Below, in pieces: positions 1 through 48,927 of a DNA stretch of 48,927 nt. Source of the stretch: Scytonema sp. RU_4_4 (lineage in GTDB: Bacteria; Cyanobacteriota; Cyanobacteriia; Cyanobacteriales; Nostocaceae). The notes under the pieces are model-generated. The model saw only the letters and a program-made list of their open reading frames with translations, did no database searches and was not told the DNA's origin. Position 1 is the first letter of the stretch, and every line of letters begins with the position of its first letter. The translations under genes and the position numbers were made by a program. The DNA lies in NCBI GenBank assembly GCA_012031965.1, contig JAAUSC010000026.1, positions 1 to 48,927 on the forward strand, read 5' to 3'.

Positions 1-140
1 TCGCCTACGGAGGAGCCAGTGCGGTCTTGGGGGAGCCCAGTGCGTTGCGGAGGTTCCCTCCGTTGTAGCATCTGGCGTGTCTCCCCAAGTAGAGCATCTG
101 GCGTTGGAAACCCTCCTGCAGCGCTGTCTCACCGCAAAGC
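1..140. repeat. Dispersed GC-rich repeat block at left edge
   Basis: The stretch is richer in G and C than its surroundings and holds no credible gene. The phrase GCATCTGGCGT occurs twice (near 68 and 98), and CCAGTGCG also recurs. Mixed fragments of this kind fill intergenic regions of filamentous cyanobacteria. From about 140 to 236 I see nothing further. The window edge may cut a gene to the left. Confidence 0.5.
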
Positions 141-236
141 GTCTACAGTATGACAGACATATTTTTTTATAAGTGATTAAGCGGACTTGATATTACCCGC
201 TGAAAAATCCAACATTCATAACAATTTTATGTTCTT

Positions 237-1463
237 TTATCGGGTAATGCGGAGGATTTTGTCCTGCTGTGACGGACAATTCCCTCGCCCATCGCAGTTA
301 CTGGTTGTTACGTACAACTCCCCGTCTGGTCCCATAATTGCATCTCGAAGTCGTCCGTGTTTACCCTGTAAATACACCTCATGACGCTCAATTTGTTGGG
401 GAGACTGTGGATTGAAGGCGACACGCTGCAAGTGTTCGGAGCGGAGAGTGGGAATGATTAAGCTACCCTTCCACTCAGGGATAGAATTTCCAGTATAAAT
501 TGCTGCTCCGCCTGGAGGTAGAGCTTGACGCCAAACAATGGACGGAGTAACAAGTCCTTTCCTTGATTCGCAACGGTAGATGGTAGGCCAGCCGAGGTTA
601 TCGCCTGCTCTTGCTACACTGACTTTATCGTGACCGCTTCTGCCCAACTCGCCACTAGGACCGTGGTCTGTTACCCACAGTGTCGATTCATCGCGCCAAT
701 CAAACCCCTGGGTGTTGCGAATACCAGTGATATATACGGGATTTTTCTCAAACGGATTGTCTTGCGGTACTTGTCCGTCAGGTGTTAAGCGTAGAATTTT
801 ACCAGCAAGGCTATTAACATCCTGGGAACTTTGCGGTTCTCTTGCATCACCAGTTCCAATGTAGAGCATTCCATCAGGACCGAAGCGGATGCGACCACCG
901 TTGTGAAATTGCGCTACGGGAATATTGTCGAGAATTATCCTATCTGACGAAGCACTCAGTCCATTCTGGGATAGTCGCCATCGTTCGACGCGATTAGCCT
1001 GCGACCCATTTCTATCAGCAGTGTAGTAAACGTAGAAAAGTCGGTTGTCGGCAAAGTTTGGATGAGTAGCAATGCCAAGTAAACCATCTTCGCCACTCTC
1101 TGTAACATTAATAGTGGCTACTGGTTTTTGAATAAGTTTACCACCCCGCACGAGGCGAACTCGTCCAGGTCGTTCAGTCACTAACATATCTTGATTTGGC
1201 AGAAAAGCAATTCCCCAAGGAACTTCAAGACCTGTCACCACTTCTTCAACCCGCACGTTTACCCGTCCTTGTGAACCAAAGCCATTTTTCACTAGAGTAC
1301 ACGCTTGACTCTTGGTAGAAGTTTGTTGACTGACTTGTTCAGTTGTTTGTGTTTCTTGATTGTTAGCGTTTGCGGACTCAGATGTTAGTGAGGTGCAAGA
1401 AGAGATTCCCAAGCATACCATGCCAACCAGTAATTTTCCTGCAAGAATTCTTGTCAGGTTCAT
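237..1463 (-). CDS. PQQ-dependent sugar dehydrogenase-like lipoprotein
   Basis: A soluble aldose sugar dehydrogenase (YliI/GdhB-type six-bladed propeller) of about 408 residues. Family members oxidise sugars in the periplasm with PQQ. Visible features are a short signal peptide ending in a lipobox (ISSC), then VVTGLEVPWGIAFLPNQDML, the FHNGGRIRFGPDG segment and GIRNTQGFDW, all typical of this propeller. I prefer the ATG at 1463 over the TTG at 1478 because GGAG lies 9 nt upstream of it. The protein is probably an outer-surface or periplasmic lipoprotein. Whether this strain makes PQQ cannot be told here; the true cofactor and substrate are uncertain. It stands alone on the minus strand, followed by a repeat block. 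Confidence 0.85.
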   Translation of the reverse strand: MNLTRILAGKLLVGMVCLGISSCTSLTSESANANNQETQTTEQVSQQTSTKSQACTLVKNGFGSQGRVNVRVEEVVTGLEVPWGIAFLPNQDMLVTERPGRVRLVRGGKLIQKPVATINVTESGEDGLLGIATHPNFADNRLFYVYYTADRNGSQANRVERWRLSQNGLSASSDRIILDNIPVAQFHNGGRIRFGPDGMLYIGTGDAREPQSSQDVNSLAGKILRLTPDGQVPQDNPFEKNPVYITGIRNTQGFDWRDESTLWVTDHGPSGELGRSGHDKVSVARAGDNLGWPTIYRCESRKGLVTPSIVWRQALPPGGAAIYTGNSIPEWKGSLIIPTLRSEHLQRVAFNPQSPQQIERHEVYLQGKHGRLRDAIMGPDGELYVTTSNCDGRGNCPSQQDKILRITR

Positions 1464-1587
1464 GATAATTTTCTCCAAAAAATTGCTATTTGCATGGTCT
1501 TTGAAATTGCTAAATGATTAAGTCCCGTTAGTATTTTAAGCCGCTACACCTAACGGCCAGCATTGTTGTTGTCAGATGCATTTACAT

Positions 1588-1758
1588 TCACTTGTTGTGT
1601 CGGTACCGCTCCCGTTGCTCATCGTGCTCAGATTCTTTGGCGATCGCAGTAATCTTATGCATTGGAAAGTCAGCATCTCTAAGCTCGTTGAGTGCTCGTA
1701 AAGCACTTTGACGACTGGGAAATATACCAAGAGCGTGTTTGAGTTGATTGAAAGCCAT
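1588..1758 (-). pseudogene. Truncated general-stress-protein (YflT/GsiB-like) N-terminus
   Basis: Only 56 residues from the ATG at 1758 (a TTG lies 12 nt upstream; GAGAG gives a weak ribosome site). The core HALGIFPSRQSALRALNELR, then DADFPMHKITAIAKES, is the N-terminal motif of the general stress protein 17M-like family. In the cyanobacterial members I recall, a much longer tail follows. Here the frame stops soon after a charged stretch, so I read it as a truncated copy. A functional mini-protein cannot be excluded. It sits in a run of damaged genes (1.6-5.1 kb). Confidence 0.5.
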
Positions 1759-2034
1759 TTTGTCTCTCAAAAATTACTGAATAAGTATGCAAAACTATTC
1801 CCAAATCACTTCATGAATGTTTCTATGCAAGCAAACTCCCAGTAGGCTAAAAGTTAACATGGGATATATCTCCACTTTGTGATCGCGTGAGTTTTGCATC
1901 ACCTGTCCCCAGGCTGATATTGCTACTCACCATCCTAATTTCTACAAGATATTTCTAAGTTAATTTCAAGTGGCTCAATATAGATTTGAGGGAGATACTT
2001 AAGAAAATATTTTAATAAGGCTTTTAGCAGTGCC

Positions 2035-2241
2035 TTACCTCACAGTTGCTAACCCAAGCCAACGAGCAACGGGAGCTAATGAAAAACCTTGTATCAGAAC
2101 TGAAACAAGGACGATAAAGAACACAACATTAAAAAGTTGATCGGCACCCTCAATGTTAGCAATAACGGGAAAAGTTGCTAGCACAATCGGGACTGCGCCC
2201 CGTAGTCCAGTCAGTATACAGTGATGAAACTCTTTGCACAC
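2035..2241 (-). pseudogene. Fragment of NhaP-type Na+/H+ (K+/H+) antiporter
   Basis: About 68 residues carrying the signature [18 protein letters not shown], then a further hydrophobic segment and VARWLGL. This matches the last membrane segments of CPA1/NhaP2 antiporters. The parent proteins have some ten membrane segments before this point and a cytoplasmic TrkA_C-like tail after it, and both are missing. No matching frame is visible on either side. It is therefore a relic, not a gene. The spaces beside it (1759-2034 and 2242-2438) hold only short palindromes such as GCTACgctaGTAGC. Confidence 0.75.
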
Positions 2242-2438
2242 TCACCTTTTGGGCGATTGTTGAAAAGCTACGCTAGTAGCGTCATTGTCTGCTGCAAAAT
2301 CCTAAATCTAAAATTTTAAATTCGGGCATTGTCATTGGCTGTGATAGAGGACAGAATAACCTTGCGGTCGTAGCTCCCAAAAATGGATTTGGCAAGTTTT
2401 TTAGCGGGAAAGAAGTTATGTATGCATCGTCGGAAGCG

Positions 2439-3903
2439 TCAACGATGAATAATTTTATGAATTTGGTTCGCTTCCTCTAAGATTTTTTCAACTCCTCCAT
2501 CAGCAATGCCTTTGACATAGTTAATTTTGATTTCTTCTAGCATATCGATAAGTAAAGATTGAAATTCCTGAATGTTATGCTTTTTCTGTAACTCCATCTC
2601 TAACACATCGCGAAAGTTTGTAATGAGACGAGAGGTAAGTTTTGCTGCAACTGGGTCTGACAGTGCCTTGACTAGGTTGTTATAGGCTGATTGAGATAAG
2701 TCACGAGCTAACTTTTCTGTTAGTTGATTAGGTAAGTGATTTAGACCGGGTATATTCTGTATGTGTTGGTAAACCGGAGATTCGTTAAAGGTGCTTGCAA
2801 TACTGTGATGCATCAAGGCTTCTATGTCAGGCTGGACTTGAGGTAAAACATCATAGACACTAACGTTGACTAAGCGAGTAGCTATAGCTTTTACTTCGTT
2901 TGTTTCATTAACTTGAACGTAAGGTTTGCGTGTTTCAGGATGAAATAACCAGCGTACCAACTCACCCTGGCGAATCGCATCCTGCATCTGGTCAATCACT
3001 TGAATACCTACCATTTCCGTGATTTCCTCAGCAAAACTCACTGTCAAGTCATGATTGAGTTGCGATAAGCCGGAGGCTTGACGCTGAGTCCCAAGGGGAC
3101 ACGCTGCGCGAACGCGTATCGCAAAGGCTCAAGATTTAGTAAATCGGCTTGGTAAAGACGAATAGTTACTGGAATCACTCGTAGCCAACGCCAGAAGGGA
3201 AGTAATAAAAATAAATCGTACCATCGTCGCAGCATGGCTTCTAACCAATTTAACGAGGGATTGCGACGACTGATATAAAAAGTACGTGCCAAAAATTCTA
3301 GGGCAAAAATAATTACAAAGGTAAGTCAATCAGCCAGAAACGATTGATAAAATTACCAAACTTAGCAATATCGCGATAGTAGTTACTATTAATTAGAGGT
3401 TGAATTTGAAAATTAAAAAAGTTGATTTCTGATTGCCAACCCATTTGAGACAAATAAGCTTGACTCCAAAAACTAGTAAAGGCATCTCTGGCAGATTGTT
3501 CATTTGTACGCAAGCGTATTTCATTTTTAATTTTTGCTAAAGCACTACTTTTATTAGCGACATCAAACGGATTGTCCCCAATCATGCGGTGACTGAGGAG
3601 ACGTAATTCACCAAGCAAACTTTCTGCTTGGGGTGAGCGCAAACCAGTTTGTAAAACTTGTTCTTCTAATTCTGTAACCTTGTTGAGATAGTTTTGCGTT
3701 TCTGGGTGGGGTTGAATGCCCTTAATTGGATCGTACAGTTGAGTGACATTTGGCAATACTTGTAGATAGAAATCACGCCAAGATATATAGGTCAAATCAA
3801 AGAAGACTAAACATAAGTTGAGCAATGCTAGGATGGCAATTAATCGTTCAAACCAGCGGTTGCGATGAACAGGAGATTTTCTTATATCTGTTTTGGATGT
3901 CAT
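2439..3903 (-). pseudogene. Conserved membrane protein of unknown function, broken twice
   Basis: One gene of about 470-490 codons is split into three frames. The first part (3903-3313) has a membrane segment near residues 18-38 (LIAILALLNLCLVFFDLTYI) and ends FWLIDLPL-stop. The second part continues in another frame with VIIFALEFLARTFYISRR and a hydrophobic FLLLPFWRWLRVIPVTIRLY. The third (to 2439) is soluble and helical (EEITEMVGIQVIDQMQ). Restoring one T near 3318 joins parts one and two as DLPFVIIF. Deleting the 65-bp repeat at 3060-3124 joins parts two and three in frame. I recall similar proteins in other cyanobacteria but know no function. The T loss could be a sequencing error; the repeat insertion cannot. 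Confidence 0.75.
3060..3124. repeat. 65-bp palindromic dispersed repeat inside a gene
   Basis: The unit is bounded by an exact 8-bp inverted repeat, TTGCGATA at the left and TATCGCAA at the right. Its core carries GCGCAGCGTGTCCC (minus strand), which recurs at 42194-42207. It resembles the small dispersed repeats known from Nostoc-type genomes. Its 65 bp (not a multiple of three) break the host reading frame, and exact removal restores it. Confidence 0.75.
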
Positions 3904-3918
3904 GATTTGAAAATTTCT

Positions 3919-5121
3919 TTATTCCATATTAAAACTAATTAATTCTAAATGACTAGGATTTGAGATTATCTCTTTTGCTACTAAAAAACCAGCTATAGTC
4001 CAGATTTGATACTTCCTTGCTTCCTTGCCAATTAATCGACCATTCTTACCATCGTAGTATTCTGACCATTCATCCTTAAATAATCGAGTTTCCGCAATAT
4101 CAATAGCTTTGTGGGCAATCTCTATGCGATTTATTTTTTGCGCTGCTGCTGTTAGTAACCACAGTAAAACTGGCCAATTACCACCATTGTGATAAGACCA
4201 AGGAATATTTTTTGGGTCGCACCCCGTGATGATTTGCCACTCTCTGCCCTCTAGCGCTGGAAAACAGATTTTCATTGGCATATATCCAACTAAATCGTTC
4301 CAACGTTGTTCGATTAAATTCATAATGCTTTGAGATTCTTGCTCACTGGCTAAAGAGGTGATGATAGCCATTAAATTTCCCAAAGTAAAGAAACGAAAAT
4401 CCATACGTCCAGAACCGAGATTACCCGCTAGATAACCGCCAGTATCTGGTAGCCATTCCGTCAACCAAGCTGGAATTGAATCAGCATAAATATTGAATCT
4501 ATTTGCTACTTCTTTGCCAAATTCATCGCCTTTAAAGCGATAAATTTCATTTAAGCGATTGGGGTCAATCCAGTAATATTCTCGCAGATGATAGGTAAGA
4601 GGTACTAAACGTTGATTTACATTATGAATGCACTCAGCGTTATCATTGTTTGGCAGAAGAAGTTCCCTAGCCGCACGTAAGGCAGCATAAAACAGCACCT
4701 GAATTTCTAGAGGATGTTCGTAAACACCCATACGACGGTCAATCATAAAAGCGCCATCGGGAACCAACATCGTTGGATACATAGCAAACCGATGGACAAG
4801 ACACATTTCCAAAATTAACTTGATTCCCTGTTGAAATTCGGTTTGGTGAGCAAGTGAGATATCGCCTGTGGCTTTCACATAAGCTCGTAGTAAAATAATC
4901 CACCACAAGCAAGAATCAATAGGTGGAACTCTGGCGATCGCGTGTTCCCCAAAATCAGCAGTCAGATACTCTTCGCCATCTTTTGATATTACTTTAAAAC
5001 TGGCTGGCATTAGTCCTGGTCCCGGCTGAAAACAGTCCATTTGCGGCTCATGACTCTGCAAAGCGAGAGTTTCTATCAAGAAATTGCGTACAATCTCTGG
5101 TTTACCGCTAACTATTGGTTT
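3919..5121 (-). pseudogene. Alkaline/neutral invertase (GH100), 5' end missing
   Basis: A sucrose-splitting GH100 invertase. Readable segments are [101 protein letters not shown] and [12 protein letters not shown], running to the family's normal C-terminus. The frame is open upstream only to a stop at 5122-5124. It reads [10 protein letters not shown] before the TTG at 5079, which belongs to the middle of the family's N-terminal region. Roughly 70-80 residues of the usual 460-480 are therefore absent and no ATG is present. The next gene begins at 5572, with its stop at 5135. I read this as a 5' deletion; residual expression from TTG would give an incomplete barrel. Confidence 0.8.
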
Positions 5122-5134
5122 TTAAATTGCGTAT

Positions 5135-5572
5135 CTATTTGACTTGTTCAGATCGCACTTTCAAAGCACGGTTCATTTCTTCAAAACCTTGGCGTGTGTT
5201 TGTATCAAGTTGATTTGCAAATAACGGAACAAGTAACCCTCTAAAAATTTCTCTTTGGATTAAGCGAGTACGATTTCTTTCCAGCGATTCAATCACGAAA
5301 ATGTGTTCGCCATCAAACAGCCCTGGTATGAGAAAATGCCCCAACCAGCATAATTCTCGATTTGGTATAGCTTTAAGAACTGTCGGTTTAAAAGTTATCT
5401 CATTTTTTCCTGGAGGCTGAATGTGTACTTCCAGATGAGACCCTTCCCGAACCTCTCCATTGATTCGACGTATAAAGGGATTCCATGTTGAAAAACTCTC
5501 AAAATTGGTGAGTATTTTCCAAACCTGATCACGCGGTGCTTGAATCTCGATTTCTGTGTATATTTCTTTCAT
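5135..5572 (-). CDS. SRPBCC (START-like) domain protein
   Basis: A 145-residue protein of the polyketide cyclase/SRPBCC fold, which forms a cavity for small hydrophobic ligands. Typical marks are the opening IEIQAPRDQVWKILTNFESF with STWNPF soon after, the middle GSHLEVHIQPPGK, and a C-terminal amphipathic helix (RQGFEEMNRALKVRSEQ). There is no signal peptide, so it is probably cytoplasmic. It is the last gene of the minus-strand run sod > ferric reductase > DUF2459 > SRPBCC, with gaps of 14-66 nt, so co-transcription is likely. The ligand cannot be inferred. Confidence 0.8.
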   Translation of the reverse strand: MKEIYTEIEIQAPRDQVWKILTNFESFSTWNPFIRRINGEVREGSHLEVHIQPPGKNEITFKPTVLKAIPNRELCWLGHFLIPGLFDGEHIFVIESLERNRTRLIQREIFRGLLVPLFANQLDTNTRQGFEEMNRALKVRSEQVK

Positions 5573-5638
5573 AATTGATTGTTAAGATGTTTTTTTGGCT
5601 GAAAAATAGACATTTTATTCTTGAATAAAATGTTAATT

Positions 5639-6226
5639 TTATAGATGTTTAACCTGAAAACTTGCCCACATAATAAAGCCATGAATTCGGCATTCCAAAT
5701 CTTGTAGCCATCCAACTAGTTCGTGATTGCTATTGTGTAACAAGGTATAGTCTTGGTCATCTTGGACTAAGGTTAAACCTGTTTGTGAATTTTCGATGCT
5801 CGTTTCAATATTGCGATTAAAACGTTCATCTAATAATTTCAGCAGCTGTGTGACTTTGGCTTGCGCTACTTCTAAACTTAATAGGGTGTAATCTTTCTGT
5901 TGAATGATTTGCTGAAGTTCAGTAATATTGCGAAATTTTCGCCGACCGAGGGTCCCTTGAGTTGGTACCAAAAGTGCCGCTACCCCATTTCTCAAGTCCT
6001 GCTGATTTAGCGCAAAATAATTCCAATCACCGTAAGCATACTGAATTAATTCACCGTTACCACTGGGTAACACCAGTCTAGAATGCCAGCCGTGATCTGT
6101 GATATAGATAGCGATAGGCTCGGCAGGGTCAGCAGGGGGTACGATGGTTGCTGGAGACAACATCCAAACCAACAAGATAGAAGCAATTACTACTGAAGCA
6201 AATTTGGCAATGCGGCATAAACGCAT
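5639..6226 (-). CDS. DUF2459 (TIGR02117) protein with N-terminal anchor
   Basis: A 195-residue protein. An N-terminal hydrophobic segment (VVIASILLVWMLSP) is a membrane anchor or signal. It is followed by AIYITDHGWHSRLVLP, YAYGDWNYFALN, and a C-terminal LLHNSNHELVGWLQDLECRI. These match DUF2459, a family first noted near urease genes, with conserved His, Asn and Trp residues that suggest an enzyme. The biochemical function is not known to me. The active part should lie outside the cytoplasmic membrane. It sits 42 nt downstream of the ferric-reductase-like gene in the same run. No urease gene is in the window. Confidence 0.8.
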   Translation of the reverse strand: MRLCRIAKFASVVIASILLVWMLSPATIVPPADPAEPIAIYITDHGWHSRLVLPSGNGELIQYAYGDWNYFALNQQDLRNGVAALLVPTQGTLGRRKFRNITELQQIIQQKDYTLLSLEVAQAKVTQLLKLLDERFNRNIETSIENSQTGLTLVQDDQDYTLLHNSNHELVGWLQDLECRIHGFIMWASFQVKHL

Positions 6227-6268
6227 AGCTGACGCGTGATGCTATAAAGCATCAACCTGTAAATTGAG

Positions 6269-7612
6269 TTAAACAAGGTTATAGTGTTCCATATGAACGT
6301 TGGTGACAGGTACTTCCAATTCGTGTAAAGCTTTCTCCACTTGATCCATCATTTTGGGTGCAGCACAAATGAAGTAATTTCGAGTTGCAGGACGCTTAGG
6401 AATGTAGCGTTTCAGCAGTTCCTTATCAACATATCCACTTTCTCCTGACCAATCCTCCGGAGGTTCTCTAAGAACGTGGATAACTGTCAGGTCTAATTTG
6501 TCTTTTAAAGCCTCAATTTCTTCTCGGTAAGTTACGTCTTCCCAAGTCTTATTCGCATAAATTAACAGTAGAGGGCGCTCATCTTTACGTTCCGCTAAGG
6601 TAACAAGCATACTCATAATTGGTGTGATGCCGATACCTCCGGCAATAAAGACAAATCCTGCGGTATTCTCATAGCGGTCTGTGGTGAAAACTCCGTAGGG
6701 ACCGTCAAGGAAGGCTTTAGTGCCAGGTTTGACATCTTTGATCGTGTTTGTGAAGTCCCCTAAAGCCTTGATGCCAAACTCAATGCGTTCGAGATGTTCT
6801 GCACTGGAAGCAAAAGAAAATGGATGTTCCCGCATTCTAAACGGCGAGATTTCCAGAGTGAGCCAAGCAAATTGACCTGGTTGGAAATGTATTACCTCGT
6901 GTCCTCTGGGACGCAAAACCAAATTCCAGACATTGCCCCGTTGGGGGATGGCTGCTTCCACTAGGTAAGGTTTTTTCAGCATAAAGTAGGGTTTGACCAG
7001 GCGGACGTAAATCAACAACCACAAAGCAGCTAGTGCAATACCAGTCCAGATAACGCCCTTCCAGAACAAGCTGAGGTAATTACCCACACCCAAGGCGTGT
7101 CCTAAACCAAATGCCATGATCACAACTGCTAAGATGCCATGAGCTATACGCCAAGGTTCGTAGGGGATATTAAGCTGTTTTCGCCAAACAGAGGTGATAA
7201 TAATCGCAATTAGCGCCAAAGTAGCAATAACTGCTGCTCTAGCTCGCCACGGGGCTTGGATAAAATTTAATAATTGCAGTGTCTCTGGGTTATTAATGAA
7301 TACAATTATGGGATGAACAAGAATAAAAAAGAACGCAACTATCGAGGTGTAGCTGTGAAACTGAAGAATTAGGTCAACACCATATGAGGCTTCGATGCGG
7401 TTGATGCGGGCAGTCAAGGCAAATTGCATTGCCATCATTGCTAAACCAATGAAACCCAAAGCAGCGGAAAATTCCAGCCAAAAACTACGTTCATCACTTG
7501 GTGTAGGCGGGTATAAAAGTAGTATCAATAGGGGTAATAGGATAATCACAAGATATGCACCTATCCAAGATGCCCCTATGATCACGGGATTTTTCATCAA
7601 TAAACTTCTCAT
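6269..7612 (-). CDS. Ferric-reductase-like flavocytochrome (FRE/NOX-type)
   Basis: A 447-residue membrane flavoprotein. Residues 1-205 hold about six membrane segments of the ferric-reductase-like domain, with paired histidines suited to haem (LQFHSYTS, FILVHPII, AHGILAVV, GLGHALG). Residues 220-447 form a ferredoxin-reductase-type module: HPFSFASS for FAD, then GGIGITPIMSML and YFICAAPKMMDQ for NAD(P)H. It should move electrons from cytosolic NAD(P)H through haem to an outer acceptor such as Fe(III) or oxygen. The ATG at 7612 has AGGAGG 9 nt upstream. That site lies in the 13-nt gap after the superoxide dismutase stop, which supports coupling of a dismutase with a possible superoxide-producing or metal-reducing enzyme. 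Confidence 0.85.
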   Translation of the reverse strand: MRSLLMKNPVIIGASWIGAYLVIILLPLLILLLYPPTPSDERSFWLEFSAALGFIGLAMMAMQFALTARINRIEASYGVDLILQFHSYTSIVAFFFILVHPIIVFINNPETLQLLNFIQAPWRARAAVIATLALIAIIITSVWRKQLNIPYEPWRIAHGILAVVIMAFGLGHALGVGNYLSLFWKGVIWTGIALAALWLLIYVRLVKPYFMLKKPYLVEAAIPQRGNVWNLVLRPRGHEVIHFQPGQFAWLTLEISPFRMREHPFSFASSAEHLERIEFGIKALGDFTNTIKDVKPGTKAFLDGPYGVFTTDRYENTAGFVFIAGGIGITPIMSMLVTLAERKDERPLLLIYANKTWEDVTYREEIEALKDKLDLTVIHVLREPPEDWSGESGYVDKELLKRYIPKRPATRNYFICAAPKMMDQVEKALHELEVPVTNVHMEHYNLV

Positions 7613-7625
7613 AGGCGCAGACCTC

Positions 7626-8453
7626 CTAACCTTGTTGTTGCGATACAGCTTGCAATCGCCTGTTGATTTCCGACCAGTTCACCACATTCCACCAGTTGTT
7701 TAGATACTCAGCGCGGCGATTCTGATATCTGAGGTAATATGCATGTTCCCACACGTCGTTACCCATGATTGGATACAAACCGTCCATGATTGGGCTATCT
7801 TGATTAGGTGTGGTAGCAATCTGGAGTTGACCTTGTTCGTTACGCACTAACCAAACCCATCCACTACCAAACCTGTCTTCACCTTCTTCATTAAACTGTT
7901 TTCTAAAGGCATCAAAACTACCAAAGGTTTGATTTATTTGTTGAGCTATTTCTCCCGTTGGTTCTCCGCCACCGTTGGGACTCATAATTTGCCAGAAAAT
8001 TGTGTGATTCAGATGACCGCCACCGTTGTTGCGTACCGTCTCCCGAATATCCTCTGGTATACTATTCAAGTCGCGCAGCATTGCTTCTACACTTCTGTTT
8101 TGCAGTTCAGGATGCTTTTGCAATGCTTCGTTGAGGTTTTCAACGTATGTAGCATGGTGTCTGTCATGATGCAGTTTCATCGTTTCTGCATCAATGGCTT
8201 TTTCTAGCGCGTCATAAGCGAATGGTAATTTTGGTAGTTGTGCAGGAGAAGCACTCAGTTCCCTGTCAGGATATGCTACTGGGGGAAACAAGGTGTTAGC
8301 AAGAGTTGCCTCTGTTGCGGGTGTTGCGGTTGGTGTTGCCGTGGGAGTTGGTGAGTCTGCGATTGGTACTCTTTGACAAGCAAATAGCACAGACACCAGA
8401 AAAACTCCTGTTAGCAACAGAACAAACTGTTGTCGCAAAAATTTTATGATCAT
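7626..8453 (-). CDS. Membrane-anchored superoxide dismutase (Fe/Mn family)
   Basis: Converts superoxide to peroxide and oxygen. The N-terminus is a lipoprotein signal ([10 protein letters not shown] lipobox), then a Thr/Pro/Ala-rich linker ([17 protein letters not shown]), then the catalytic domain. The four metal ligands are visible: His in [12 protein letters not shown], His in HLNHTIFW, and Asp and His in [23 protein letters not shown] resembles the Mn rather than the Fe group, but that is inference. Membrane-tethered MnSOD is known in heterocystous cyanobacteria. I prefer the ATG at 8453 over the TTG at 8474. It is the first gene of a probable four-gene operon. Confidence 0.9.
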
Positions 8454-8528
8454 AGGTTTTTGCCCCAAAATCAAAGGCTTATGCTTCGTCTTTATTAGTG
8501 ATTACAAATGGAATACTCGCTTTTTTTA

Positions 8529-8879
8529 TTAGGTAAGCGGTGCTATGAGTCTCAAGAGAATAGAGTTAATAATTGCCAAAGCGATTGAGCCAAGCAAAGC
8601 GCTCCAAAAACCGTATCTTAAGCGAAAACCAGGAACTATAGCAGCTGATAACCCAAAGATAATTGAATTTAGAACAAAGAAGAATAAGCCTATGGTAATG
8701 ATAATGAATGGCAAGGTAAAAAAGGTTAAAGTGGGAAGTAAAAGCGCATTCAATATTCCAAAAACTGCGGCGGTAATTAACGCTTTCCCAAAGCTGTCTA
8801 TTTCCACTCCTATTGGTAGTCTAGAAATAATCAAAAAGCTGATAGCTGTTACTAACCAAGTAATTATCAACCCAACCAT
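8529..8879 (-). CDS. Phage-holin-family / PF04020 small membrane protein
   Basis: A 116-residue protein with four hydrophobic segments and little else: LIITWLVTAISFLIISRLP, FGILNALLLPTLTFFTLP, a third ending FFFVLNSIIFGLSAAIVPG, and a last one ending ILLRLIAP. This is the 'mycobacterial 4 TMS phage holin IV' family (PF04020), which is common in bacterial chromosomes. The name comes from similarity and does not imply phage lysis. AAGGAG lies just before the ATG. The function is unknown. The gene stands alone. Confidence 0.85.
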   Translation of the reverse strand: MVGLIITWLVTAISFLIISRLPIGVEIDSFGKALITAAVFGILNALLLPTLTFFTLPFIIITIGLFFFVLNSIIFGLSAAIVPGFRLRYGFWSALLGSIALAIINSILLRLIAPLT

Positions 8880-9103
8880 AAGAAAAACTCCTTATCAGTA
8901 ACATTTCGATCTCGGTCGAGTAGGACGATATTTTTAGTGTTTGCGATAAATGTGAATAGAAAGTGACAGCGTTACCACGCTGTCACCAAGTTCATACAAA
9001 TTCGCTAAAATTTGGCTTAACTAGCTAGCTACCTGGAATTTATCATCCCTCTTTAGTGGTAAGTATGAAAGGCAAGCCAACATGGAAATGTAACGACAAA
9101 TAT

Positions 9104-10189
9104 TTAAAGTTTTTTTTCAAAGTTGGAATTATTCGAGTTGTCCCCCCTAACTTCCTCAATTTGACCAACTTCAAAAATCAAGGTGAAAGGTTGACCCATT
9201 TCTTTTGCTAAAAATTTTTCTAAAAGTATCACTTGTGTTGGTGTTACAGGTTCCTTAGTACGAACACTTAAACGAATTTGCGGCGGATTGGTTAACCAAT
9301 TCACACTACTATCTAGCAACACCACCCGTTGAAACGTAATAGTTCGATTCAGCAACGCTTGTCTAATACTGGCTTCAAGTCTGGCTTGTCTAATTAACTG
9401 AAAAAAGCTTACGCTTAAGGGAATGAAAAGTATTGCTGTAAAAGCTAGCGTCCATACGAGGGCTTTTCTCGCACGTTTAAATGAAGTGCAACCCGTTAGC
9501 AAAAACGTCAGCATACAAGACAGAGTGATTCCCAGTAAATTGGTTAGATAAAGTAGAGTTGCACCGGTACTTAGTGACCAATTTACTTGCGATAAACCCA
9601 AGCCTATGACACAAACTGGTGGCATAAGTGCGACTGCGATCGCTGTTCCGGCTAAACTTTCAGAAATCTTTTGCTCCACTTTTGCAAAACCACTAATTCC
9701 CCCAGCCGCTACGGCAATTCCTAAGTCTAGTAAAGTGGGTCGAGAACGGCTGATAATTTCACTACCAAATTCTGGAAGCGCCACTAAGTAACCGATAACC
9801 CAAGCTAAAACAATTGATAGAAGAGTTCCAAATATAATGGCAGTTAAACCTTTACGAAATAAGACTACATTCCCTTCTAAAGCTCCAAATGCCAGTCCCC
9901 GAATTGGCAACATTAAAGGTGCTATAATCATGGCACCAATAATCACAGCGGCACTATTAGAAAGCAGTCCTAAGGTAGCGATTATACAAGAACCAAGAAT
10001 CAATACAGTATAATTAATATTTATTGTTGATTCTTCTAATAACCCACTGCGTATTTCCTCTAATTGCGGTAGTGGAACTCGTTGGTTTTTGAAATTATTA
10101 AAACGATGGCGAATACCATTTATATTTAGCACAGTGCTATCCCTCGAACGCCAATCAATTTTTAGAAAGTAAGGGTGGATATTCTCCAC
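9104..10189 (-). CDS. DUF389 (TIGR00341-type) membrane protein
   Basis: A 361-residue protein. A short cytoplasmic N-terminus (LPQLEEIRSGLLEESTININ) leads into the DUF389 core: NSAAVIIGAMIIAPLMLPIR, a second pair of segments ending ALPEFGSEI, then AVAAGGISGFAKVEQ, AGTAIAVALMPPVCVIGLGL and two more segments. The C-terminal 100 residues are soluble. The repeated GAMIIAPLM/ALMPPV arrangement suggests a carrier, but no substrate is established. The start is a GTG at 10189; a stop lies three codons upstream and no ATG occurs before the first membrane segment. The 220-bp space on its 3' side (8880-9103) holds no gene. Confidence 0.85.
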   Translation of the reverse strand: MENIHPYFLKIDWRSRDSTVLNINGIRHRFNNFKNQRVPLPQLEEIRSGLLEESTININYTVLILGSCIIATLGLLSNSAAVIIGAMIIAPLMLPIRGLAFGALEGNVVLFRKGLTAIIFGTLLSIVLAWVIGYLVALPEFGSEIISRSRPTLLDLGIAVAAGGISGFAKVEQKISESLAGTAIAVALMPPVCVIGLGLSQVNWSLSTGATLLYLTNLLGITLSCMLTFLLTGCTSFKRARKALVWTLAFTAILFIPLSVSFFQLIRQARLEASIRQALLNRTITFQRVVLLDSSVNWLTNPPQIRLSVRTKEPVTPTQVILLEKFLAKEMGQPFTLIFEVGQIEEVRGDNSNNSNFEKKL

Positions 10190-10319
10190 CCTATCAAATC
10201 ACTAATGCGATCGCCAAATAGACCGTTCCCACCATAGTGAAAGTTAATTGTCCTTCCTATAGGATACCAGTTCAACAAACTGCTTTGCGAGATAATTCAG
10301 CATCAATAGGCTTAATCAA

Positions 10320-10373
10320 TTGACATCCTCCCGCCACTGACCTGAGTACAGGTACAGTGGGGGATTCCAAGAA
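10320..10373 (-). ncRNA. TnpB element right end with predicted omega-RNA hairpin
   Basis: Read on the minus strand this follows the tnpB stop. It folds as CCACTG, ACCTG, tact, CAGGT, CAGTGG (10334-10360), with one bulged base. It ends with GGAGGATGTCAA at about 10320, a typical cyanobacterial IS605/IS1341-type end. In TnpB elements the omega-RNA overlaps the gene's 3' end and this hairpin, and its guide is copied from DNA just beyond the element. Here that would be the sequence below 10320. The exact end is uncertain by a few bases. Confidence 0.55.
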
Positions 10374-11585
10374 TCACTTCTTAGACTTCCTCTTTCCGCG
10401 ACTCGGCTTACTTGAAGGAGTTTCCTCACCCAAGCAGAGGTCGATGTCTCCAGAGGCGTTAGTTCCGACGTGACCCGCCGTACGTAGTGCCTTTTCTAAT
10501 ATGTTTCGTGCAGCGTTCCAATCTCTATCTTGAGTATGTCCACAATGCAAACAGGTATGCGTCCTGATACTCAAAGACTTCTTGACGACTTTCCCACAGT
10601 TGGAGCAGTTTTGGGAGGTATAGTGAGGTGGAACAGCAACTGTGACCACGCCAAACACTTTCCCAAAATATTCAACCCAACTACGGAACTGCGTCCACGC
10701 TGCATCGCTAATCGATTTAGCCAGATGTCGATTTCTGACCATGTTGCGCACCTGCAAGTCCTCATACGCCACGAGGTCGTTAGACATCACTACGCACCTT
10801 GCCGTTTTGATGGCAAAGTCTTTACGCTGGCGACTTACCTTGAGGTGTTTACGAGCAAGTTTGTTTCTAAACTTGGCTCTGTTTTTGGAACCTTTCTTAG
10901 TCTTAGAGAAACGACGTTGAAGTCGTTTCAAAGACTTTTCAGACTTACGCAAGTGACGCGGGTTGGCAACCGTGTTCCCGTCAGAATCGGTGTAGAAGTG
11001 GTTCAGCCCAACGTCAATACCGACATTATGAGCGGTTGGTTCCCGCCTTTCCAGACGTTCCTGGTCGATGCAAAACTGTACATAGTACCCATCTGCTCGA
11101 CAGACAACCCGCACCCGTTTAAACTGCTTCAACTGATAGAAATGCAAATCGCGGGTTCCCCACATTTTGAAGGTTCCCGCTTCAAAGCCATCAGAAAAGG
11201 TGATACACCGTCTGTTTTCGGAAAGTTTCCATCCACTGGTTTTGTATTCGACGCTACCGTGGGTTTGTTCTTTCTTGAAGCGTGGGAATCCTTTCTTACC
11301 TGGTGTTTTCTTTTTACAGTTGTCGTAGAACCGAGATATCGCCGCCCAGGCTCGTTCAGCACTAGCCTGGCGAGCCATAGAATTGAGATTCTTGGCAAAC
11401 TCGAACTCCTTGGCAAGCACTGCACAATATGCGCTCAAATCGTACTTGTCAATGTCCTTATTGTCCATCCAGTATCTCAGGCAACTGTTGCGAACAAATC
11501 TAGCAGTACGGATAGCTTCATCCAGCTTTCCATATTGCTCGTTTGTTCCTTCCAACTTTGCCTCGAATACCAGCATCTTTTGCAT
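10374..11585 (-). CDS. tnpB: TnpB (OrfB) RNA-guided nuclease of IS605 group
   Basis: A 403-residue TnpB. TnpB uses an RNA from the element's own 3' end to cut DNA and so keeps the element in place. The RuvC catalytic residues are intact: Asp191 (HNVGIDVGLNHFYTD), Glu275 (LVAYEDLQV) and Asp355 (DRDWNAARNIL). The zinc finger is C327-x2-C330 and C345-x2-C348. The N-terminal helix-turn-helix region (NSMARQASAERAWAAISRFY) and a basic bridging stretch (RLQRRFSKTKKGSKNRAKFR) are present. The basic tail SKPSRGKRKSKK is also common. With all motifs intact it may be active. It lies on the same strand as acsF, 325 bp downstream of it. Confidence 0.93.
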   Translation of the reverse strand: MQKMLVFEAKLEGTNEQYGKLDEAIRTARFVRNSCLRYWMDNKDIDKYDLSAYCAVLAKEFEFAKNLNSMARQASAERAWAAISRFYDNCKKKTPGKKGFPRFKKEQTHGSVEYKTSGWKLSENRRCITFSDGFEAGTFKMWGTRDLHFYQLKQFKRVRVVCRADGYYVQFCIDQERLERREPTAHNVGIDVGLNHFYTDSDGNTVANPRHLRKSEKSLKRLQRRFSKTKKGSKNRAKFRNKLARKHLKVSRQRKDFAIKTARCVVMSNDLVAYEDLQVRNMVRNRHLAKSISDAAWTQFRSWVEYFGKVFGVVTVAVPPHYTSQNCSNCGKVVKKSLSIRTHTCLHCGHTQDRDWNAARNILEKALRTAGHVGTNASGDIDLCLGEETPSSKPSRGKRKSKK

Positions 11586-11593
11586 TGTCCCCT

Positions 11594-11713
11594 AGAAAAT
11601 GAACCAGCCTTCGCTTTGTTAATAGGGATAAACCCCGCCCTTGAAGGGCGAGGTATTCGTTTGATTAGTGGGCGGAGTCGGGTACTCGTAGTAATAAGGC
11701 TGGTTCATTTTCT
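11594..11713. repeat. 18-bp inverted repeat around left-end hairpin
   Basis: AGAAAATGAACCAGCCTT at 11594-11611 is matched exactly in inverse at 11696-11713, with 84 bp between. The enclosed DNA carries the IS605-like left-end hairpin at 11636-11650. Such long perfect arms are not part of ordinary IS605 ends, so this may be a partial inverted copy of an element end. Confidence 0.7.
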
Positions 11714-11874
11714 TCGTGTAAGACCCCGTTACGCTCAACTCTATAGCGTAAATTATAGCCCATCGGCTTGTGGAGTGTCCACGGAAAGTGCCAAAAATAC
11801 AACTGTCCCCCTTTCTTGTTCTTGGTGTACAAGAAATCAGTTGGAGGACGTTGTATTTTTGTCCCGCGATTCAT
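11665..11874 (-). CDS. Hypothetical 69-residue ORF between tnpB and acsF
   Basis: ATG-started frame with no family I recognise. It is rich in aromatic and basic residues (GGQLYFWHFPWTLHKPMGYN) with a plain C-terminus (NEPALLLRVPDSAH). It lies on the minus strand between acsF and tnpB, and its 3' half contains the outer arm of the 18-bp inverted repeat, so it may be a chance frame or a fragment of an older element. No clear ribosome site is seen. Confidence is low. Confidence 0.25.
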   Translation of the reverse strand: MNRGTKIQRPPTDFLYTKNKKGGQLYFWHFPWTLHKPMGYNLRYRVERNGVLHEENEPALLLRVPDSAH

Positions 11875-11910
11875 CTCGCCGCCAAATCGAAGATTATGGC
11901 GGGAGCCTTC

Positions 11911-12951
11911 TCACGGAAACAGGTAAAGCCGTAGCAAATGCCCGATGATTGAAAGTATCAAAGGTAATTTTCGGAAGAACTTGACAATCTTTGGACTATT
12001 GCTGTTGTTAATCTCCGTTAGTTTGAAATTAATATCCGAGCACTCTTCTAGCCGACGGAAAAACTCTGGGTGATCTGTATTCAGTATCACAGGAAATGCC
12101 CGTGCTGCGGTTTCATTTGTCTTTTCAATGACTTGGATGTTGTACTCGTACGGATTGATGCCAATAGAGCGATAAAATGATGCCCTCTCCAGCACTGTCA
12201 AAGTATGAGTTGCAAACACAGACAGTAGGAAAAATTGCACCCACAAACGTGCTTTCCAGTTCTTCCACAATTGGGGTTGGGAACGCAACAGCGCCTTGAA
12301 GAAATCTCCATGTCGATTCTCATCCTGACACCAACTCTCGAAATACCCGAACAGAGGATAGAATTTTAACTCTGGATGTTTCTCTAGGTGACGGAACATA
12401 ATAATGTAGCGCCAGTAGCCAATTTTCTCAGAGAGGTAAACTGTATAGATAATCCACTCTGCTGGGAAAAAAGTGTAAGTACGATTCCTTGTGAGATAGC
12501 CCAAATCCAGCGAGAGATTAAAATCCCCCATTGCTTTATTGAGAAATCCCGCATGACGTGCTTCATCTCGCGCCATAAAATTAAAAGCTTCTGCCAAGAG
12601 AGGATTTCGCTCTTTGAGTCTGCGTGATAACTCTTTGAACAGAAGAAACCCAGAAAACTCTGAAGTGCAAGAGCGTTCTAAGAAATCAATAAAGGCGCGG
12701 CGCGTTTCCCCATCAATCTGTTCCCAACTCTGCTGAAACTCAGAATCGCGTACAAAGTGATGGCGGTTATAATCAGCCCGCAGTTCATCCACAATAGCTC
12801 TCAACTGCACTTCATGCGCTGAAATGTCCAACTGCGCTACAGCATCAAAGTCAGTGGTGTAAAACCTGGGCGTTAACAATGTTTCTTGCACAGGTGCTTT
12901 CACACCAGGCTTTAGCAACTCAGGCTCCGGGGTTTGAAGAGACTTAGCCAT
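11911..12951 (-). CDS. acsF: Mg-protoporphyrin IX monomethyl ester oxidative cyclase, C-end shortened
   Basis: The di-iron AcsF/ChlA enzyme forms the fifth ring of chlorophyll using oxygen. Iron-ligand motifs are present: Glu98 ([10 protein letters not shown]), DEARH at 129-133 and DENRH at 210-214. The 346 residues end LLRLYLFP. In the members I know (about 355-358 residues) the chain runs some ten residues further, to an RGTVR-like end. The 3' end may have been altered by the neighbouring element. It is divergent from a methyltransferase, with heme oxygenase and hemN beyond. That setting matches the low-oxygen paralog chlAII, not the main acsF. A palindrome at 13108-13121 lies between the divergent genes. 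Confidence 0.9.
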
Positions 12952-13107
12952 GAGAATCGTTCAATCAATTTATCTTTTTAAAGCTATAAAAGCATAATAA
13001 ATCTAAAATGAAAATATTTAAAATAATTTTTAAAACTGATTTGCGATTGAGTAACGGTGTGGGAGTGTAGGGGAATATGGCATTAATATTGAGTACAAAT
13101 TCAATCA

Positions 13108-13121
13108 GTAATAATTATTAC
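13108..13121. promoter_or_regulatory. Perfect 14-bp palindrome, candidate operator
   Basis: GTAATAATTATTAC is a perfect palindrome 20 bp before the methyltransferase start, inside the 190-bp divergent acsF/methyltransferase promoter region. A second weaker inverted pair, ATTGA and TCAAT, lies at 13088-13105. The AT-rich symmetry would suit a MarR-type (ChlR-like) or Fur/PerR-like dimer. No regulator can be assigned from sequence. Confidence 0.4.
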
Positions 13122-13141
13122 TACCAACTTGGCAAGCCATT

Positions 13142-14053
13142 ATGAGCGAATCAGACAAACACAAGCCTCATTCTGCAGATTACTTTGGCGAACAAAGGAA
13201 CTTCTGGTGGAATCAGGACTTTCTAGAACTGATGGGAAAGCGGTGGGGATTGGAAAAAGTCAGCACCGTGCTAGATGTTGGTTGCGGAATTGGTCATTGG
13301 GGACAGATACTTGCTGATATACTCCCCCCAAACGCCAAGGTAACAGGTATTGATAAGGAAGCGCAATGGGTGGAACAAGCTAGTGAAAGGGCAAAGGCGT
13401 TGAATTTAGCACAACGCTATAACTATACTCAAGGCGATGCGCAAGAGCTTCCTTTTGAAGACAATTCGTTTGACTTTGTAACTTGTCAAACTGTCCTCAT
13501 ACATATGAAGTATCCACAACTTGTCATCAAAGAAATGGTTCGCGTTTTAAAACCAGGCGGACTGTTAGTTGTAGTTGAACCAAATAATTTAGTTGGTAGC
13601 CTCATTTTCGATAGCCTAAGTTTTGGCGACTCCATTGAGAAGATTTGCTTGTGGGTAAAATTTCAACTCATCTGCGAACGAGGAAAAGAAGCACTCTCGG
13701 AAGGTAACAGTTCGCTTGGCGACTTGCTTCCAGGTTATTTAGCCACAGCGAATCTACGTAATATCCAAGTATTCTTATCTGATAAAGCCTTCTCTATTTT
13801 TCCTCCCTATCTATCAAAAGAGCAACAAGTTTTGAAACAAGAATATCTTGATTGGATTCGACAGAACTTTTGGATTTGGGATAAGGAAGAGGCGCGAAAG
13901 TACTTTCTGGCTGGTGGGGGAACCGAAGTGGAATTTGAGTTAGGTTGGCAGCAAAGGATGGAAGAAAATAAACTTTTAGAAAAAGCTCTTATTGATGAAA
14001 GCTTTCATACAGCAGGCGGCAGTATCTGCTATTTAGTATCAGGTTATAAGTAA
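13142..14053 (+). CDS. Class I SAM-dependent methyltransferase
   Basis: A 303-residue methyltransferase. The SAM motifs are clear: VLDVGCGIGHWGQILADILP (motif I, near residue 43), VTGIDKEAQWVEQA (acidic residue for the ribose), GDAQELPFEDNSFDFVTCQT (motif II region) and VLKPGGLLVVVEPNN (motif III). The C-terminal 120 residues are specific to the subfamily and not recognised. There is no signal peptide. It stands head-to-head with acsF and upstream of heme oxygenase and hemN on the same strand, so a tetrapyrrole-related or low-oxygen role is possible. That is inference from position only. The 434 bp to the next gene make a simple operon doubtful. Confidence 0.85.
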   Translation: MSESDKHKPHSADYFGEQRNFWWNQDFLELMGKRWGLEKVSTVLDVGCGIGHWGQILADILPPNAKVTGIDKEAQWVEQASERAKALNLAQRYNYTQGDAQELPFEDNSFDFVTCQTVLIHMKYPQLVIKEMVRVLKPGGLLVVVEPNNLVGSLIFDSLSFGDSIEKICLWVKFQLICERGKEALSEGNSSLGDLLPGYLATANLRNIQVFLSDKAFSIFPPYLSKEQQVLKQEYLDWIRQNFWIWDKEEARKYFLAGGGTEVEFELGWQQRMEENKLLEKALIDESFHTAGGSICYLVSGYK

Positions 14054-14202
14054 GTCGTATATACCTTGGTGATAACAGTTGTATTTATGACATGGCTTTT
14101 AATGACAACTTGCAGTCTGATAAGGGAAATCTTAATAAATATAAACCCTTTTACAGTGACACAACTGTTTGATAGTTTAATAGATTAAGTAGTCATCAAC
14201 GT

Positions 14203-14254
14203 GGTTTAGAGTGACATCAGCAGTGATAGTGTCTATCGAAGTCTGCTCTAAACC
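14203..14254 (+). ncRNA. Stem-loop upstream of heme oxygenase
   Basis: GGTTTAGAG (14203-14211) pairs exactly with CTCTAAACC (14246-14254), and inside it GATAG-tgt-CTATC forms a second hairpin (14225-14237). No run of T follows, so it is not an ordinary terminator. It lies 150 nt after the methyltransferase and 233 nt before the heme oxygenase start. It could be a structured leader or a small dispersed repeat. The rest of the 14054-14487 gap holds TGATAAC heptamers (14359-14389) and nothing else I recognise. Confidence 0.35.
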
Positions 14255-14487
14255 CAAGATAGCTATCTCTTCTTAACTCTGAGGTTAACTGTAAACTCCT
14301 CCTGAAGTCAGTGAAAAAATGCTTATTAAAACAGTGAACAGGTATCAAAGGTTCAGAGATAACTGTTCACTGATAACTGATAACTGTTGAGGTAGTTGCA
14401 ACAGAGGGTGAGGAGATAGCCTCATACCGGGAATTCTGCGAAAGTCCTAAAAGTCAATAAATCAAACGGACGAAAAGCACTTTAACG

Positions 14488-15201
14488 ATGAGTAGCAATC
14501 TAGCCCAAAAACTTCGCTGTGGAACACAACAGGCTCACACAGCGGCTGAAAATGTGGGATTTATGAAATGTTTTGTTAAAGGAGTTGTTGATAGAGACTG
14601 CTTTGCAAAATTTTTAGGTAACTTGTATTACGTCTACAGCGAACTAGAAGCAGCATTAGAGCATCATAAAGACCATTCTTTGATAAGTGTTGTCTATTTC
14701 AGAGAACTCAATCGCAAAGCTCATTTGGAAAAAGACCTGGAATTTTACTATGGTCAAGATTGGAGAGGAAAAATCGCACCTTCAAAAGCAGCTCAGACTT
14801 ACATAAGCCGAATTCATGAACTATCTGCAACTGAACCTGTATTATTGATAGGTCATGCCTATACTCGCTATATGGGTGACTTGTCTGGTGGTCAGATGTT
14901 GCAAAAAGTTGCTCAGTCAGTTTTGAAGCTTTCCGGATATGAAGGCACATCTTTCTACAATTTTGAGCAAATTCCAGACAAGAAAGCATTTAAGGACAAA
15001 TATCGTCAAGTATTGGATTCTTTACCAATAGATAATGCAACCGCCGACAAGATTGTTGCAGAAGCAAACAACGCGTTTCGGCTCAATATGCAAATGGTTC
15101 ATGAGTTGGAAGAAACTCTCATCAAAGCAATTGGTCAAGTCATGTTCAATAGCTTGACTAGTACCAATAACTCTGGTAGCACCGAACTCAGTCCAGCCTA
15201 G
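14488..15201 (+). CDS. ho: Heme oxygenase (HO2-like)
   Basis: Opens haem to biliverdin IX-alpha, CO and iron with ferredoxin electrons; biliverdin feeds phycobilin synthesis. The 237 residues carry the proximal haem ligand His in TQQAHTAAENV (near residue 17) and the distal-helix motif YMGDLSGGQMLQK (near 130), both diagnostic. There is no membrane anchor. The setting beside acsF and hemN matches the chlAII-ho2-hemN low-oxygen cluster of other cyanobacteria, so the inducible paralog is more likely than the constitutive one. That assignment rests on context. A 22-bp near-perfect inverted repeat follows 40 bp after the stop. Confidence 0.93.
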   Translation: MSSNLAQKLRCGTQQAHTAAENVGFMKCFVKGVVDRDCFAKFLGNLYYVYSELEAALEHHKDHSLISVVYFRELNRKAHLEKDLEFYYGQDWRGKIAPSKAAQTYISRIHELSATEPVLLIGHAYTRYMGDLSGGQMLQKVAQSVLKLSGYEGTSFYNFEQIPDKKAFKDKYRQVLDSLPIDNATADKIVAEANNAFRLNMQMVHELEETLIKAIGQVMFNSLTSTNNSGSTELSPA

Positions 15202-15240
15202 AAATTAGATCTCATACAAAAGTTAACTTTTTGAAAATTA

Positions 15241-15285
15241 AACCGTAGATGGACACAGATAAATTATCTGCGTCCATCTGCGGTT
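15241..15285. repeat. Near-perfect 22-bp inverted repeat after heme oxygenase
   Basis: Arms 15241-15262 and 15264-15285 are complementary except for two positions, with a one-base loop. The arms carry CCGCAGATGGACGCAGAT-type sequence, a dispersed cyanobacterial repeat that recurs near 47117. RNA from either strand would form a strong hairpin, so it may act as a terminator for ho. Confidence 0.6.
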
Positions 15286-15302
15286 CCAAATAACCCTAAA
15301 CC

Positions 15303-15513
15303 GGGAGCATCCCAAATGTGTAAAAACATCTTTTGTCATTGCGTTAGCGCAGCGTGCCCGGAGGGCAGCGTAATGAAATGGAGCGAAGCAATCGCAAAGT
15401 CCAGATATTGCGATTGCTTCATTCCGCTAGTTCCTAAGAGGAACCGCTACGCTGCGCTTCATTCGCAATGACAATCTATCGTTTTGGTAAATTTGCAAAA
15501 TTGGGATGCTCCC
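15303..15513. mobile_element. 211-bp MITE-like nested palindrome
   Basis: Exact 13-bp terminal inverted repeats, GGGAGCATCCCAA (15303-15315) and TTGGGATGCTCCC (15501-15513), enclose a second inverted pair, TTGTCATTGCG (15333-15343) and CGCAATGACAA (15464-15474). The inside holds GAAGCAATCGC and its inverse. There is no coding capacity. The inner unit's motif recurs around 39145-39182. It looks like one palindromic repeat nested in another, placed between ho and hemN. Confidence 0.65.
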
Positions 15514-15562
15514 CCCTAAACCAGATTTTTGCAACAATAAAATCCACATAAATAGATATGAC

Positions 15563-15578
15563 CACCTTCATCAAGGTG
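15563..15578 (+). promoter_or_regulatory. Inverted repeat upstream of hemN
   Basis: CACCTT and AAGGTG face each other across CATC, about 95 nt before the hemN ATG. The position suits an operator or a leader hairpin. No T-run follows, which argues against a terminator. The regulator is unknown. Confidence 0.3.
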
Positions 15579-15671
15579 CATAAATAACGGATTTTTTAAC
15601 GCGTATAGTAGATGATTTATCTGTTAGATTCTTACGCTATTCTATACATTCATTTTATTGGAAGCAACTCA

Positions 15672-17054
15672 ATGGTTTATCAAATTCCTGGTGTTAAATT
15701 TGACTTCGATATCATCAAAAAGTATGATACTCCCGCACCCAGATACACTAGCTATCCACCTGCGACAGAGTTAACGGAAACATTTACTCACACAGATTTT
15801 CAAAGTGCGATCGCCACCTCGAATCAAAGAAAAACTCCCCTTTCTTTATATTTCCACATACCCTTTTGCCAAAGTGCTTGCTACTTCTGCGGTTGCAACG
15901 TAGTTGTTTCAAACAACAAGAATATTGCCACACCATATTTAGAGTATCTGGTTCGAGACATCCAGAAAACAGCCAGCTTAATTGATCCAGATAGACAAGT
16001 GGTTCAGATTCACTGGGGTGGTGGAACCCCTAATTATTTGAGCCTTGAACAAGTGGAATTTTTATGGAAAAATATCAGCCGACACTTCACACTGAGCCAA
16101 ACAGCAGAAATCTCTATTGAGATTAATCCTCGCTATATCGATAAAAACTATATTTTCTTTTTGAGAGAAATTGGGTTTAACCGCATTAGTTTTGGTATCC
16201 AGGATTTTAACCGTCAAGTTCAAGTCGCAGTAAATCGCATCCAGCCAGAAGAGATGCTGTTTGATGTGATGAGCGCGATTAGAGAGGCGAAGTTTGAAAG
16301 CGTCAATGTAGACCTCATTTACGGTTTACCTTATCAAACTGTCCAGACATTTCAAGAGACGATGAGAAAGACTATTCAATTGAACCCAGATAGGATTGCT
16401 GTTTTTAACTTCGCCTATGTTCCTTGGTTGAAAGCTGTGCAAAAAAATATACCCGTAGAAGCTCTACCGCCAGCGCAGGAAAAGTTAGAAATTTTGAAGA
16501 TGACAGTTGAGGAGTTGACGAAGAACCAATATTTATTTATTGGTATGGATCATTTCGCCAAATCTAATGATGAGCTAGCAATTGCTCAGGGCGATCGCAC
16601 TCTAAAACGCAACTTCCAAGGCTATACAACTCAACTCGCAGCAGAACTCTTTGGTTTTGGTGCCACATCCATCAGTATGCTAGAAGATACCTACGCCCAA
16701 AACCACAAGCAATTAAGGGATTATTACCAAGCAATTGATACAGGTATCTTACCTATAAGTAAAGGTATCAAACTCAGTTGGGATGATATTCTCAGACGCG
16801 ATGTCATCATGAGCATCATGTGCCATTTTCAACTCTATAAGCAAGATATTGAAGACAAATACCATATCAATTTTGATAAATATTTCTCTCAGGAATTAGA
16901 GGTGTTGAAGTGTCTCGAAGAAGATGGATTAGTTCGGCTATCAAAAAATGACATCAGTGTCACAGAAATCGGCAGACTACTCATACGAAACATTGCTGTC
17001 ATCTTTGATATGCATAGAACAAAACAAGAGAAAAAGTTCTCTCGTGCAATTTAA
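15672..17054 (+). CDS. hemN: Oxygen-independent coproporphyrinogen III oxidase
   Basis: A radical SAM enzyme that decarboxylates coproporphyrinogen III to protoporphyrinogen IX without oxygen. From the ATG at 15672 it has 460 residues. An upstream ATG at 15612 would add 20 hydrophobic residues that do not belong to the family; GGAAG precedes the chosen start. HemN marks are PRYTSYPPA near the start, the cluster motif CQSACYFCGCN, then WGGGTPNYLS, ISIEINPRYID, NRISFGIQDFN and DHFAKSNDELA. The CGC-type motif and RYTSYP separate it from HemW, which is encoded at 22601. It is the low-oxygen counterpart of HemF and fits the cluster with acsF and ho. Confidence 0.93.
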   Translation: MVYQIPGVKFDFDIIKKYDTPAPRYTSYPPATELTETFTHTDFQSAIATSNQRKTPLSLYFHIPFCQSACYFCGCNVVVSNNKNIATPYLEYLVRDIQKTASLIDPDRQVVQIHWGGGTPNYLSLEQVEFLWKNISRHFTLSQTAEISIEINPRYIDKNYIFFLREIGFNRISFGIQDFNRQVQVAVNRIQPEEMLFDVMSAIREAKFESVNVDLIYGLPYQTVQTFQETMRKTIQLNPDRIAVFNFAYVPWLKAVQKNIPVEALPPAQEKLEILKMTVEELTKNQYLFIGMDHFAKSNDELAIAQGDRTLKRNFQGYTTQLAAELFGFGATSISMLEDTYAQNHKQLRDYYQAIDTGILPISKGIKLSWDDILRRDVIMSIMCHFQLYKQDIEDKYHINFDKYFSQELEVLKCLEEDGLVRLSKNDISVTEIGRLLIRNIAVIFDMHRTKQEKKFSRAI

Positions 17055-17465
17055 GAGTCTAGTACGAAGTTTCGTACCTCGATTGACATCAATACCCTCA
17101 ATCCAAAGCTCTCTCCTAAATTTTAAGAGAGTCACCAAAAACAGGATAAGGGGTTTTTATATCAGAGTTTTTCTGGAGTTCATTTACCAGGGCTACATAC
17201 AACACATCCTCCTTGTACCAAGGTTCTCATTCCTTATTTGATTCATTGTAGATAACAGACGACTCCTTTCAGGACTGATAGATCCAACTCAATGTTCCTA
17301 ACAAAATTTTCTGTGTGAATCAACCATTATTGATTCAGGCTGCAACACAAGTCAATCAGTTTTCTGTTACTCACATCACTTACGGCAACGCAACTCATTA
17401 GCAATAATTACATACTCATGCAGTTTTTTTCCGGACAAGACTATAAAAATCTGGAAAAATTGTGC
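17055..17465. other. Intergenic region, no gene seen
   Basis: No supported gene, RNA or strong repeat. Short frames here are open by chance. It presumably carries the promoter of the AMIN/beta-lactamase-like gene. Confidence 0.5.
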
Positions 17466-18827
17466 ATGCCAATTCTACTATCGCTCACAAAAATCACACG
17501 GATGAGATTTAGTTTCCTGTTAGTTAGCGTTGTCAGTATTGTACTGTTATCTTCTCCAGTCAAAGCGGCTCGCTTGCAATCTTGGTATTTCGATCCTGTT
17601 CAAAATCAATTAGATATAACCACTGATTCTGGAGTCCAACCAAAGGCTTTTTTAATTAATAACCCGACGAGACTTGTTATTGATTTACCAGGAACAACTA
17701 ATCTAGACGACAACACAGTCCGTAAAAGTCTTGGTTCAGCAGTTCGAGAACTTCGGATTGGACAAGTCGATTCCAAAACCACCAGATTAGTGATTGAATT
17801 AGCACCTGGTTACACAGTTTCACCGGAAAAATTACTGATTCAAGGAGATTCTTCCTCACATTGGATAGTGAAATTCTCCTCAATTGAGCGTGCAGTCTTT
17901 GGTGATTCACAAGCAACAGTTGTGAACACCAATGTAAATACTAACGTTGCAGAAGAACAAATTCCCATCCAAATCGGTGCTATTTCAACCTTTGCTGGGG
18001 TTGTCCCCTTAGGGAAGGAATTGTTAGAGCTGAGTTCTCAACTGAAAACATTGATGGCTCGCTACAGCTTTCTCTCACCAGGGATGTTTTTCCTAGATTT
18101 GGATACAGGTAATTACTTGGACTTCAATGGAGAGAAGGTATTTCCGGCTGCTAGCACCATTAAATTTCCGATTCTGGTTGCATTATTTCAGGAAGTCGAT
18201 GCAGGTAGAGTCAAGCTCAATGAAACCTTAGTACTACGGCGTGACTTGAAGGCTGAAGCTGAAGGTTCGGGAGTCTTGCAATACAAACCCGTAGGAACCA
18301 AACTGAGTGTTTTAGACACCGCCACAAAAATGATTACCATTAGTGACAATACAGCTACCAATATGATTATTGACCGTTTAGGCGGTATGGCTAAGTTAAA
18401 TCAGCGGTTTCGCAGTTGGGGGCTGCAAAACACTGTGATTCGTCATCTATTAGGGGACTTTAAAGGAACCAATACAACCAGTCCCAAAGACTTGGTAAGA
18501 CTATCAGCGTTGATTACAAATAATAAGCTACTCAGTAGTACAAGCCACTCTCAAGCTTTGGCAATTATGCGTCGTGTTGAGAACAAAAGATTGCTACCAG
18601 CTGGACTTGGTAAAGGTGCAGTCATTGCTCATAAAACAGGAACTCTTGGAGTTCTCCTGGGGGATGCAGGTATTATCGAGTTACCATCAGGTAAGCGTTA
18701 CTTAGCAGGTATTTTGGTGAAAAGACCTTTTGGTGACACAAGAGCCAGAGACTTTATTAGTCAAGTTTCCAAGTTGGTTTATGGCTACCTAGACCAACCA
18801 AGAGTCACTAGTCTCTCTCAAGAGTAG
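17466..18827 (+). CDS. AMIN domain plus class A beta-lactamase-like serine hydrolase
   Basis: An exported two-domain protein. A signal sequence ending SSPVKA is followed by an AMIN domain (LQSWYFDPVQNQLDITTDSG, RLVIDLPG, RELRIGQ), which in other proteins binds cell wall or envelope. From about residue 200 comes a class A beta-lactamase fold with all three active-site motifs: STIK (AASTIKFPILVALF), SDN (ISDNTATNMI) and KTG (AHKTGTLGVL). It may be a penicillin-interacting enzyme or a real beta-lactamase; the fusion with AMIN favours a wall-localised hydrolase. The ATG at 17466 has GGAAA 9 nt upstream; ATGs at 17418 and 17502 also fit. Confidence 0.88.
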   Translation: MPILLSLTKITRMRFSFLLVSVVSIVLLSSPVKAARLQSWYFDPVQNQLDITTDSGVQPKAFLINNPTRLVIDLPGTTNLDDNTVRKSLGSAVRELRIGQVDSKTTRLVIELAPGYTVSPEKLLIQGDSSSHWIVKFSSIERAVFGDSQATVVNTNVNTNVAEEQIPIQIGAISTFAGVVPLGKELLELSSQLKTLMARYSFLSPGMFFLDLDTGNYLDFNGEKVFPAASTIKFPILVALFQEVDAGRVKLNETLVLRRDLKAEAEGSGVLQYKPVGTKLSVLDTATKMITISDNTATNMIIDRLGGMAKLNQRFRSWGLQNTVIRHLLGDFKGTNTTSPKDLVRLSALITNNKLLSSTSHSQALAIMRRVENKRLLPAGLGKGAVIAHKTGTLGVLLGDAGIIELPSGKRYLAGILVKRPFGDTRARDFISQVSKLVYGYLDQPRVTSLSQE

Positions 18828-18984
18828 TTATTGAAAAATAGAAAAATCAGCCAGCTTTGTCCCAAAACCCTGTGGGTTTCGGGACGACCCCCACTCGTTA
18901 ACCTCTTAAGGGCAGGTTTTTGAAAATTGGTTATAAAAAACAAGTGCCAAGTTTTTCTGTGGGTATATATCATTCTGAGATAGA

Positions 18985-20205
18985 TTAGGCTATACTGCCA
19001 CGCTTTCTGGCTTCTTTGTAAGAAGTTCCGACGTTTTTGATACCAGCCTTGATCATTTGTCTTTCAAGGATGGCAAAGAATCGCGCCTTATCCCCACCAC
19101 GTACTACCGCCTGATTGTGTGCTTCGGCGATCGCCACTGGATACCCATATCCTTTCTGCACTTGTGCTAGCATCAATCCTAATGCTCGGTCAAACATCGT
19201 TGTGTTCTGAGCCACCCACGAAGGGACTTCTATCCGGGCAATTTCAGTACCGACATGCACGTAACAAAAGTAAATTTGCTGGTCTTGGTACAAATCAAGA
19301 ATACGAACATTGCTGCGCCATAAACAACCGCGTTGTCCTGGTTTGAGTAGAGTGGATAAAAGAGTCGTATCTCGTAAGGGTTCAAAGACTTTGCAAGGGA
19401 CTTTTTCAAGTTGATTTGGGCAAAAGCTTGCACAATCTGGTACTGAGTGAGGACAAGCTAAAAGACGTAAAAAGTTCATCCCTTCAACATTACGAGAAGC
19501 ACTCAGATAACCCATAAGGGGAATTTGAGCATCACGCAACTTCTGCCAAGCTTCCAAGATGGGGGGTAGAATGCGATCGCGTGCTTCTGAGGGTAATTGT
19601 TCTAAAAACCAGTAAATCAACGAGCCATCCACCATCGCCAACATAGGAACCTCTTCTATCTCCTTGTCCTCCTGTCCCCCTATATCCTTGTCCTCTTTTA
19701 CACCGCATGCTAATTCTGACAGCACCGTTGCTTCACTTGCTGTACGGCAAAAACTCATCCATTCTTCAGTACGAATCCCCCATTTGCGAGAAAAATATAA
19801 ATCTTCAGGGCGATAAAATATCTCCGGTAAACTATCTAGAAGTGGGTAACGATTTTGTCCATAATGTAAGATAACTCTACCGATATTAAGAAGATAGCAG
19901 TAGGCAATTTCGTGATGACTGGGGGATATTTGGGAGCCATCGGTTGCAATGACGGTATGTACCTTGGGGGGAACCGGAATATCAATACAGGTGTTGAGTG
20001 GTTCTAGGGGAGTCGCATTGGCAAACAGGATGCGATCGCGCCATTTTTCCTGTCGCTGTACTAACTCGTCCTGACACTTTAAAGCATTTTGAAAATGTTG
20101 TTGAGCCAATTCTAAACGCTGGCGACTAGCAGCAGCCTCTTGCGTTAGATGTTGACTCAAACCTTGCATTTGTCCTGTCAGTTTAGTAAGGTCAAGCATA
20201 GTCAT
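18985..20205 (-). CDS. NurA-domain nuclease-like protein
   Basis: A 406-residue protein of the NurA family. Archaeal NurA resects DNA ends with HerA; cyanobacterial members carry the same fold with unproven function. Marks are an N-terminal helix (SQHLTQEAAASRQRLELAQQ), the Asp motif VIATDGSQISPSHHE, MLAMVDGSLIYWFLEQLP with a second acidic residue, and HVGTEIARIEVPSW near the end. No herA gene is nearby. ATGs at 20205 and 20199 are both possible, and the first overlaps a heptamer repeat that also covers the ribosome-site region. A short low-complexity insert (DKDIGGQEDKEIEEV) near residue 180 resembles repeat-derived sequence. Confidence 0.8.
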   Translation of the reverse strand: MTMLDLTKLTGQMQGLSQHLTQEAAASRQRLELAQQHFQNALKCQDELVQRQEKWRDRILFANATPLEPLNTCIDIPVPPKVHTVIATDGSQISPSHHEIAYCYLLNIGRVILHYGQNRYPLLDSLPEIFYRPEDLYFSRKWGIRTEEWMSFCRTASEATVLSELACGVKEDKDIGGQEDKEIEEVPMLAMVDGSLIYWFLEQLPSEARDRILPPILEAWQKLRDAQIPLMGYLSASRNVEGMNFLRLLACPHSVPDCASFCPNQLEKVPCKVFEPLRDTTLLSTLLKPGQRGCLWRSNVRILDLYQDQQIYFCYVHVGTEIARIEVPSWVAQNTTMFDRALGLMLAQVQKGYGYPVAIAEAHNQAVVRGGDKARFFAILERQMIKAGIKNVGTSYKEARKRGSIA

Positions 20206-20235
20206 TAGTCATTAGTCATTAGTCATTAGTCATTA
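20201..20235. repeat. Five GTCATTA heptamers overlapping a start codon
   Basis: Exact five-fold tandem array of GTCATTA (minus strand TAATGAC), a short tandemly repeated repeat typical of heterocystous cyanobacteria. It overlaps the ATG at 20205 of the NurA gene, and each unit offers a further ATG on that strand in a changing frame. Confidence 0.9.
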
Positions 20236-20294
20236 AGCAATGAACAATAAACTTGCTCATTGCCCATTGTCTATTTCCCCATCTTGCTACTTAT

Positions 20295-21083
20295 TCACAA
20301 TAACCACTCAGAGAAATCTTTAGCAAACTGAGGGAGTGATAATACCTGAATTTGCGGATCATTTTGGGCGGTTACTTTTTCAGTTGGAGTATTGTAACCC
20401 CAATCTGCAAGAAATAGTTTTAGCTCATTGAGATCTGGTTGCTGTTGGACAAGCTGTAATGTTTTCAGTCGGTCTTCTACAAACCAGACTCTATCTGGTA
20501 TTGTATTCGTTTTCTGAATTAACTCTCGCAGAATTTCGTGTTTGGGACGCTTTACCTCTTTGCCAAAAATAACTTCTTGGGGTAAATCAACTCCTCCTTG
20601 TTTCAAGAGTTGCTGTGCAAAACGTCCTTCTTTTGTTGTGATGATGTATAGCCCAGTTGTGCTATGGAGTGTTGCTTTCATTTTCTCCACAACACCCGGA
20701 TAAAATTTATGCAAACTCAGCCAACTCTCTAAATCTGTAGCAATCCATTCATCCCGTATTTTATCAAGAGTCTTGCCAATTTCTGTTGCCTTCAGATTAT
20801 CTTGTAACAAAAGTCCTTGAGCAATTTTTGTCCATTCTTGAAGAATCTTTTCTTCAGCAATCCCTTGTGTTAATGCTTTGACTAAAACAGGCATTTCCCA
20901 ACCTGTTTCTATCACAGGTCTGAGCTGATAGAATTTTGAGGCTAAATTATTCTGTGGTGTTTCTTGCTCAGGTAGCCATACTTGACAGTATGCGCGCCAG
21001 GCGACTTCAAAATATTCGATTAATCCGTCGCAAATGACACCATCAAAGTCTAGCGCGAGAATTGTAGGAGTGCTTGCTGTCAT
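20295..21083 (-). CDS. HAD-superfamily hydrolase
   Basis: A 262-residue HAD phosphatase-like protein. Motif I is LALDFDGVICDGLIEYFEVA with the nucleophile Asp. Motif II is LYIITTKEG (Thr in place of Ser is allowed). The motif III lysine lies in FGKEVKRPKHEIL, and motif IV is VWFVEDRLKTLQ. The cap between motifs I and II is helical, so this is subfamily I. The ATG at 21083 puts motif I at the usual place; the longer frame to 21164 adds 27 unrelated residues. The substrate is unknown. It lies between NurA and PIN/TRAM genes, all on the minus strand. Confidence 0.82.
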   Translation of the reverse strand: MTASTPTILALDFDGVICDGLIEYFEVAWRAYCQVWLPEQETPQNNLASKFYQLRPVIETGWEMPVLVKALTQGIAEEKILQEWTKIAQGLLLQDNLKATEIGKTLDKIRDEWIATDLESWLSLHKFYPGVVEKMKATLHSTTGLYIITTKEGRFAQQLLKQGGVDLPQEVIFGKEVKRPKHEILRELIQKTNTIPDRVWFVEDRLKTLQLVQQQPDLNELKLFLADWGYNTPTEKVTAQNDPQIQVLSLPQFAKDFSEWLL

Positions 21084-21206
21084 TTTTTTGAGGATGAAAA
21101 CTGCTGCTGTCAGCTTAGCGCTAAACTTATAGCCATTTTTCCCTGCTATCCATCCCCACCGCACGGCGGATGGGGAATTCCGCCGAATTCGTTAACCCTA
21201 TAAAGA

Positions 21207-21231
21207 ATCGGTGCAGTCAAGCTGCACCGAT
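21207..21231 (-). terminator. Hairpin after PIN/TRAM gene
   Basis: ATCGGTGCAG and CTGCACCGAT form a perfect 10-bp stem with a 5-nt loop, 37 nt after the stop of the minus-strand PIN/TRAM gene. On that strand TCTTTAT follows, a weak T-run, so it is a plausible terminator. Confidence 0.6.
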
Positions 21232-21267
21232 CACAAAGTTTAACTCGATTTGAACGTGCCATTGCCT

Positions 21268-22344
21268 TCATGCCAAAGCTGAAGCTTGAGGTTTGGCGAA
21301 AATCATCCTTCCTGCGGAAGTTTGTAAAGCACTTGTGACGACGACTCGAAGTTCGCCTCCTACATAAGCGCTACCTTCCTCAACGACAACCATTGTACCG
21401 TCGTCTAAATAGCCAATGCCTTGACTAGGTTCTTTACCCTCTTTAAGAATCTTGAGGTCAATATTGTCACCAGGTAGATAGGTAGGACGCACTGCGTTCA
21501 CCAAATCGTTAACATTCAATACAGGCACTTTCTGAACGCTAGCAACTTTAGATAAGTTGTAGTCATTGGTGAGTAGTGTACCGCTGATTTCTTGAGCGAA
21601 ACGTACTAGTTTAGCATCAACTGTGGTAATATCCTCATAATCAGCTGGGTTGATCAGGATACGCTCAGGATATGCTGCTTTAATCCTGTTGAGAATTTCC
21701 AGTCCTCGTCTACCCCGTACTCGCTTTTGGTCTTTGCTCGCATCGGCTACTTGTTGCAACTCTTGCAAGACAAACTGCGGCACAATAATCTGCCCTTCTA
21801 GAAATCCAGTTTCTAGAAGTGTTTCAATACGACCATCGATAATGCAACTGGTGTCTACAACTTTACTAGTGGCGGGTTTGAGAGTTCCTTCCACAACCAT
21901 TGTTTCCACGGTATTAGGATTAATGAGCCTTAATAATCCGCGTCCGTGGGCATCTGCTAAATTCATACCAGTGTAGGAGAGTATGATACTACCTACAACA
22001 GCGACCAGCGGTTTTATAAAACTAAAATCTGCTGGAATTGGTAGCAAAAATAGAGGAGCAAGCATTAAGTTTGCTACCAATAATCCAATCACTAATCCAA
22101 TGGCACGAGTTAAAATAACTTCAAGTGGTAGTTCTCGGACTTGAGACTCCAATCGCCGATATGTCGTTTGGAAACTCAATCCAACTGCACCTCCAAACAT
22201 GGCGGCAAAAGTAGCGACAACCATGCGTAAAGCTTCCATGTTAGAAACTCTAGCAAGTGCCCCAGTAGGTAACAGATCCGTACTGTAGTAACCTATCCCT
22301 GCTCCTGCCAGGACGAATGAGAAAATAATAATGGCATCAAGCAT
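21268..22344 (-). CDS. PIN/TRAM domain membrane protein (YacL-like)
   Basis: A 358-residue protein. Four membrane segments come first (residues 1-140, e.g. IIIFSFVLAGAGIGYYSTDL). A PIN domain follows with acidic metal-binding residues (VVDTSCIIDGRIETLLETGF, ITTVDAKLVRFAQ, LLTNDYNLSKVA). A TRAM domain ends the chain (PGDNIDLKILKEG, then GIGYLDDGTMVVVEEG). PIN domains are usually metal-dependent RNases and TRAM binds RNA, so a membrane-tethered RNase is likely, though unproven for this family. The ATG at 22344 has AGGAAA at good spacing; the TTG at 22365 is less likely. It is followed by a hairpin terminator at 21207-21231. Confidence 0.88.
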   Translation of the reverse strand: MLDAIIIFSFVLAGAGIGYYSTDLLPTGALARVSNMEALRMVVATFAAMFGGAVGLSFQTTYRRLESQVRELPLEVILTRAIGLVIGLLVANLMLAPLFLLPIPADFSFIKPLVAVVGSIILSYTGMNLADAHGRGLLRLINPNTVETMVVEGTLKPATSKVVDTSCIIDGRIETLLETGFLEGQIIVPQFVLQELQQVADASKDQKRVRGRRGLEILNRIKAAYPERILINPADYEDITTVDAKLVRFAQEISGTLLTNDYNLSKVASVQKVPVLNVNDLVNAVRPTYLPGDNIDLKILKEGKEPSQGIGYLDDGTMVVVEEGSAYVGGELRVVVTSALQTSAGRMIFAKPQASALA

Positions 22345-22600
22345 CGTTGTATGATTTTCCTGCAACTGTGTGACTCGAGAAAGTAAAGTATTTTTTATTT
22401 CCTCGGTTAGTTATAGATGTCGAAACATTTACAGTCATACTAAAGGCTTTAGTCTGACAACATCTGCAATCATTATAACCAAAGAGTTTTATGCTTTATC
22501 TTTTTCATCTTTTTGTTATAAAACGATAAGAAAATCTAAATAACATAGTCATTTTCATGAGTTTGTCATTGTGTAAAAAATATTTTAAATCCTTATCGAA

Positions 22601-23785
22601 ATGATTCAAAAAGTTTCTACTTCTGATATTCCAAGTTCTGCTTACATTCATATTCCCTTTTGCAGAAGGCGATGTTTTTACTGTGATTTCCCTGTATCGG
22701 TTGTGGGGGAGCATTTGCGAGGTGAAACATCTGGTACTATCTCCCAATACGTTAATATCCTATGTCAAGAAATTGCCATCACACCAGCCCTTGGTCAACC
22801 ATTGATAACAATTTTCTTTGGTGGCGGTACTCCTTCTCTTCTGTCTACAGAACAGTTCCAACGGATATTGGAAGCGCTAGACAAACGGTTTAGTGTATCT
22901 GGTGGGGTAGAAATTTCAATGGAAATAGACCCGGGTACCTTTGATTTGGTACATTTACAAGGCTACCGCAGTGCAGGCGTGAATCGGATAAGTTTAGGTA
23001 TACAAGCGTTTCAAGAAGACTTATTGGAAGTTTGTGGGCGATCGCACTCGGTCTCTGATATATTCGCAGCTGTAGACTTGATTCGGCAGGTGAGGATTCC
23101 CGAATTCAGTATAGACTTAATTTCAGGATTACCGCATCAAACTTTAGATAGGTGGCAAGAGTCTTTAGAAAAAGTGGTTGCTATAGCACCCACGCATATA
23201 TCAATTTACGACCTCACCATTGAGCCTGGAACTGCTTTTGGTCGTTATTACAAACCTGGGGATCAACCTTTGCCAACAGATGAAACCACAGTCAAAATGT
23301 ACCGCATGGCACAGCAAATTTTGACGGGCGCAGGTTATGAGCATTATGAAATTTCCAACTATGCACAGCCCGGACATCAGTGTCGTCATAATCGAGTTTA
23401 TTGGGAAAATCGCCCGTATTATGGCTTTGGTATGGGCGCAGCGAGTTATGTAGAGGGGAAACGGTTTACCCGTCCGCGTAAAACGAAGGAGTACTATCAG
23501 TGGGTGCAAGATGGTGGTGTAATTGATTGCGAAGTCACATCACCAGATGAAGTTTTATTAGAAACTTTAATGTTGGGCTTGCGTTTGGCAGAAGGTGTGA
23601 GTTTGGCTGTGTTGGCGGAACGGTTTGGGGAAGAGAAGGTAGAGGAGATTCATAAGTGTTTGCAACCGTACTTTGAGAAAGGTTGGGTGGAAGTGGTGGA
23701 AGGAAGGTTGCGGTTAACTGATCCCGATGGGTTTTTGTTTTCTAATGTGGTGCTGGCGGGGTTGTTTAGGGAGTTGGGGGAATAA
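22601..23785 (+). CDS. hemW: HemW-like radical SAM haem chaperone
   Basis: A 394-residue radical SAM protein often mis-annotated as a coproporphyrinogen oxidase. The iron-sulfur motif is CRRRCFYCDFPV, with Phe-Tyr-Cys-Asp as in HemW and unlike the CGC motif of the HemN at 15672. It also has FFGGGTPSLLS, EISMEIDPGTFDL, NRISLGIQAFQEDLL, HYEISNYAQPGHQCRHNRVYW (HNxxYW motif) and YYGFGMGAASYV. HemW hands haem to target proteins in other bacteria. It stands apart from the low-oxygen cluster, divergent from the PIN/TRAM gene across a 256-bp space. Its 3' end abuts a GACGCAGAG-type repeat. Confidence 0.88.
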   Translation: MIQKVSTSDIPSSAYIHIPFCRRRCFYCDFPVSVVGEHLRGETSGTISQYVNILCQEIAITPALGQPLITIFFGGGTPSLLSTEQFQRILEALDKRFSVSGGVEISMEIDPGTFDLVHLQGYRSAGVNRISLGIQAFQEDLLEVCGRSHSVSDIFAAVDLIRQVRIPEFSIDLISGLPHQTLDRWQESLEKVVAIAPTHISIYDLTIEPGTAFGRYYKPGDQPLPTDETTVKMYRMAQQILTGAGYEHYEISNYAQPGHQCRHNRVYWENRPYYGFGMGAASYVEGKRFTRPRKTKEYYQWVQDGGVIDCEVTSPDEVLLETLMLGLRLAEGVSLAVLAERFGEEKVEEIHKCLQPYFEKGWVEVVEGRLRLTDPDGFLFSNVVLAGLFRELGE

Positions 23786-23973
23786 ACCGCAGAGGACGCA
23801 GAGGGCGCAGAGGGAGGAGAGAATGGGAGATAGCGCCTGGAGGGAAAATTCCAGGCGAATGACGGGGGGGGGTTGGGGTTGCACTCTCTCAGCAACCACT
23901 CGACCAATTTCGTTAACAACACCCCTACAAGCGCCTCGCCAAACTGAATCAAAAGCCAGAGAATGAAATCCAT
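23650..23973 (-). CDS. Small membrane protein with run-on C-terminus
   Basis: From the ATG at 23973 the frame has a good ribosome site (GGAGGT, 7 nt before) and opens MDFILWLLIQFGEALVGVLL, then TKLVEWLLRECNPNPPP. That is one amphipathic membrane segment followed by a charged end. From about residue 45 it reads through a GCAGAG repeat (23788-23816) and then antisense through the last 136 bp of hemW, so the C-terminal half is unlikely to be ancestral. I take it as a real small gene whose original stop was lost to the repeat, or as a relic. The function is unknown. Confidence 0.4.
   Translation of the reverse strand: MDFILWLLIQFGEALVGVLLTKLVEWLLRECNPNPPPSFAWNFPSRRYLPFSPPSAPSASSAVYSPNSLNNPASTTLENKNPSGSVNRNLPSTTSTQPFSKYGCKHL
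23788..23816. repeat. GACGCAGAG-type short repeat after hemW
   Basis: CCGCAGAGGACGCAGAGG continues into a third imperfect unit, a dispersed cyanobacterial repeat placed 3 nt after the hemW stop. Confidence 0.7.
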
Positions 23974-23988
23974 TGAGATGACCTCCAT

Positions 23989-24392
23989 TGCTTAACTGAG
24001 TTCAGTCTGGCAATCTTTTTTTGGAGGTTTCTCCGAACTTTGAACTAAGATAACTCTGATTTCCAGAGATAACTCTAAATCTTTGGTGTATCCCCCTATT
24101 GCTAATGCCTTTATCGTTAGACTTGGATTTAGGTGATAGAGAAAATAGAGTGAATGCTTCCGCGTGAATTTCGTAGAATGTCTAGCTAGTGGTTGTCAAG
24201 TATCTCCGAAAGTGCGACAGAAAATTGAAGATACTTTGTTATTACCCTTTGCCGAAATTCAAAAGCGTCAGTTATAGATTTTGTAGCGGTAGCGGATGAT
24301 TTATGTGTGATATTTAAAGGTAATTTTTTCGTTATGTCTTTTGCTAAAACTTGATAATATTAAATAAACTAATCTCAACAAAAATCTACCAA
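23989..24392. other. Intergenic region with possible gene remnants
   Basis: No complete gene. A GTG-started frame at 24164-24277 (37 residues, ending FAEIQKRQL) looks like a gene remnant, but I cannot assign a family. Confidence 0.3.
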
Positions 24393-24494
24393 ATGTCTAA
24401 AGAATTGCGGGAATTGATGAAACAAGCAGACGCACTCACACCCGATGATCAATTGCGTGTGTTGGTGCTTGATGAATTGGACACTGCTGAGTAA
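24393..24494 (+). CDS. Antitoxin-like 33-residue peptide, probably truncated
   Basis: ATG-started frame MSKELRELMKQADALTPDDQ, then LRVLVLDELDTAE. The MKQADALTPDDQL core matches the N-terminal part of the small helical proteins that accompany many cyanobacterial toxin genes, whose usual continuation gives 65-80 residues. No toxin gene follows; the next gene is uspA on the other strand. It is most likely a relic of a toxin-antitoxin pair. The ribosome site is weak. Confidence 0.35.
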   Translation: MSKELRELMKQADALTPDDQLRVLVLDELDTAE

Positions 24495-24661
24495 TCAACA
24501 ATTGTAGTAATCAGTTTCACAAAGCGATATTAACGGCAAACCGATTATACTGCGCGTCTTGTACCCTTTTTAGCTAACAGTAAAAATTTTCATAGAAAGT
24601 CATATGAGGATGCGTTAACGCAGTGTAACGCACCCCACAACTCAATAACTCGTAACTCTCT

Positions 24662-25069
24662 CTACGGCACTACTAACACAGGACAAGGAGAAAGATTAAT
24701 CACGCGAGTGGTAACGCTATCAGTAGCCCCCTCGTCTGTCAATCCTAGCCCCCGACAACCCATAACGATTAAATCTGCCCCCACTTCATCCGCAACGTCA
24801 CAGATAGTAAAAGCAGGTTTGCCTTGCCGTTCCAGGGTTTCGGCTGGTATGCCTTGCCCAGCAAACAGAGATTTGGCTGTTTCTAGCAGTTGGGCAACTG
24901 TCTCAGGTGAGGACATAGCATCCCCGTTGGGCGAGTCTGCAGCGGGTTCCTCTACCACACTTAACAGTACCAAGTGACTACCATACTTTTGCACAATATT
25001 AACAACCACTTCGGCTGCTTCCCGTGCTTCCCGACTTTGATCAACTGGAAATAGAACTGTTTTAAACAT
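24662..25069 (-). CDS. Universal stress protein (UspA family)
   Basis: A 135-residue single Usp domain. It opens FKTVLFPVDQSREAREAAEV (beta1 and the Asp that contacts nucleotide), then HLVLLSVVEEP. It ends DLIVMGCRGLGLTDEGATDS followed by VTTRVINLSPCPVLVV, the family's C-terminal nucleotide-binding loop, here in a modified form (GCRGLG). Usp proteins are cytoplasmic dimers linked to stress survival. It is transcribed divergently from pgk across 90 bp, with AGGTG before its ATG. Confidence 0.88.
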   Translation of the reverse strand: MFKTVLFPVDQSREAREAAEVVVNIVQKYGSHLVLLSVVEEPAADSPNGDAMSSPETVAQLLETAKSLFAGQGIPAETLERQGKPAFTICDVADEVGADLIVMGCRGLGLTDEGATDSVTTRVINLSPCPVLVVP

Positions 25070-25159
25070 TCGGATTCACCTGTGCCCCCATGACTCGGTA
25101 AAATCTGGATGGTTGTACTTATCAAAACATAACAAACAGGCAATCAGGAGGTTTGTACC

Positions 25160-26362
25160 GTGCCAAAGAAAACTTTAGCAAATTTGTCTGCAACAGACTT
25201 GTCTGGTAAACGCGCCTTGGTGAGAGTTGATTTTAACGTGCCAGTGGACGATGCTGGCAACATTACAGATGATACTCGCATTCGTGCTGCTCTGCCTACC
25301 ATACAGGATTTGACGCAGAAGGGAGCTAAGGTGATTCTAGTTAGCCATTTTGGGCGTCCTAAGGGTGTAGATGACAAACTGCGGTTGACTCCGGTTGCCA
25401 AGCGTCTGTCTGAGTTATTAGGGCAAGAAGTCGTGAAAACTGATGACTCCATTGGCGATGAAGTTGCAGCGAAAGTAGGGGCTTTACAAAATGGACAAGT
25501 TCTGTTACTAGAAAACGTTCGTTTCTACAAAGAAGAGGAGAAAAACGAGCCAGAATTCGCCAAAAAACTGGCAGCAAATGCTGATTTGTATGTCAATGAT
25601 GCTTTTGGTACCGCACACCGCGCTCACGCTTCTACCGAAGGCGTGACTAAGTACCTAAGTCCGTCTGTAGGTGGGTATTTGATTGAAAAAGAATTGCAGT
25701 ATCTGCAAAGTGCTATCGAAAATCCCCAGCGTCCTTTGGCGGCTATTATCGGCGGTTCTAAAGTTTCCAGCAAAATTGGTGTGATTGAAGCCCTTCTGGA
25801 AAAGTGCGACAAACTTATCATCGGCGGTGGAATGATTTTCACCTTCTATAAGGCTCGTGGTTTGAATGTTGGTAAGTCGTTGGTAGAAGAGGACAAGCTA
25901 GAACTGGCGAAGTCTTTGGAAGCAAAGGCAAAAGAAAAAGGCGTGACTTTCCTGCTACCTACAGATGTGGTTGTAGCAGATAAATTCGCCCCTGATGCCA
26001 ATTCTCAAACCGTTAGCGTGGAAAATATTCCCGATGGTTGGATGGGGTTGGATATCGGACCTGATTCGATAAAATTGTTCCAGGAAGCCCTTGCTGATTG
26101 CAAGAGCGTCGTTTGGAATGGTCCAATGGGTGTGTTTGAGTTTGATAAGTTTGCTGCGGGAACAGAAGCGATCGCCCACACACTCGCCGACATCAGCAAA
26201 AATGGCGCAACCACCATCATCGGTGGCGGCGACTCTGTAGCTGCTGTGGAAAAAGTTGGTTTAGCTGACCAAATGAGCCACATTTCCACTGGTGGCGGTG
26301 CTAGTTTGGAGTTGCTCGAAGGTAAGGAATTACCCGGTATTGTCGCGCTAGATGAAGCATAA
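25160..26362 (+). CDS. pgk: Phosphoglycerate kinase
   Basis: Transfers phosphate between 1,3-bisphosphoglycerate and ADP in glycolysis and, in reverse, in the Calvin cycle. The 400 residues are full length. Signature segments are [76 protein letters not shown] and the ATP loop [11 protein letters not shown] with [19 protein letters not shown]. It starts at GTG (25160), preceded by AGGAGG at ideal spacing, a strong site that fits a highly expressed gene. It is monocistronic; the next 830 bp hold no gene. Confidence 0.97.
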
Positions 26363-26758
26363 GGGCTAATACGTAAACTCAACATAGAGACGTTACATGT
26401 AACGGAGCCACTCGCGTGCGCGGGTTCCCAAGCCACTGCGTTGGGCGGCTTTGCCGACTTGAAGCACGTGGCGCCGCGTTGAGCGATGTGGCGTTCTCTA
26501 CAAACATAGGAAAAAATCGTGAAACCCAAATGGCTGGAATGGACGCAAAAATTACAGGCGTAGACACGAAGTGGCTTGTCGAAGACATCGCCCAAAATGG
26601 TTTAACCTTTTCGGATGGGAGTCACAGTCCCCCAGAACCCGTAGCGTGGTAACTTTGAGGAGCGGGTCGCGCATCCCCATCTTAAACTTTGATCAGCGAT
26701 AAGCGATAAGTAATAACCATTTTCATCTATCTTTAGGAGTATATATGAAATATAACTT

Positions 26759-26860
26759 TTGACTGAAAACATCTTCTGAGAGATTGTGCATACTTGAGTT
26801 ACTCTTCTTCAGTTACAGGGTGTCCTCCTCTTTTCTTAGGTACAGGGTATACCTACCTCT
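26759..26860. repeat. Long direct repeat, copy 1
   Basis: Begins TTGACTGAAAAC and runs through TTTTCTTAGGTACAGGGT to about 26860. It matches copy 2 (26988-27090) at a 229-bp offset with scattered substitutions and one 1-bp indel. Confidence 0.85.
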
Positions 26861-26987
26861 GACTATAAGGCTAGTATTTGATTTTTGAAAAAGCTCCAAA
26901 CCGTAAGCCTCGTCTATTCAACGATTGAGCTTCGGTATACTTAGCAAAAATCAAACTAGATTCCTATATCTTTGTACATTAATTCAC

Positions 26988-27090
26988 TTGACTGAAAACA
27001 TTTTCTGAGAGATTTTGCATACTTGAGTTACTTTTCTTCAGTGAGAGGGTGTTCTCCTCATTTTCTTAGGTACAGGGTGTATCTACTTCT
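26988..27090. repeat. Long direct repeat, copy 2
   Basis: Second copy, beginning TTGACTGAAAAC. A related short phrase, ATCTTTGTRCATTMATTCA (R and M mark the differences), occurs both before this copy (near 26968) and after it (near 27094), so the unit may be longer than 103 bp. Confidence 0.85.
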
Positions 27091-27135
27091 CATAATCTTT
27101 GTGCATTCATTCATTCAATAAATTTGTCAGAAATA

Positions 27136-27182
27136 GTCATTGGTAAGTCGTAATTGGTTTCTAATTACGACTTACCAATGAC
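27136..27182 (-). terminator. 20-bp perfect palindrome after speE
   Basis: The arms 27136-27155 and 27163-27182 are exactly complementary with a 7-nt loop, starting 10 nt after the speE stop. A further pair, AATTTGTC and GACAAATT, could extend or compete with it. There is no long T-run. It is either a terminator or a palindromic repeat element. Confidence 0.5.
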
Positions 27183-27192
27183 AAATTGCAAA

Positions 27193-28143
27193 TTATACTG
27201 TTTGTTTCACCACTCCTTGCCCAAAGAATTTCGGGGGTTCAGCGAGGGTGTAGATTTGGGTTTCTTGTGCGATCGCCTGACGCAAATGCAATGGCAAATG
27301 CAGCATACCCAAAAGTGTCATACCATCTAACATCCGTAGTCCACCGCTCGTTTTCTCCTGCAACACCTTATCAATGCTGTCTGGATAAAAACGGATACTA
27401 ATTTCTTTGTCTGAAGCTAGGGCAAATCCCCACGGTCTACCATAGGTAGAGGTATAGCTGCTGTAAGACTGAACGTTAGGAAAAACCGCATTCAGGGTTC
27501 GTACCAAACGCGCGTGCAGAGTTAACTCACCTGGTGAAACAGGACCAGCTTGGACAACAAAGAATCCTTGAGGTGAAAGCACCCGACGAATTTTCTCAAA
27601 GTATTCCTTAGTAAACAGCGCAAATGATGGACCTGACTCAATAGGGTCGGACAGATCAGAGATAATAACATCCCACTGCTCATCAGTCGTATCCAAAAAG
27701 TTGAGTGCATCTGCAATCACGACTTCCAGACGCGAGTCATCAAAAGCATTTTGATGCATTTCACCCAGGTGTTGCCGACAAGCTTCCACCACTTCGCCAT
27801 CAATGTCAATCATCACCACTTTTTCCACGGTTTGCCAACGTAGCACTTCCCGTGCTGTTGCGCCCTCGCCACCGCCAAGAATTAACACCTTACGAGGTGT
27901 TCCATGATAAATCATCGCAGGGTGAACCAAAGGCTCGTGGTATAAAAATTCATCACCGGTACATGATTGCCATTTGCCATCTAAAACAAGTGCTTTGCCA
28001 TAAGTACCAGTTTCCACAATGTACATTTCTTGGTAAGCGGTTTTCTTGTGAGCAAGTATTCCTGTGACTCCATGAGAATAAATGTCCCAAGGAGTGATGT
28101 ATTCGCTCATCCAAAAATCTGCACCGACATTGCTACCAGACAT
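27193..28143 (-). CDS. speE: Spermidine synthase (polyamine aminopropyltransferase)
   Basis: Moves an aminopropyl group from decarboxylated SAM to putrescine. From the ATG at 28143 it has 316 residues. Marks are DFWMSEYITPWDIYSHGVTG, QEMYIVETGTYGKALVLDG, YHEPLVHPAMIYHGTPRKVL, the nucleotide loop ILGGGEGATAREVLRW, MIDIDGEVVEACRQHLG and the catalytic Asp region VIISDLSDPIESGPS. The upstream TTG (28167) would overlap the speD end and adds residues foreign to the family. It lies 20 nt after speD, which supplies its aminopropyl donor, so the pair forms a clear operon. Confidence 0.93.
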   Translation of the reverse strand: MSGSNVGADFWMSEYITPWDIYSHGVTGILAHKKTAYQEMYIVETGTYGKALVLDGKWQSCTGDEFLYHEPLVHPAMIYHGTPRKVLILGGGEGATAREVLRWQTVEKVVMIDIDGEVVEACRQHLGEMHQNAFDDSRLEVVIADALNFLDTTDEQWDVIISDLSDPIESGPSFALFTKEYFEKIRRVLSPQGFFVVQAGPVSPGELTLHARLVRTLNAVFPNVQSYSSYTSTYGRPWGFALASDKEISIRFYPDSIDKVLQEKTSGGLRMLDGMTLLGMLHLPLHLRQAIAQETQIYTLAEPPKFFGQGVVKQTV

Positions 28144-28163
28144 ATCATAACCCCCTCTTTTTG

Positions 28164-28613
28164 TCAACGTTCACTAGTTGCCAGAAATAGGCTTTCTTCT
28201 AGTTTCTTCTGAATTTGAGGTGAAAGCTTCCCTCTAGGAAGTGTCAAAAGTACGTGTTTGCTAGCTTGAAAGGTTTGCACAAGGTACTTGCAAGCTTTTT
28301 CCGGTTGTGTGTGTTGACCACAGGTAAAAATATCCACTGCTATGTAGCCATGCTCTGGCCAAGTATGTATTGAAATGTGGGACTCGGCTAAGAGCGCAAG
28401 AGCTGTCACTCCAAAAGGCTCAAAATGGTGTGATATCTCCTTGAGCAGAGTCGATTTTGCTCTGTATGCCGCTTCCACTAAAGCCTGTTTAATGAACTCA
28501 GGATTGTTGAGTAGATGTGTTGGACAGTCATACAGTTCGAGAATACAGTGACTGCCAACTGGAACCAAAGGTGTGTCCCCCACTGGGTAAGATTGCATTT
28601 CCAATTTTTCCAC
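28164..28613 (-). CDS. speD: S-adenosylmethionine decarboxylase proenzyme
   Basis: Makes decarboxylated SAM for SpeE. It is a class 1B bacterial-type proenzyme of about 145 residues that self-cleaves to create a pyruvoyl group. The cleavage motif is LLAESHISIHTWPEHGYIAV, with the Glu-Ser bond and the conserved His residues present, followed by DIFTCG containing the conserved Cys. The GTG at 28613 and the ATG at 28598 are both possible starts. The N-terminal 20 residues of the longer form do not resemble the short family start, so the ATG may be used. First gene of speD-speE. Confidence 0.92.
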   Translation of the reverse strand: MEKLEMQSYPVGDTPLVPVGSHCILELYDCPTHLLNNPEFIKQALVEAAYRAKSTLLKEISHHFEPFGVTALALLAESHISIHTWPEHGYIAVDIFTCGQHTQPEKACKYLVQTFQASKHVLLTLPRGKLSPQIQKKLEESLFLATSER

Positions 28614-28924
28614 CCTAAAAACACAGAAGACTACAAAAAATGAACCTCTGGGATTAACGCACGCTTCGCTACTTCTTGACTTTCAAGTTAGCCATTGTAC
28701 TTAAGAGGTTGCTATGCAGTTATGCACAGGAGTGCAATTGTCTCACACTTGAAGTGGTTTTTTGTATAGTATTTTCTTATATATTTGGCTTCTGAATTTT
28801 TTCTTATGACATCTTGCAGCAATTTCAACAAGCAGGTTGCAGAGGAACTCAAAGTCTGGGAAAAAGGGCCTAGAGAGAAAATTGTTACATCAGTTTTATT
28901 TATCATATTAACAAGTAAAAATAT

Positions 28925-28953
28925 TTGTTTTTATTGATGGTATTCTTTATACT
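28925..28953 (+). promoter_or_regulatory. Sigma-70-like promoter of the Rrf2 gene
   Basis: TTGTTT (28925-28930) and TATACT (28948-28953) stand 17 bp apart, close to consensus spacing. Transcription from about 28960 would include the structured leader at 28991-29057. The rest of 28614-28924 holds the speD promoter area and no gene that I can support. Confidence 0.45.
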
Positions 28954-28990
28954 GAATATGAATAATCTAACAGTACCAAGTTAGCGAGAT

Positions 28991-29057
28991 ATTACCTGCG
29001 TGATAGTGACCCTAAATCTATATGGTTAGGCTGACAGTTAGCTTGATCACAGGTAAT
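28991..29057 (+). ncRNA. Three-way-junction leader of the Rrf2 gene
   Basis: The closing stem is ATTACCTG (28991-28998) with CAGGTAAT (29050-29057), continued by TGAT and ATCA after a 2-nt bulge. Two hairpins sit inside: CCTAA...TTAGG (29011-29030) and GCT...AGC (29031-29043). The leader ends 28 nt before the ATG. I tested it by eye against purine, TPP and other common riboswitch cores and found no match. It could be a cis-regulatory RNA or a DNA operator with dyad symmetry. Confidence 0.45.
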
Positions 29058-29085
29058 AACTAAAAGGGTCTATTTTTTCTCGCCT

Positions 29086-29523
29086 ATGGAACTCTCTAAT
29101 AAAACTGAATACGCCATTCTTTCCCTGATAGCGCTAGCAGCTTGCTATTCTGACGGTGAATCTTTACAAATCCGGGAGATAGCAGTGCGACAAAATATAC
29201 CAAACCGCTACTTGGAAGAACTTCTGGCGACATTAAGGCGTGGAGGTTTAATTAAGAGCATACGCGGTGTCAAAGGAGGTTATGTTCTAGCACGAGAACC
29301 CCAAAAGATTACACTTCTAGATGCTTTCCGCTGTATGCAAGGATTAGACGTGGATGTGCCCAATAAAAATCCCACCACTACATCAGTAGAAACTGAAGTT
29401 ATTCAAGAGATTTGGCAAGAGGCATGTCAGGCTGCTTACTCTGTTCTACAGAAGTATACGCTCCATGATCTTTGTGAGCAACGAGCAAAACAACGACAAA
29501 TGGAAAATATGTACTATATCTAG
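29086..29523 (+). CDS. Rrf2-family transcriptional regulator (non-Fe-S type)
   Basis: A 145-residue winged helix regulator. It opens MELSNKTEYAILSLIALAAC, followed by IREIAVRQNIPNRYLEELLA (recognition helix) and LIKSIRGVKGGYVLAREPQK (wing), all standard for Rrf2. IscR and NsrR carry three clustered cysteines near residues 90-105; here that region (DVDVPNKNPTTTSVE) has none, and the four cysteines (20, 83, 114, 130) are scattered. It therefore resembles CymR, which senses cysteine metabolism through a partner protein. No target gene is adjacent, so the regulon is unknown. Self-control through the structured leader is possible. Confidence 0.88.
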   Translation: MELSNKTEYAILSLIALAACYSDGESLQIREIAVRQNIPNRYLEELLATLRRGGLIKSIRGVKGGYVLAREPQKITLLDAFRCMQGLDVDVPNKNPTTTSVETEVIQEIWQEACQAAYSVLQKYTLHDLCEQRAKQRQMENMYYI

Positions 29524-29608
29524 TCTTTTATCCTTTGTGCTTGTTGATATTGTGTCCTTTGTTTACCTACACTGACCTGTACTCAGTCAGTGTAGGTAGT
29601 TCACTGCT

Positions 29609-29692
29609 TTACATCACCAGATTAACTAGAACCCAGTAACCGAGAAGTACAAGGAAAACGCTTAACCATACAATTGGTCTGTTCATAAGCAT
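29609..29692 (-). CDS. Possible 27-residue single-span membrane peptide
   Basis: The frame reads MLMNRPIVWLSVFLVLLGYW then VLVNLVM; an inner ATG at 29686 would give 25 residues. One clean hydrophobic segment after a positive residue resembles the small subunits of photosynthetic or respiratory complexes, but I cannot match it to any known one. There is no obvious ribosome site. It may be chance. The rest of the 29524-30083 gap holds an inverted repeat at 29755-29811 and unrecognised sequence. Confidence 0.3.
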   Translation of the reverse strand: MLMNRPIVWLSVFLVLLGYWVLVNLVM

Positions 29693-29754
29693 ATGTTTTA
29701 GAGTGATTTTTATTGCTTTAGTGAATATACATTATTTATTTTGTTTAATTTTTC

Positions 29755-29811
29755 ATCAATCAATGGGAATAAACATCTCAATTTGATGAAAAAATCAAAC
29801 CATTGATTGAT
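29755..29811. repeat. 12-bp inverted repeat
   Basis: ATCAATCAATGG (29755-29766) and CCATTGATTGAT (29800-29811) are exact inverse copies 33 bp apart. No gene is associated. Confidence 0.6.
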
Positions 29812-30083
29812 AGTAAGCAAATTGAATATTTGGGTGAAGCTAACTTATAAGCAAAAATAAGCAAAAAAATGCTTTGATAGGAGGTTTGGGGATGCTTTCG
29901 TCGTTGTTCGGTAACTCATCCCGTCGCCAAACTCCGTTATGGTGCGGGACTTGTTGCCGAATTTCGTTAAACTCATTACGCACACAAAAACCTTGACCTA
30001 GAGGCTAAGGTCAGTTGCCAGGTATAATCGTCTCTAATTCCACTAGCAAAGGTGAGTTCTTGTGCTGTGTCTGAGTTTATCCA

Positions 30084-30410
30084 TTACCATGCTGAGGTGT
30101 CTGAGTGTAGCGTCTTTAGAAACAGAATTGCCCCTACATTTATCACCAAACAGGTAAGTGCTAGCGATAGCAAGATATAGGTGGGAGCCATTACCACACC
30201 AATCAGAAACCAAGTATATACGTGCAATACCATTACAAATGCAAATATGCTGGCAATTCCGGCGGCTTGCCATACATAATGTGACGGACGACGGAGTGCG
30301 GCAAAAATCATGGTCAACAATGTGGTCAGCAAGTTGGCTGGTACCAAAAATGCACAAATACTCACACAGTTGGCACGGGAGAACTCAGCTAGGCTGTTAA
30401 AATCAAGCAT
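30084..30410 (-). CDS. Hypothetical membrane protein, about 108 residues
   Basis: From the ATG at 30410 the protein has three to four hydrophobic segments: SICAFLVPANLLTTLLTMIF, AAGIASIFAFVMVLHVYTWF and LIGVVMAPTYILLSLALTCL with a last short one. Its charged parts are few (LNFSLAEFSRAN-like start, a RRPSHY loop). The amino-acid pattern is that of a real membrane protein and no longer frame competes on either strand. I recognise no family. It lies alone between the Rrf2 gene and gatB. Confidence 0.6.
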   Translation of the reverse strand: MLDFNSLAEFSRANCVSICAFLVPANLLTTLLTMIFAALRRPSHYVWQAAGIASIFAFVMVLHVYTWFLIGVVMAPTYILLSLALTCLVINVGAILFLKTLHSDTSAW

Positions 30411-30693
30411 CAATTTTTGGGGATGATGTCAGCATTTTGTCAAACTGTCAACATATTTATAAAATAATGAAACATACCTTAGTACACATACTTAATAAAA
30501 GCACGACTAAATTAACATAAGTTTAGGTAAGTAAAGTATTTTTATCGTTCTGAGCAAGTAAAGTATAGCTAAATCCAGAATACATAAGCTTTTATAAAAA
30601 ATTTTCATCTAATTTCAGAATTGAAATCTTACTCTCAAAAGTTTAAAAAAATGTAAATAAAGAAATCAAAACAAGCAACCGAATCAAAGACAC

Positions 30694-30723
30694 AAAAAAG
30701 GAGAGCCACTTGGGCAGCTCTCC
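30694..30723 (-). terminator. Intrinsic terminator of gatB
   Basis: On the minus strand GGAGAGC, a 10-nt loop, GCTCTCC and then TTTTTT form a textbook rho-independent terminator, 159 nt after the gatB stop at 30882. Confidence 0.85.
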
Positions 30724-30771
30724 AGATCATCAGGGTGCATCTACTAAACACAGTATATATCTTTTGGTATG

Positions 30772-30790
30772 AGGGGTGAAACCCCTTTTT
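30772..30790 (+). terminator. Plus-strand hairpin with T-run
   Basis: AGGGGT-gaa-ACCCCT followed by TTTT reads as a small intrinsic terminator on the plus strand. No plus-strand gene lies directly before it, so it may stop antisense transcription toward gatB or be fortuitous. Confidence 0.45.
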
Positions 30791-30881
30791 CCTGATTTTT
30801 CGCTCTTAAATGTGTAAAGAATTGTTAAGACAACACTTGATGGAAGCAATGGAGACGTTGAATCCAACGTCTGTACGGAAT

Positions 30882-32381
30882 TTAGCTATTCAGCTTTTGT
30901 TCCACCAATTGGTTCGTGAGTTTGGGTTCTGCGAGTTTGTTGGTCTTTTTCAAAACTTGTCCCACAAAGAAGCCCTTGAGGTTGGTGTTACCGTTACGGT
31001 ACTTTTCGAGTTCTTTGGGATTGGCAGCCATGACTTCATCAATGATAGATTCCAGTACGCTGGGATCAGTGATAAGTTCTTTGCCTTTAAATAATTCTTC
31101 AGGAGAACTCCCGTTGAGCAAGTCTGGAAGTTTTTCTTTGGCTATGGCGTTGCTGATTTTCCCTTTCTCAATCCGAGTGATAACATCAGCCAGGTTAGTG
31201 GGTGTCAGAGCAATTTCGGTGATGTTGAGTTTATTTTTGTTGAGGTAAGCGGCGACATCCTGAGTAATCCAGTTAGCAGCTGCTTTGGGATTTGCGCCAC
31301 TCTCAATAACCGCTTCAAAATACTCAGCTGTTGCACGTTCTTCTGTCAACACTCGTGCATCATAAGCCGTCAGCCCCAATTCGTTTTCATAATGATGGCG
31401 TTTGAGCGCTGGGAGTTCAGGAAGTTGAGCGCCCCACTCTTGTAATTGTTCATCAGAAACCTCAATTGGGGCTAAATCTGGTTCGGGGAAGTAGCGGTAA
31501 TCGCTAGAACCTTCTTTAACCCGCATACTAATCGTACGTTGAGAACCTTCTTCCCACAGACGAGTCTCTTGTATGATACGTTCACCAGCTTCTACCGCTG
31601 CGATTTGCCGTTCAATTTCGTATTCAATCGCCCGTTGGATGGCGTTGAACGAATTCATATTTTTAATTTCTACCTTGGTGCCAAATTCCTTTTGTCCAAC
31701 AGGACGCACGGAAATATTAACATCACAGCGGAGCGAACCTTCTTGCATATTACCGTCGCTGACGCCGAGGTAACGTAAGATTCGACGCAACTCTTGAGCA
31801 TACTCAGCGGCTTCTTGTCCAGAACGTAAATCGGGTTCAGAAACAATTTCTACCAAAGGCACGCCAGCACGATTGTAATCTACTAGAGAGTAGGTGGAAC
31901 CAGAAAGGCGAGTCTCGTTCCGAGAGGCTGCGCCAACGCTACCTGCGTGTACCAATTTCCCTGCATCTTCTTCCATGTGCAGGCGCGTAATGCCAATCTT
32001 TTTGCGAATGGGGTTATCGTCAGCGTCTACCAATTCAATTTCTAACCAGCCATGTTCAGCAATAGGTAAGTCGTACTGAGAAATTTGGTAATTTTTGGGT
32101 AAGTCAGGATAAAAATACTGCTTACGGTCAAATTTGCTATATTTTGCAATTTGGCAATTGAGCGCCAAACCTGCTTTGACAGCGTATTCTAGGACTTTTT
32201 CATTAAGTACAGGCAAGACACCAGGCAAACCCATGCAAACCGGGTCAATGTTAGTATTGGGGTCAGCACCAAACGCCGTAGAGCTAGTAGAGAAAATCTT
32301 GGTTTTGGTGCTGAGTTGACAATGAGTTTCCAGACCAATAATCGCCTCGTACTCAGTTTTGACTGGAGCAGCAGAAATCAT
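30882..32381 (-). CDS. gatB: Asp-tRNA(Asn)/Glu-tRNA(Gln) amidotransferase subunit B
   Basis: The tRNA-binding subunit of GatCAB, which converts mis-acylated Glu-tRNA(Gln) to Gln-tRNA(Gln), essential where glutaminyl-tRNA synthetase is lacking. The 499 residues are full length. Signatures are YEAIIGLETHCQLSTKTKIF, DPVCMGLPGVLPVLN, KQYFYPDLPKNYQISQYDLP, LEEDAGK-type HMEEDAGKLVHAG, DYNRAGVPLVEIVSEPDLRS and GSLRCDVNISVRP. The C-terminal YqeY-like tail (NPKELEKYRNGNTNLKGFFV) is present. It is monocistronic with a strong terminator. gatA and gatC are not in the window. Confidence 0.97.
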   Translation of the reverse strand: MISAAPVKTEYEAIIGLETHCQLSTKTKIFSTSSTAFGADPNTNIDPVCMGLPGVLPVLNEKVLEYAVKAGLALNCQIAKYSKFDRKQYFYPDLPKNYQISQYDLPIAEHGWLEIELVDADDNPIRKKIGITRLHMEEDAGKLVHAGSVGAASRNETRLSGSTYSLVDYNRAGVPLVEIVSEPDLRSGQEAAEYAQELRRILRYLGVSDGNMQEGSLRCDVNISVRPVGQKEFGTKVEIKNMNSFNAIQRAIEYEIERQIAAVEAGERIIQETRLWEEGSQRTISMRVKEGSSDYRYFPEPDLAPIEVSDEQLQEWGAQLPELPALKRHHYENELGLTAYDARVLTEERATAEYFEAVIESGANPKAAANWITQDVAAYLNKNKLNITEIALTPTNLADVITRIEKGKISNAIAKEKLPDLLNGSSPEELFKGKELITDPSVLESIIDEVMAANPKELEKYRNGNTNLKGFFVGQVLKKTNKLAEPKLTNQLVEQKLNS

Positions 32382-32455
32382 AAAATCACAAATTGGAATT
32401 CTTCATAGTGGTACTATTGTAGACTGGTATTGACTTGCCCTAAAGATAGTTATGA

Positions 32456-32687
32456 GGAGTCCTATATATGCGTGATGTGGTGTTCTCCTTTGATGCTACT
32501 GAGTATAACTCCTGTATCAACGCTTGGATTGACACCTAGCGACTTTGAAATGCATGTGCGCGAAGAACATAGCACTTTTGCTTGGATTATCGAAGGTATG
32601 CTGACCTGCAGTGGCTTTGAAATTGAACAAGTTAATTATGTCACGCCAGAAATGGCTGAGTATATTTGCACAAAAACAGGTGTCTAG
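32456..32687 (+). pseudogene. Frameshifted C-terminal relic of a methyltransferase
   Basis: Two frames together resemble the end of one SAM-dependent methyltransferase. The first reads YMRDVVFSFDATEYNSCINA then WIDT-stop (to about 32538). The second continues TPSDFEMHVREEHSTFAWII, EGMLTCSGFEIEQVNYVTPE and ends ICTKTGV at 32687. The SAM-binding N-terminal half is absent; a stop lies at 32453-32455. Both a 5' deletion and an internal frameshift are needed to explain it. It starts 75 bp from the gatB start on the opposite strand, so the relic now lies next to the gatB promoter region. Confidence 0.65.
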
Positions 32688-32694
32688 ATGTGAC

Positions 32695-33186
32695 CTAACC
32701 AGTTAAATGATTGGTTAAGGTGCCCAGATCATTCGGATTTACCTCATAAGCAGATCCAAAGCCGATGACAAAGCGACCTTTAATTGGTGTAAGTTTAAAA
32801 ATACGGAAGTCTGGCAAATCGCGCAATAGCTGAATCATTTCTCCAAAACGCGCTTCAAAGCTATTCACAATTTGGTTCCATAACTCAGTCTCACGTTCTA
32901 CTAAGGCAACTGTACAGTCAAATGTCAGGCGACGACGAGCAAAAATTTGTTTCGTTTGAGACTCATCATCAATAAATAATACGCTTGTTCTGGGGACAGC
33001 ATAAAGATTTTGAGTGTGGGTAGAAAGACCACTGACATAGATGTAAATATTTCTCCTTTCATCCATAACAAAAGGAGCATAGCTTGCATTGGGAATATTA
33101 TCAGCACTCACAGTGCTGATAATAAGGCTTTGGAAAAGGTCAGTAAAGCCTTGATAAGCGGCAAGGGCGTTTTCAAGTTGGGACAT
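32695..33186 (-). CDS. HugZ-like / pyridoxamine oxidase-fold protein
   Basis: A 163-residue protein with a split-barrel flavin/haem-binding fold. Segments are QSLIISTVSADNIPNASYAP, FVMDERRNIYIYVSGLSTHT, RTSVLFIDDESQTKQIFARR and RFVIGFGSAYEV near the end. The RRLTF and GFGSAYEV phrases are those of the heme utilisation (HugZ) group, whose tested members degrade haem. This short form lacks the extra C-terminal domain with a haem-ligand His found in longer members, so haem use is inference only. The ATG at 33186 is preferred to the GTG at 33198. It lies 7 nt from the end of the methyltransferase relic, which points toward it. Confidence 0.78.
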   Translation of the reverse strand: MSQLENALAAYQGFTDLFQSLIISTVSADNIPNASYAPFVMDERRNIYIYVSGLSTHTQNLYAVPRTSVLFIDDESQTKQIFARRRLTFDCTVALVERETELWNQIVNSFEARFGEMIQLLRDLPDFRIFKLTPIKGRFVIGFGSAYEVNPNDLGTLTNHLTG

Positions 33187-33244
33187 AGAGGAACCCACTA
33201 TGTGAGCAAATTTAAAAAATGAAACGCAAATTTAGTCATGAACC

Positions 33245-33784
33245 TTAAGCTCTATTATTATTTATGAGACACTGAGCTTCTTCTATTATTGGTAGTACTG
33301 GTACTTGGTTGTTTCCTTTACTTTGTGGTGTTATTATTAAAATTGCATTTCCAGACTGTTTGAAGACCACGGTATAGTACGTAGCATTCTTGCCTCTTAC
33401 ACTGTAGATTATTTGATTACTATTATATGGTTTTTCAAGACGAGGTTCAGTGGGTGGTAATAACTCTACCTTGTTTCTGCTGTCGTAAATATTCATTAAT
33501 AATATGTTTGCATTTTGGGTAGGGGAGTATACTCTCACTGACTTTTGAGCATCTGTGTGAAAGAGTATCTGTGTTTTAATATAAGGTTGATTAGGTCTCC
33601 CTTTGTCTCCTTGACAGGTTTTGACAGCAATTAAATCTCTTTTTGAGAGTTCCCGTACCTTTGCTTCAGGAATGAAATTTGTTGTTGCTCTCTCCTGTTG
33701 GAAGATAGCACTTGCTGATGTGGAGAAAGATAATGTTCCTAGGAAAGCAAGAAAAAATGATATGGATTTTTTCGTTATCCTCAT
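33245..33784 (-). CDS. Secreted hypothetical protein
   Basis: A 179-residue protein starting at the ATG at 33784, which has GAGGT 8 nt upstream. The first 26 residues are a Sec signal (RITKKSISFFLAFLGTLSFS then TSASA cleavage). The mature part has alternating beta-strand character (TQILFHTDAQKSVRVYSPTQ, QIIYSVRGKNATYYTVVFKQ) and one Cys in each half (VKTCQG, AQCLIN) that could form a disulfide. I recognise no family. The longer frame to 33829 only adds residues before the signal. Confidence 0.65.
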   Translation of the reverse strand: MRITKKSISFFLAFLGTLSFSTSASAIFQQERATTNFIPEAKVRELSKRDLIAVKTCQGDKGRPNQPYIKTQILFHTDAQKSVRVYSPTQNANILLMNIYDSRNKVELLPPTEPRLEKPYNSNQIIYSVRGKNATYYTVVFKQSGNAILIITPQSKGNNQVPVLPIIEEAQCLINNNRA

Positions 33785-33829
33785 TAGGTTTACCTCATAG
33801 TAGGAGTTTTTTACGAATAAAGAGCTCAA

Positions 33830-34484
33830 GACTCAAAACTTATAAATCAGAATATACAGTTATCAATTTTGAGTTTTTGGAGGAATTGTGGGTTCTGAGT
33901 CGGAGTTTAAAGCCTCATCCCGCAAGTGGCGCGAAACTAAAATTGAAAAATTTCTTCCTTGCTGAAACTCTATCCCTTTATGGATGGAGTCCCAAGGTGT
34001 ATTCTGTGTTCTGCGTTCTGACTCCTTTTATTATTACTTGTTAAGCAGAAGTAGTTAGTGAACAAAGAGCACATCCATCAACTCAGTTTGCCCTTAAAAA
34101 TGTCAAAACTATCAGGCGCTTGGTCAGCAACATCATCTATATTTTTCTCTAGATAAATTTAATAGGGAGCAAAAAATTGAGGCAAAGGTCTGAGCTTAGA
34201 AGCTCAGCTGAGTTATTCTCTCATAGAGGAGAGTGAAATTTACTTACGCACTCACTGACAACCTCTAAATGAGGTTCATCTGTGACCAAGTTTTTTCAGC
34301 TACATTGACGGAATTGTAAAAAATAGGCTTTGCATGCTCAATGGATTTATGAGATAATTTTTTGATCTGACATAAAACTCAGTAAACACACTTAATTATT
34401 TTGTTTGCAAAGTATTAACTATTGTGACCAAATAGGGAATAATACTAGGAAAGTGTAGAAATTTAAACTACAACGAGTATTTGT
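33830..34484. other. Intergenic region with clustered stem-loops
   Basis: A 655-bp space without a supported gene. Its right half carries three hairpins (34190-34277, listed separately). A candidate -10-like TAATACT lies near 34440, before the DsbA-like gene. Confidence 0.4.
34190..34277. ncRNA. Three successive stem-loops upstream of dsbA-like gene
   Basis: CTGAGCTT-ag-AAGCTCAG (34190-34207), an imperfect TCTC/GGAGA hairpin near 34217-34232, and AACCTC-taaat-GAGGTT (34261-34277) follow one another. The cluster is 200 nt from the next start codon. It may be a small RNA or leader; there is no clear promoter or T-run to prove it. Confidence 0.3.
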
Positions 34485-35258
34485 ATGCATGCATTCTCTT
34501 GTAGGTTCGGAAAACGACTTCAGTGGCTGTGTTGCTTAGCTGCACTTTGCTTGGTTTGTCTGGTTATGGGTTGGTCACTTCCTGCAGATGCAGCGAACCG
34601 TATCAGTCCGCAATTAGAACAGCAAATCTTACAAGTTATGCGGGAACATCCGGAAGTCATCGTCGAATCAGTACAAAAGTACCAACAAAAGCAACAAGCA
34701 CAGATACAGCAAGCACAGCAAACATTTGTGCGTCAAATGAAAACCAACCCCCAAGAGGTTATTGGTCAGTCTCCCACGATTGGATCGAGTGAGTTAAAGG
34801 TTTTACTGGTAGAATTTTCTGATTTTCAATGTCCTTACTGTGCTCAAGTGCATGAAACCTTAAAACAGTTTATGGCAAAGCATAAGGATGAGGTCACCTT
34901 GATTTACAAACATTTTCCTCTAACACCTATTCATACTCAAGCAATGCCAGCAGCAACAGCTGCTTGGGCTGCACAACAACAAGGTAAATTTTGGGAGTAC
35001 CAAGACGCACTCTTTACTCATCAAAAACAACTTGGTGAGTCGTTATATTCAGATATTGCCAAAAATCTAAACTTGGATCTTGAAAAGTTTCAACGCGAAC
35101 GCCTCCTTGCTGACACTGCAATTGACAAAGATAGACAGCTTGCTCAGAGGTTGGGACTTTCTGGCACCCCCTTCTTTGTGATGAATGGTGAAACTTTATC
35201 CGGTGCATTGCAGCTATCTGATATGGAAAATGCATTGAGCCATTTTCAGTCGTTTTAA
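34485..35258 (+). CDS. DsbA-family periplasmic thiol oxidoreductase
   Basis: A 257-residue exported thioredoxin-fold protein. A signal sequence (LCCLAALCLVCLVMGWSLPA, cut after ADA) precedes a Gln-rich helical linker (YQQKQQAQIQQAQQTFVRQM) and the catalytic domain. The domain has VEFSDFQCPYCAQVHETLKQ with the CPYC active site, HFPLTPIHTQAMPAATAAWA and the cis-Pro loop LSGTPFFVMNG. This is the BdbD/DsbA-like class that makes disulfides in exported proteins. In cyanobacteria the partner is usually a VKOR-type protein, which is not in the window. The following CAP-domain protein is exported but has few Cys, so a direct link is not implied. Confidence 0.9.
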   Translation: MHAFSCRFGKRLQWLCCLAALCLVCLVMGWSLPADAANRISPQLEQQILQVMREHPEVIVESVQKYQQKQQAQIQQAQQTFVRQMKTNPQEVIGQSPTIGSSELKVLLVEFSDFQCPYCAQVHETLKQFMAKHKDEVTLIYKHFPLTPIHTQAMPAATAAWAAQQQGKFWEYQDALFTHQKQLGESLYSDIAKNLNLDLEKFQRERLLADTAIDKDRQLAQRLGLSGTPFFVMNGETLSGALQLSDMENALSHFQSF

Positions 35259-35509
35259 GTATTCATCAGATATCGCTTCGTATACAAAAAAGTATACGTA
35301 AGCTTCTGCATCATAAAGTTATCGTTCACTATCGTTCACAATGCCTACTTAGCTAAGCTCACTGTTTATTGTCTTTAGTTTGCAAGGTTACATAAGGATG
35401 CAAATGCACATATTTTTAAAGTGCTTATTTATATCAAACTCTTTGGTAAACATGAGCAAAACGCGATGCATCCCAAACAACCCTATTAACTCTCGGTGGA
35501 ACAGAAATC

Positions 35510-36268
35510 ATGAGGTCACTAATGCGTCGCAGTGGATTGAGTGTGTTTTTCCCTATCGCCCTGATCGCAAATTGCAGTTCTCAAGTATTAATGCCTAGCC
35601 TAGCTGTGGCAGAATATGCACGGAATGTTGCTCCCACTGAAGTCCAAGAAGCTTATTCTACTGGAGCGACACAGGTCAGTTACCTGTCTCTATTAGAACA
35701 ACAAGTCATTCATGAAATGAACAAGATACGGACAAATCCCAAGGCATACATCTCTGTCTTGGAAAACTATAAACAGCGCTTTCAAGGTACACGAGTTAAA
35801 ATCTCTGATAAAGTCTTGATGCAAACAAAAGAAGGGCTATCAGCCGTTGATGAAGCAATTCAGTTTCTCCAATCAGTTAGTCCTATTGCAGCTTTAACGA
35901 CATCTAGGGGAATGTCTTTAGGTGCTAAAGATCATGTCAAAGATAATGGATCAAGAGGTACGACAGGTCACCAAGGTAGCGATGGTAGTAACCCATCTAC
36001 TCGCATCGACCGCTACGGAAATTGGCAATCTAGTGCTGGGGAAAATATCAGCTATGGTCCTAGTACGGCTCAGGATATTGTCATGCAATTAATTATTGAT
36101 GATGGAGTGCCGACTCGTAGTCATAGAAAAAACATTTTCAACCCCACTTTTAAAGTGGCTGGAGTTGCTCATGGGACTCACGCTAGATACAAAACAATGT
36201 GCGTGATTACTTATGCAGCAGGATATCAAGAGAAGGGAGTATCAGTTTCAGTCAGCGGTCGTCATTAA
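35510..36268 (+). CDS. CAP-domain (SCP/PR1) exported protein
   Basis: A 252-residue protein with a probable signal sequence ([20 protein letters not shown]). The CAP domain covers residues 55-245: [72 protein letters not shown] and [20 protein letters not shown] with the final VITYAAGY. The two His (in TGHQGSD and HRKNIF) and the Glu of GEN are those that bind metal in other CAP domains. The function in bacteria is generally unclear. A relic of a second copy with the same C-terminal sequence lies 200 bp downstream, so there was once a tandem pair. Confidence 0.85.
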
Positions 36269-36535
36269 ACATCACTTTTTGGGTTGGCAATAGGGAATGC
36301 GGAATGGTTCTTTCCTATTCCCTATTACCAGACCAAACAAGTTACGTTTATTTGTCTAACCTGTTGGATGAAAACAGTGATCAGTTACCAATGAGCAATA
36401 ACTTGATAACTGCTTACTGATAACTGTTCACTGATTTAGTCATCTGGAAACCAGTCATAATTTCATGAATCTAATATATTTAATCCTGCTTTTAAGGTGG
36501 CGGGAGTTGCTTTTGGGATTCACTCCACATATAGG

Positions 36536-36807
36536 GTAGTCGCTAAAATGGCGTAAGTCGTAACAAACCGTAGTAATACGGACTACCCCAGATCACTCCT
36601 TTAAGCAAGAGTAGCCGTTATCTCTGAGTGTTAAAGTTCGTACCCTGGGATGTCGAATCAGCTTAGATTCAAGCCAGTCCCAGGCTCTACAACCCAGTAA
36701 TTAAACAGACGAATTTGTTCATTAGCGAGCGTCAGTGTTATTGGGAAAGTACCGGGAGATTAACTGATCGAGGCAAACATTACCAATGAGTTCCTAACAG
36801 GAATAAA
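36536..36807 (+). ncRNA. Predicted IscB omega-RNA region
   Basis: In IscB systems the guide-scaffold RNA is encoded upstream of iscB, and its guide is copied from the DNA just left of the element. This 272-nt space has no gene but strong structure. GGGTAGTC pairs with GACTACCC at the left end, with small hairpins inside (CGC/GCG, CGTagtaatACG). CCTGGGA and TCCCAGG enclose GAATC...GATTC (about 36646-36685). The predicted guide is the 16-20 nt ending at 36535, within the CAP relic (ends CCACATATAGG). Confidence 0.6.
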
Positions 36808-38067
36808 ATGCAAAACTACGTTTTCATTGTTGATGTAAACAAGCAACCACTAAACCCAATTCGCCCCAAGCGAGCAAGAACCCTGCTGATGCGTGGAAAA
36901 GCAGCAGTTCTAAGAATGTATCCCTTTACCCTCATACTAAAAACTGCTGTAGAGAATCCCGTATTAAGACCAGTAGAGTTAAAAATCGACCCTGGTAGCA
37001 AAGTAACGGGACTGGCTTTAGTACAAGATGGCTCAGTTGTATGGGGTGCAAATCTTGAGCATAGAGGCTCCGAAATCAAATCAGATTTAGAGTCTAGATC
37101 TGCTGTTAGGAGGTCAAGGAGAAACAGAAAGACTCGGTACAGAAAAGCACGTTTCTTGAACAGAAAACGCACTCTTAAGTGGCTCGCTCCGAGTCTGATG
37201 CACCGCGTCTTAACAATTGAGACATGGGTAAAAAGACTTTGTAGATATGTTCCAATAACGGGTATTGCAATGGAATTAGTAAGGTTTGACACTCAAGCTT
37301 TGCAAAACCCAGAAATAACCGGTCAGGAATACCAGCAAGGTGAGCTTTTTGGTTATGAAGTCAAAGAATACCTGTTAGCCAAGTGGGGCAGAAACTGTGT
37401 TTATTGTGGTAAGCAAGATGTCCCATTGCAGGTTGAACATATTCACCCAAAGTCCAATGGTGGTAGCGATAGAGTTAGTAACTTGACCATATCTTGTGCT
37501 CGCTGTAATCAAAACAAAGGGAGTAAGTCTATTGAAGACTTCCTAAAAAAGAAGCCGGATTTACTTCGCAAGATAAAAGCAGTACGATTAGCACCATTAA
37601 AAGATGCAGCAGCTGTCAACTCAACCCGTTGGGCATTGTACCAATCTTTGAAAAAGGTTTCTGGATTAAATGTCGCTACCAGTACCGGTGGTCGGACTAA
37701 GTACAACCGGATAAAAAACGGCTTCGATAAAGATCACTGGATCGATGCTTGTTGTGTTGGTGAATCTGGCGATAGAGTTGTTCTAAAGACCAAACAGCCA
37801 ATGATAATTAAATCAACGGGTGTCGGTTCCGGACGACAGATGACACGGACCAACAAATTCGGATTTCCCTGCGCTAAAGCTAAGCAGCGTTATCAGCATG
37901 GTTGGAAGACTGGCGATATTGCTCGTTTCATTGATGGGACAATCGGTCGCATAGTAGTTCAATCAGCATCCCGTTTAGAGATCCGCATAAACAAGCAGAG
38001 AATAGGTGGACTACTAAACTTGTTCAACAAACTCCACTCAGTAGATGGATATAATTATGCGTTCTGA
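36808..38067 (+). CDS. iscB: IscB RNA-guided nuclease (Cas9 ancestor family)
   Basis: A 419-residue IscB. The N-terminal PLMP-type domain is seen in NKQPLNPIRPKRARTLLMRG. RuvC-I is LKIDPGSKVTGLAL with Asp61. An arginine-rich bridge helix follows (RRSRRNRKTRYRKARFLNRK, 101-120). RuvC-II is IAMELVRFD with Glu156. The HNH domain has CVYC (197-200), QVEHIHPKSNGG with His211, and CARC (230-233). RuvC-III is DKDHWIDACCVG with His310 and Asp313. All catalytic residues appear intact. The C-terminal part (GDIARFIDGTIGRIVV) resembles the TAM-interacting region. It would cut DNA matching its omega-RNA guide. There is no frameshift or stop, so recent insertion or activity is plausible. Confidence 0.93.
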   Translation: MQNYVFIVDVNKQPLNPIRPKRARTLLMRGKAAVLRMYPFTLILKTAVENPVLRPVELKIDPGSKVTGLALVQDGSVVWGANLEHRGSEIKSDLESRSAVRRSRRNRKTRYRKARFLNRKRTLKWLAPSLMHRVLTIETWVKRLCRYVPITGIAMELVRFDTQALQNPEITGQEYQQGELFGYEVKEYLLAKWGRNCVYCGKQDVPLQVEHIHPKSNGGSDRVSNLTISCARCNQNKGSKSIEDFLKKKPDLLRKIKAVRLAPLKDAAAVNSTRWALYQSLKKVSGLNVATSTGGRTKYNRIKNGFDKDHWIDACCVGESGDRVVLKTKQPMIIKSTGVGSGRQMTRTNKFGFPCAKAKQRYQHGWKTGDIARFIDGTIGRIVVQSASRLEIRINKQRIGGLLNLFNKLHSVDGYNYAF

Positions 38068-38178
38068 TTTATCCCAAAATAATCCGTTGTACACCGTTTT
38101 TTGGCTATCTAATGACACGGCAGATGTGTGTGATTACTTATGCTGGAGGATATGTAGAAAAATCTTAAAGAACGAAGA

Positions 38179-39045
38179 ATGATAGACTCTCGCCATAATC
38201 CCAATACTAATACAGTGTCATCGGCTGTTGATCTCAACGTCTACGTTCAAGGTGAAGGCTTCCCAATTCTTTGTTTACACGGTCATCCTGGTTCTGGTTC
38301 CAGCCTTTGTGTTTTTACTAATCATCTATCAAAGCGCTTTCAAACTTTTGCTCCAGATTTGCGTGGATACGGCAAAAGTCGCTTTGATGGCAATTTTGAT
38401 ATGCGCGACCATTTGATTGACTTGGAAGCGCTTATAGACCGCTTTGGGATCACAAAATGTCTGGTGTTGGGTTGGTCGCTTGGTGGTATTTTAGGGATGG
38501 AATTAGCACTGCGCCGACCTGAGCGAGTCACTGGGTTAATTTTAGTAGCGACAGCTGCTCGACCTAGAGGCAATCATCCGCCTGTGAGTTGGCAAGATAA
38601 TCTTTACACTGGTGTTGCAGCGCTCTTGAGTTATATCAAACCAGATTGGCAGTGGAATATAGAAACTTTTGGCAAGCGATCGCTCTTTCGCTACCTGATT
38701 CAACAACACACTTCCACAGCTTACCGCTACATAGCAAAAGATGCAGTGTCAGCCTATTTACAAACTTCTGCTCCTGCAACTCGCGCTCTTTATTCCGCAA
38801 TTGGGGCTGGGTACAATCGACTAAGAGATTTAGAACAAATTGAGTGTCCTTGTTTGGTACTGGCTGGTGCGTGCGATCGCCACATCAGCGCTGACGCCAG
38901 CTTAGAAACATCTGAGTACCTTAAAGATTGCCAGTCACACTGTTATCCTAATACAGCTCATCTTTTCCCGTGGGAGATCCCTAATCAGGTATTGAGCGAC
39001 ATTGACTGTTGGCTTGAGAAAAACCAACAAGTGGTCAGTGTGTAG
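38179..39045 (+). CDS. Alpha/beta hydrolase
   Basis: A 288-residue alpha/beta-fold hydrolase. The oxyanion region is PILCLHGHPGSGSSLCVF, the DLRGYGKSR strand follows, the nucleophile elbow is LVLGWSLGGILGMELA with Ser, the acid is probably Asp in LVLAGACDRHISADASL, and the base His is in PNTAHLFPWEIP. There is no signal peptide, so it is cytoplasmic. The substrate cannot be inferred. It begins 10 bp after the CAP relic stop, a spacing that suggests it was once expressed with that CAP gene and may now rely on readthrough from the element or a new promoter. Confidence 0.85.
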   Translation: MIDSRHNPNTNTVSSAVDLNVYVQGEGFPILCLHGHPGSGSSLCVFTNHLSKRFQTFAPDLRGYGKSRFDGNFDMRDHLIDLEALIDRFGITKCLVLGWSLGGILGMELALRRPERVTGLILVATAARPRGNHPPVSWQDNLYTGVAALLSYIKPDWQWNIETFGKRSLFRYLIQQHTSTAYRYIAKDAVSAYLQTSAPATRALYSAIGAGYNRLRDLEQIECPCLVLAGACDRHISADASLETSEYLKDCQSHCYPNTAHLFPWEIPNQVLSDIDCWLEKNQQVVSV

Positions 39046-39065
39046 TTACGACTAAGCGTAACTAC
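39042..39065 (+). terminator. Hairpin at end of hydrolase gene
   Basis: GTAGTTACG-actaag-CGTAACTAC is a perfect 9-bp stem overlapping the stop codon of the hydrolase gene. There is no T-run; it may be a weak terminator or a 3' stabiliser. Confidence 0.45.
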
Positions 39066-39098
39066 GAAAGAGCCTTATCACTCGAAAAGAACTCACCA

Positions 39099-39279
39099 CA
39101 GTTATCAGTTATCAGTAAGTAGAACGACGTAAATAATTCACACTATGTCATTGCGAGTGAAACGGAGTGGAACGAAGCAATCACAGGGGTTTGAAGAACT
39201 TTACTTTCTGTTACATAGTTAGATTTATTTTCACCGACTTACTTAAACAGTGAATTGATAACTGATAACTGATAACTGA
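39099..39279. repeat. Inverted heptamer arrays around a dispersed repeat
   Basis: CAGTTATCAGTTATCAGT (39099-39116) faces three TGATAAC units (39256-39279), forming an inverted pair. Between them, near 39145-39182, lies TCATTGCGAGTG and GAAGCAATCAC, akin to the inner unit of the element at 15333-15474. Confidence 0.6.
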
Positions 39280-39295
39280 ATTCTCCTCAGTTTAA

Positions 39296-39598
39296 TTACA
39301 TTTGACCGCTAAAGATAGGCTGTACTTTGCGGTCAATCCTTTCCCCCAGGTCATCAGCAATCGTCAAAGCACTTGGTTTACAGCGCTTGACATCAATGAT
39401 AATTCCCTGCGCTCCTTCCTGTTCCAAATCTTCTACGTAGCCTTTGATCGCTGCTTTTGCATCAGCAGAACTGATAAACGGTCCAAAGTAGTAAGTGCAA
39501 CGGGGGTTTTGTGTTATGACTTCCACCCACCAAGCGAAGCCAAAGTTGTTGGATACGTTAATCAACAATTCCTTAAAGTTATTCCAAATGGTTTTCAT
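39296..39598 (-). CDS. DUF1816 protein
   Basis: About 100 residues from the ATG at 39598. It matches the cyanobacterial DUF1816 family in FGFAWWVEVITQNPRCTYYF, GPFISSADAKAAIKGYVEDL and VKRCKPSALTIADD. The domain is small and cytoplasmic. I recall it as a cyanobacterium-restricted family, some members of which carry CpcD-like linker domains, which hints at the phycobilisome, but no function is established. The frame could begin at a TTG four codons earlier (39610). It is downstream of rlmB on the same strand but 121 bp away. Confidence 0.82.
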   Translation of the reverse strand: MKTIWNNFKELLINVSNNFGFAWWVEVITQNPRCTYYFGPFISSADAKAAIKGYVEDLEQEGAQGIIIDVKRCKPSALTIADDLGERIDRKVQPIFSGQM

Positions 39599-39730
39599 GG
39601 TTCTCGTCAATTTCTAAATGTGGTACTTAAATGTGGTACTGGGTTCTAAATGGTATGCTGCTGGTTTTGATTGCTTTACATTTCTTTATACTCTGTTTAC
39701 TCTTCTTTTTTCAAAGAAAATTTTCGTAAT

Positions 39731-40684
39731 TTATCGTAATTTATCCAGATGTAGTGTATTTATCCAGCGATGACGATAAATTTCATAAAGAGCCATACCT
39801 GCTGCTACTGAGGCATTCAGGCTTGGAGTCTTACCTTGTAAGGGGATCGATACCAAAAAATCACAATGCCGTTGTGTTAAAATACTGAGACCTTCGCCTT
39901 CAGAACCAACTATCAAAACAATAGGGCCGTTAAATTTCACCGCATGCATAGGTTCACTTGCTTCTGTAGCAGTACCGTAAATCCAAAAGCCAGCAGCTTT
40001 GAGTTCTTCCAAAGCACGTTGCAAGTTCACCGCTCTAACCACGGGAAAGTTTTCTAAAGCACCAGCAGCCACTTTCATGACAGTAGAAGTGATACCAGAT
40101 GCTCTGCGTTGTGGGATCACCATTCCTTGAGCACCTAATGCCTCTGCAGTGCGAATAATTGCTCCCAAATTGTGGGGGTCAGTGATCCCATCAGCCACAA
40201 CAATCACAGGATCACTGACAGATTGTGCCTTTGCAATCAACTCATCCAAATCAATGTAAGCGTAGGGAGCAATTTGCGCCGCCACACCTTGGTGGTTTGC
40301 TTGCTCTGTAATTTGGTCTAAGCGCCTAGGCTCAACTTCGTCAATAATTGCGCCATTTTCCTTCGCTCGTAAAATCAGCGAATGAAAGCGGGGGTCGTAG
40401 CGGAGGCGGGAAGTAATCCAGATACGGTTCAAGTGGCGCTCATTTTCTAAAGCACTCAACACCGGATGACGACCGTAGATCAAATCTATATCTTCTGATT
40501 GCCCAGAAGAGGGAGATGAATCAGAGAATTTACGATGTGGGCGTGGGCTATCTCTTAAACCGTTGGCACCCTTTGGTCTGGGGTTGGGACTAAGATGAGG
40601 AATGACACGCTTTCCCTTCATTTTCAAGGGTTGCCCAATCTTGTGTTCGCCAGAAGTCTTAATTTTTCTTGGTTTATCTATCAT
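39731..40684 (-). CDS. rlmB: SpoU-family 23S rRNA Gm methyltransferase (RlmB-type)
   Basis: A 317-residue SPOUT methyltransferase that probably makes Gm2251 in 23S rRNA. The basic, disordered N-terminus (residues 1-65, [20 protein letters not shown]) precedes a substrate-binding domain ([20 protein letters not shown]) and the knotted domain. The three motifs are present: [32 protein letters not shown] as [14 protein letters not shown], and [20 protein letters not shown]. It lies 94 bp after mini-RNase III on the same strand. Both act on 23S rRNA, so a functional operon is likely. Confidence 0.92.
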
Positions 40685-40778
40685 GTGAGTTATTGGTAGA
40701 GCTTAATAGGTCAGCATTCTTGTTCTCTCAATTTACCGAACTAACTCTGCAAGTTTTGCTACTCGTGAATTTCATTTC

Positions 40779-41261
40779 TCACGACTTTTCTAAGTTGAGT
40801 TTTTCTAAAAGTTCGGTTAAGCGCTGAAAATCGGTAAGATACAGGTAGCCAAGTAAAGTTTCTAAACTCGTTGCTTGTTGATAAGTTGCGGGATCAACCC
40901 GTTTAGGGCGTCCTGTGGCAGCGTTGCGACCCCGTCGGACAATTTCTAATTCAGTGCTACTTAAATAAGGATACAGCGACTGCAACATTTTAGCTTGCGT
41001 CTCTGCTCTCACTTGTGCCACGACTAGATTATGGTATACTTTCGGTCGTCTTGGTGGTAACAGATAAAACATTCTAACGTATAGCTCACAAACTGCGTCT
41101 CCCAAATAAGCTAAAGCAGTAGGAGAAATTTGTTGCAGCTGTGCTTGTGAAATTTCTTGGAATAATTGCTCTCTGGTTGCCCTTAGTCGTTGATACCAAA
41201 CTAAATCCTGACTGGGAGTTTCATTTGAGCCATCTAGTGGGTCTTCCTCCTTTGATGTCAC
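40779..41261 (-). CDS. mrnC: Mini-ribonuclease III
   Basis: A 160-residue RNase III catalytic domain without the double-strand-RNA-binding domain, as in MrnC, which trims 23S rRNA ends. The signature is TALAYLGDAVCELYVRMFYL with the catalytic Asp, then RRGRNAATGRPKRVDPATYQ, ATSLETLLGYLYLT with the second acidic site, and RLTELLEKL. It is cytoplasmic. It is the first gene of a pair with rlmB, which modifies the same RNA. Cyanobacteria often carry both a full RNase III and such mini forms. Confidence 0.92.
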   Translation of the reverse strand: MTSKEEDPLDGSNETPSQDLVWYQRLRATREQLFQEISQAQLQQISPTALAYLGDAVCELYVRMFYLLPPRRPKVYHNLVVAQVRAETQAKMLQSLYPYLSSTELEIVRRGRNAATGRPKRVDPATYQQATSLETLLGYLYLTDFQRLTELLEKLNLEKS

Positions 41262-41706
41262 AAGTTCTTATTTCCTCGCAGGCTACATTAGGCAGGTCTA
41301 CCTAAGCATAATCAACGCTAAAAAATCTACATGCGAAACTTTATCTTTTTTTCAATTTTAGTTACCATTTCATATACTAAAAGCAATCGAGTATGAAGTG
41401 TGAAATCCAGATGAGTCTATGACTGTTGATCCAGGATTTCAAAGTAGGAATGCTTTTAAAGCCTTAAAGTATAAGGTGTAAGCTATAAAAAAAACCGCAG
41501 CATATTACCTTATTGTAGCATACAGCAAGCTGTCCTTTAGACTTCTACACGACTTGTCTTTCTCATCCTTACATATTTATACTTTACTTTCGTGCTTCAT
41601 ACTCCATGAGTTAACGTTATGCAAGATATTAAATTCTGATGGGATAATAATTAAGCTATCCAGATTGGGTTATCGGATAGCTATATGAAGCTCTCGGGTC
41701 AAGAAA
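41262..41706. other. Intergenic region, no gene seen
   Basis: A 445-bp AT-rich space with no supported gene. It should hold the promoter of mrnC and the terminator of the STAS gene, but no strong hairpin with a T-run was found. Confidence 0.45.
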
Positions 41707-42075
41707 TCAAGACGATTTGACGTTTTCTAGAGCCGCCTCAACAGATTGTTGTAGGGCGAGAAACTTCTCTAGGCGAACAAGTTTAACCGTCTGAGTGACA
41801 CGAGCATTAGTGACAATTTGCAAGGTACCAGACGAGTTTTGAGCCTGCTTGGCTAGCTGTACCAAAGCACCCAAGCCTGAGCTATCAACAAAATCGATTT
41901 GCGAGAGATCCAGAATAATGTGCTTTGGTCCCTCGTCAATCTTGCTCCCAAGAACCTTGCGAAATGTCGGTTCGGAAAAGGCGTCTAACAAACCTGTGAG
42001 GCGGAATAGCTGGCAGTTATCCCGGACTTCGCGAGTGCCTCTCAGGCTTACAGTTAGATTTAGTGGCTCAGCAAT
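41707..42075 (-). CDS. STAS-domain anti-sigma-factor antagonist, apparent ATT start
   Basis: A single STAS domain of about 122 residues. Such proteins bind anti-sigma factors until phosphorylated. Motifs are REVRDNCQLFRLTGLLDAFS, HIILDLSQIDFVDSSGLGAL with the phosphorylatable Ser pair, and QIVTNARVTQTVKLVRLEKF. The conserved N-terminus (PLNLTVSLRGTREVRDN) extends well upstream of the first TTG (41991). In that frame no ATG, GTG or TTG is found until a stop. GAGGAGGG stands just before ATT (42073-42075), so I place the start there. An overlapping ATG at 42087-42089 in another frame gives only 9 codons. The partner kinase/anti-sigma gene is not nearby. Confidence 0.8.
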   Translation of the reverse strand: MAEPLNLTVSLRGTREVRDNCQLFRLTGLLDAFSEPTFRKVLGSKIDEGPKHIILDLSQIDFVDSSGLGALVQLAKQAQNSSGTLQIVTNARVTQTVKLVRLEKFLALQQSVEAALENVKSS

Positions 42076-42126
42076 AATTCCCTCCTCATAAGTTATGATG
42101 AACGCTCCAGTATAGATGGTTTTAGC

Positions 42127-42365
42127 GTAGGTTGTCTACAATCTGCTGACAGGAAAGGGGGGGAGATAAGCGAGTAAGGGGTAGAGAGCGTAAGCGCAGC
42201 GTGTCCCTTGGCGACGAGAGCGAGCATTAAGGGAGCAGGGAAAAAAGAGTTAATGAACAATTATTTCTTTCCCCCAGCCTACGGCGACCTACGGTCCACT
42301 TCGTTAACGCTCCGCTAACATCCTCCTCATCTTCCTTATTCTCTTCTCTCCAACTTTCTCCATTT
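42127..42365. repeat. Dispersed repeat block before carA 3' end
   Basis: Low-complexity and repeat-derived sequence. GCGCAGCGTGTCCC at 42194-42207 matches the core of the 65-bp repeat at 3060-3124. A CATCCTCCTCATCTTCC phrase near 42319 resembles, in inverse, the linker DNA of the fusion gene at 46325-46350. There is no gene. Confidence 0.6.
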
Positions 42366-43532
42366 TTATCCTACTTTGGCTTCTGTGGCTTGACGATCTG
42401 CTCGCATTGCTTGGACAAACTGCTCAAACAGATAATCAGCATCGTGAGGACCAGGACTGGCCTCTGGGTGATATTGTACGGAAAACACAGGTAAGGATTT
42501 ATGACGTAACCCAGCAACAGTGCAGTCATTTAAGTTCAGATGGCTAATTTCGACAACACTGTTCGGTAAGGTTTCTGGGTCAATAGCAAAGCTGTGGTTT
42601 TGGCTGGTAATTTCTACTTTTTGTTGTAGACCAGCTGGCTGATTTAAACCACGATGACCAAATTTCAGTTTGAAAGTCTCAGCTCCGAGCGCATGACCCA
42701 AAATCTGGTGTCCCATACAAATGCCAAACATAGGTTTTTGAGTTCCCAGTAGCGCTTTTGTGGTTTCAATACCTTCGCTGACAGATGCTGGGTCGCCAGG
42801 ACCATTAGAAAGAAAGATCCCATCAGGATTATATTTGAGAATTTCTTCTGGTGATGTATTTGCGGGAACAACAATAACGCGGCAACCGTAACTTGCTAAA
42901 CGACGCAATATATTGCGTTTCACGCCAAAGTCAATGGCGACGACGGTGAAAGATTCCTCGGAATGTTCTTGACAAGCAGGATTAAATTCCCATACTGGAT
43001 GGGTGGGATCAGACCATTCATATACATCTTTTGTGGTGACCTCGTGGACAAGATTCAATCCTTTCATGCTAGGAGCTGCCTGTACTTGCTCTAGTAATTC
43101 AGCCTCATCTAGAATTTCTGTGGAAATACCACCATTCATGGCTCCGAAAATCCGAATTTTACGAGTGAGGGCACGGGTATCAATCCCATAGATACCAGGT
43201 ATATGGTGTCGTTGTAGGTACTTAGATAAGGATTGTGTTGAGCGCCAATTACTCGGTCGAGTACAAATATTGCGAGCAATAGCACCCCGCACCTGCGGTC
43301 TACTTGATTCTTCGTCCTCTGGATTAACGCCAGTATTTCCCAACTCAGGATAAGTAAAAACGACTATCTGACCGCAGTAACTAGGATCAGTCAGAACTTC
43401 TTGATATCCAGTTATACCAGTATTAAAAACGACTTCCCCAATCGTGGTTCCAGTGGAACCGAAAGACCAACCACGATATGTGGTTCCATCCGCCAAAACA
43501 AAAATAGCAGGTATTGCGTCAGAAAGAGGCAT
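42366..43532 (-). CDS. carA: Carbamoyl-phosphate synthase small subunit
   Basis: The glutaminase subunit that feeds ammonia to CarB for arginine and pyrimidine synthesis. The 388 residues are full length. The N-terminal half has [39 protein letters not shown] and [17 protein letters not shown]. The class I amidotransferase half has the nucleophile Cys in [20 protein letters not shown], the [11 protein letters not shown] loop, QNHSFAID and the His/Glu of [19 protein letters not shown]. The ATG at 43532 is preferred to the TTG at 43538. carB is not in the window. The upstream space (43533-43909) shows no gene or clear leader. Confidence 0.96.
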
Positions 43533-43909
43533 AAGCAATGAAATTCCAATATGAGACGTTAAGGACAGGTAAGCAATTCAAAAATATGCCCTACGGGCAC
43601 GCACTTTACAAAATTCAACATTCAATCCGGAAAAACAGTACTGATAACTATCCTGCTCGCTTGCTGTATGCAAATTAAATGGGAACAGGTTACAGGGTAA
43701 GGGGGAGTAACTAGGAGACAACAGACGAGATACAGAGGAATTGAGCTTTAACTGAATCATCACTTTACCTGTCGCTTTGCAGACTATGAAATTCTTACCT
43801 TGTACCCTACAAACTAAAATTTAAGAGCATGACATATAAAATCTTCCAACTGTAATAGGCGATCGTAGTAAATTTCAACGCCCAAGCGTAAGTAAAATTA
43901 TAATTAATC

Positions 43910-45052
43910 ATGCCTCAGTTTATTTCATTCAGAGCAGCGCTGATTCTTCTGTCAACCACACTAGCGGTTTTGACTGTTGCCTGTCATAGAAAGCAACAGG
44001 TTACCGTGACAACTGGTCATGAGCAAGCCGCGCCCCAAGACAAAAGTGTTGCCTCGCCTGTAGCCACAACGGCACCTCTAAGCACTAGTCCACAACCACC
44101 ACAGCCAACGATTCAGCCCCCAAAAGAGATTGAAGTCAGCTATTTTGAACAGGGACTTGACAAAGCTGTTGGTGCTCTGAGTATAAGCCAATCTGCTCAA
44201 TCGACAGATGATTGGAATTTGGTGGCAATTCAGCTTGCAGATGCGATCGCACTGATGAAAAAAGTCCCAGTTGACAGTCCTTATTTCACAAACGCCCAAG
44301 CAAAAATCTTAGATTACCAACGTCATCTTAGATATGCCATACAAAAAGCGACTCGCCCCATCAATCCGCCACAACAAGCACAACCACAGAGGTTAGTGGT
44401 TGCGATTCCTCAGGCTTCTGTTACACCACGTATTACCAAACCAACTATCACCCCAACACCTACCACACCTGCTCAAAAACGACAACCACTATTGCCGACG
44501 CGGATCCCAGTAGATCCACCTCAACAACCAGAGGCGTTTGCATTGACAACCAAACGACAAAACGAACAACAGGTGTATACAGCTCCCATTAAACGGCGAA
44601 TTGGTGGTACCCCTATTATCGAAGTCACCTTTAATGGCAGCCAACCCTTTGAGATGATTTTGGATACGGGAGCTAGTGGTACAGTGATCACCCAGAAAAT
44701 GGCAAATGCTTTGGGGGTCGTGCAAGTCGGAAGAGCTAAGGCAAACACAGCAAATTCCAAAGGAGTGGAATTTCCGATTGGCTATGTAGATTCGATGGAA
44801 GTTGATGGAGCTAAAGTGAATCGCGTAGCAGTGGCGATCGCCGGTGCGGATCTAGAAACAGGGCTTCTTGGACATGACTTTTTTGGTGACTACGATATTA
44901 CGATTAAACGTAACATTGTAGAGTTTCGTCCCCAATCGCGATCGCCCTTTGGGCGGCTCCCGGCTGGAGCATCGCAAATCAATTCCAACCAAGAAGCTGA
45001 ATTTACCGCTCCAACTGTGCCCAAGGTACGTCCTTCTGTCATAAATCCTTAG
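43910..45052 (+). CDS. Lipoprotein retropepsin-like aspartic protease
   Basis: A 380-residue exported protein. The signal ends in a lipobox (LTVAC at about residue 25). A long Pro/Gln/Thr-rich region (to residue 215) contains a short helical repeat-like part (QSTDDWNLVAIQLADAIALM). The C-terminal 120 residues are a clan AA aspartic protease domain (TIGR02281-like): RRIGGTPIIEVTFNGSQPFE, MILDTGASGTVITQKMANAL with the DTGAS active site, VDGAKVNRVAVAIAG and LLGHDFFGDYDITI. Such proteins act as dimers. The target is unknown. It is probably attached to the outer or plasma membrane facing the periplasm. It stands alone. Confidence 0.85.
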   Translation: MPQFISFRAALILLSTTLAVLTVACHRKQQVTVTTGHEQAAPQDKSVASPVATTAPLSTSPQPPQPTIQPPKEIEVSYFEQGLDKAVGALSISQSAQSTDDWNLVAIQLADAIALMKKVPVDSPYFTNAQAKILDYQRHLRYAIQKATRPINPPQQAQPQRLVVAIPQASVTPRITKPTITPTPTTPAQKRQPLLPTRIPVDPPQQPEAFALTTKRQNEQQVYTAPIKRRIGGTPIIEVTFNGSQPFEMILDTGASGTVITQKMANALGVVQVGRAKANTANSKGVEFPIGYVDSMEVDGAKVNRVAVAIAGADLETGLLGHDFFGDYDITIKRNIVEFRPQSRSPFGRLPAGASQINSNQEAEFTAPTVPKVRPSVINP

Positions 45053-45235
45053 TTCACTCTTAACCAAGACTTAATCTATTTTTAATCTTCACATTGTTTA
45101 CTATTTACTAATTCACTTTTTGCTGCAACATTTGAGCCCTCCAAAATCTGATATTTACAGAGATTGGGGGGCTATATATGCTATCAGTAATAAGCGAACC
45201 TTTGCAATCCTATTGAAGCAATTTTAGAAGAGACT

Positions 45236-47086
45236 TTGAAGGATACTCACTCTCTCCTAAACACAGCCAAGTCCTACTTGCTCAAAGAAATTGCACCTCA
45301 AGCTAACGAGATAGACCGCGACTCAAATGTTTTATTTAATGCACTTCGAGGTCTTGGCGAATTGGACCTTATGGCGCTGAGGGTTCCGCGTTACTGGGGT
45401 GGAAAAGAAGTCAGTGAACAGACATATAGCATCTTTCAAGAACTAGTAGCAAGGTATTCTGGTGCTTTAGCCTTTTTGCAAACTCAACACCAGAGTGCTG
45501 CTAGTATGCTTGTTGCTAGTAGCAACTCCTCATTACAGGAAAGATATCTTCCTCGTATGGGTAACGCTCAAGTTTTACTGGGTGTTGGCTTTTCCCAGTT
45601 GCGACGCGAGGGCGATCCCCTAACTGTAGCTACGCCAGTTCCTGGAGGATATCAACTCAATGGCGTTGTTCCTTGGGTAACGGGATGGAAATTTTTTAGC
45701 GAGTTTATTATCGCCGCCACATTACCTGATGGTCGTGCTGTTTTTGGTGTTGTACCTTTACTCGAAATACATCAAGAGTCAGGAGGTGCGCTTACACTTT
45801 CAACTCCTGCGCAACTAGCGGCTATGACATCAACAAACACTGTAACTGCTACTTTAGAAAACTGGTTTTTACCTGCAGAAAATGTTGTTTGCATTAAACC
45901 TGCTGGTTGGATCCACAAAAACGATAAAAAGAATGTTCTTCACGCTACTTTTCTGGCTACGGGATGCGCCCTTGCTGGTTTAGATATTTTGGAGTCCGTC
46001 GCCAGCACAAAATCTCTACCTTTTATCCAAAAAGCTTTTGATTCTCTTCAACAGGAATTGAACAACTGTCGCAACGCCATCCAACAAGCGCAAAAGAATT
46101 CTGGTGTGGAATTGGCTGAACGCTTGCAATTACGGGCTTGGGCGATTGATCTCGCAGGACGAATAGCTCATGCAGCAGTGACTGTTTCCAGTGGTGCTGC
46201 TATCTATAGTCATCATGATGCACAGCGGGTGTACCGCGAGGCGCTGGTATTTACTGTGACGGGTCAAACTCGTGCTGTTATGGAAGCAACGTTGGGGAGA
46301 TTGACCCATAGGTGGGAAGTTGGGGGAGATGAGGAAGATGAGGGAGCAAAATCTTCGTCGTCTGATCACAGCATCTCGCCACCTATCAATATCACTTATT
46401 CGCGGGCGATACATTTGAGTCATATCATTGACTCATATATTCCTCAATGGCAAGGTGATCCACCAGTGGAATTTGAGATTGTGGCGGAACTGCACAACGA
46501 TGGTTATTATCTGCGCCGTTTTTCTATGGGGGAACACAGTGCGACTCATATCAATGCTCCCAACAGTTTTCACCTTGATGGTGTAGGGATTCACGAATAT
46601 TCTGCCGAGTCGTTGGTTGTCCCGGCGGTTGTTATTGATATTCGGGAACAAACGCTGGTGAATCCAGATTACGTCCTTTATGTTGATGATATTCTGACTT
46701 GGGAGGAACGATACGGTAAAATTCCAGCTGGTAACGTAGTGTTACTCTATACAGGCTGGCAAGAGAAATGGTTGGATGACAATGCCTTTTTTAACCAGGA
46801 TACTCAAGGGAGTATGCATTTTCCTGGATTTGGTGGCAATACGATACAGTTCTTACTTGAGGAACGCCAAATTGCAGGTGTAGGAATTGATACGCATGGG
46901 GTAGACTCAGGGCAAGATTCCACTTTTGCAACGAATCGTTTGGTGTTGGAGAAACCGCGTATTGTGTTGGAGAATTTGACCAATTTGGATCAGTTACCGC
47001 CGATAGGGGCTACTCTTGCAATTGGTGTGTTGCGGTTGCGTGATGGTTCTGGTTCTCCTGCTGGGGTGTTGGCGTTGGTACCGTAA
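45236..47086 (+). CDS. Acyl-CoA-dehydrogenase-like / cyclase (PF04199) fusion
   Basis: A 616-residue two-domain protein. Residues 1-365 resemble acyl-CoA dehydrogenases (LMALRVPRYWGGKEVSEQTY, LGVGFSQLRREGDPLTVATP, GYQLNGVVPWVTGW, then a helical C-part with ALVFTVTGQTRAVMEATLGR). The usual catalytic Glu region is not obvious. Residues 385-616 form a cyclase/kynurenine-formamidase-like domain (YSRAIHLSHIIDSYIPQW, MGEHSATHINAPNSFHLDG with the metal-binding His pair, GNVVLLYTGWQEKW, GVGIDTHGVDSGQDSTFATN). The linker (WEVGGDEEDEGAKSSSSD) is encoded by GA-rich DNA like the intergenic repeats. The start is a TTG at 45236 after AGAAGAG; a stop lies 15 codons upstream. The substrate is unknown. Confidence 0.82.
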   Translation: MKDTHSLLNTAKSYLLKEIAPQANEIDRDSNVLFNALRGLGELDLMALRVPRYWGGKEVSEQTYSIFQELVARYSGALAFLQTQHQSAASMLVASSNSSLQERYLPRMGNAQVLLGVGFSQLRREGDPLTVATPVPGGYQLNGVVPWVTGWKFFSEFIIAATLPDGRAVFGVVPLLEIHQESGGALTLSTPAQLAAMTSTNTVTATLENWFLPAENVVCIKPAGWIHKNDKKNVLHATFLATGCALAGLDILESVASTKSLPFIQKAFDSLQQELNNCRNAIQQAQKNSGVELAERLQLRAWAIDLAGRIAHAAVTVSSGAAIYSHHDAQRVYREALVFTVTGQTRAVMEATLGRLTHRWEVGGDEEDEGAKSSSSDHSISPPINITYSRAIHLSHIIDSYIPQWQGDPPVEFEIVAELHNDGYYLRRFSMGEHSATHINAPNSFHLDGVGIHEYSAESLVVPAVVIDIREQTLVNPDYVLYVDDILTWEERYGKIPAGNVVLLYTGWQEKWLDDNAFFNQDTQGSMHFPGFGGNTIQFLLEERQIAGVGIDTHGVDSGQDSTFATNRLVLEKPRIVLENLTNLDQLPPIGATLAIGVLRLRDGSGSPAGVLALVP

Positions 47087-47312
47087 ATTCACTGGTTTTG
47101 CCTATTGAATTAAAGAACCGCAGATGCACGCAGATATAGACGCTCCTTGGCGGCTTCCCGCAGCGTACGCAGATGAACCTGTACCTTATCCGGATGGGAA
47201 GCGCTATATATCTCCTTATTTTCCCCTAACTTCTCTTTCAAATTTTGTTCCAAAGCCTTGTCTGCCATTGAGAAGTCATCACTCAAATGTGCAAAGGTAC
47301 ACAATCCTACAA
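47087..47312. repeat. CCGCAGATGCACGCAGAT repeat with inserted fragment
   Basis: CCGCAGATGCACGCAGAT at about 47117 is interrupted by a GC-rich piece (CTTGGCGGCTTCCCGCAGCG) and resumes with ACGCAGATGAACC. It is a dispersed repeat carrying another small repeat. A frame on the minus strand across it (MADKALEQNLKEKLGENKEI) lacks a ribosome site and I do not call it a gene. Confidence 0.5.
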
Positions 47313-47729
47313 TTATGCTGAAAGTTTTTCAAGTCCATCTAGTACCCCAGCAATTTTTACGAGACCTCCTGAAACTGGACTGAAAATTTTGCCAGCTAGA
47401 TCCACAAGACTAGCTAATATTTTGATGAATTCATTCAATTCTTCCAGTTTCTTGACAGCAGCATTCAATTTATCTGTGACGATTTCTATCCTCTTTCTGG
47501 GTTGCTGCAAATCAGTCAGTATTTCGTCAATTTGTCCAAGAGCTATGGTACTTAGACGACTATTAAGAGTCGTTACCATTTTTGAGATCTCTAATGAATC
47601 TGCCTGACTTAACTTAGACATCGTAACTAACTCTAGTCTGTGATTGTTTATTAACTGAACAACTCGTCTGATCCGCTGATGACAGTCTGTCAATTCATTT
47701 AACTTCAGACTACGACTAATTCCTACCAT
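47313..47729 (-). CDS. Hypothetical all-helical protein (right-edge operon, 3rd gene)
   Basis: 138 residues from an ATG with GGAAAG in front. The protein is predicted to be almost all helix with heptad-like spacing (LTDCHQRIRRVVQLINNHRL, LQQPRKRIEIVTDKLNAAVK, LEELNEFIKILASLVDLAGK) and a hydrophobic, glycine-containing end (IFSPVSGGLVKIAGVLDGLE) that could insert in or touch a membrane. There is no signal peptide. I recognise no family. It follows the 326-residue gene by 61 bp on the same strand, so the two are probably co-expressed and may act together. Confidence 0.65.
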   Translation of the reverse strand: MVGISRSLKLNELTDCHQRIRRVVQLINNHRLELVTMSKLSQADSLEISKMVTTLNSRLSTIALGQIDEILTDLQQPRKRIEIVTDKLNAAVKKLEELNEFIKILASLVDLAGKIFSPVSGGLVKIAGVLDGLEKLSA

Positions 47730-47790
47730 TTTATCTTTCCTTTTTCGTTAAAAATGTGAGCGATGAAATCTATAATTATGTAGATTGGAA

Positions 47791-48771
47791 TTATAAACCT
47801 TTGCTTATTTTCTGAATTAAAGGTTCTAAGCTTTTTGCTGATTCAGACACTATTTTTTCAAGATTTTTGATTTCTTCCTCATTGTATTTGATTGCTTTTT
47901 CTTTATTAGCTGTCTTATCTGCTTTGACCGTGTAAAGGTCTCGACAAGAGTCTTGCGACTGCGCATCATCAAGCTTATCTTCACCCTTACCTTGAAACTC
48001 TGTTTTGAGCTTGCTATGCATTTCAGCTATTTTCTGAAGTATTTCTACATAATTGTCTGCAGCATCTCTTCTACTTCTGATAGAATCCATAGCCTTGTTA
48101 TAGTTTTCTTCTAGCTGGATGAAATCTAGAGCTTGAGTCTGTGAAACTGGTAAAATACCACCTATGTAATCAGGAAAATAAGTTCTGATTTGTTGCTCTT
48201 CTGCTGCCAAAATTCCATTAACATAAGCCTGTTGTGTAAGTGCTATTAAGCCTCCTGTTGAAGAGTGAGCAGAGGTAGAATCATTTTTATGAGATGTTGA
48301 ATCTCCCTTGATGTAAGTCTGTATATCCTTATCGGTACACAAAATTGCTTGTTTTAACTTTTCTCGACGAAATTCCCTTGTGAATGCATTGGTAATAAAT
48401 TTGGTAATACTTATACCTGCATCAACATCAGAGCTATTAAAACTAAAGGATTGTCCATTCGATTGCGGGATTTGCAAATTCTTGAGTGATTCACCAAGAG
48501 TATTAAAGTTTTTATCGAATGATACAGTATCACCGCTAGCCAGTTTACCCAAGGCTTTTATATATTCTACAAGTACAGAATTTGCTTCCTTAACCTTTTT
48601 GACAGCTGGTTTGTTAGAATTATCACAAATTTTTTCTTCCTGTTCTCTTAATGAAAATGACCCAGAAGAACCTTGAGCTACCAGAAAAGAGATGTATTTC
48701 GTTCTTGTTATGCAAGAGTTATAAATATCATCAGCTATATTCGATGACGCTTGTTCAAGCGTAGTTGTCAT
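47791..48771 (-). CDS. Hypothetical helical protein (right-edge operon, 2nd gene)
   Basis: 326 residues. The order seen is an N-terminal Ser/Cys segment (NIADDIYNSCITRTKYISFL), a helical block (ANSVLVEYIKALGKLASGDT), a second with a possible membrane-active part (DAGISITKFITNAFTREFRR), a Ser/Thr/His-rich hinge (GDSTSHKNDSTSAHSSTGGL) and a C-terminal coiled coil (DSIRSRRDAADNYVEILQKI, EEEIKNLEKIVSESAKSLEP). Similar layouts occur in unassigned proteobacterial proteins as I recall, but I can name no family. AGGAAA just before the ATG overlaps the stop of the small upstream frame, so translation may be coupled. Confidence 0.7.
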   Translation of the reverse strand: MTTTLEQASSNIADDIYNSCITRTKYISFLVAQGSSGSFSLREQEEKICDNSNKPAVKKVKEANSVLVEYIKALGKLASGDTVSFDKNFNTLGESLKNLQIPQSNGQSFSFNSSDVDAGISITKFITNAFTREFRREKLKQAILCTDKDIQTYIKGDSTSHKNDSTSAHSSTGGLIALTQQAYVNGILAAEEQQIRTYFPDYIGGILPVSQTQALDFIQLEENYNKAMDSIRSRRDAADNYVEILQKIAEMHSKLKTEFQGKGEDKLDDAQSQDSCRDLYTVKADKTANKEKAIKYNEEEIKNLEKIVSESAKSLEPLIQKISKGL

Positions 48772-48775
48772 TTTC

Positions 48776-48877
48776 CTAACTTTTGGACTGAGGGAAAGTC
48801 ACGACCACAACTATTAAGTAAAAAGCAAGCGGAACGAGAGCAAATATTGCTCGTCTAAGCTTTAGATGATTTTTCAT
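48776..48877 (-). CDS. 33-residue membrane peptide (right-edge operon, 1st gene)
   Basis: The frame reads MKNHLKLRRAIFALVPLAFY then LIVVVVTFPQSKS. It has a positively charged start, one strong hydrophobic segment and a short polar end, the form of a small inner-membrane protein or an uncleaved signal. The stop lies 4 nt before the ATG of the 326-residue gene, so the pair is tightly coupled. GGAAGA lies about 15 nt before its ATG, somewhat far. More of the operon may lie beyond the window edge. Confidence 0.5.
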   Translation of the reverse strand: MKNHLKLRRAIFALVPLAFYLIVVVVTFPQSKS

Positions 48878-48927
48878 ATAATCAATTTTCTTCCATCTAT
48901 GGGTGAGACAGAAAGTTAACCTGATTT

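What the first reader, a model, noticed from the sequence alone, without database searches (positions are those of the whole stretch)
36464..38168. IscB element caught inside a CAP-gene relic, so guide and ends can be read
The two CAP fragments join without a gap as STYR|QMCVITYAGGY, aligning with the intact CAP protein at 35510. This fixes the element to 1585 bp with 2 bp of ambiguity. Known IscB biology places the guide at the left flank, so the guide would be the 16-20 nt ending at 36535 and the TAM would be read from the right flank (CAGATG...). The predicted guide differs at many positions from the intact CAP copy, so the resident paralog should be spared while an unoccupied CAP allele would be cut.
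Basis: partly seen in the sequence, partly recalled or inferred. Interest (0 to 1): 0.85.

Follow-up and report, generated by a model that had tools for sequence, protein, structure and literature searches.

The report
IscB element with readable empty site
A small mobile element that carries the RNA-guided DNA cutter IscB has landed in a cyanobacterial gene, and uninterrupted copies of that gene in sister species show, to within two bases, where it starts and stops, what its guide should be, and which short DNA tag (GGC) probably marks its targets.

Summary
An intact iscB with a HEARO/omega RNA sits near the end of a second CAP gene, of which about 110 bp remain. So: element 36534-38118, guide ending at 36533, target-adjacent motif (TAM) GGC at 38119. 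Seven insertions with recoverable empty sites share a pattern: element start and target agree in two bases and differ at the third (GGG/GGC five times, GAG/GAC and GAC/GAG once each). The resident CAP1 has 5 of 16 guide mismatches and no GGC; within three mismatches the own genome keeps no guide+GGC site. Whether sister alleles (1-3 mismatches in 16 nt) would be cut is unknown. It is a new member of a known family (IscB/HEARO); the predicted GGC differs from the NTGA/NTG TAMs reported for IsrB. No RNA or cleavage evidence exists, and the transposase is unidentified.

The parts
36534..38118 (+). IscB/HEARO mobile element, 1585 bp (equivalent register 36536-38120)
   Evidence: Empty sites in 6 of 6 congeners; same ends in the G003, G081, G001 and G004 copies
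36518..36533 (+). predicted 16-nt guide (20-nt version 36514-36533), host CAP2 sequence
   Evidence: Left flank next to the HEARO start; position inferred from IscB biology (recalled); transcription not tested
36534..36783 (+). omega RNA scaffold (HEARO, RF02033)
   Evidence: cmscan 71.8 bits, E 5e-14, full-length model, below the gathering score of 83; P1 kept with two two-sided changes among four copies
36534..36541 (+). P1 stem, 5' arm (contains the ambiguous GG)
36581..36588 (+). P1 stem, 3' arm
   Evidence: coordinates counted by hand
36808..38067 (+). iscB, 419 aa, uninterrupted (PLMP, RuvC, HNH, C-terminal TAM-interacting region)
   Evidence: NF040563 453.9 bits against a cut-off of 175; Pfam RRXRR and HNH; PDB IscB matches by sequence and fold; PLMP, RuvC and TAM-interacting are recalled domain names
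37960..37983 (+). codons of the QSASRLEI motif (residues 385-392) in the C-terminal region; 13 of 13 GT-type IscBs aligned have R in place of this Q
   Evidence: alignment; coordinates counted by hand from the ORF start
38119..38121 (+). GGC, predicted TAM and insertion target
   Evidence: present in the empty site of 6 of 6 congeners and at other insertions
36473..36533 (+). left fragment of CAP2 relic
38119..38168 (+). right fragment of CAP2 relic with its stop codon
35510..36268 (+). intact CAP1 paralog (PF00188)
36172..36199 (+). CAP1 stretch equivalent to guide + TAM: 5 of 16 mismatches, AAACAATG in place of GGCAGATG
   Evidence: coordinates counted by hand

Best explanation
A non-autonomous OMEGA element of the IscB/HEARO family. 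The DNA from 36534 to 38118 moved as a unit into a GGC site near the 3' end of a CAP gene. The element starts with its guide-RNA scaffold, so the host bases just upstream (ending at 36533) become the guide, and the host bases just downstream (GGC...) are the TAM. IscB loaded with this RNA should cut guide + GGC, that is, the empty site left after the element jumps out or on a chromosome copy that lacks it. Repair from an occupied copy would then restore the element. It should not cut its own left junction, because there the guide sequence is followed by GGG, nor the CAP1 paralog. Shown: ends, empty sites, intact ORF, HEARO RNA sequence, P1 covariation in a few copies, GGC at the target. Inferred: RNA expression, cleavage, TAM use, retention by repair, and an IS200/IS605-type transposase acting in trans.
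For: Empty site in 6 of 6 congeners. IscB equivalog 453.9 bits, with conserved Asp, Glu and His positions aligned to solved IscBs (their catalytic roles recalled), and fold matches led by IscB. HEARO E 5e-14, beginning at 36534. P1 of 8 pairs in 4 of 4 copies, with two pairs changed on both sides. Six further insertions with recoverable empty sites show an overlap of two bases (three in L082) and a third-base difference. Guide+GGC with up to 3 mismatches in G000: two places, the own left junction (GGG, one mismatch) and one unrelated place with 3 mismatches ending GAC.
Against: HEARO is below Rfam's curated threshold (71.8 against 83). No tnpA in the element, and its ends do not clearly resemble the four TnpA loci of the genome (in seven of eight comparisons 34 or more of 100 shuffles reached the score, in one only 2 did). 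No expression or cleavage data. The retention function is inferred from recalled work on related nucleases, not tested. In many congeners the target triplet differs (L117: AAC in 2 of 6; L073: AGC or CGC in 6 of 7 examined; C190: GGG or GAC in 2 of 5), which fits drift but weakens a strict motif. The seven insertions come from related IscBs (the most distant, G102, is 55% identical), so they are not independent tests of a general rule.
Confidence: 0.8

Rival explanations
1. One reading: element 36536-38120, guide ending at 36535, TAM starting at CAG.
For: The DNA alone cannot decide between the two registers (2-bp overlap).
Against: GG pairs in P1 in 4 of 4 copies; the HEARO model's first base aligns at 36534; GGC, not only the C, is in at least one empty site of five insertions.
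Confidence: 0.08
2. The GG on both sides is a 2-bp target-site duplication made by an ordinary transposase, the element proper being 36536-38118.
For: In all seven insertions with empty sites the left and right dinucleotides are identical.
Against: The dinucleotide is constant within a subfamily (GG or GA), not random. Two GT-type relatives (L063, L087) appear to have GT left and AT right, read by eye and without proven empty sites. Lack of duplications in IS200/IS605 and ISC elements is recalled, not tested.
Confidence: 0.1
3. A dead relic: the element is fixed and IscB is no longer active, so guide and TAM have no present consequence.
For: CAP2 has eroded on both sides. Deleted copies exist in G001 (522 bp) and G004 (160 bp). 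The C222 IscB of the same genome has a C-terminus that does not align.
Against: The window ORF is intact, the G003 copy is 92% identical in protein and also open, and the conserved motifs align with solved IscBs.
Confidence: 0.2

Closest known systems
IscB / HEARO OMEGA nucleases (NF040563, RF02033)
   Same: Protein family, upstream HEARO RNA beginning at the element's left end, no tnpA in the element. Sparse association of HEARO with TnpA is stated in PMC9755519 (section 9 read, other passages seen).
   Different: Predicted TAM GGC; Q with S..RLEI in place of R with ..GSF in the C-terminal region.
IsrB (DtIsrB and cyanobacterial CwIsrB, DsIsrB)
   Same: Related protein and omega RNA. DtIsrB has an NTGA/TTGA TAM with its third base G read by R323; CwIsrB and DsIsrB have NTG (PMC9581776, passages and section 8).
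   Different: IsrB has a linker in place of HNH (same paper, passages). Here the HNH is present and the third target base is C. Equivalence of the Arg column to R323 could not be tested.
OgeuIscB, OrufIscB
   Same: Among the nearest solved structures by sequence and Foldseek.
   Different: TAMs given as NWRGNA for engineered OgeuIscB variants and NTAAA for OrufIscB (PMC13180657, passages).
IS200/IS605 elements with TnpB
   Same: Guide from flanking DNA; retention model (recalled; PMC8612924 seen only in search listings).
   Different: TnpB uses a 3' guide and a left-side TAM; here both are mirrored (recalled).

Membership tests
IscB (HEARO) | PLMP, split RuvC, bridge and HNH with catalytic positions | tested here: met
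   NF040563 453.9 bits, cut-off 175; RRXRR and HNH; aligned motifs to IscB chains; fold (model mean pLDDT 72.3)
IscB (HEARO) | HEARO/omega RNA directly upstream of the ORF | tested here: met
   Full-length model, 71.8 bits, E 5e-14, but below gathering 83; P1 covariation in four copies
IscB (HEARO) | RNA scaffold begins at the element's left end, so the guide is host flank and differs between copies | tested here: met
   HEARO starts at 36534 = left end; window, G003 and G001 copies have different flanks, each with an empty site
IscB (HEARO) | conserved motif in the target at the right flank | tested here: met
   GGC at five, GAC at one and GAG at one of seven insertions with empty sites; some congeners carry other triplets there
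IscB (HEARO) | RNA-guided cleavage | not testable with these tools
   needs biochemistry
IS200/IS605-type transposon | TnpA (Y1) in the element | tested here: not met
   Between 36534 and 38118 the ORFs of 80 aa or more are iscB and one on the opposite strand inside it; four TnpA loci elsewhere in the genome without clearly matching ends
IS200/IS605-type transposon | insertion without target duplication next to a fixed short target | tested here: inconclusive
   A GRC or GAG target is seen, but the GG/GA overlap could also be a 2-bp duplication

The most novel reading that the evidence does not exclude
IscB elements carry a three-base self/non-self code. The element's first two bases copy the first two bases of the target, and the third is swapped between G and C, so the nuclease spares its own left junction and cuts the empty site. 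One IscB subclade has moved this code from the RTG type to GRC, together with an Arg-to-Gln change in the TAM-reading strand.
Probability: 0.35. Interest if true: 0.6.

Novelty: new member of a known kind. Interest (0 to 1): 0.42.

Why it matters
Guide, target and TAM of a wild IscB usually have to be inferred without the original site. Here empty alleles from sister species let them be read from natural DNA, giving a direct test of whether IscB protects its element at its own site. If the GGC motif holds, it adds a short, G+C-type TAM to a compact nuclease family. The third-base pattern would explain how such an element avoids cutting itself.

Tried and rejected
Rejected: my first reading that the left end of the G003 copy lies inside the RNA stem (blast overlap). 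The G005 empty site showed it was an alignment artefact. A TnpA partner sharing the element's ends: none clear. The right-end pattern with up to 3 mismatches in the genus gave no excess over its reversed control (222 hits against 228 over 7 genomes; list truncated). Its exact hits among those listed were the window, G003 and G001 copies. Eight loci of the list were compared with the element: two, L117 and L128, are deletion derivatives, one (L131) gave only a 25-nt match and five no match. Empty sites sought but not found for G055 L075 and G102 L078, L079 and L080; C142 (L087) was too diverged. Hits to the C289 (L086) flank were not examined; no empty site was sought for L128. In one search one of seven G102 pieces (L085) was left out and one (L084) cut short. 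Six of the 22 HEARO-bearing loci (L038, L054, L055, L059, L061, L062) were not put into the protein alignment. Mapping of the TAM-reading residue onto DtIsrB by sequence failed. Literature on cyanobacterial IscB insertion sites or TAMs: seven searches; the titles and abstract starts listed showed none, but searches listed only part of their hits (10 of 42,887; 25 of 36; 12 of 29). The founding papers (Altae-Tran 2021, Kapitonov 2015) are not held; Weinberg 2009 is recalled only.

Full report
What is there. Window 36808-38067 encodes a 419-aa protein that matches NCBI's IscB model at 453.9 bits (cut-off 175) and Pfam RRXRR and HNH. Its closest solved relatives by sequence are IscBs. An AlphaFold2 model from 8 sequences (mean pLDDT 72.3, pTM 0.62) finds IscB structures at ranks 1-8 and IsrB at rank 9. 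Upstream, 36534-36783 matches the full HEARO model with 71.8 bits and E 5e-14, below Rfam's gathering score of 83; a whole-window search at gathering level found nothing.

The organism. The genome (G000, 7.3 Mb) groups with six congeners. One, G001, is Brasilonema angustatum HA4187-MV1: its locus L117 is identical over 3017 bp to the named record L196. The genus name for the window is thus an inference.

The empty site. In 6 of 6 congeners CAP1 is followed by an uninterrupted second CAP gene. Window 36473-36535 and 38119-38168 map next to each other in it with a 2-bp overlap. The occupied site reads TATA[GG]GTAG...ACAC[GG]CAGATG and the empty sites read TATAGGCAAATG (G004) or TACAGGCAGATG (five genomes). 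The relic has lost the 5' part of CAP2 and part of the sequence after it.

Register. Three results put the GG on the element's left side and GGC on the host's right side. The HEARO model's first position aligns at 36534. In the window, G081, G003 and G001 copies P1 has 8 standard pairs starting with those Gs, in the same register (best of five tried), and positions 5 and 7 change on both sides (four copies, so few independent events). GGC is present before insertion, C included.

Other insertions. Besides the window, six insertions gave an empty site. G003 cox2-like gene: GGG/GGC, G005 empty. G001 deletion derivative L117: GGG/GGC, GGC in 4 of 6 congeners and AAC in 2. G055 L073: GGG/GGC, GGC in the best-matching genome G056 and AGC or CGC in the other 6 of 7 examined (13 loci available). 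G102 L082: GAG/GAC, 5 of 5 examined of 7 hits; this is repeated sequence from two genomes, so not five separate witnesses, and here the overlap is three bases because an A precedes on both sides. G000 C190: GGG/GGC, GGC in 3 of 5 loci, GGG and GAC in the other two. G000 C222: GAC/GAG, 2 of 2. In each pair the element's first triplet is given first, the target second. L075, L078, L079 and L080 gave no spanning empty site, and C142 was too diverged. Further right junctions without empty sites are GGC (G081, G004 L128, G055 L074 and L075) or GAC (the other seven G102 copies). Thus element and target agree in two bases and differ in the third, always G against C in these seven. GGC makes up 0.8% of trinucleotides in the window, both strands.

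TAM-reading region. In an alignment of 20 IscBs, the five GGG/GGC proteins have Q at a column followed by S..RLEI, and the 13 with a GT-type left end have R there, followed by ..GSF in 12 of 13. G102 differs from both, and C222's C-terminus does not align. Other cyanobacterial IscBs fetched later (L190-L192, L194), whose element ends were not determined, also have R with a different context. The other GGG/GGC proteins are 58-92% identical to the window protein and the two GT-type proteins of the same genome 51%, so this may be one evolutionary change. In DtIsrB the third TAM base G is read by Arg323 (PMC9581776, passages). That the R column here is the same residue was not shown.

What would be cut. 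The guide+GGC pattern (19 nt, up to 3 mismatches) occurs in G000 at the own left junction, where GGG replaces GGC, and once elsewhere with three mismatches ending in GAC. CAP1 has mismatches at positions 2, 6, 8, 10 and 15 from the TAM and AAACAATG in the TAM place. G004's empty allele has one mismatch (position 5). The other five have three in 16 nt (positions 2, 9, 10) plus one at 17, all with GGC. So the exact empty allele of this species was not seen, and cutting of sister alleles cannot be assumed.

Mechanism. The likeliest working model is retention: the element leaves or is missing on one chromosome copy, IscB cuts the restored guide+GGC site, and repair from an occupied copy puts it back. 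Cyanobacteria often hold many chromosome copies (recalled), which would suit this. Mobility must come from a transposase in trans. Four Y1 transposase genes were found in the genome, but none clearly shares the ends. The 522-bp and 160-bp derivatives keep both ends and have lost most of iscB. They show that the ends persist as a unit but not whether they moved after the deletion.

Verdict. The element is a well-resolved new member of a known family. The predicted GGC motif and the third-base pattern are the parts worth testing.

Noticed in passing
L117 993-1514 (G001 = Brasilonema angustatum HA4187-MV1): A 522-bp derivative of the same element: omega RNA (with an insertion) and both ends kept, most of iscB deleted; empty sites are present in congeners.
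   Followed up: yes
L128, reverse strand, about 1355-1514 (G004): A 160-bp derivative with both ends, bounded by GGG and GGC; it has lost nearly all of the RNA and all but the 3' tail of iscB.
   Followed up: partly
L037 and L038 (G000 C174 and C212): Two IscB copies of one genome share about 60 bp upstream of the modelled HEARO start of L038, so their left end, and the guide, probably lie further out than the Rfam model suggests.
   Followed up: partly
L035 (G000 C222): IscB with element start GAC and target GAG; its C-terminal region does not align with the others, perhaps a frameshift.
   Followed up: partly
window 36373-36437: An intergenic repeat lies where the 5' part of CAP2 is missing; most of the listed matches (43-52 per genome in all) are to this stretch.
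   Followed up: no
L078-L085 (G102) and L073-L075 (G055): Eight and three IscB copies with identical protein scores in one genome, signs of recent movement; in two G102 copies (L081, L084) the common left end was not found.
   Followed up: partly
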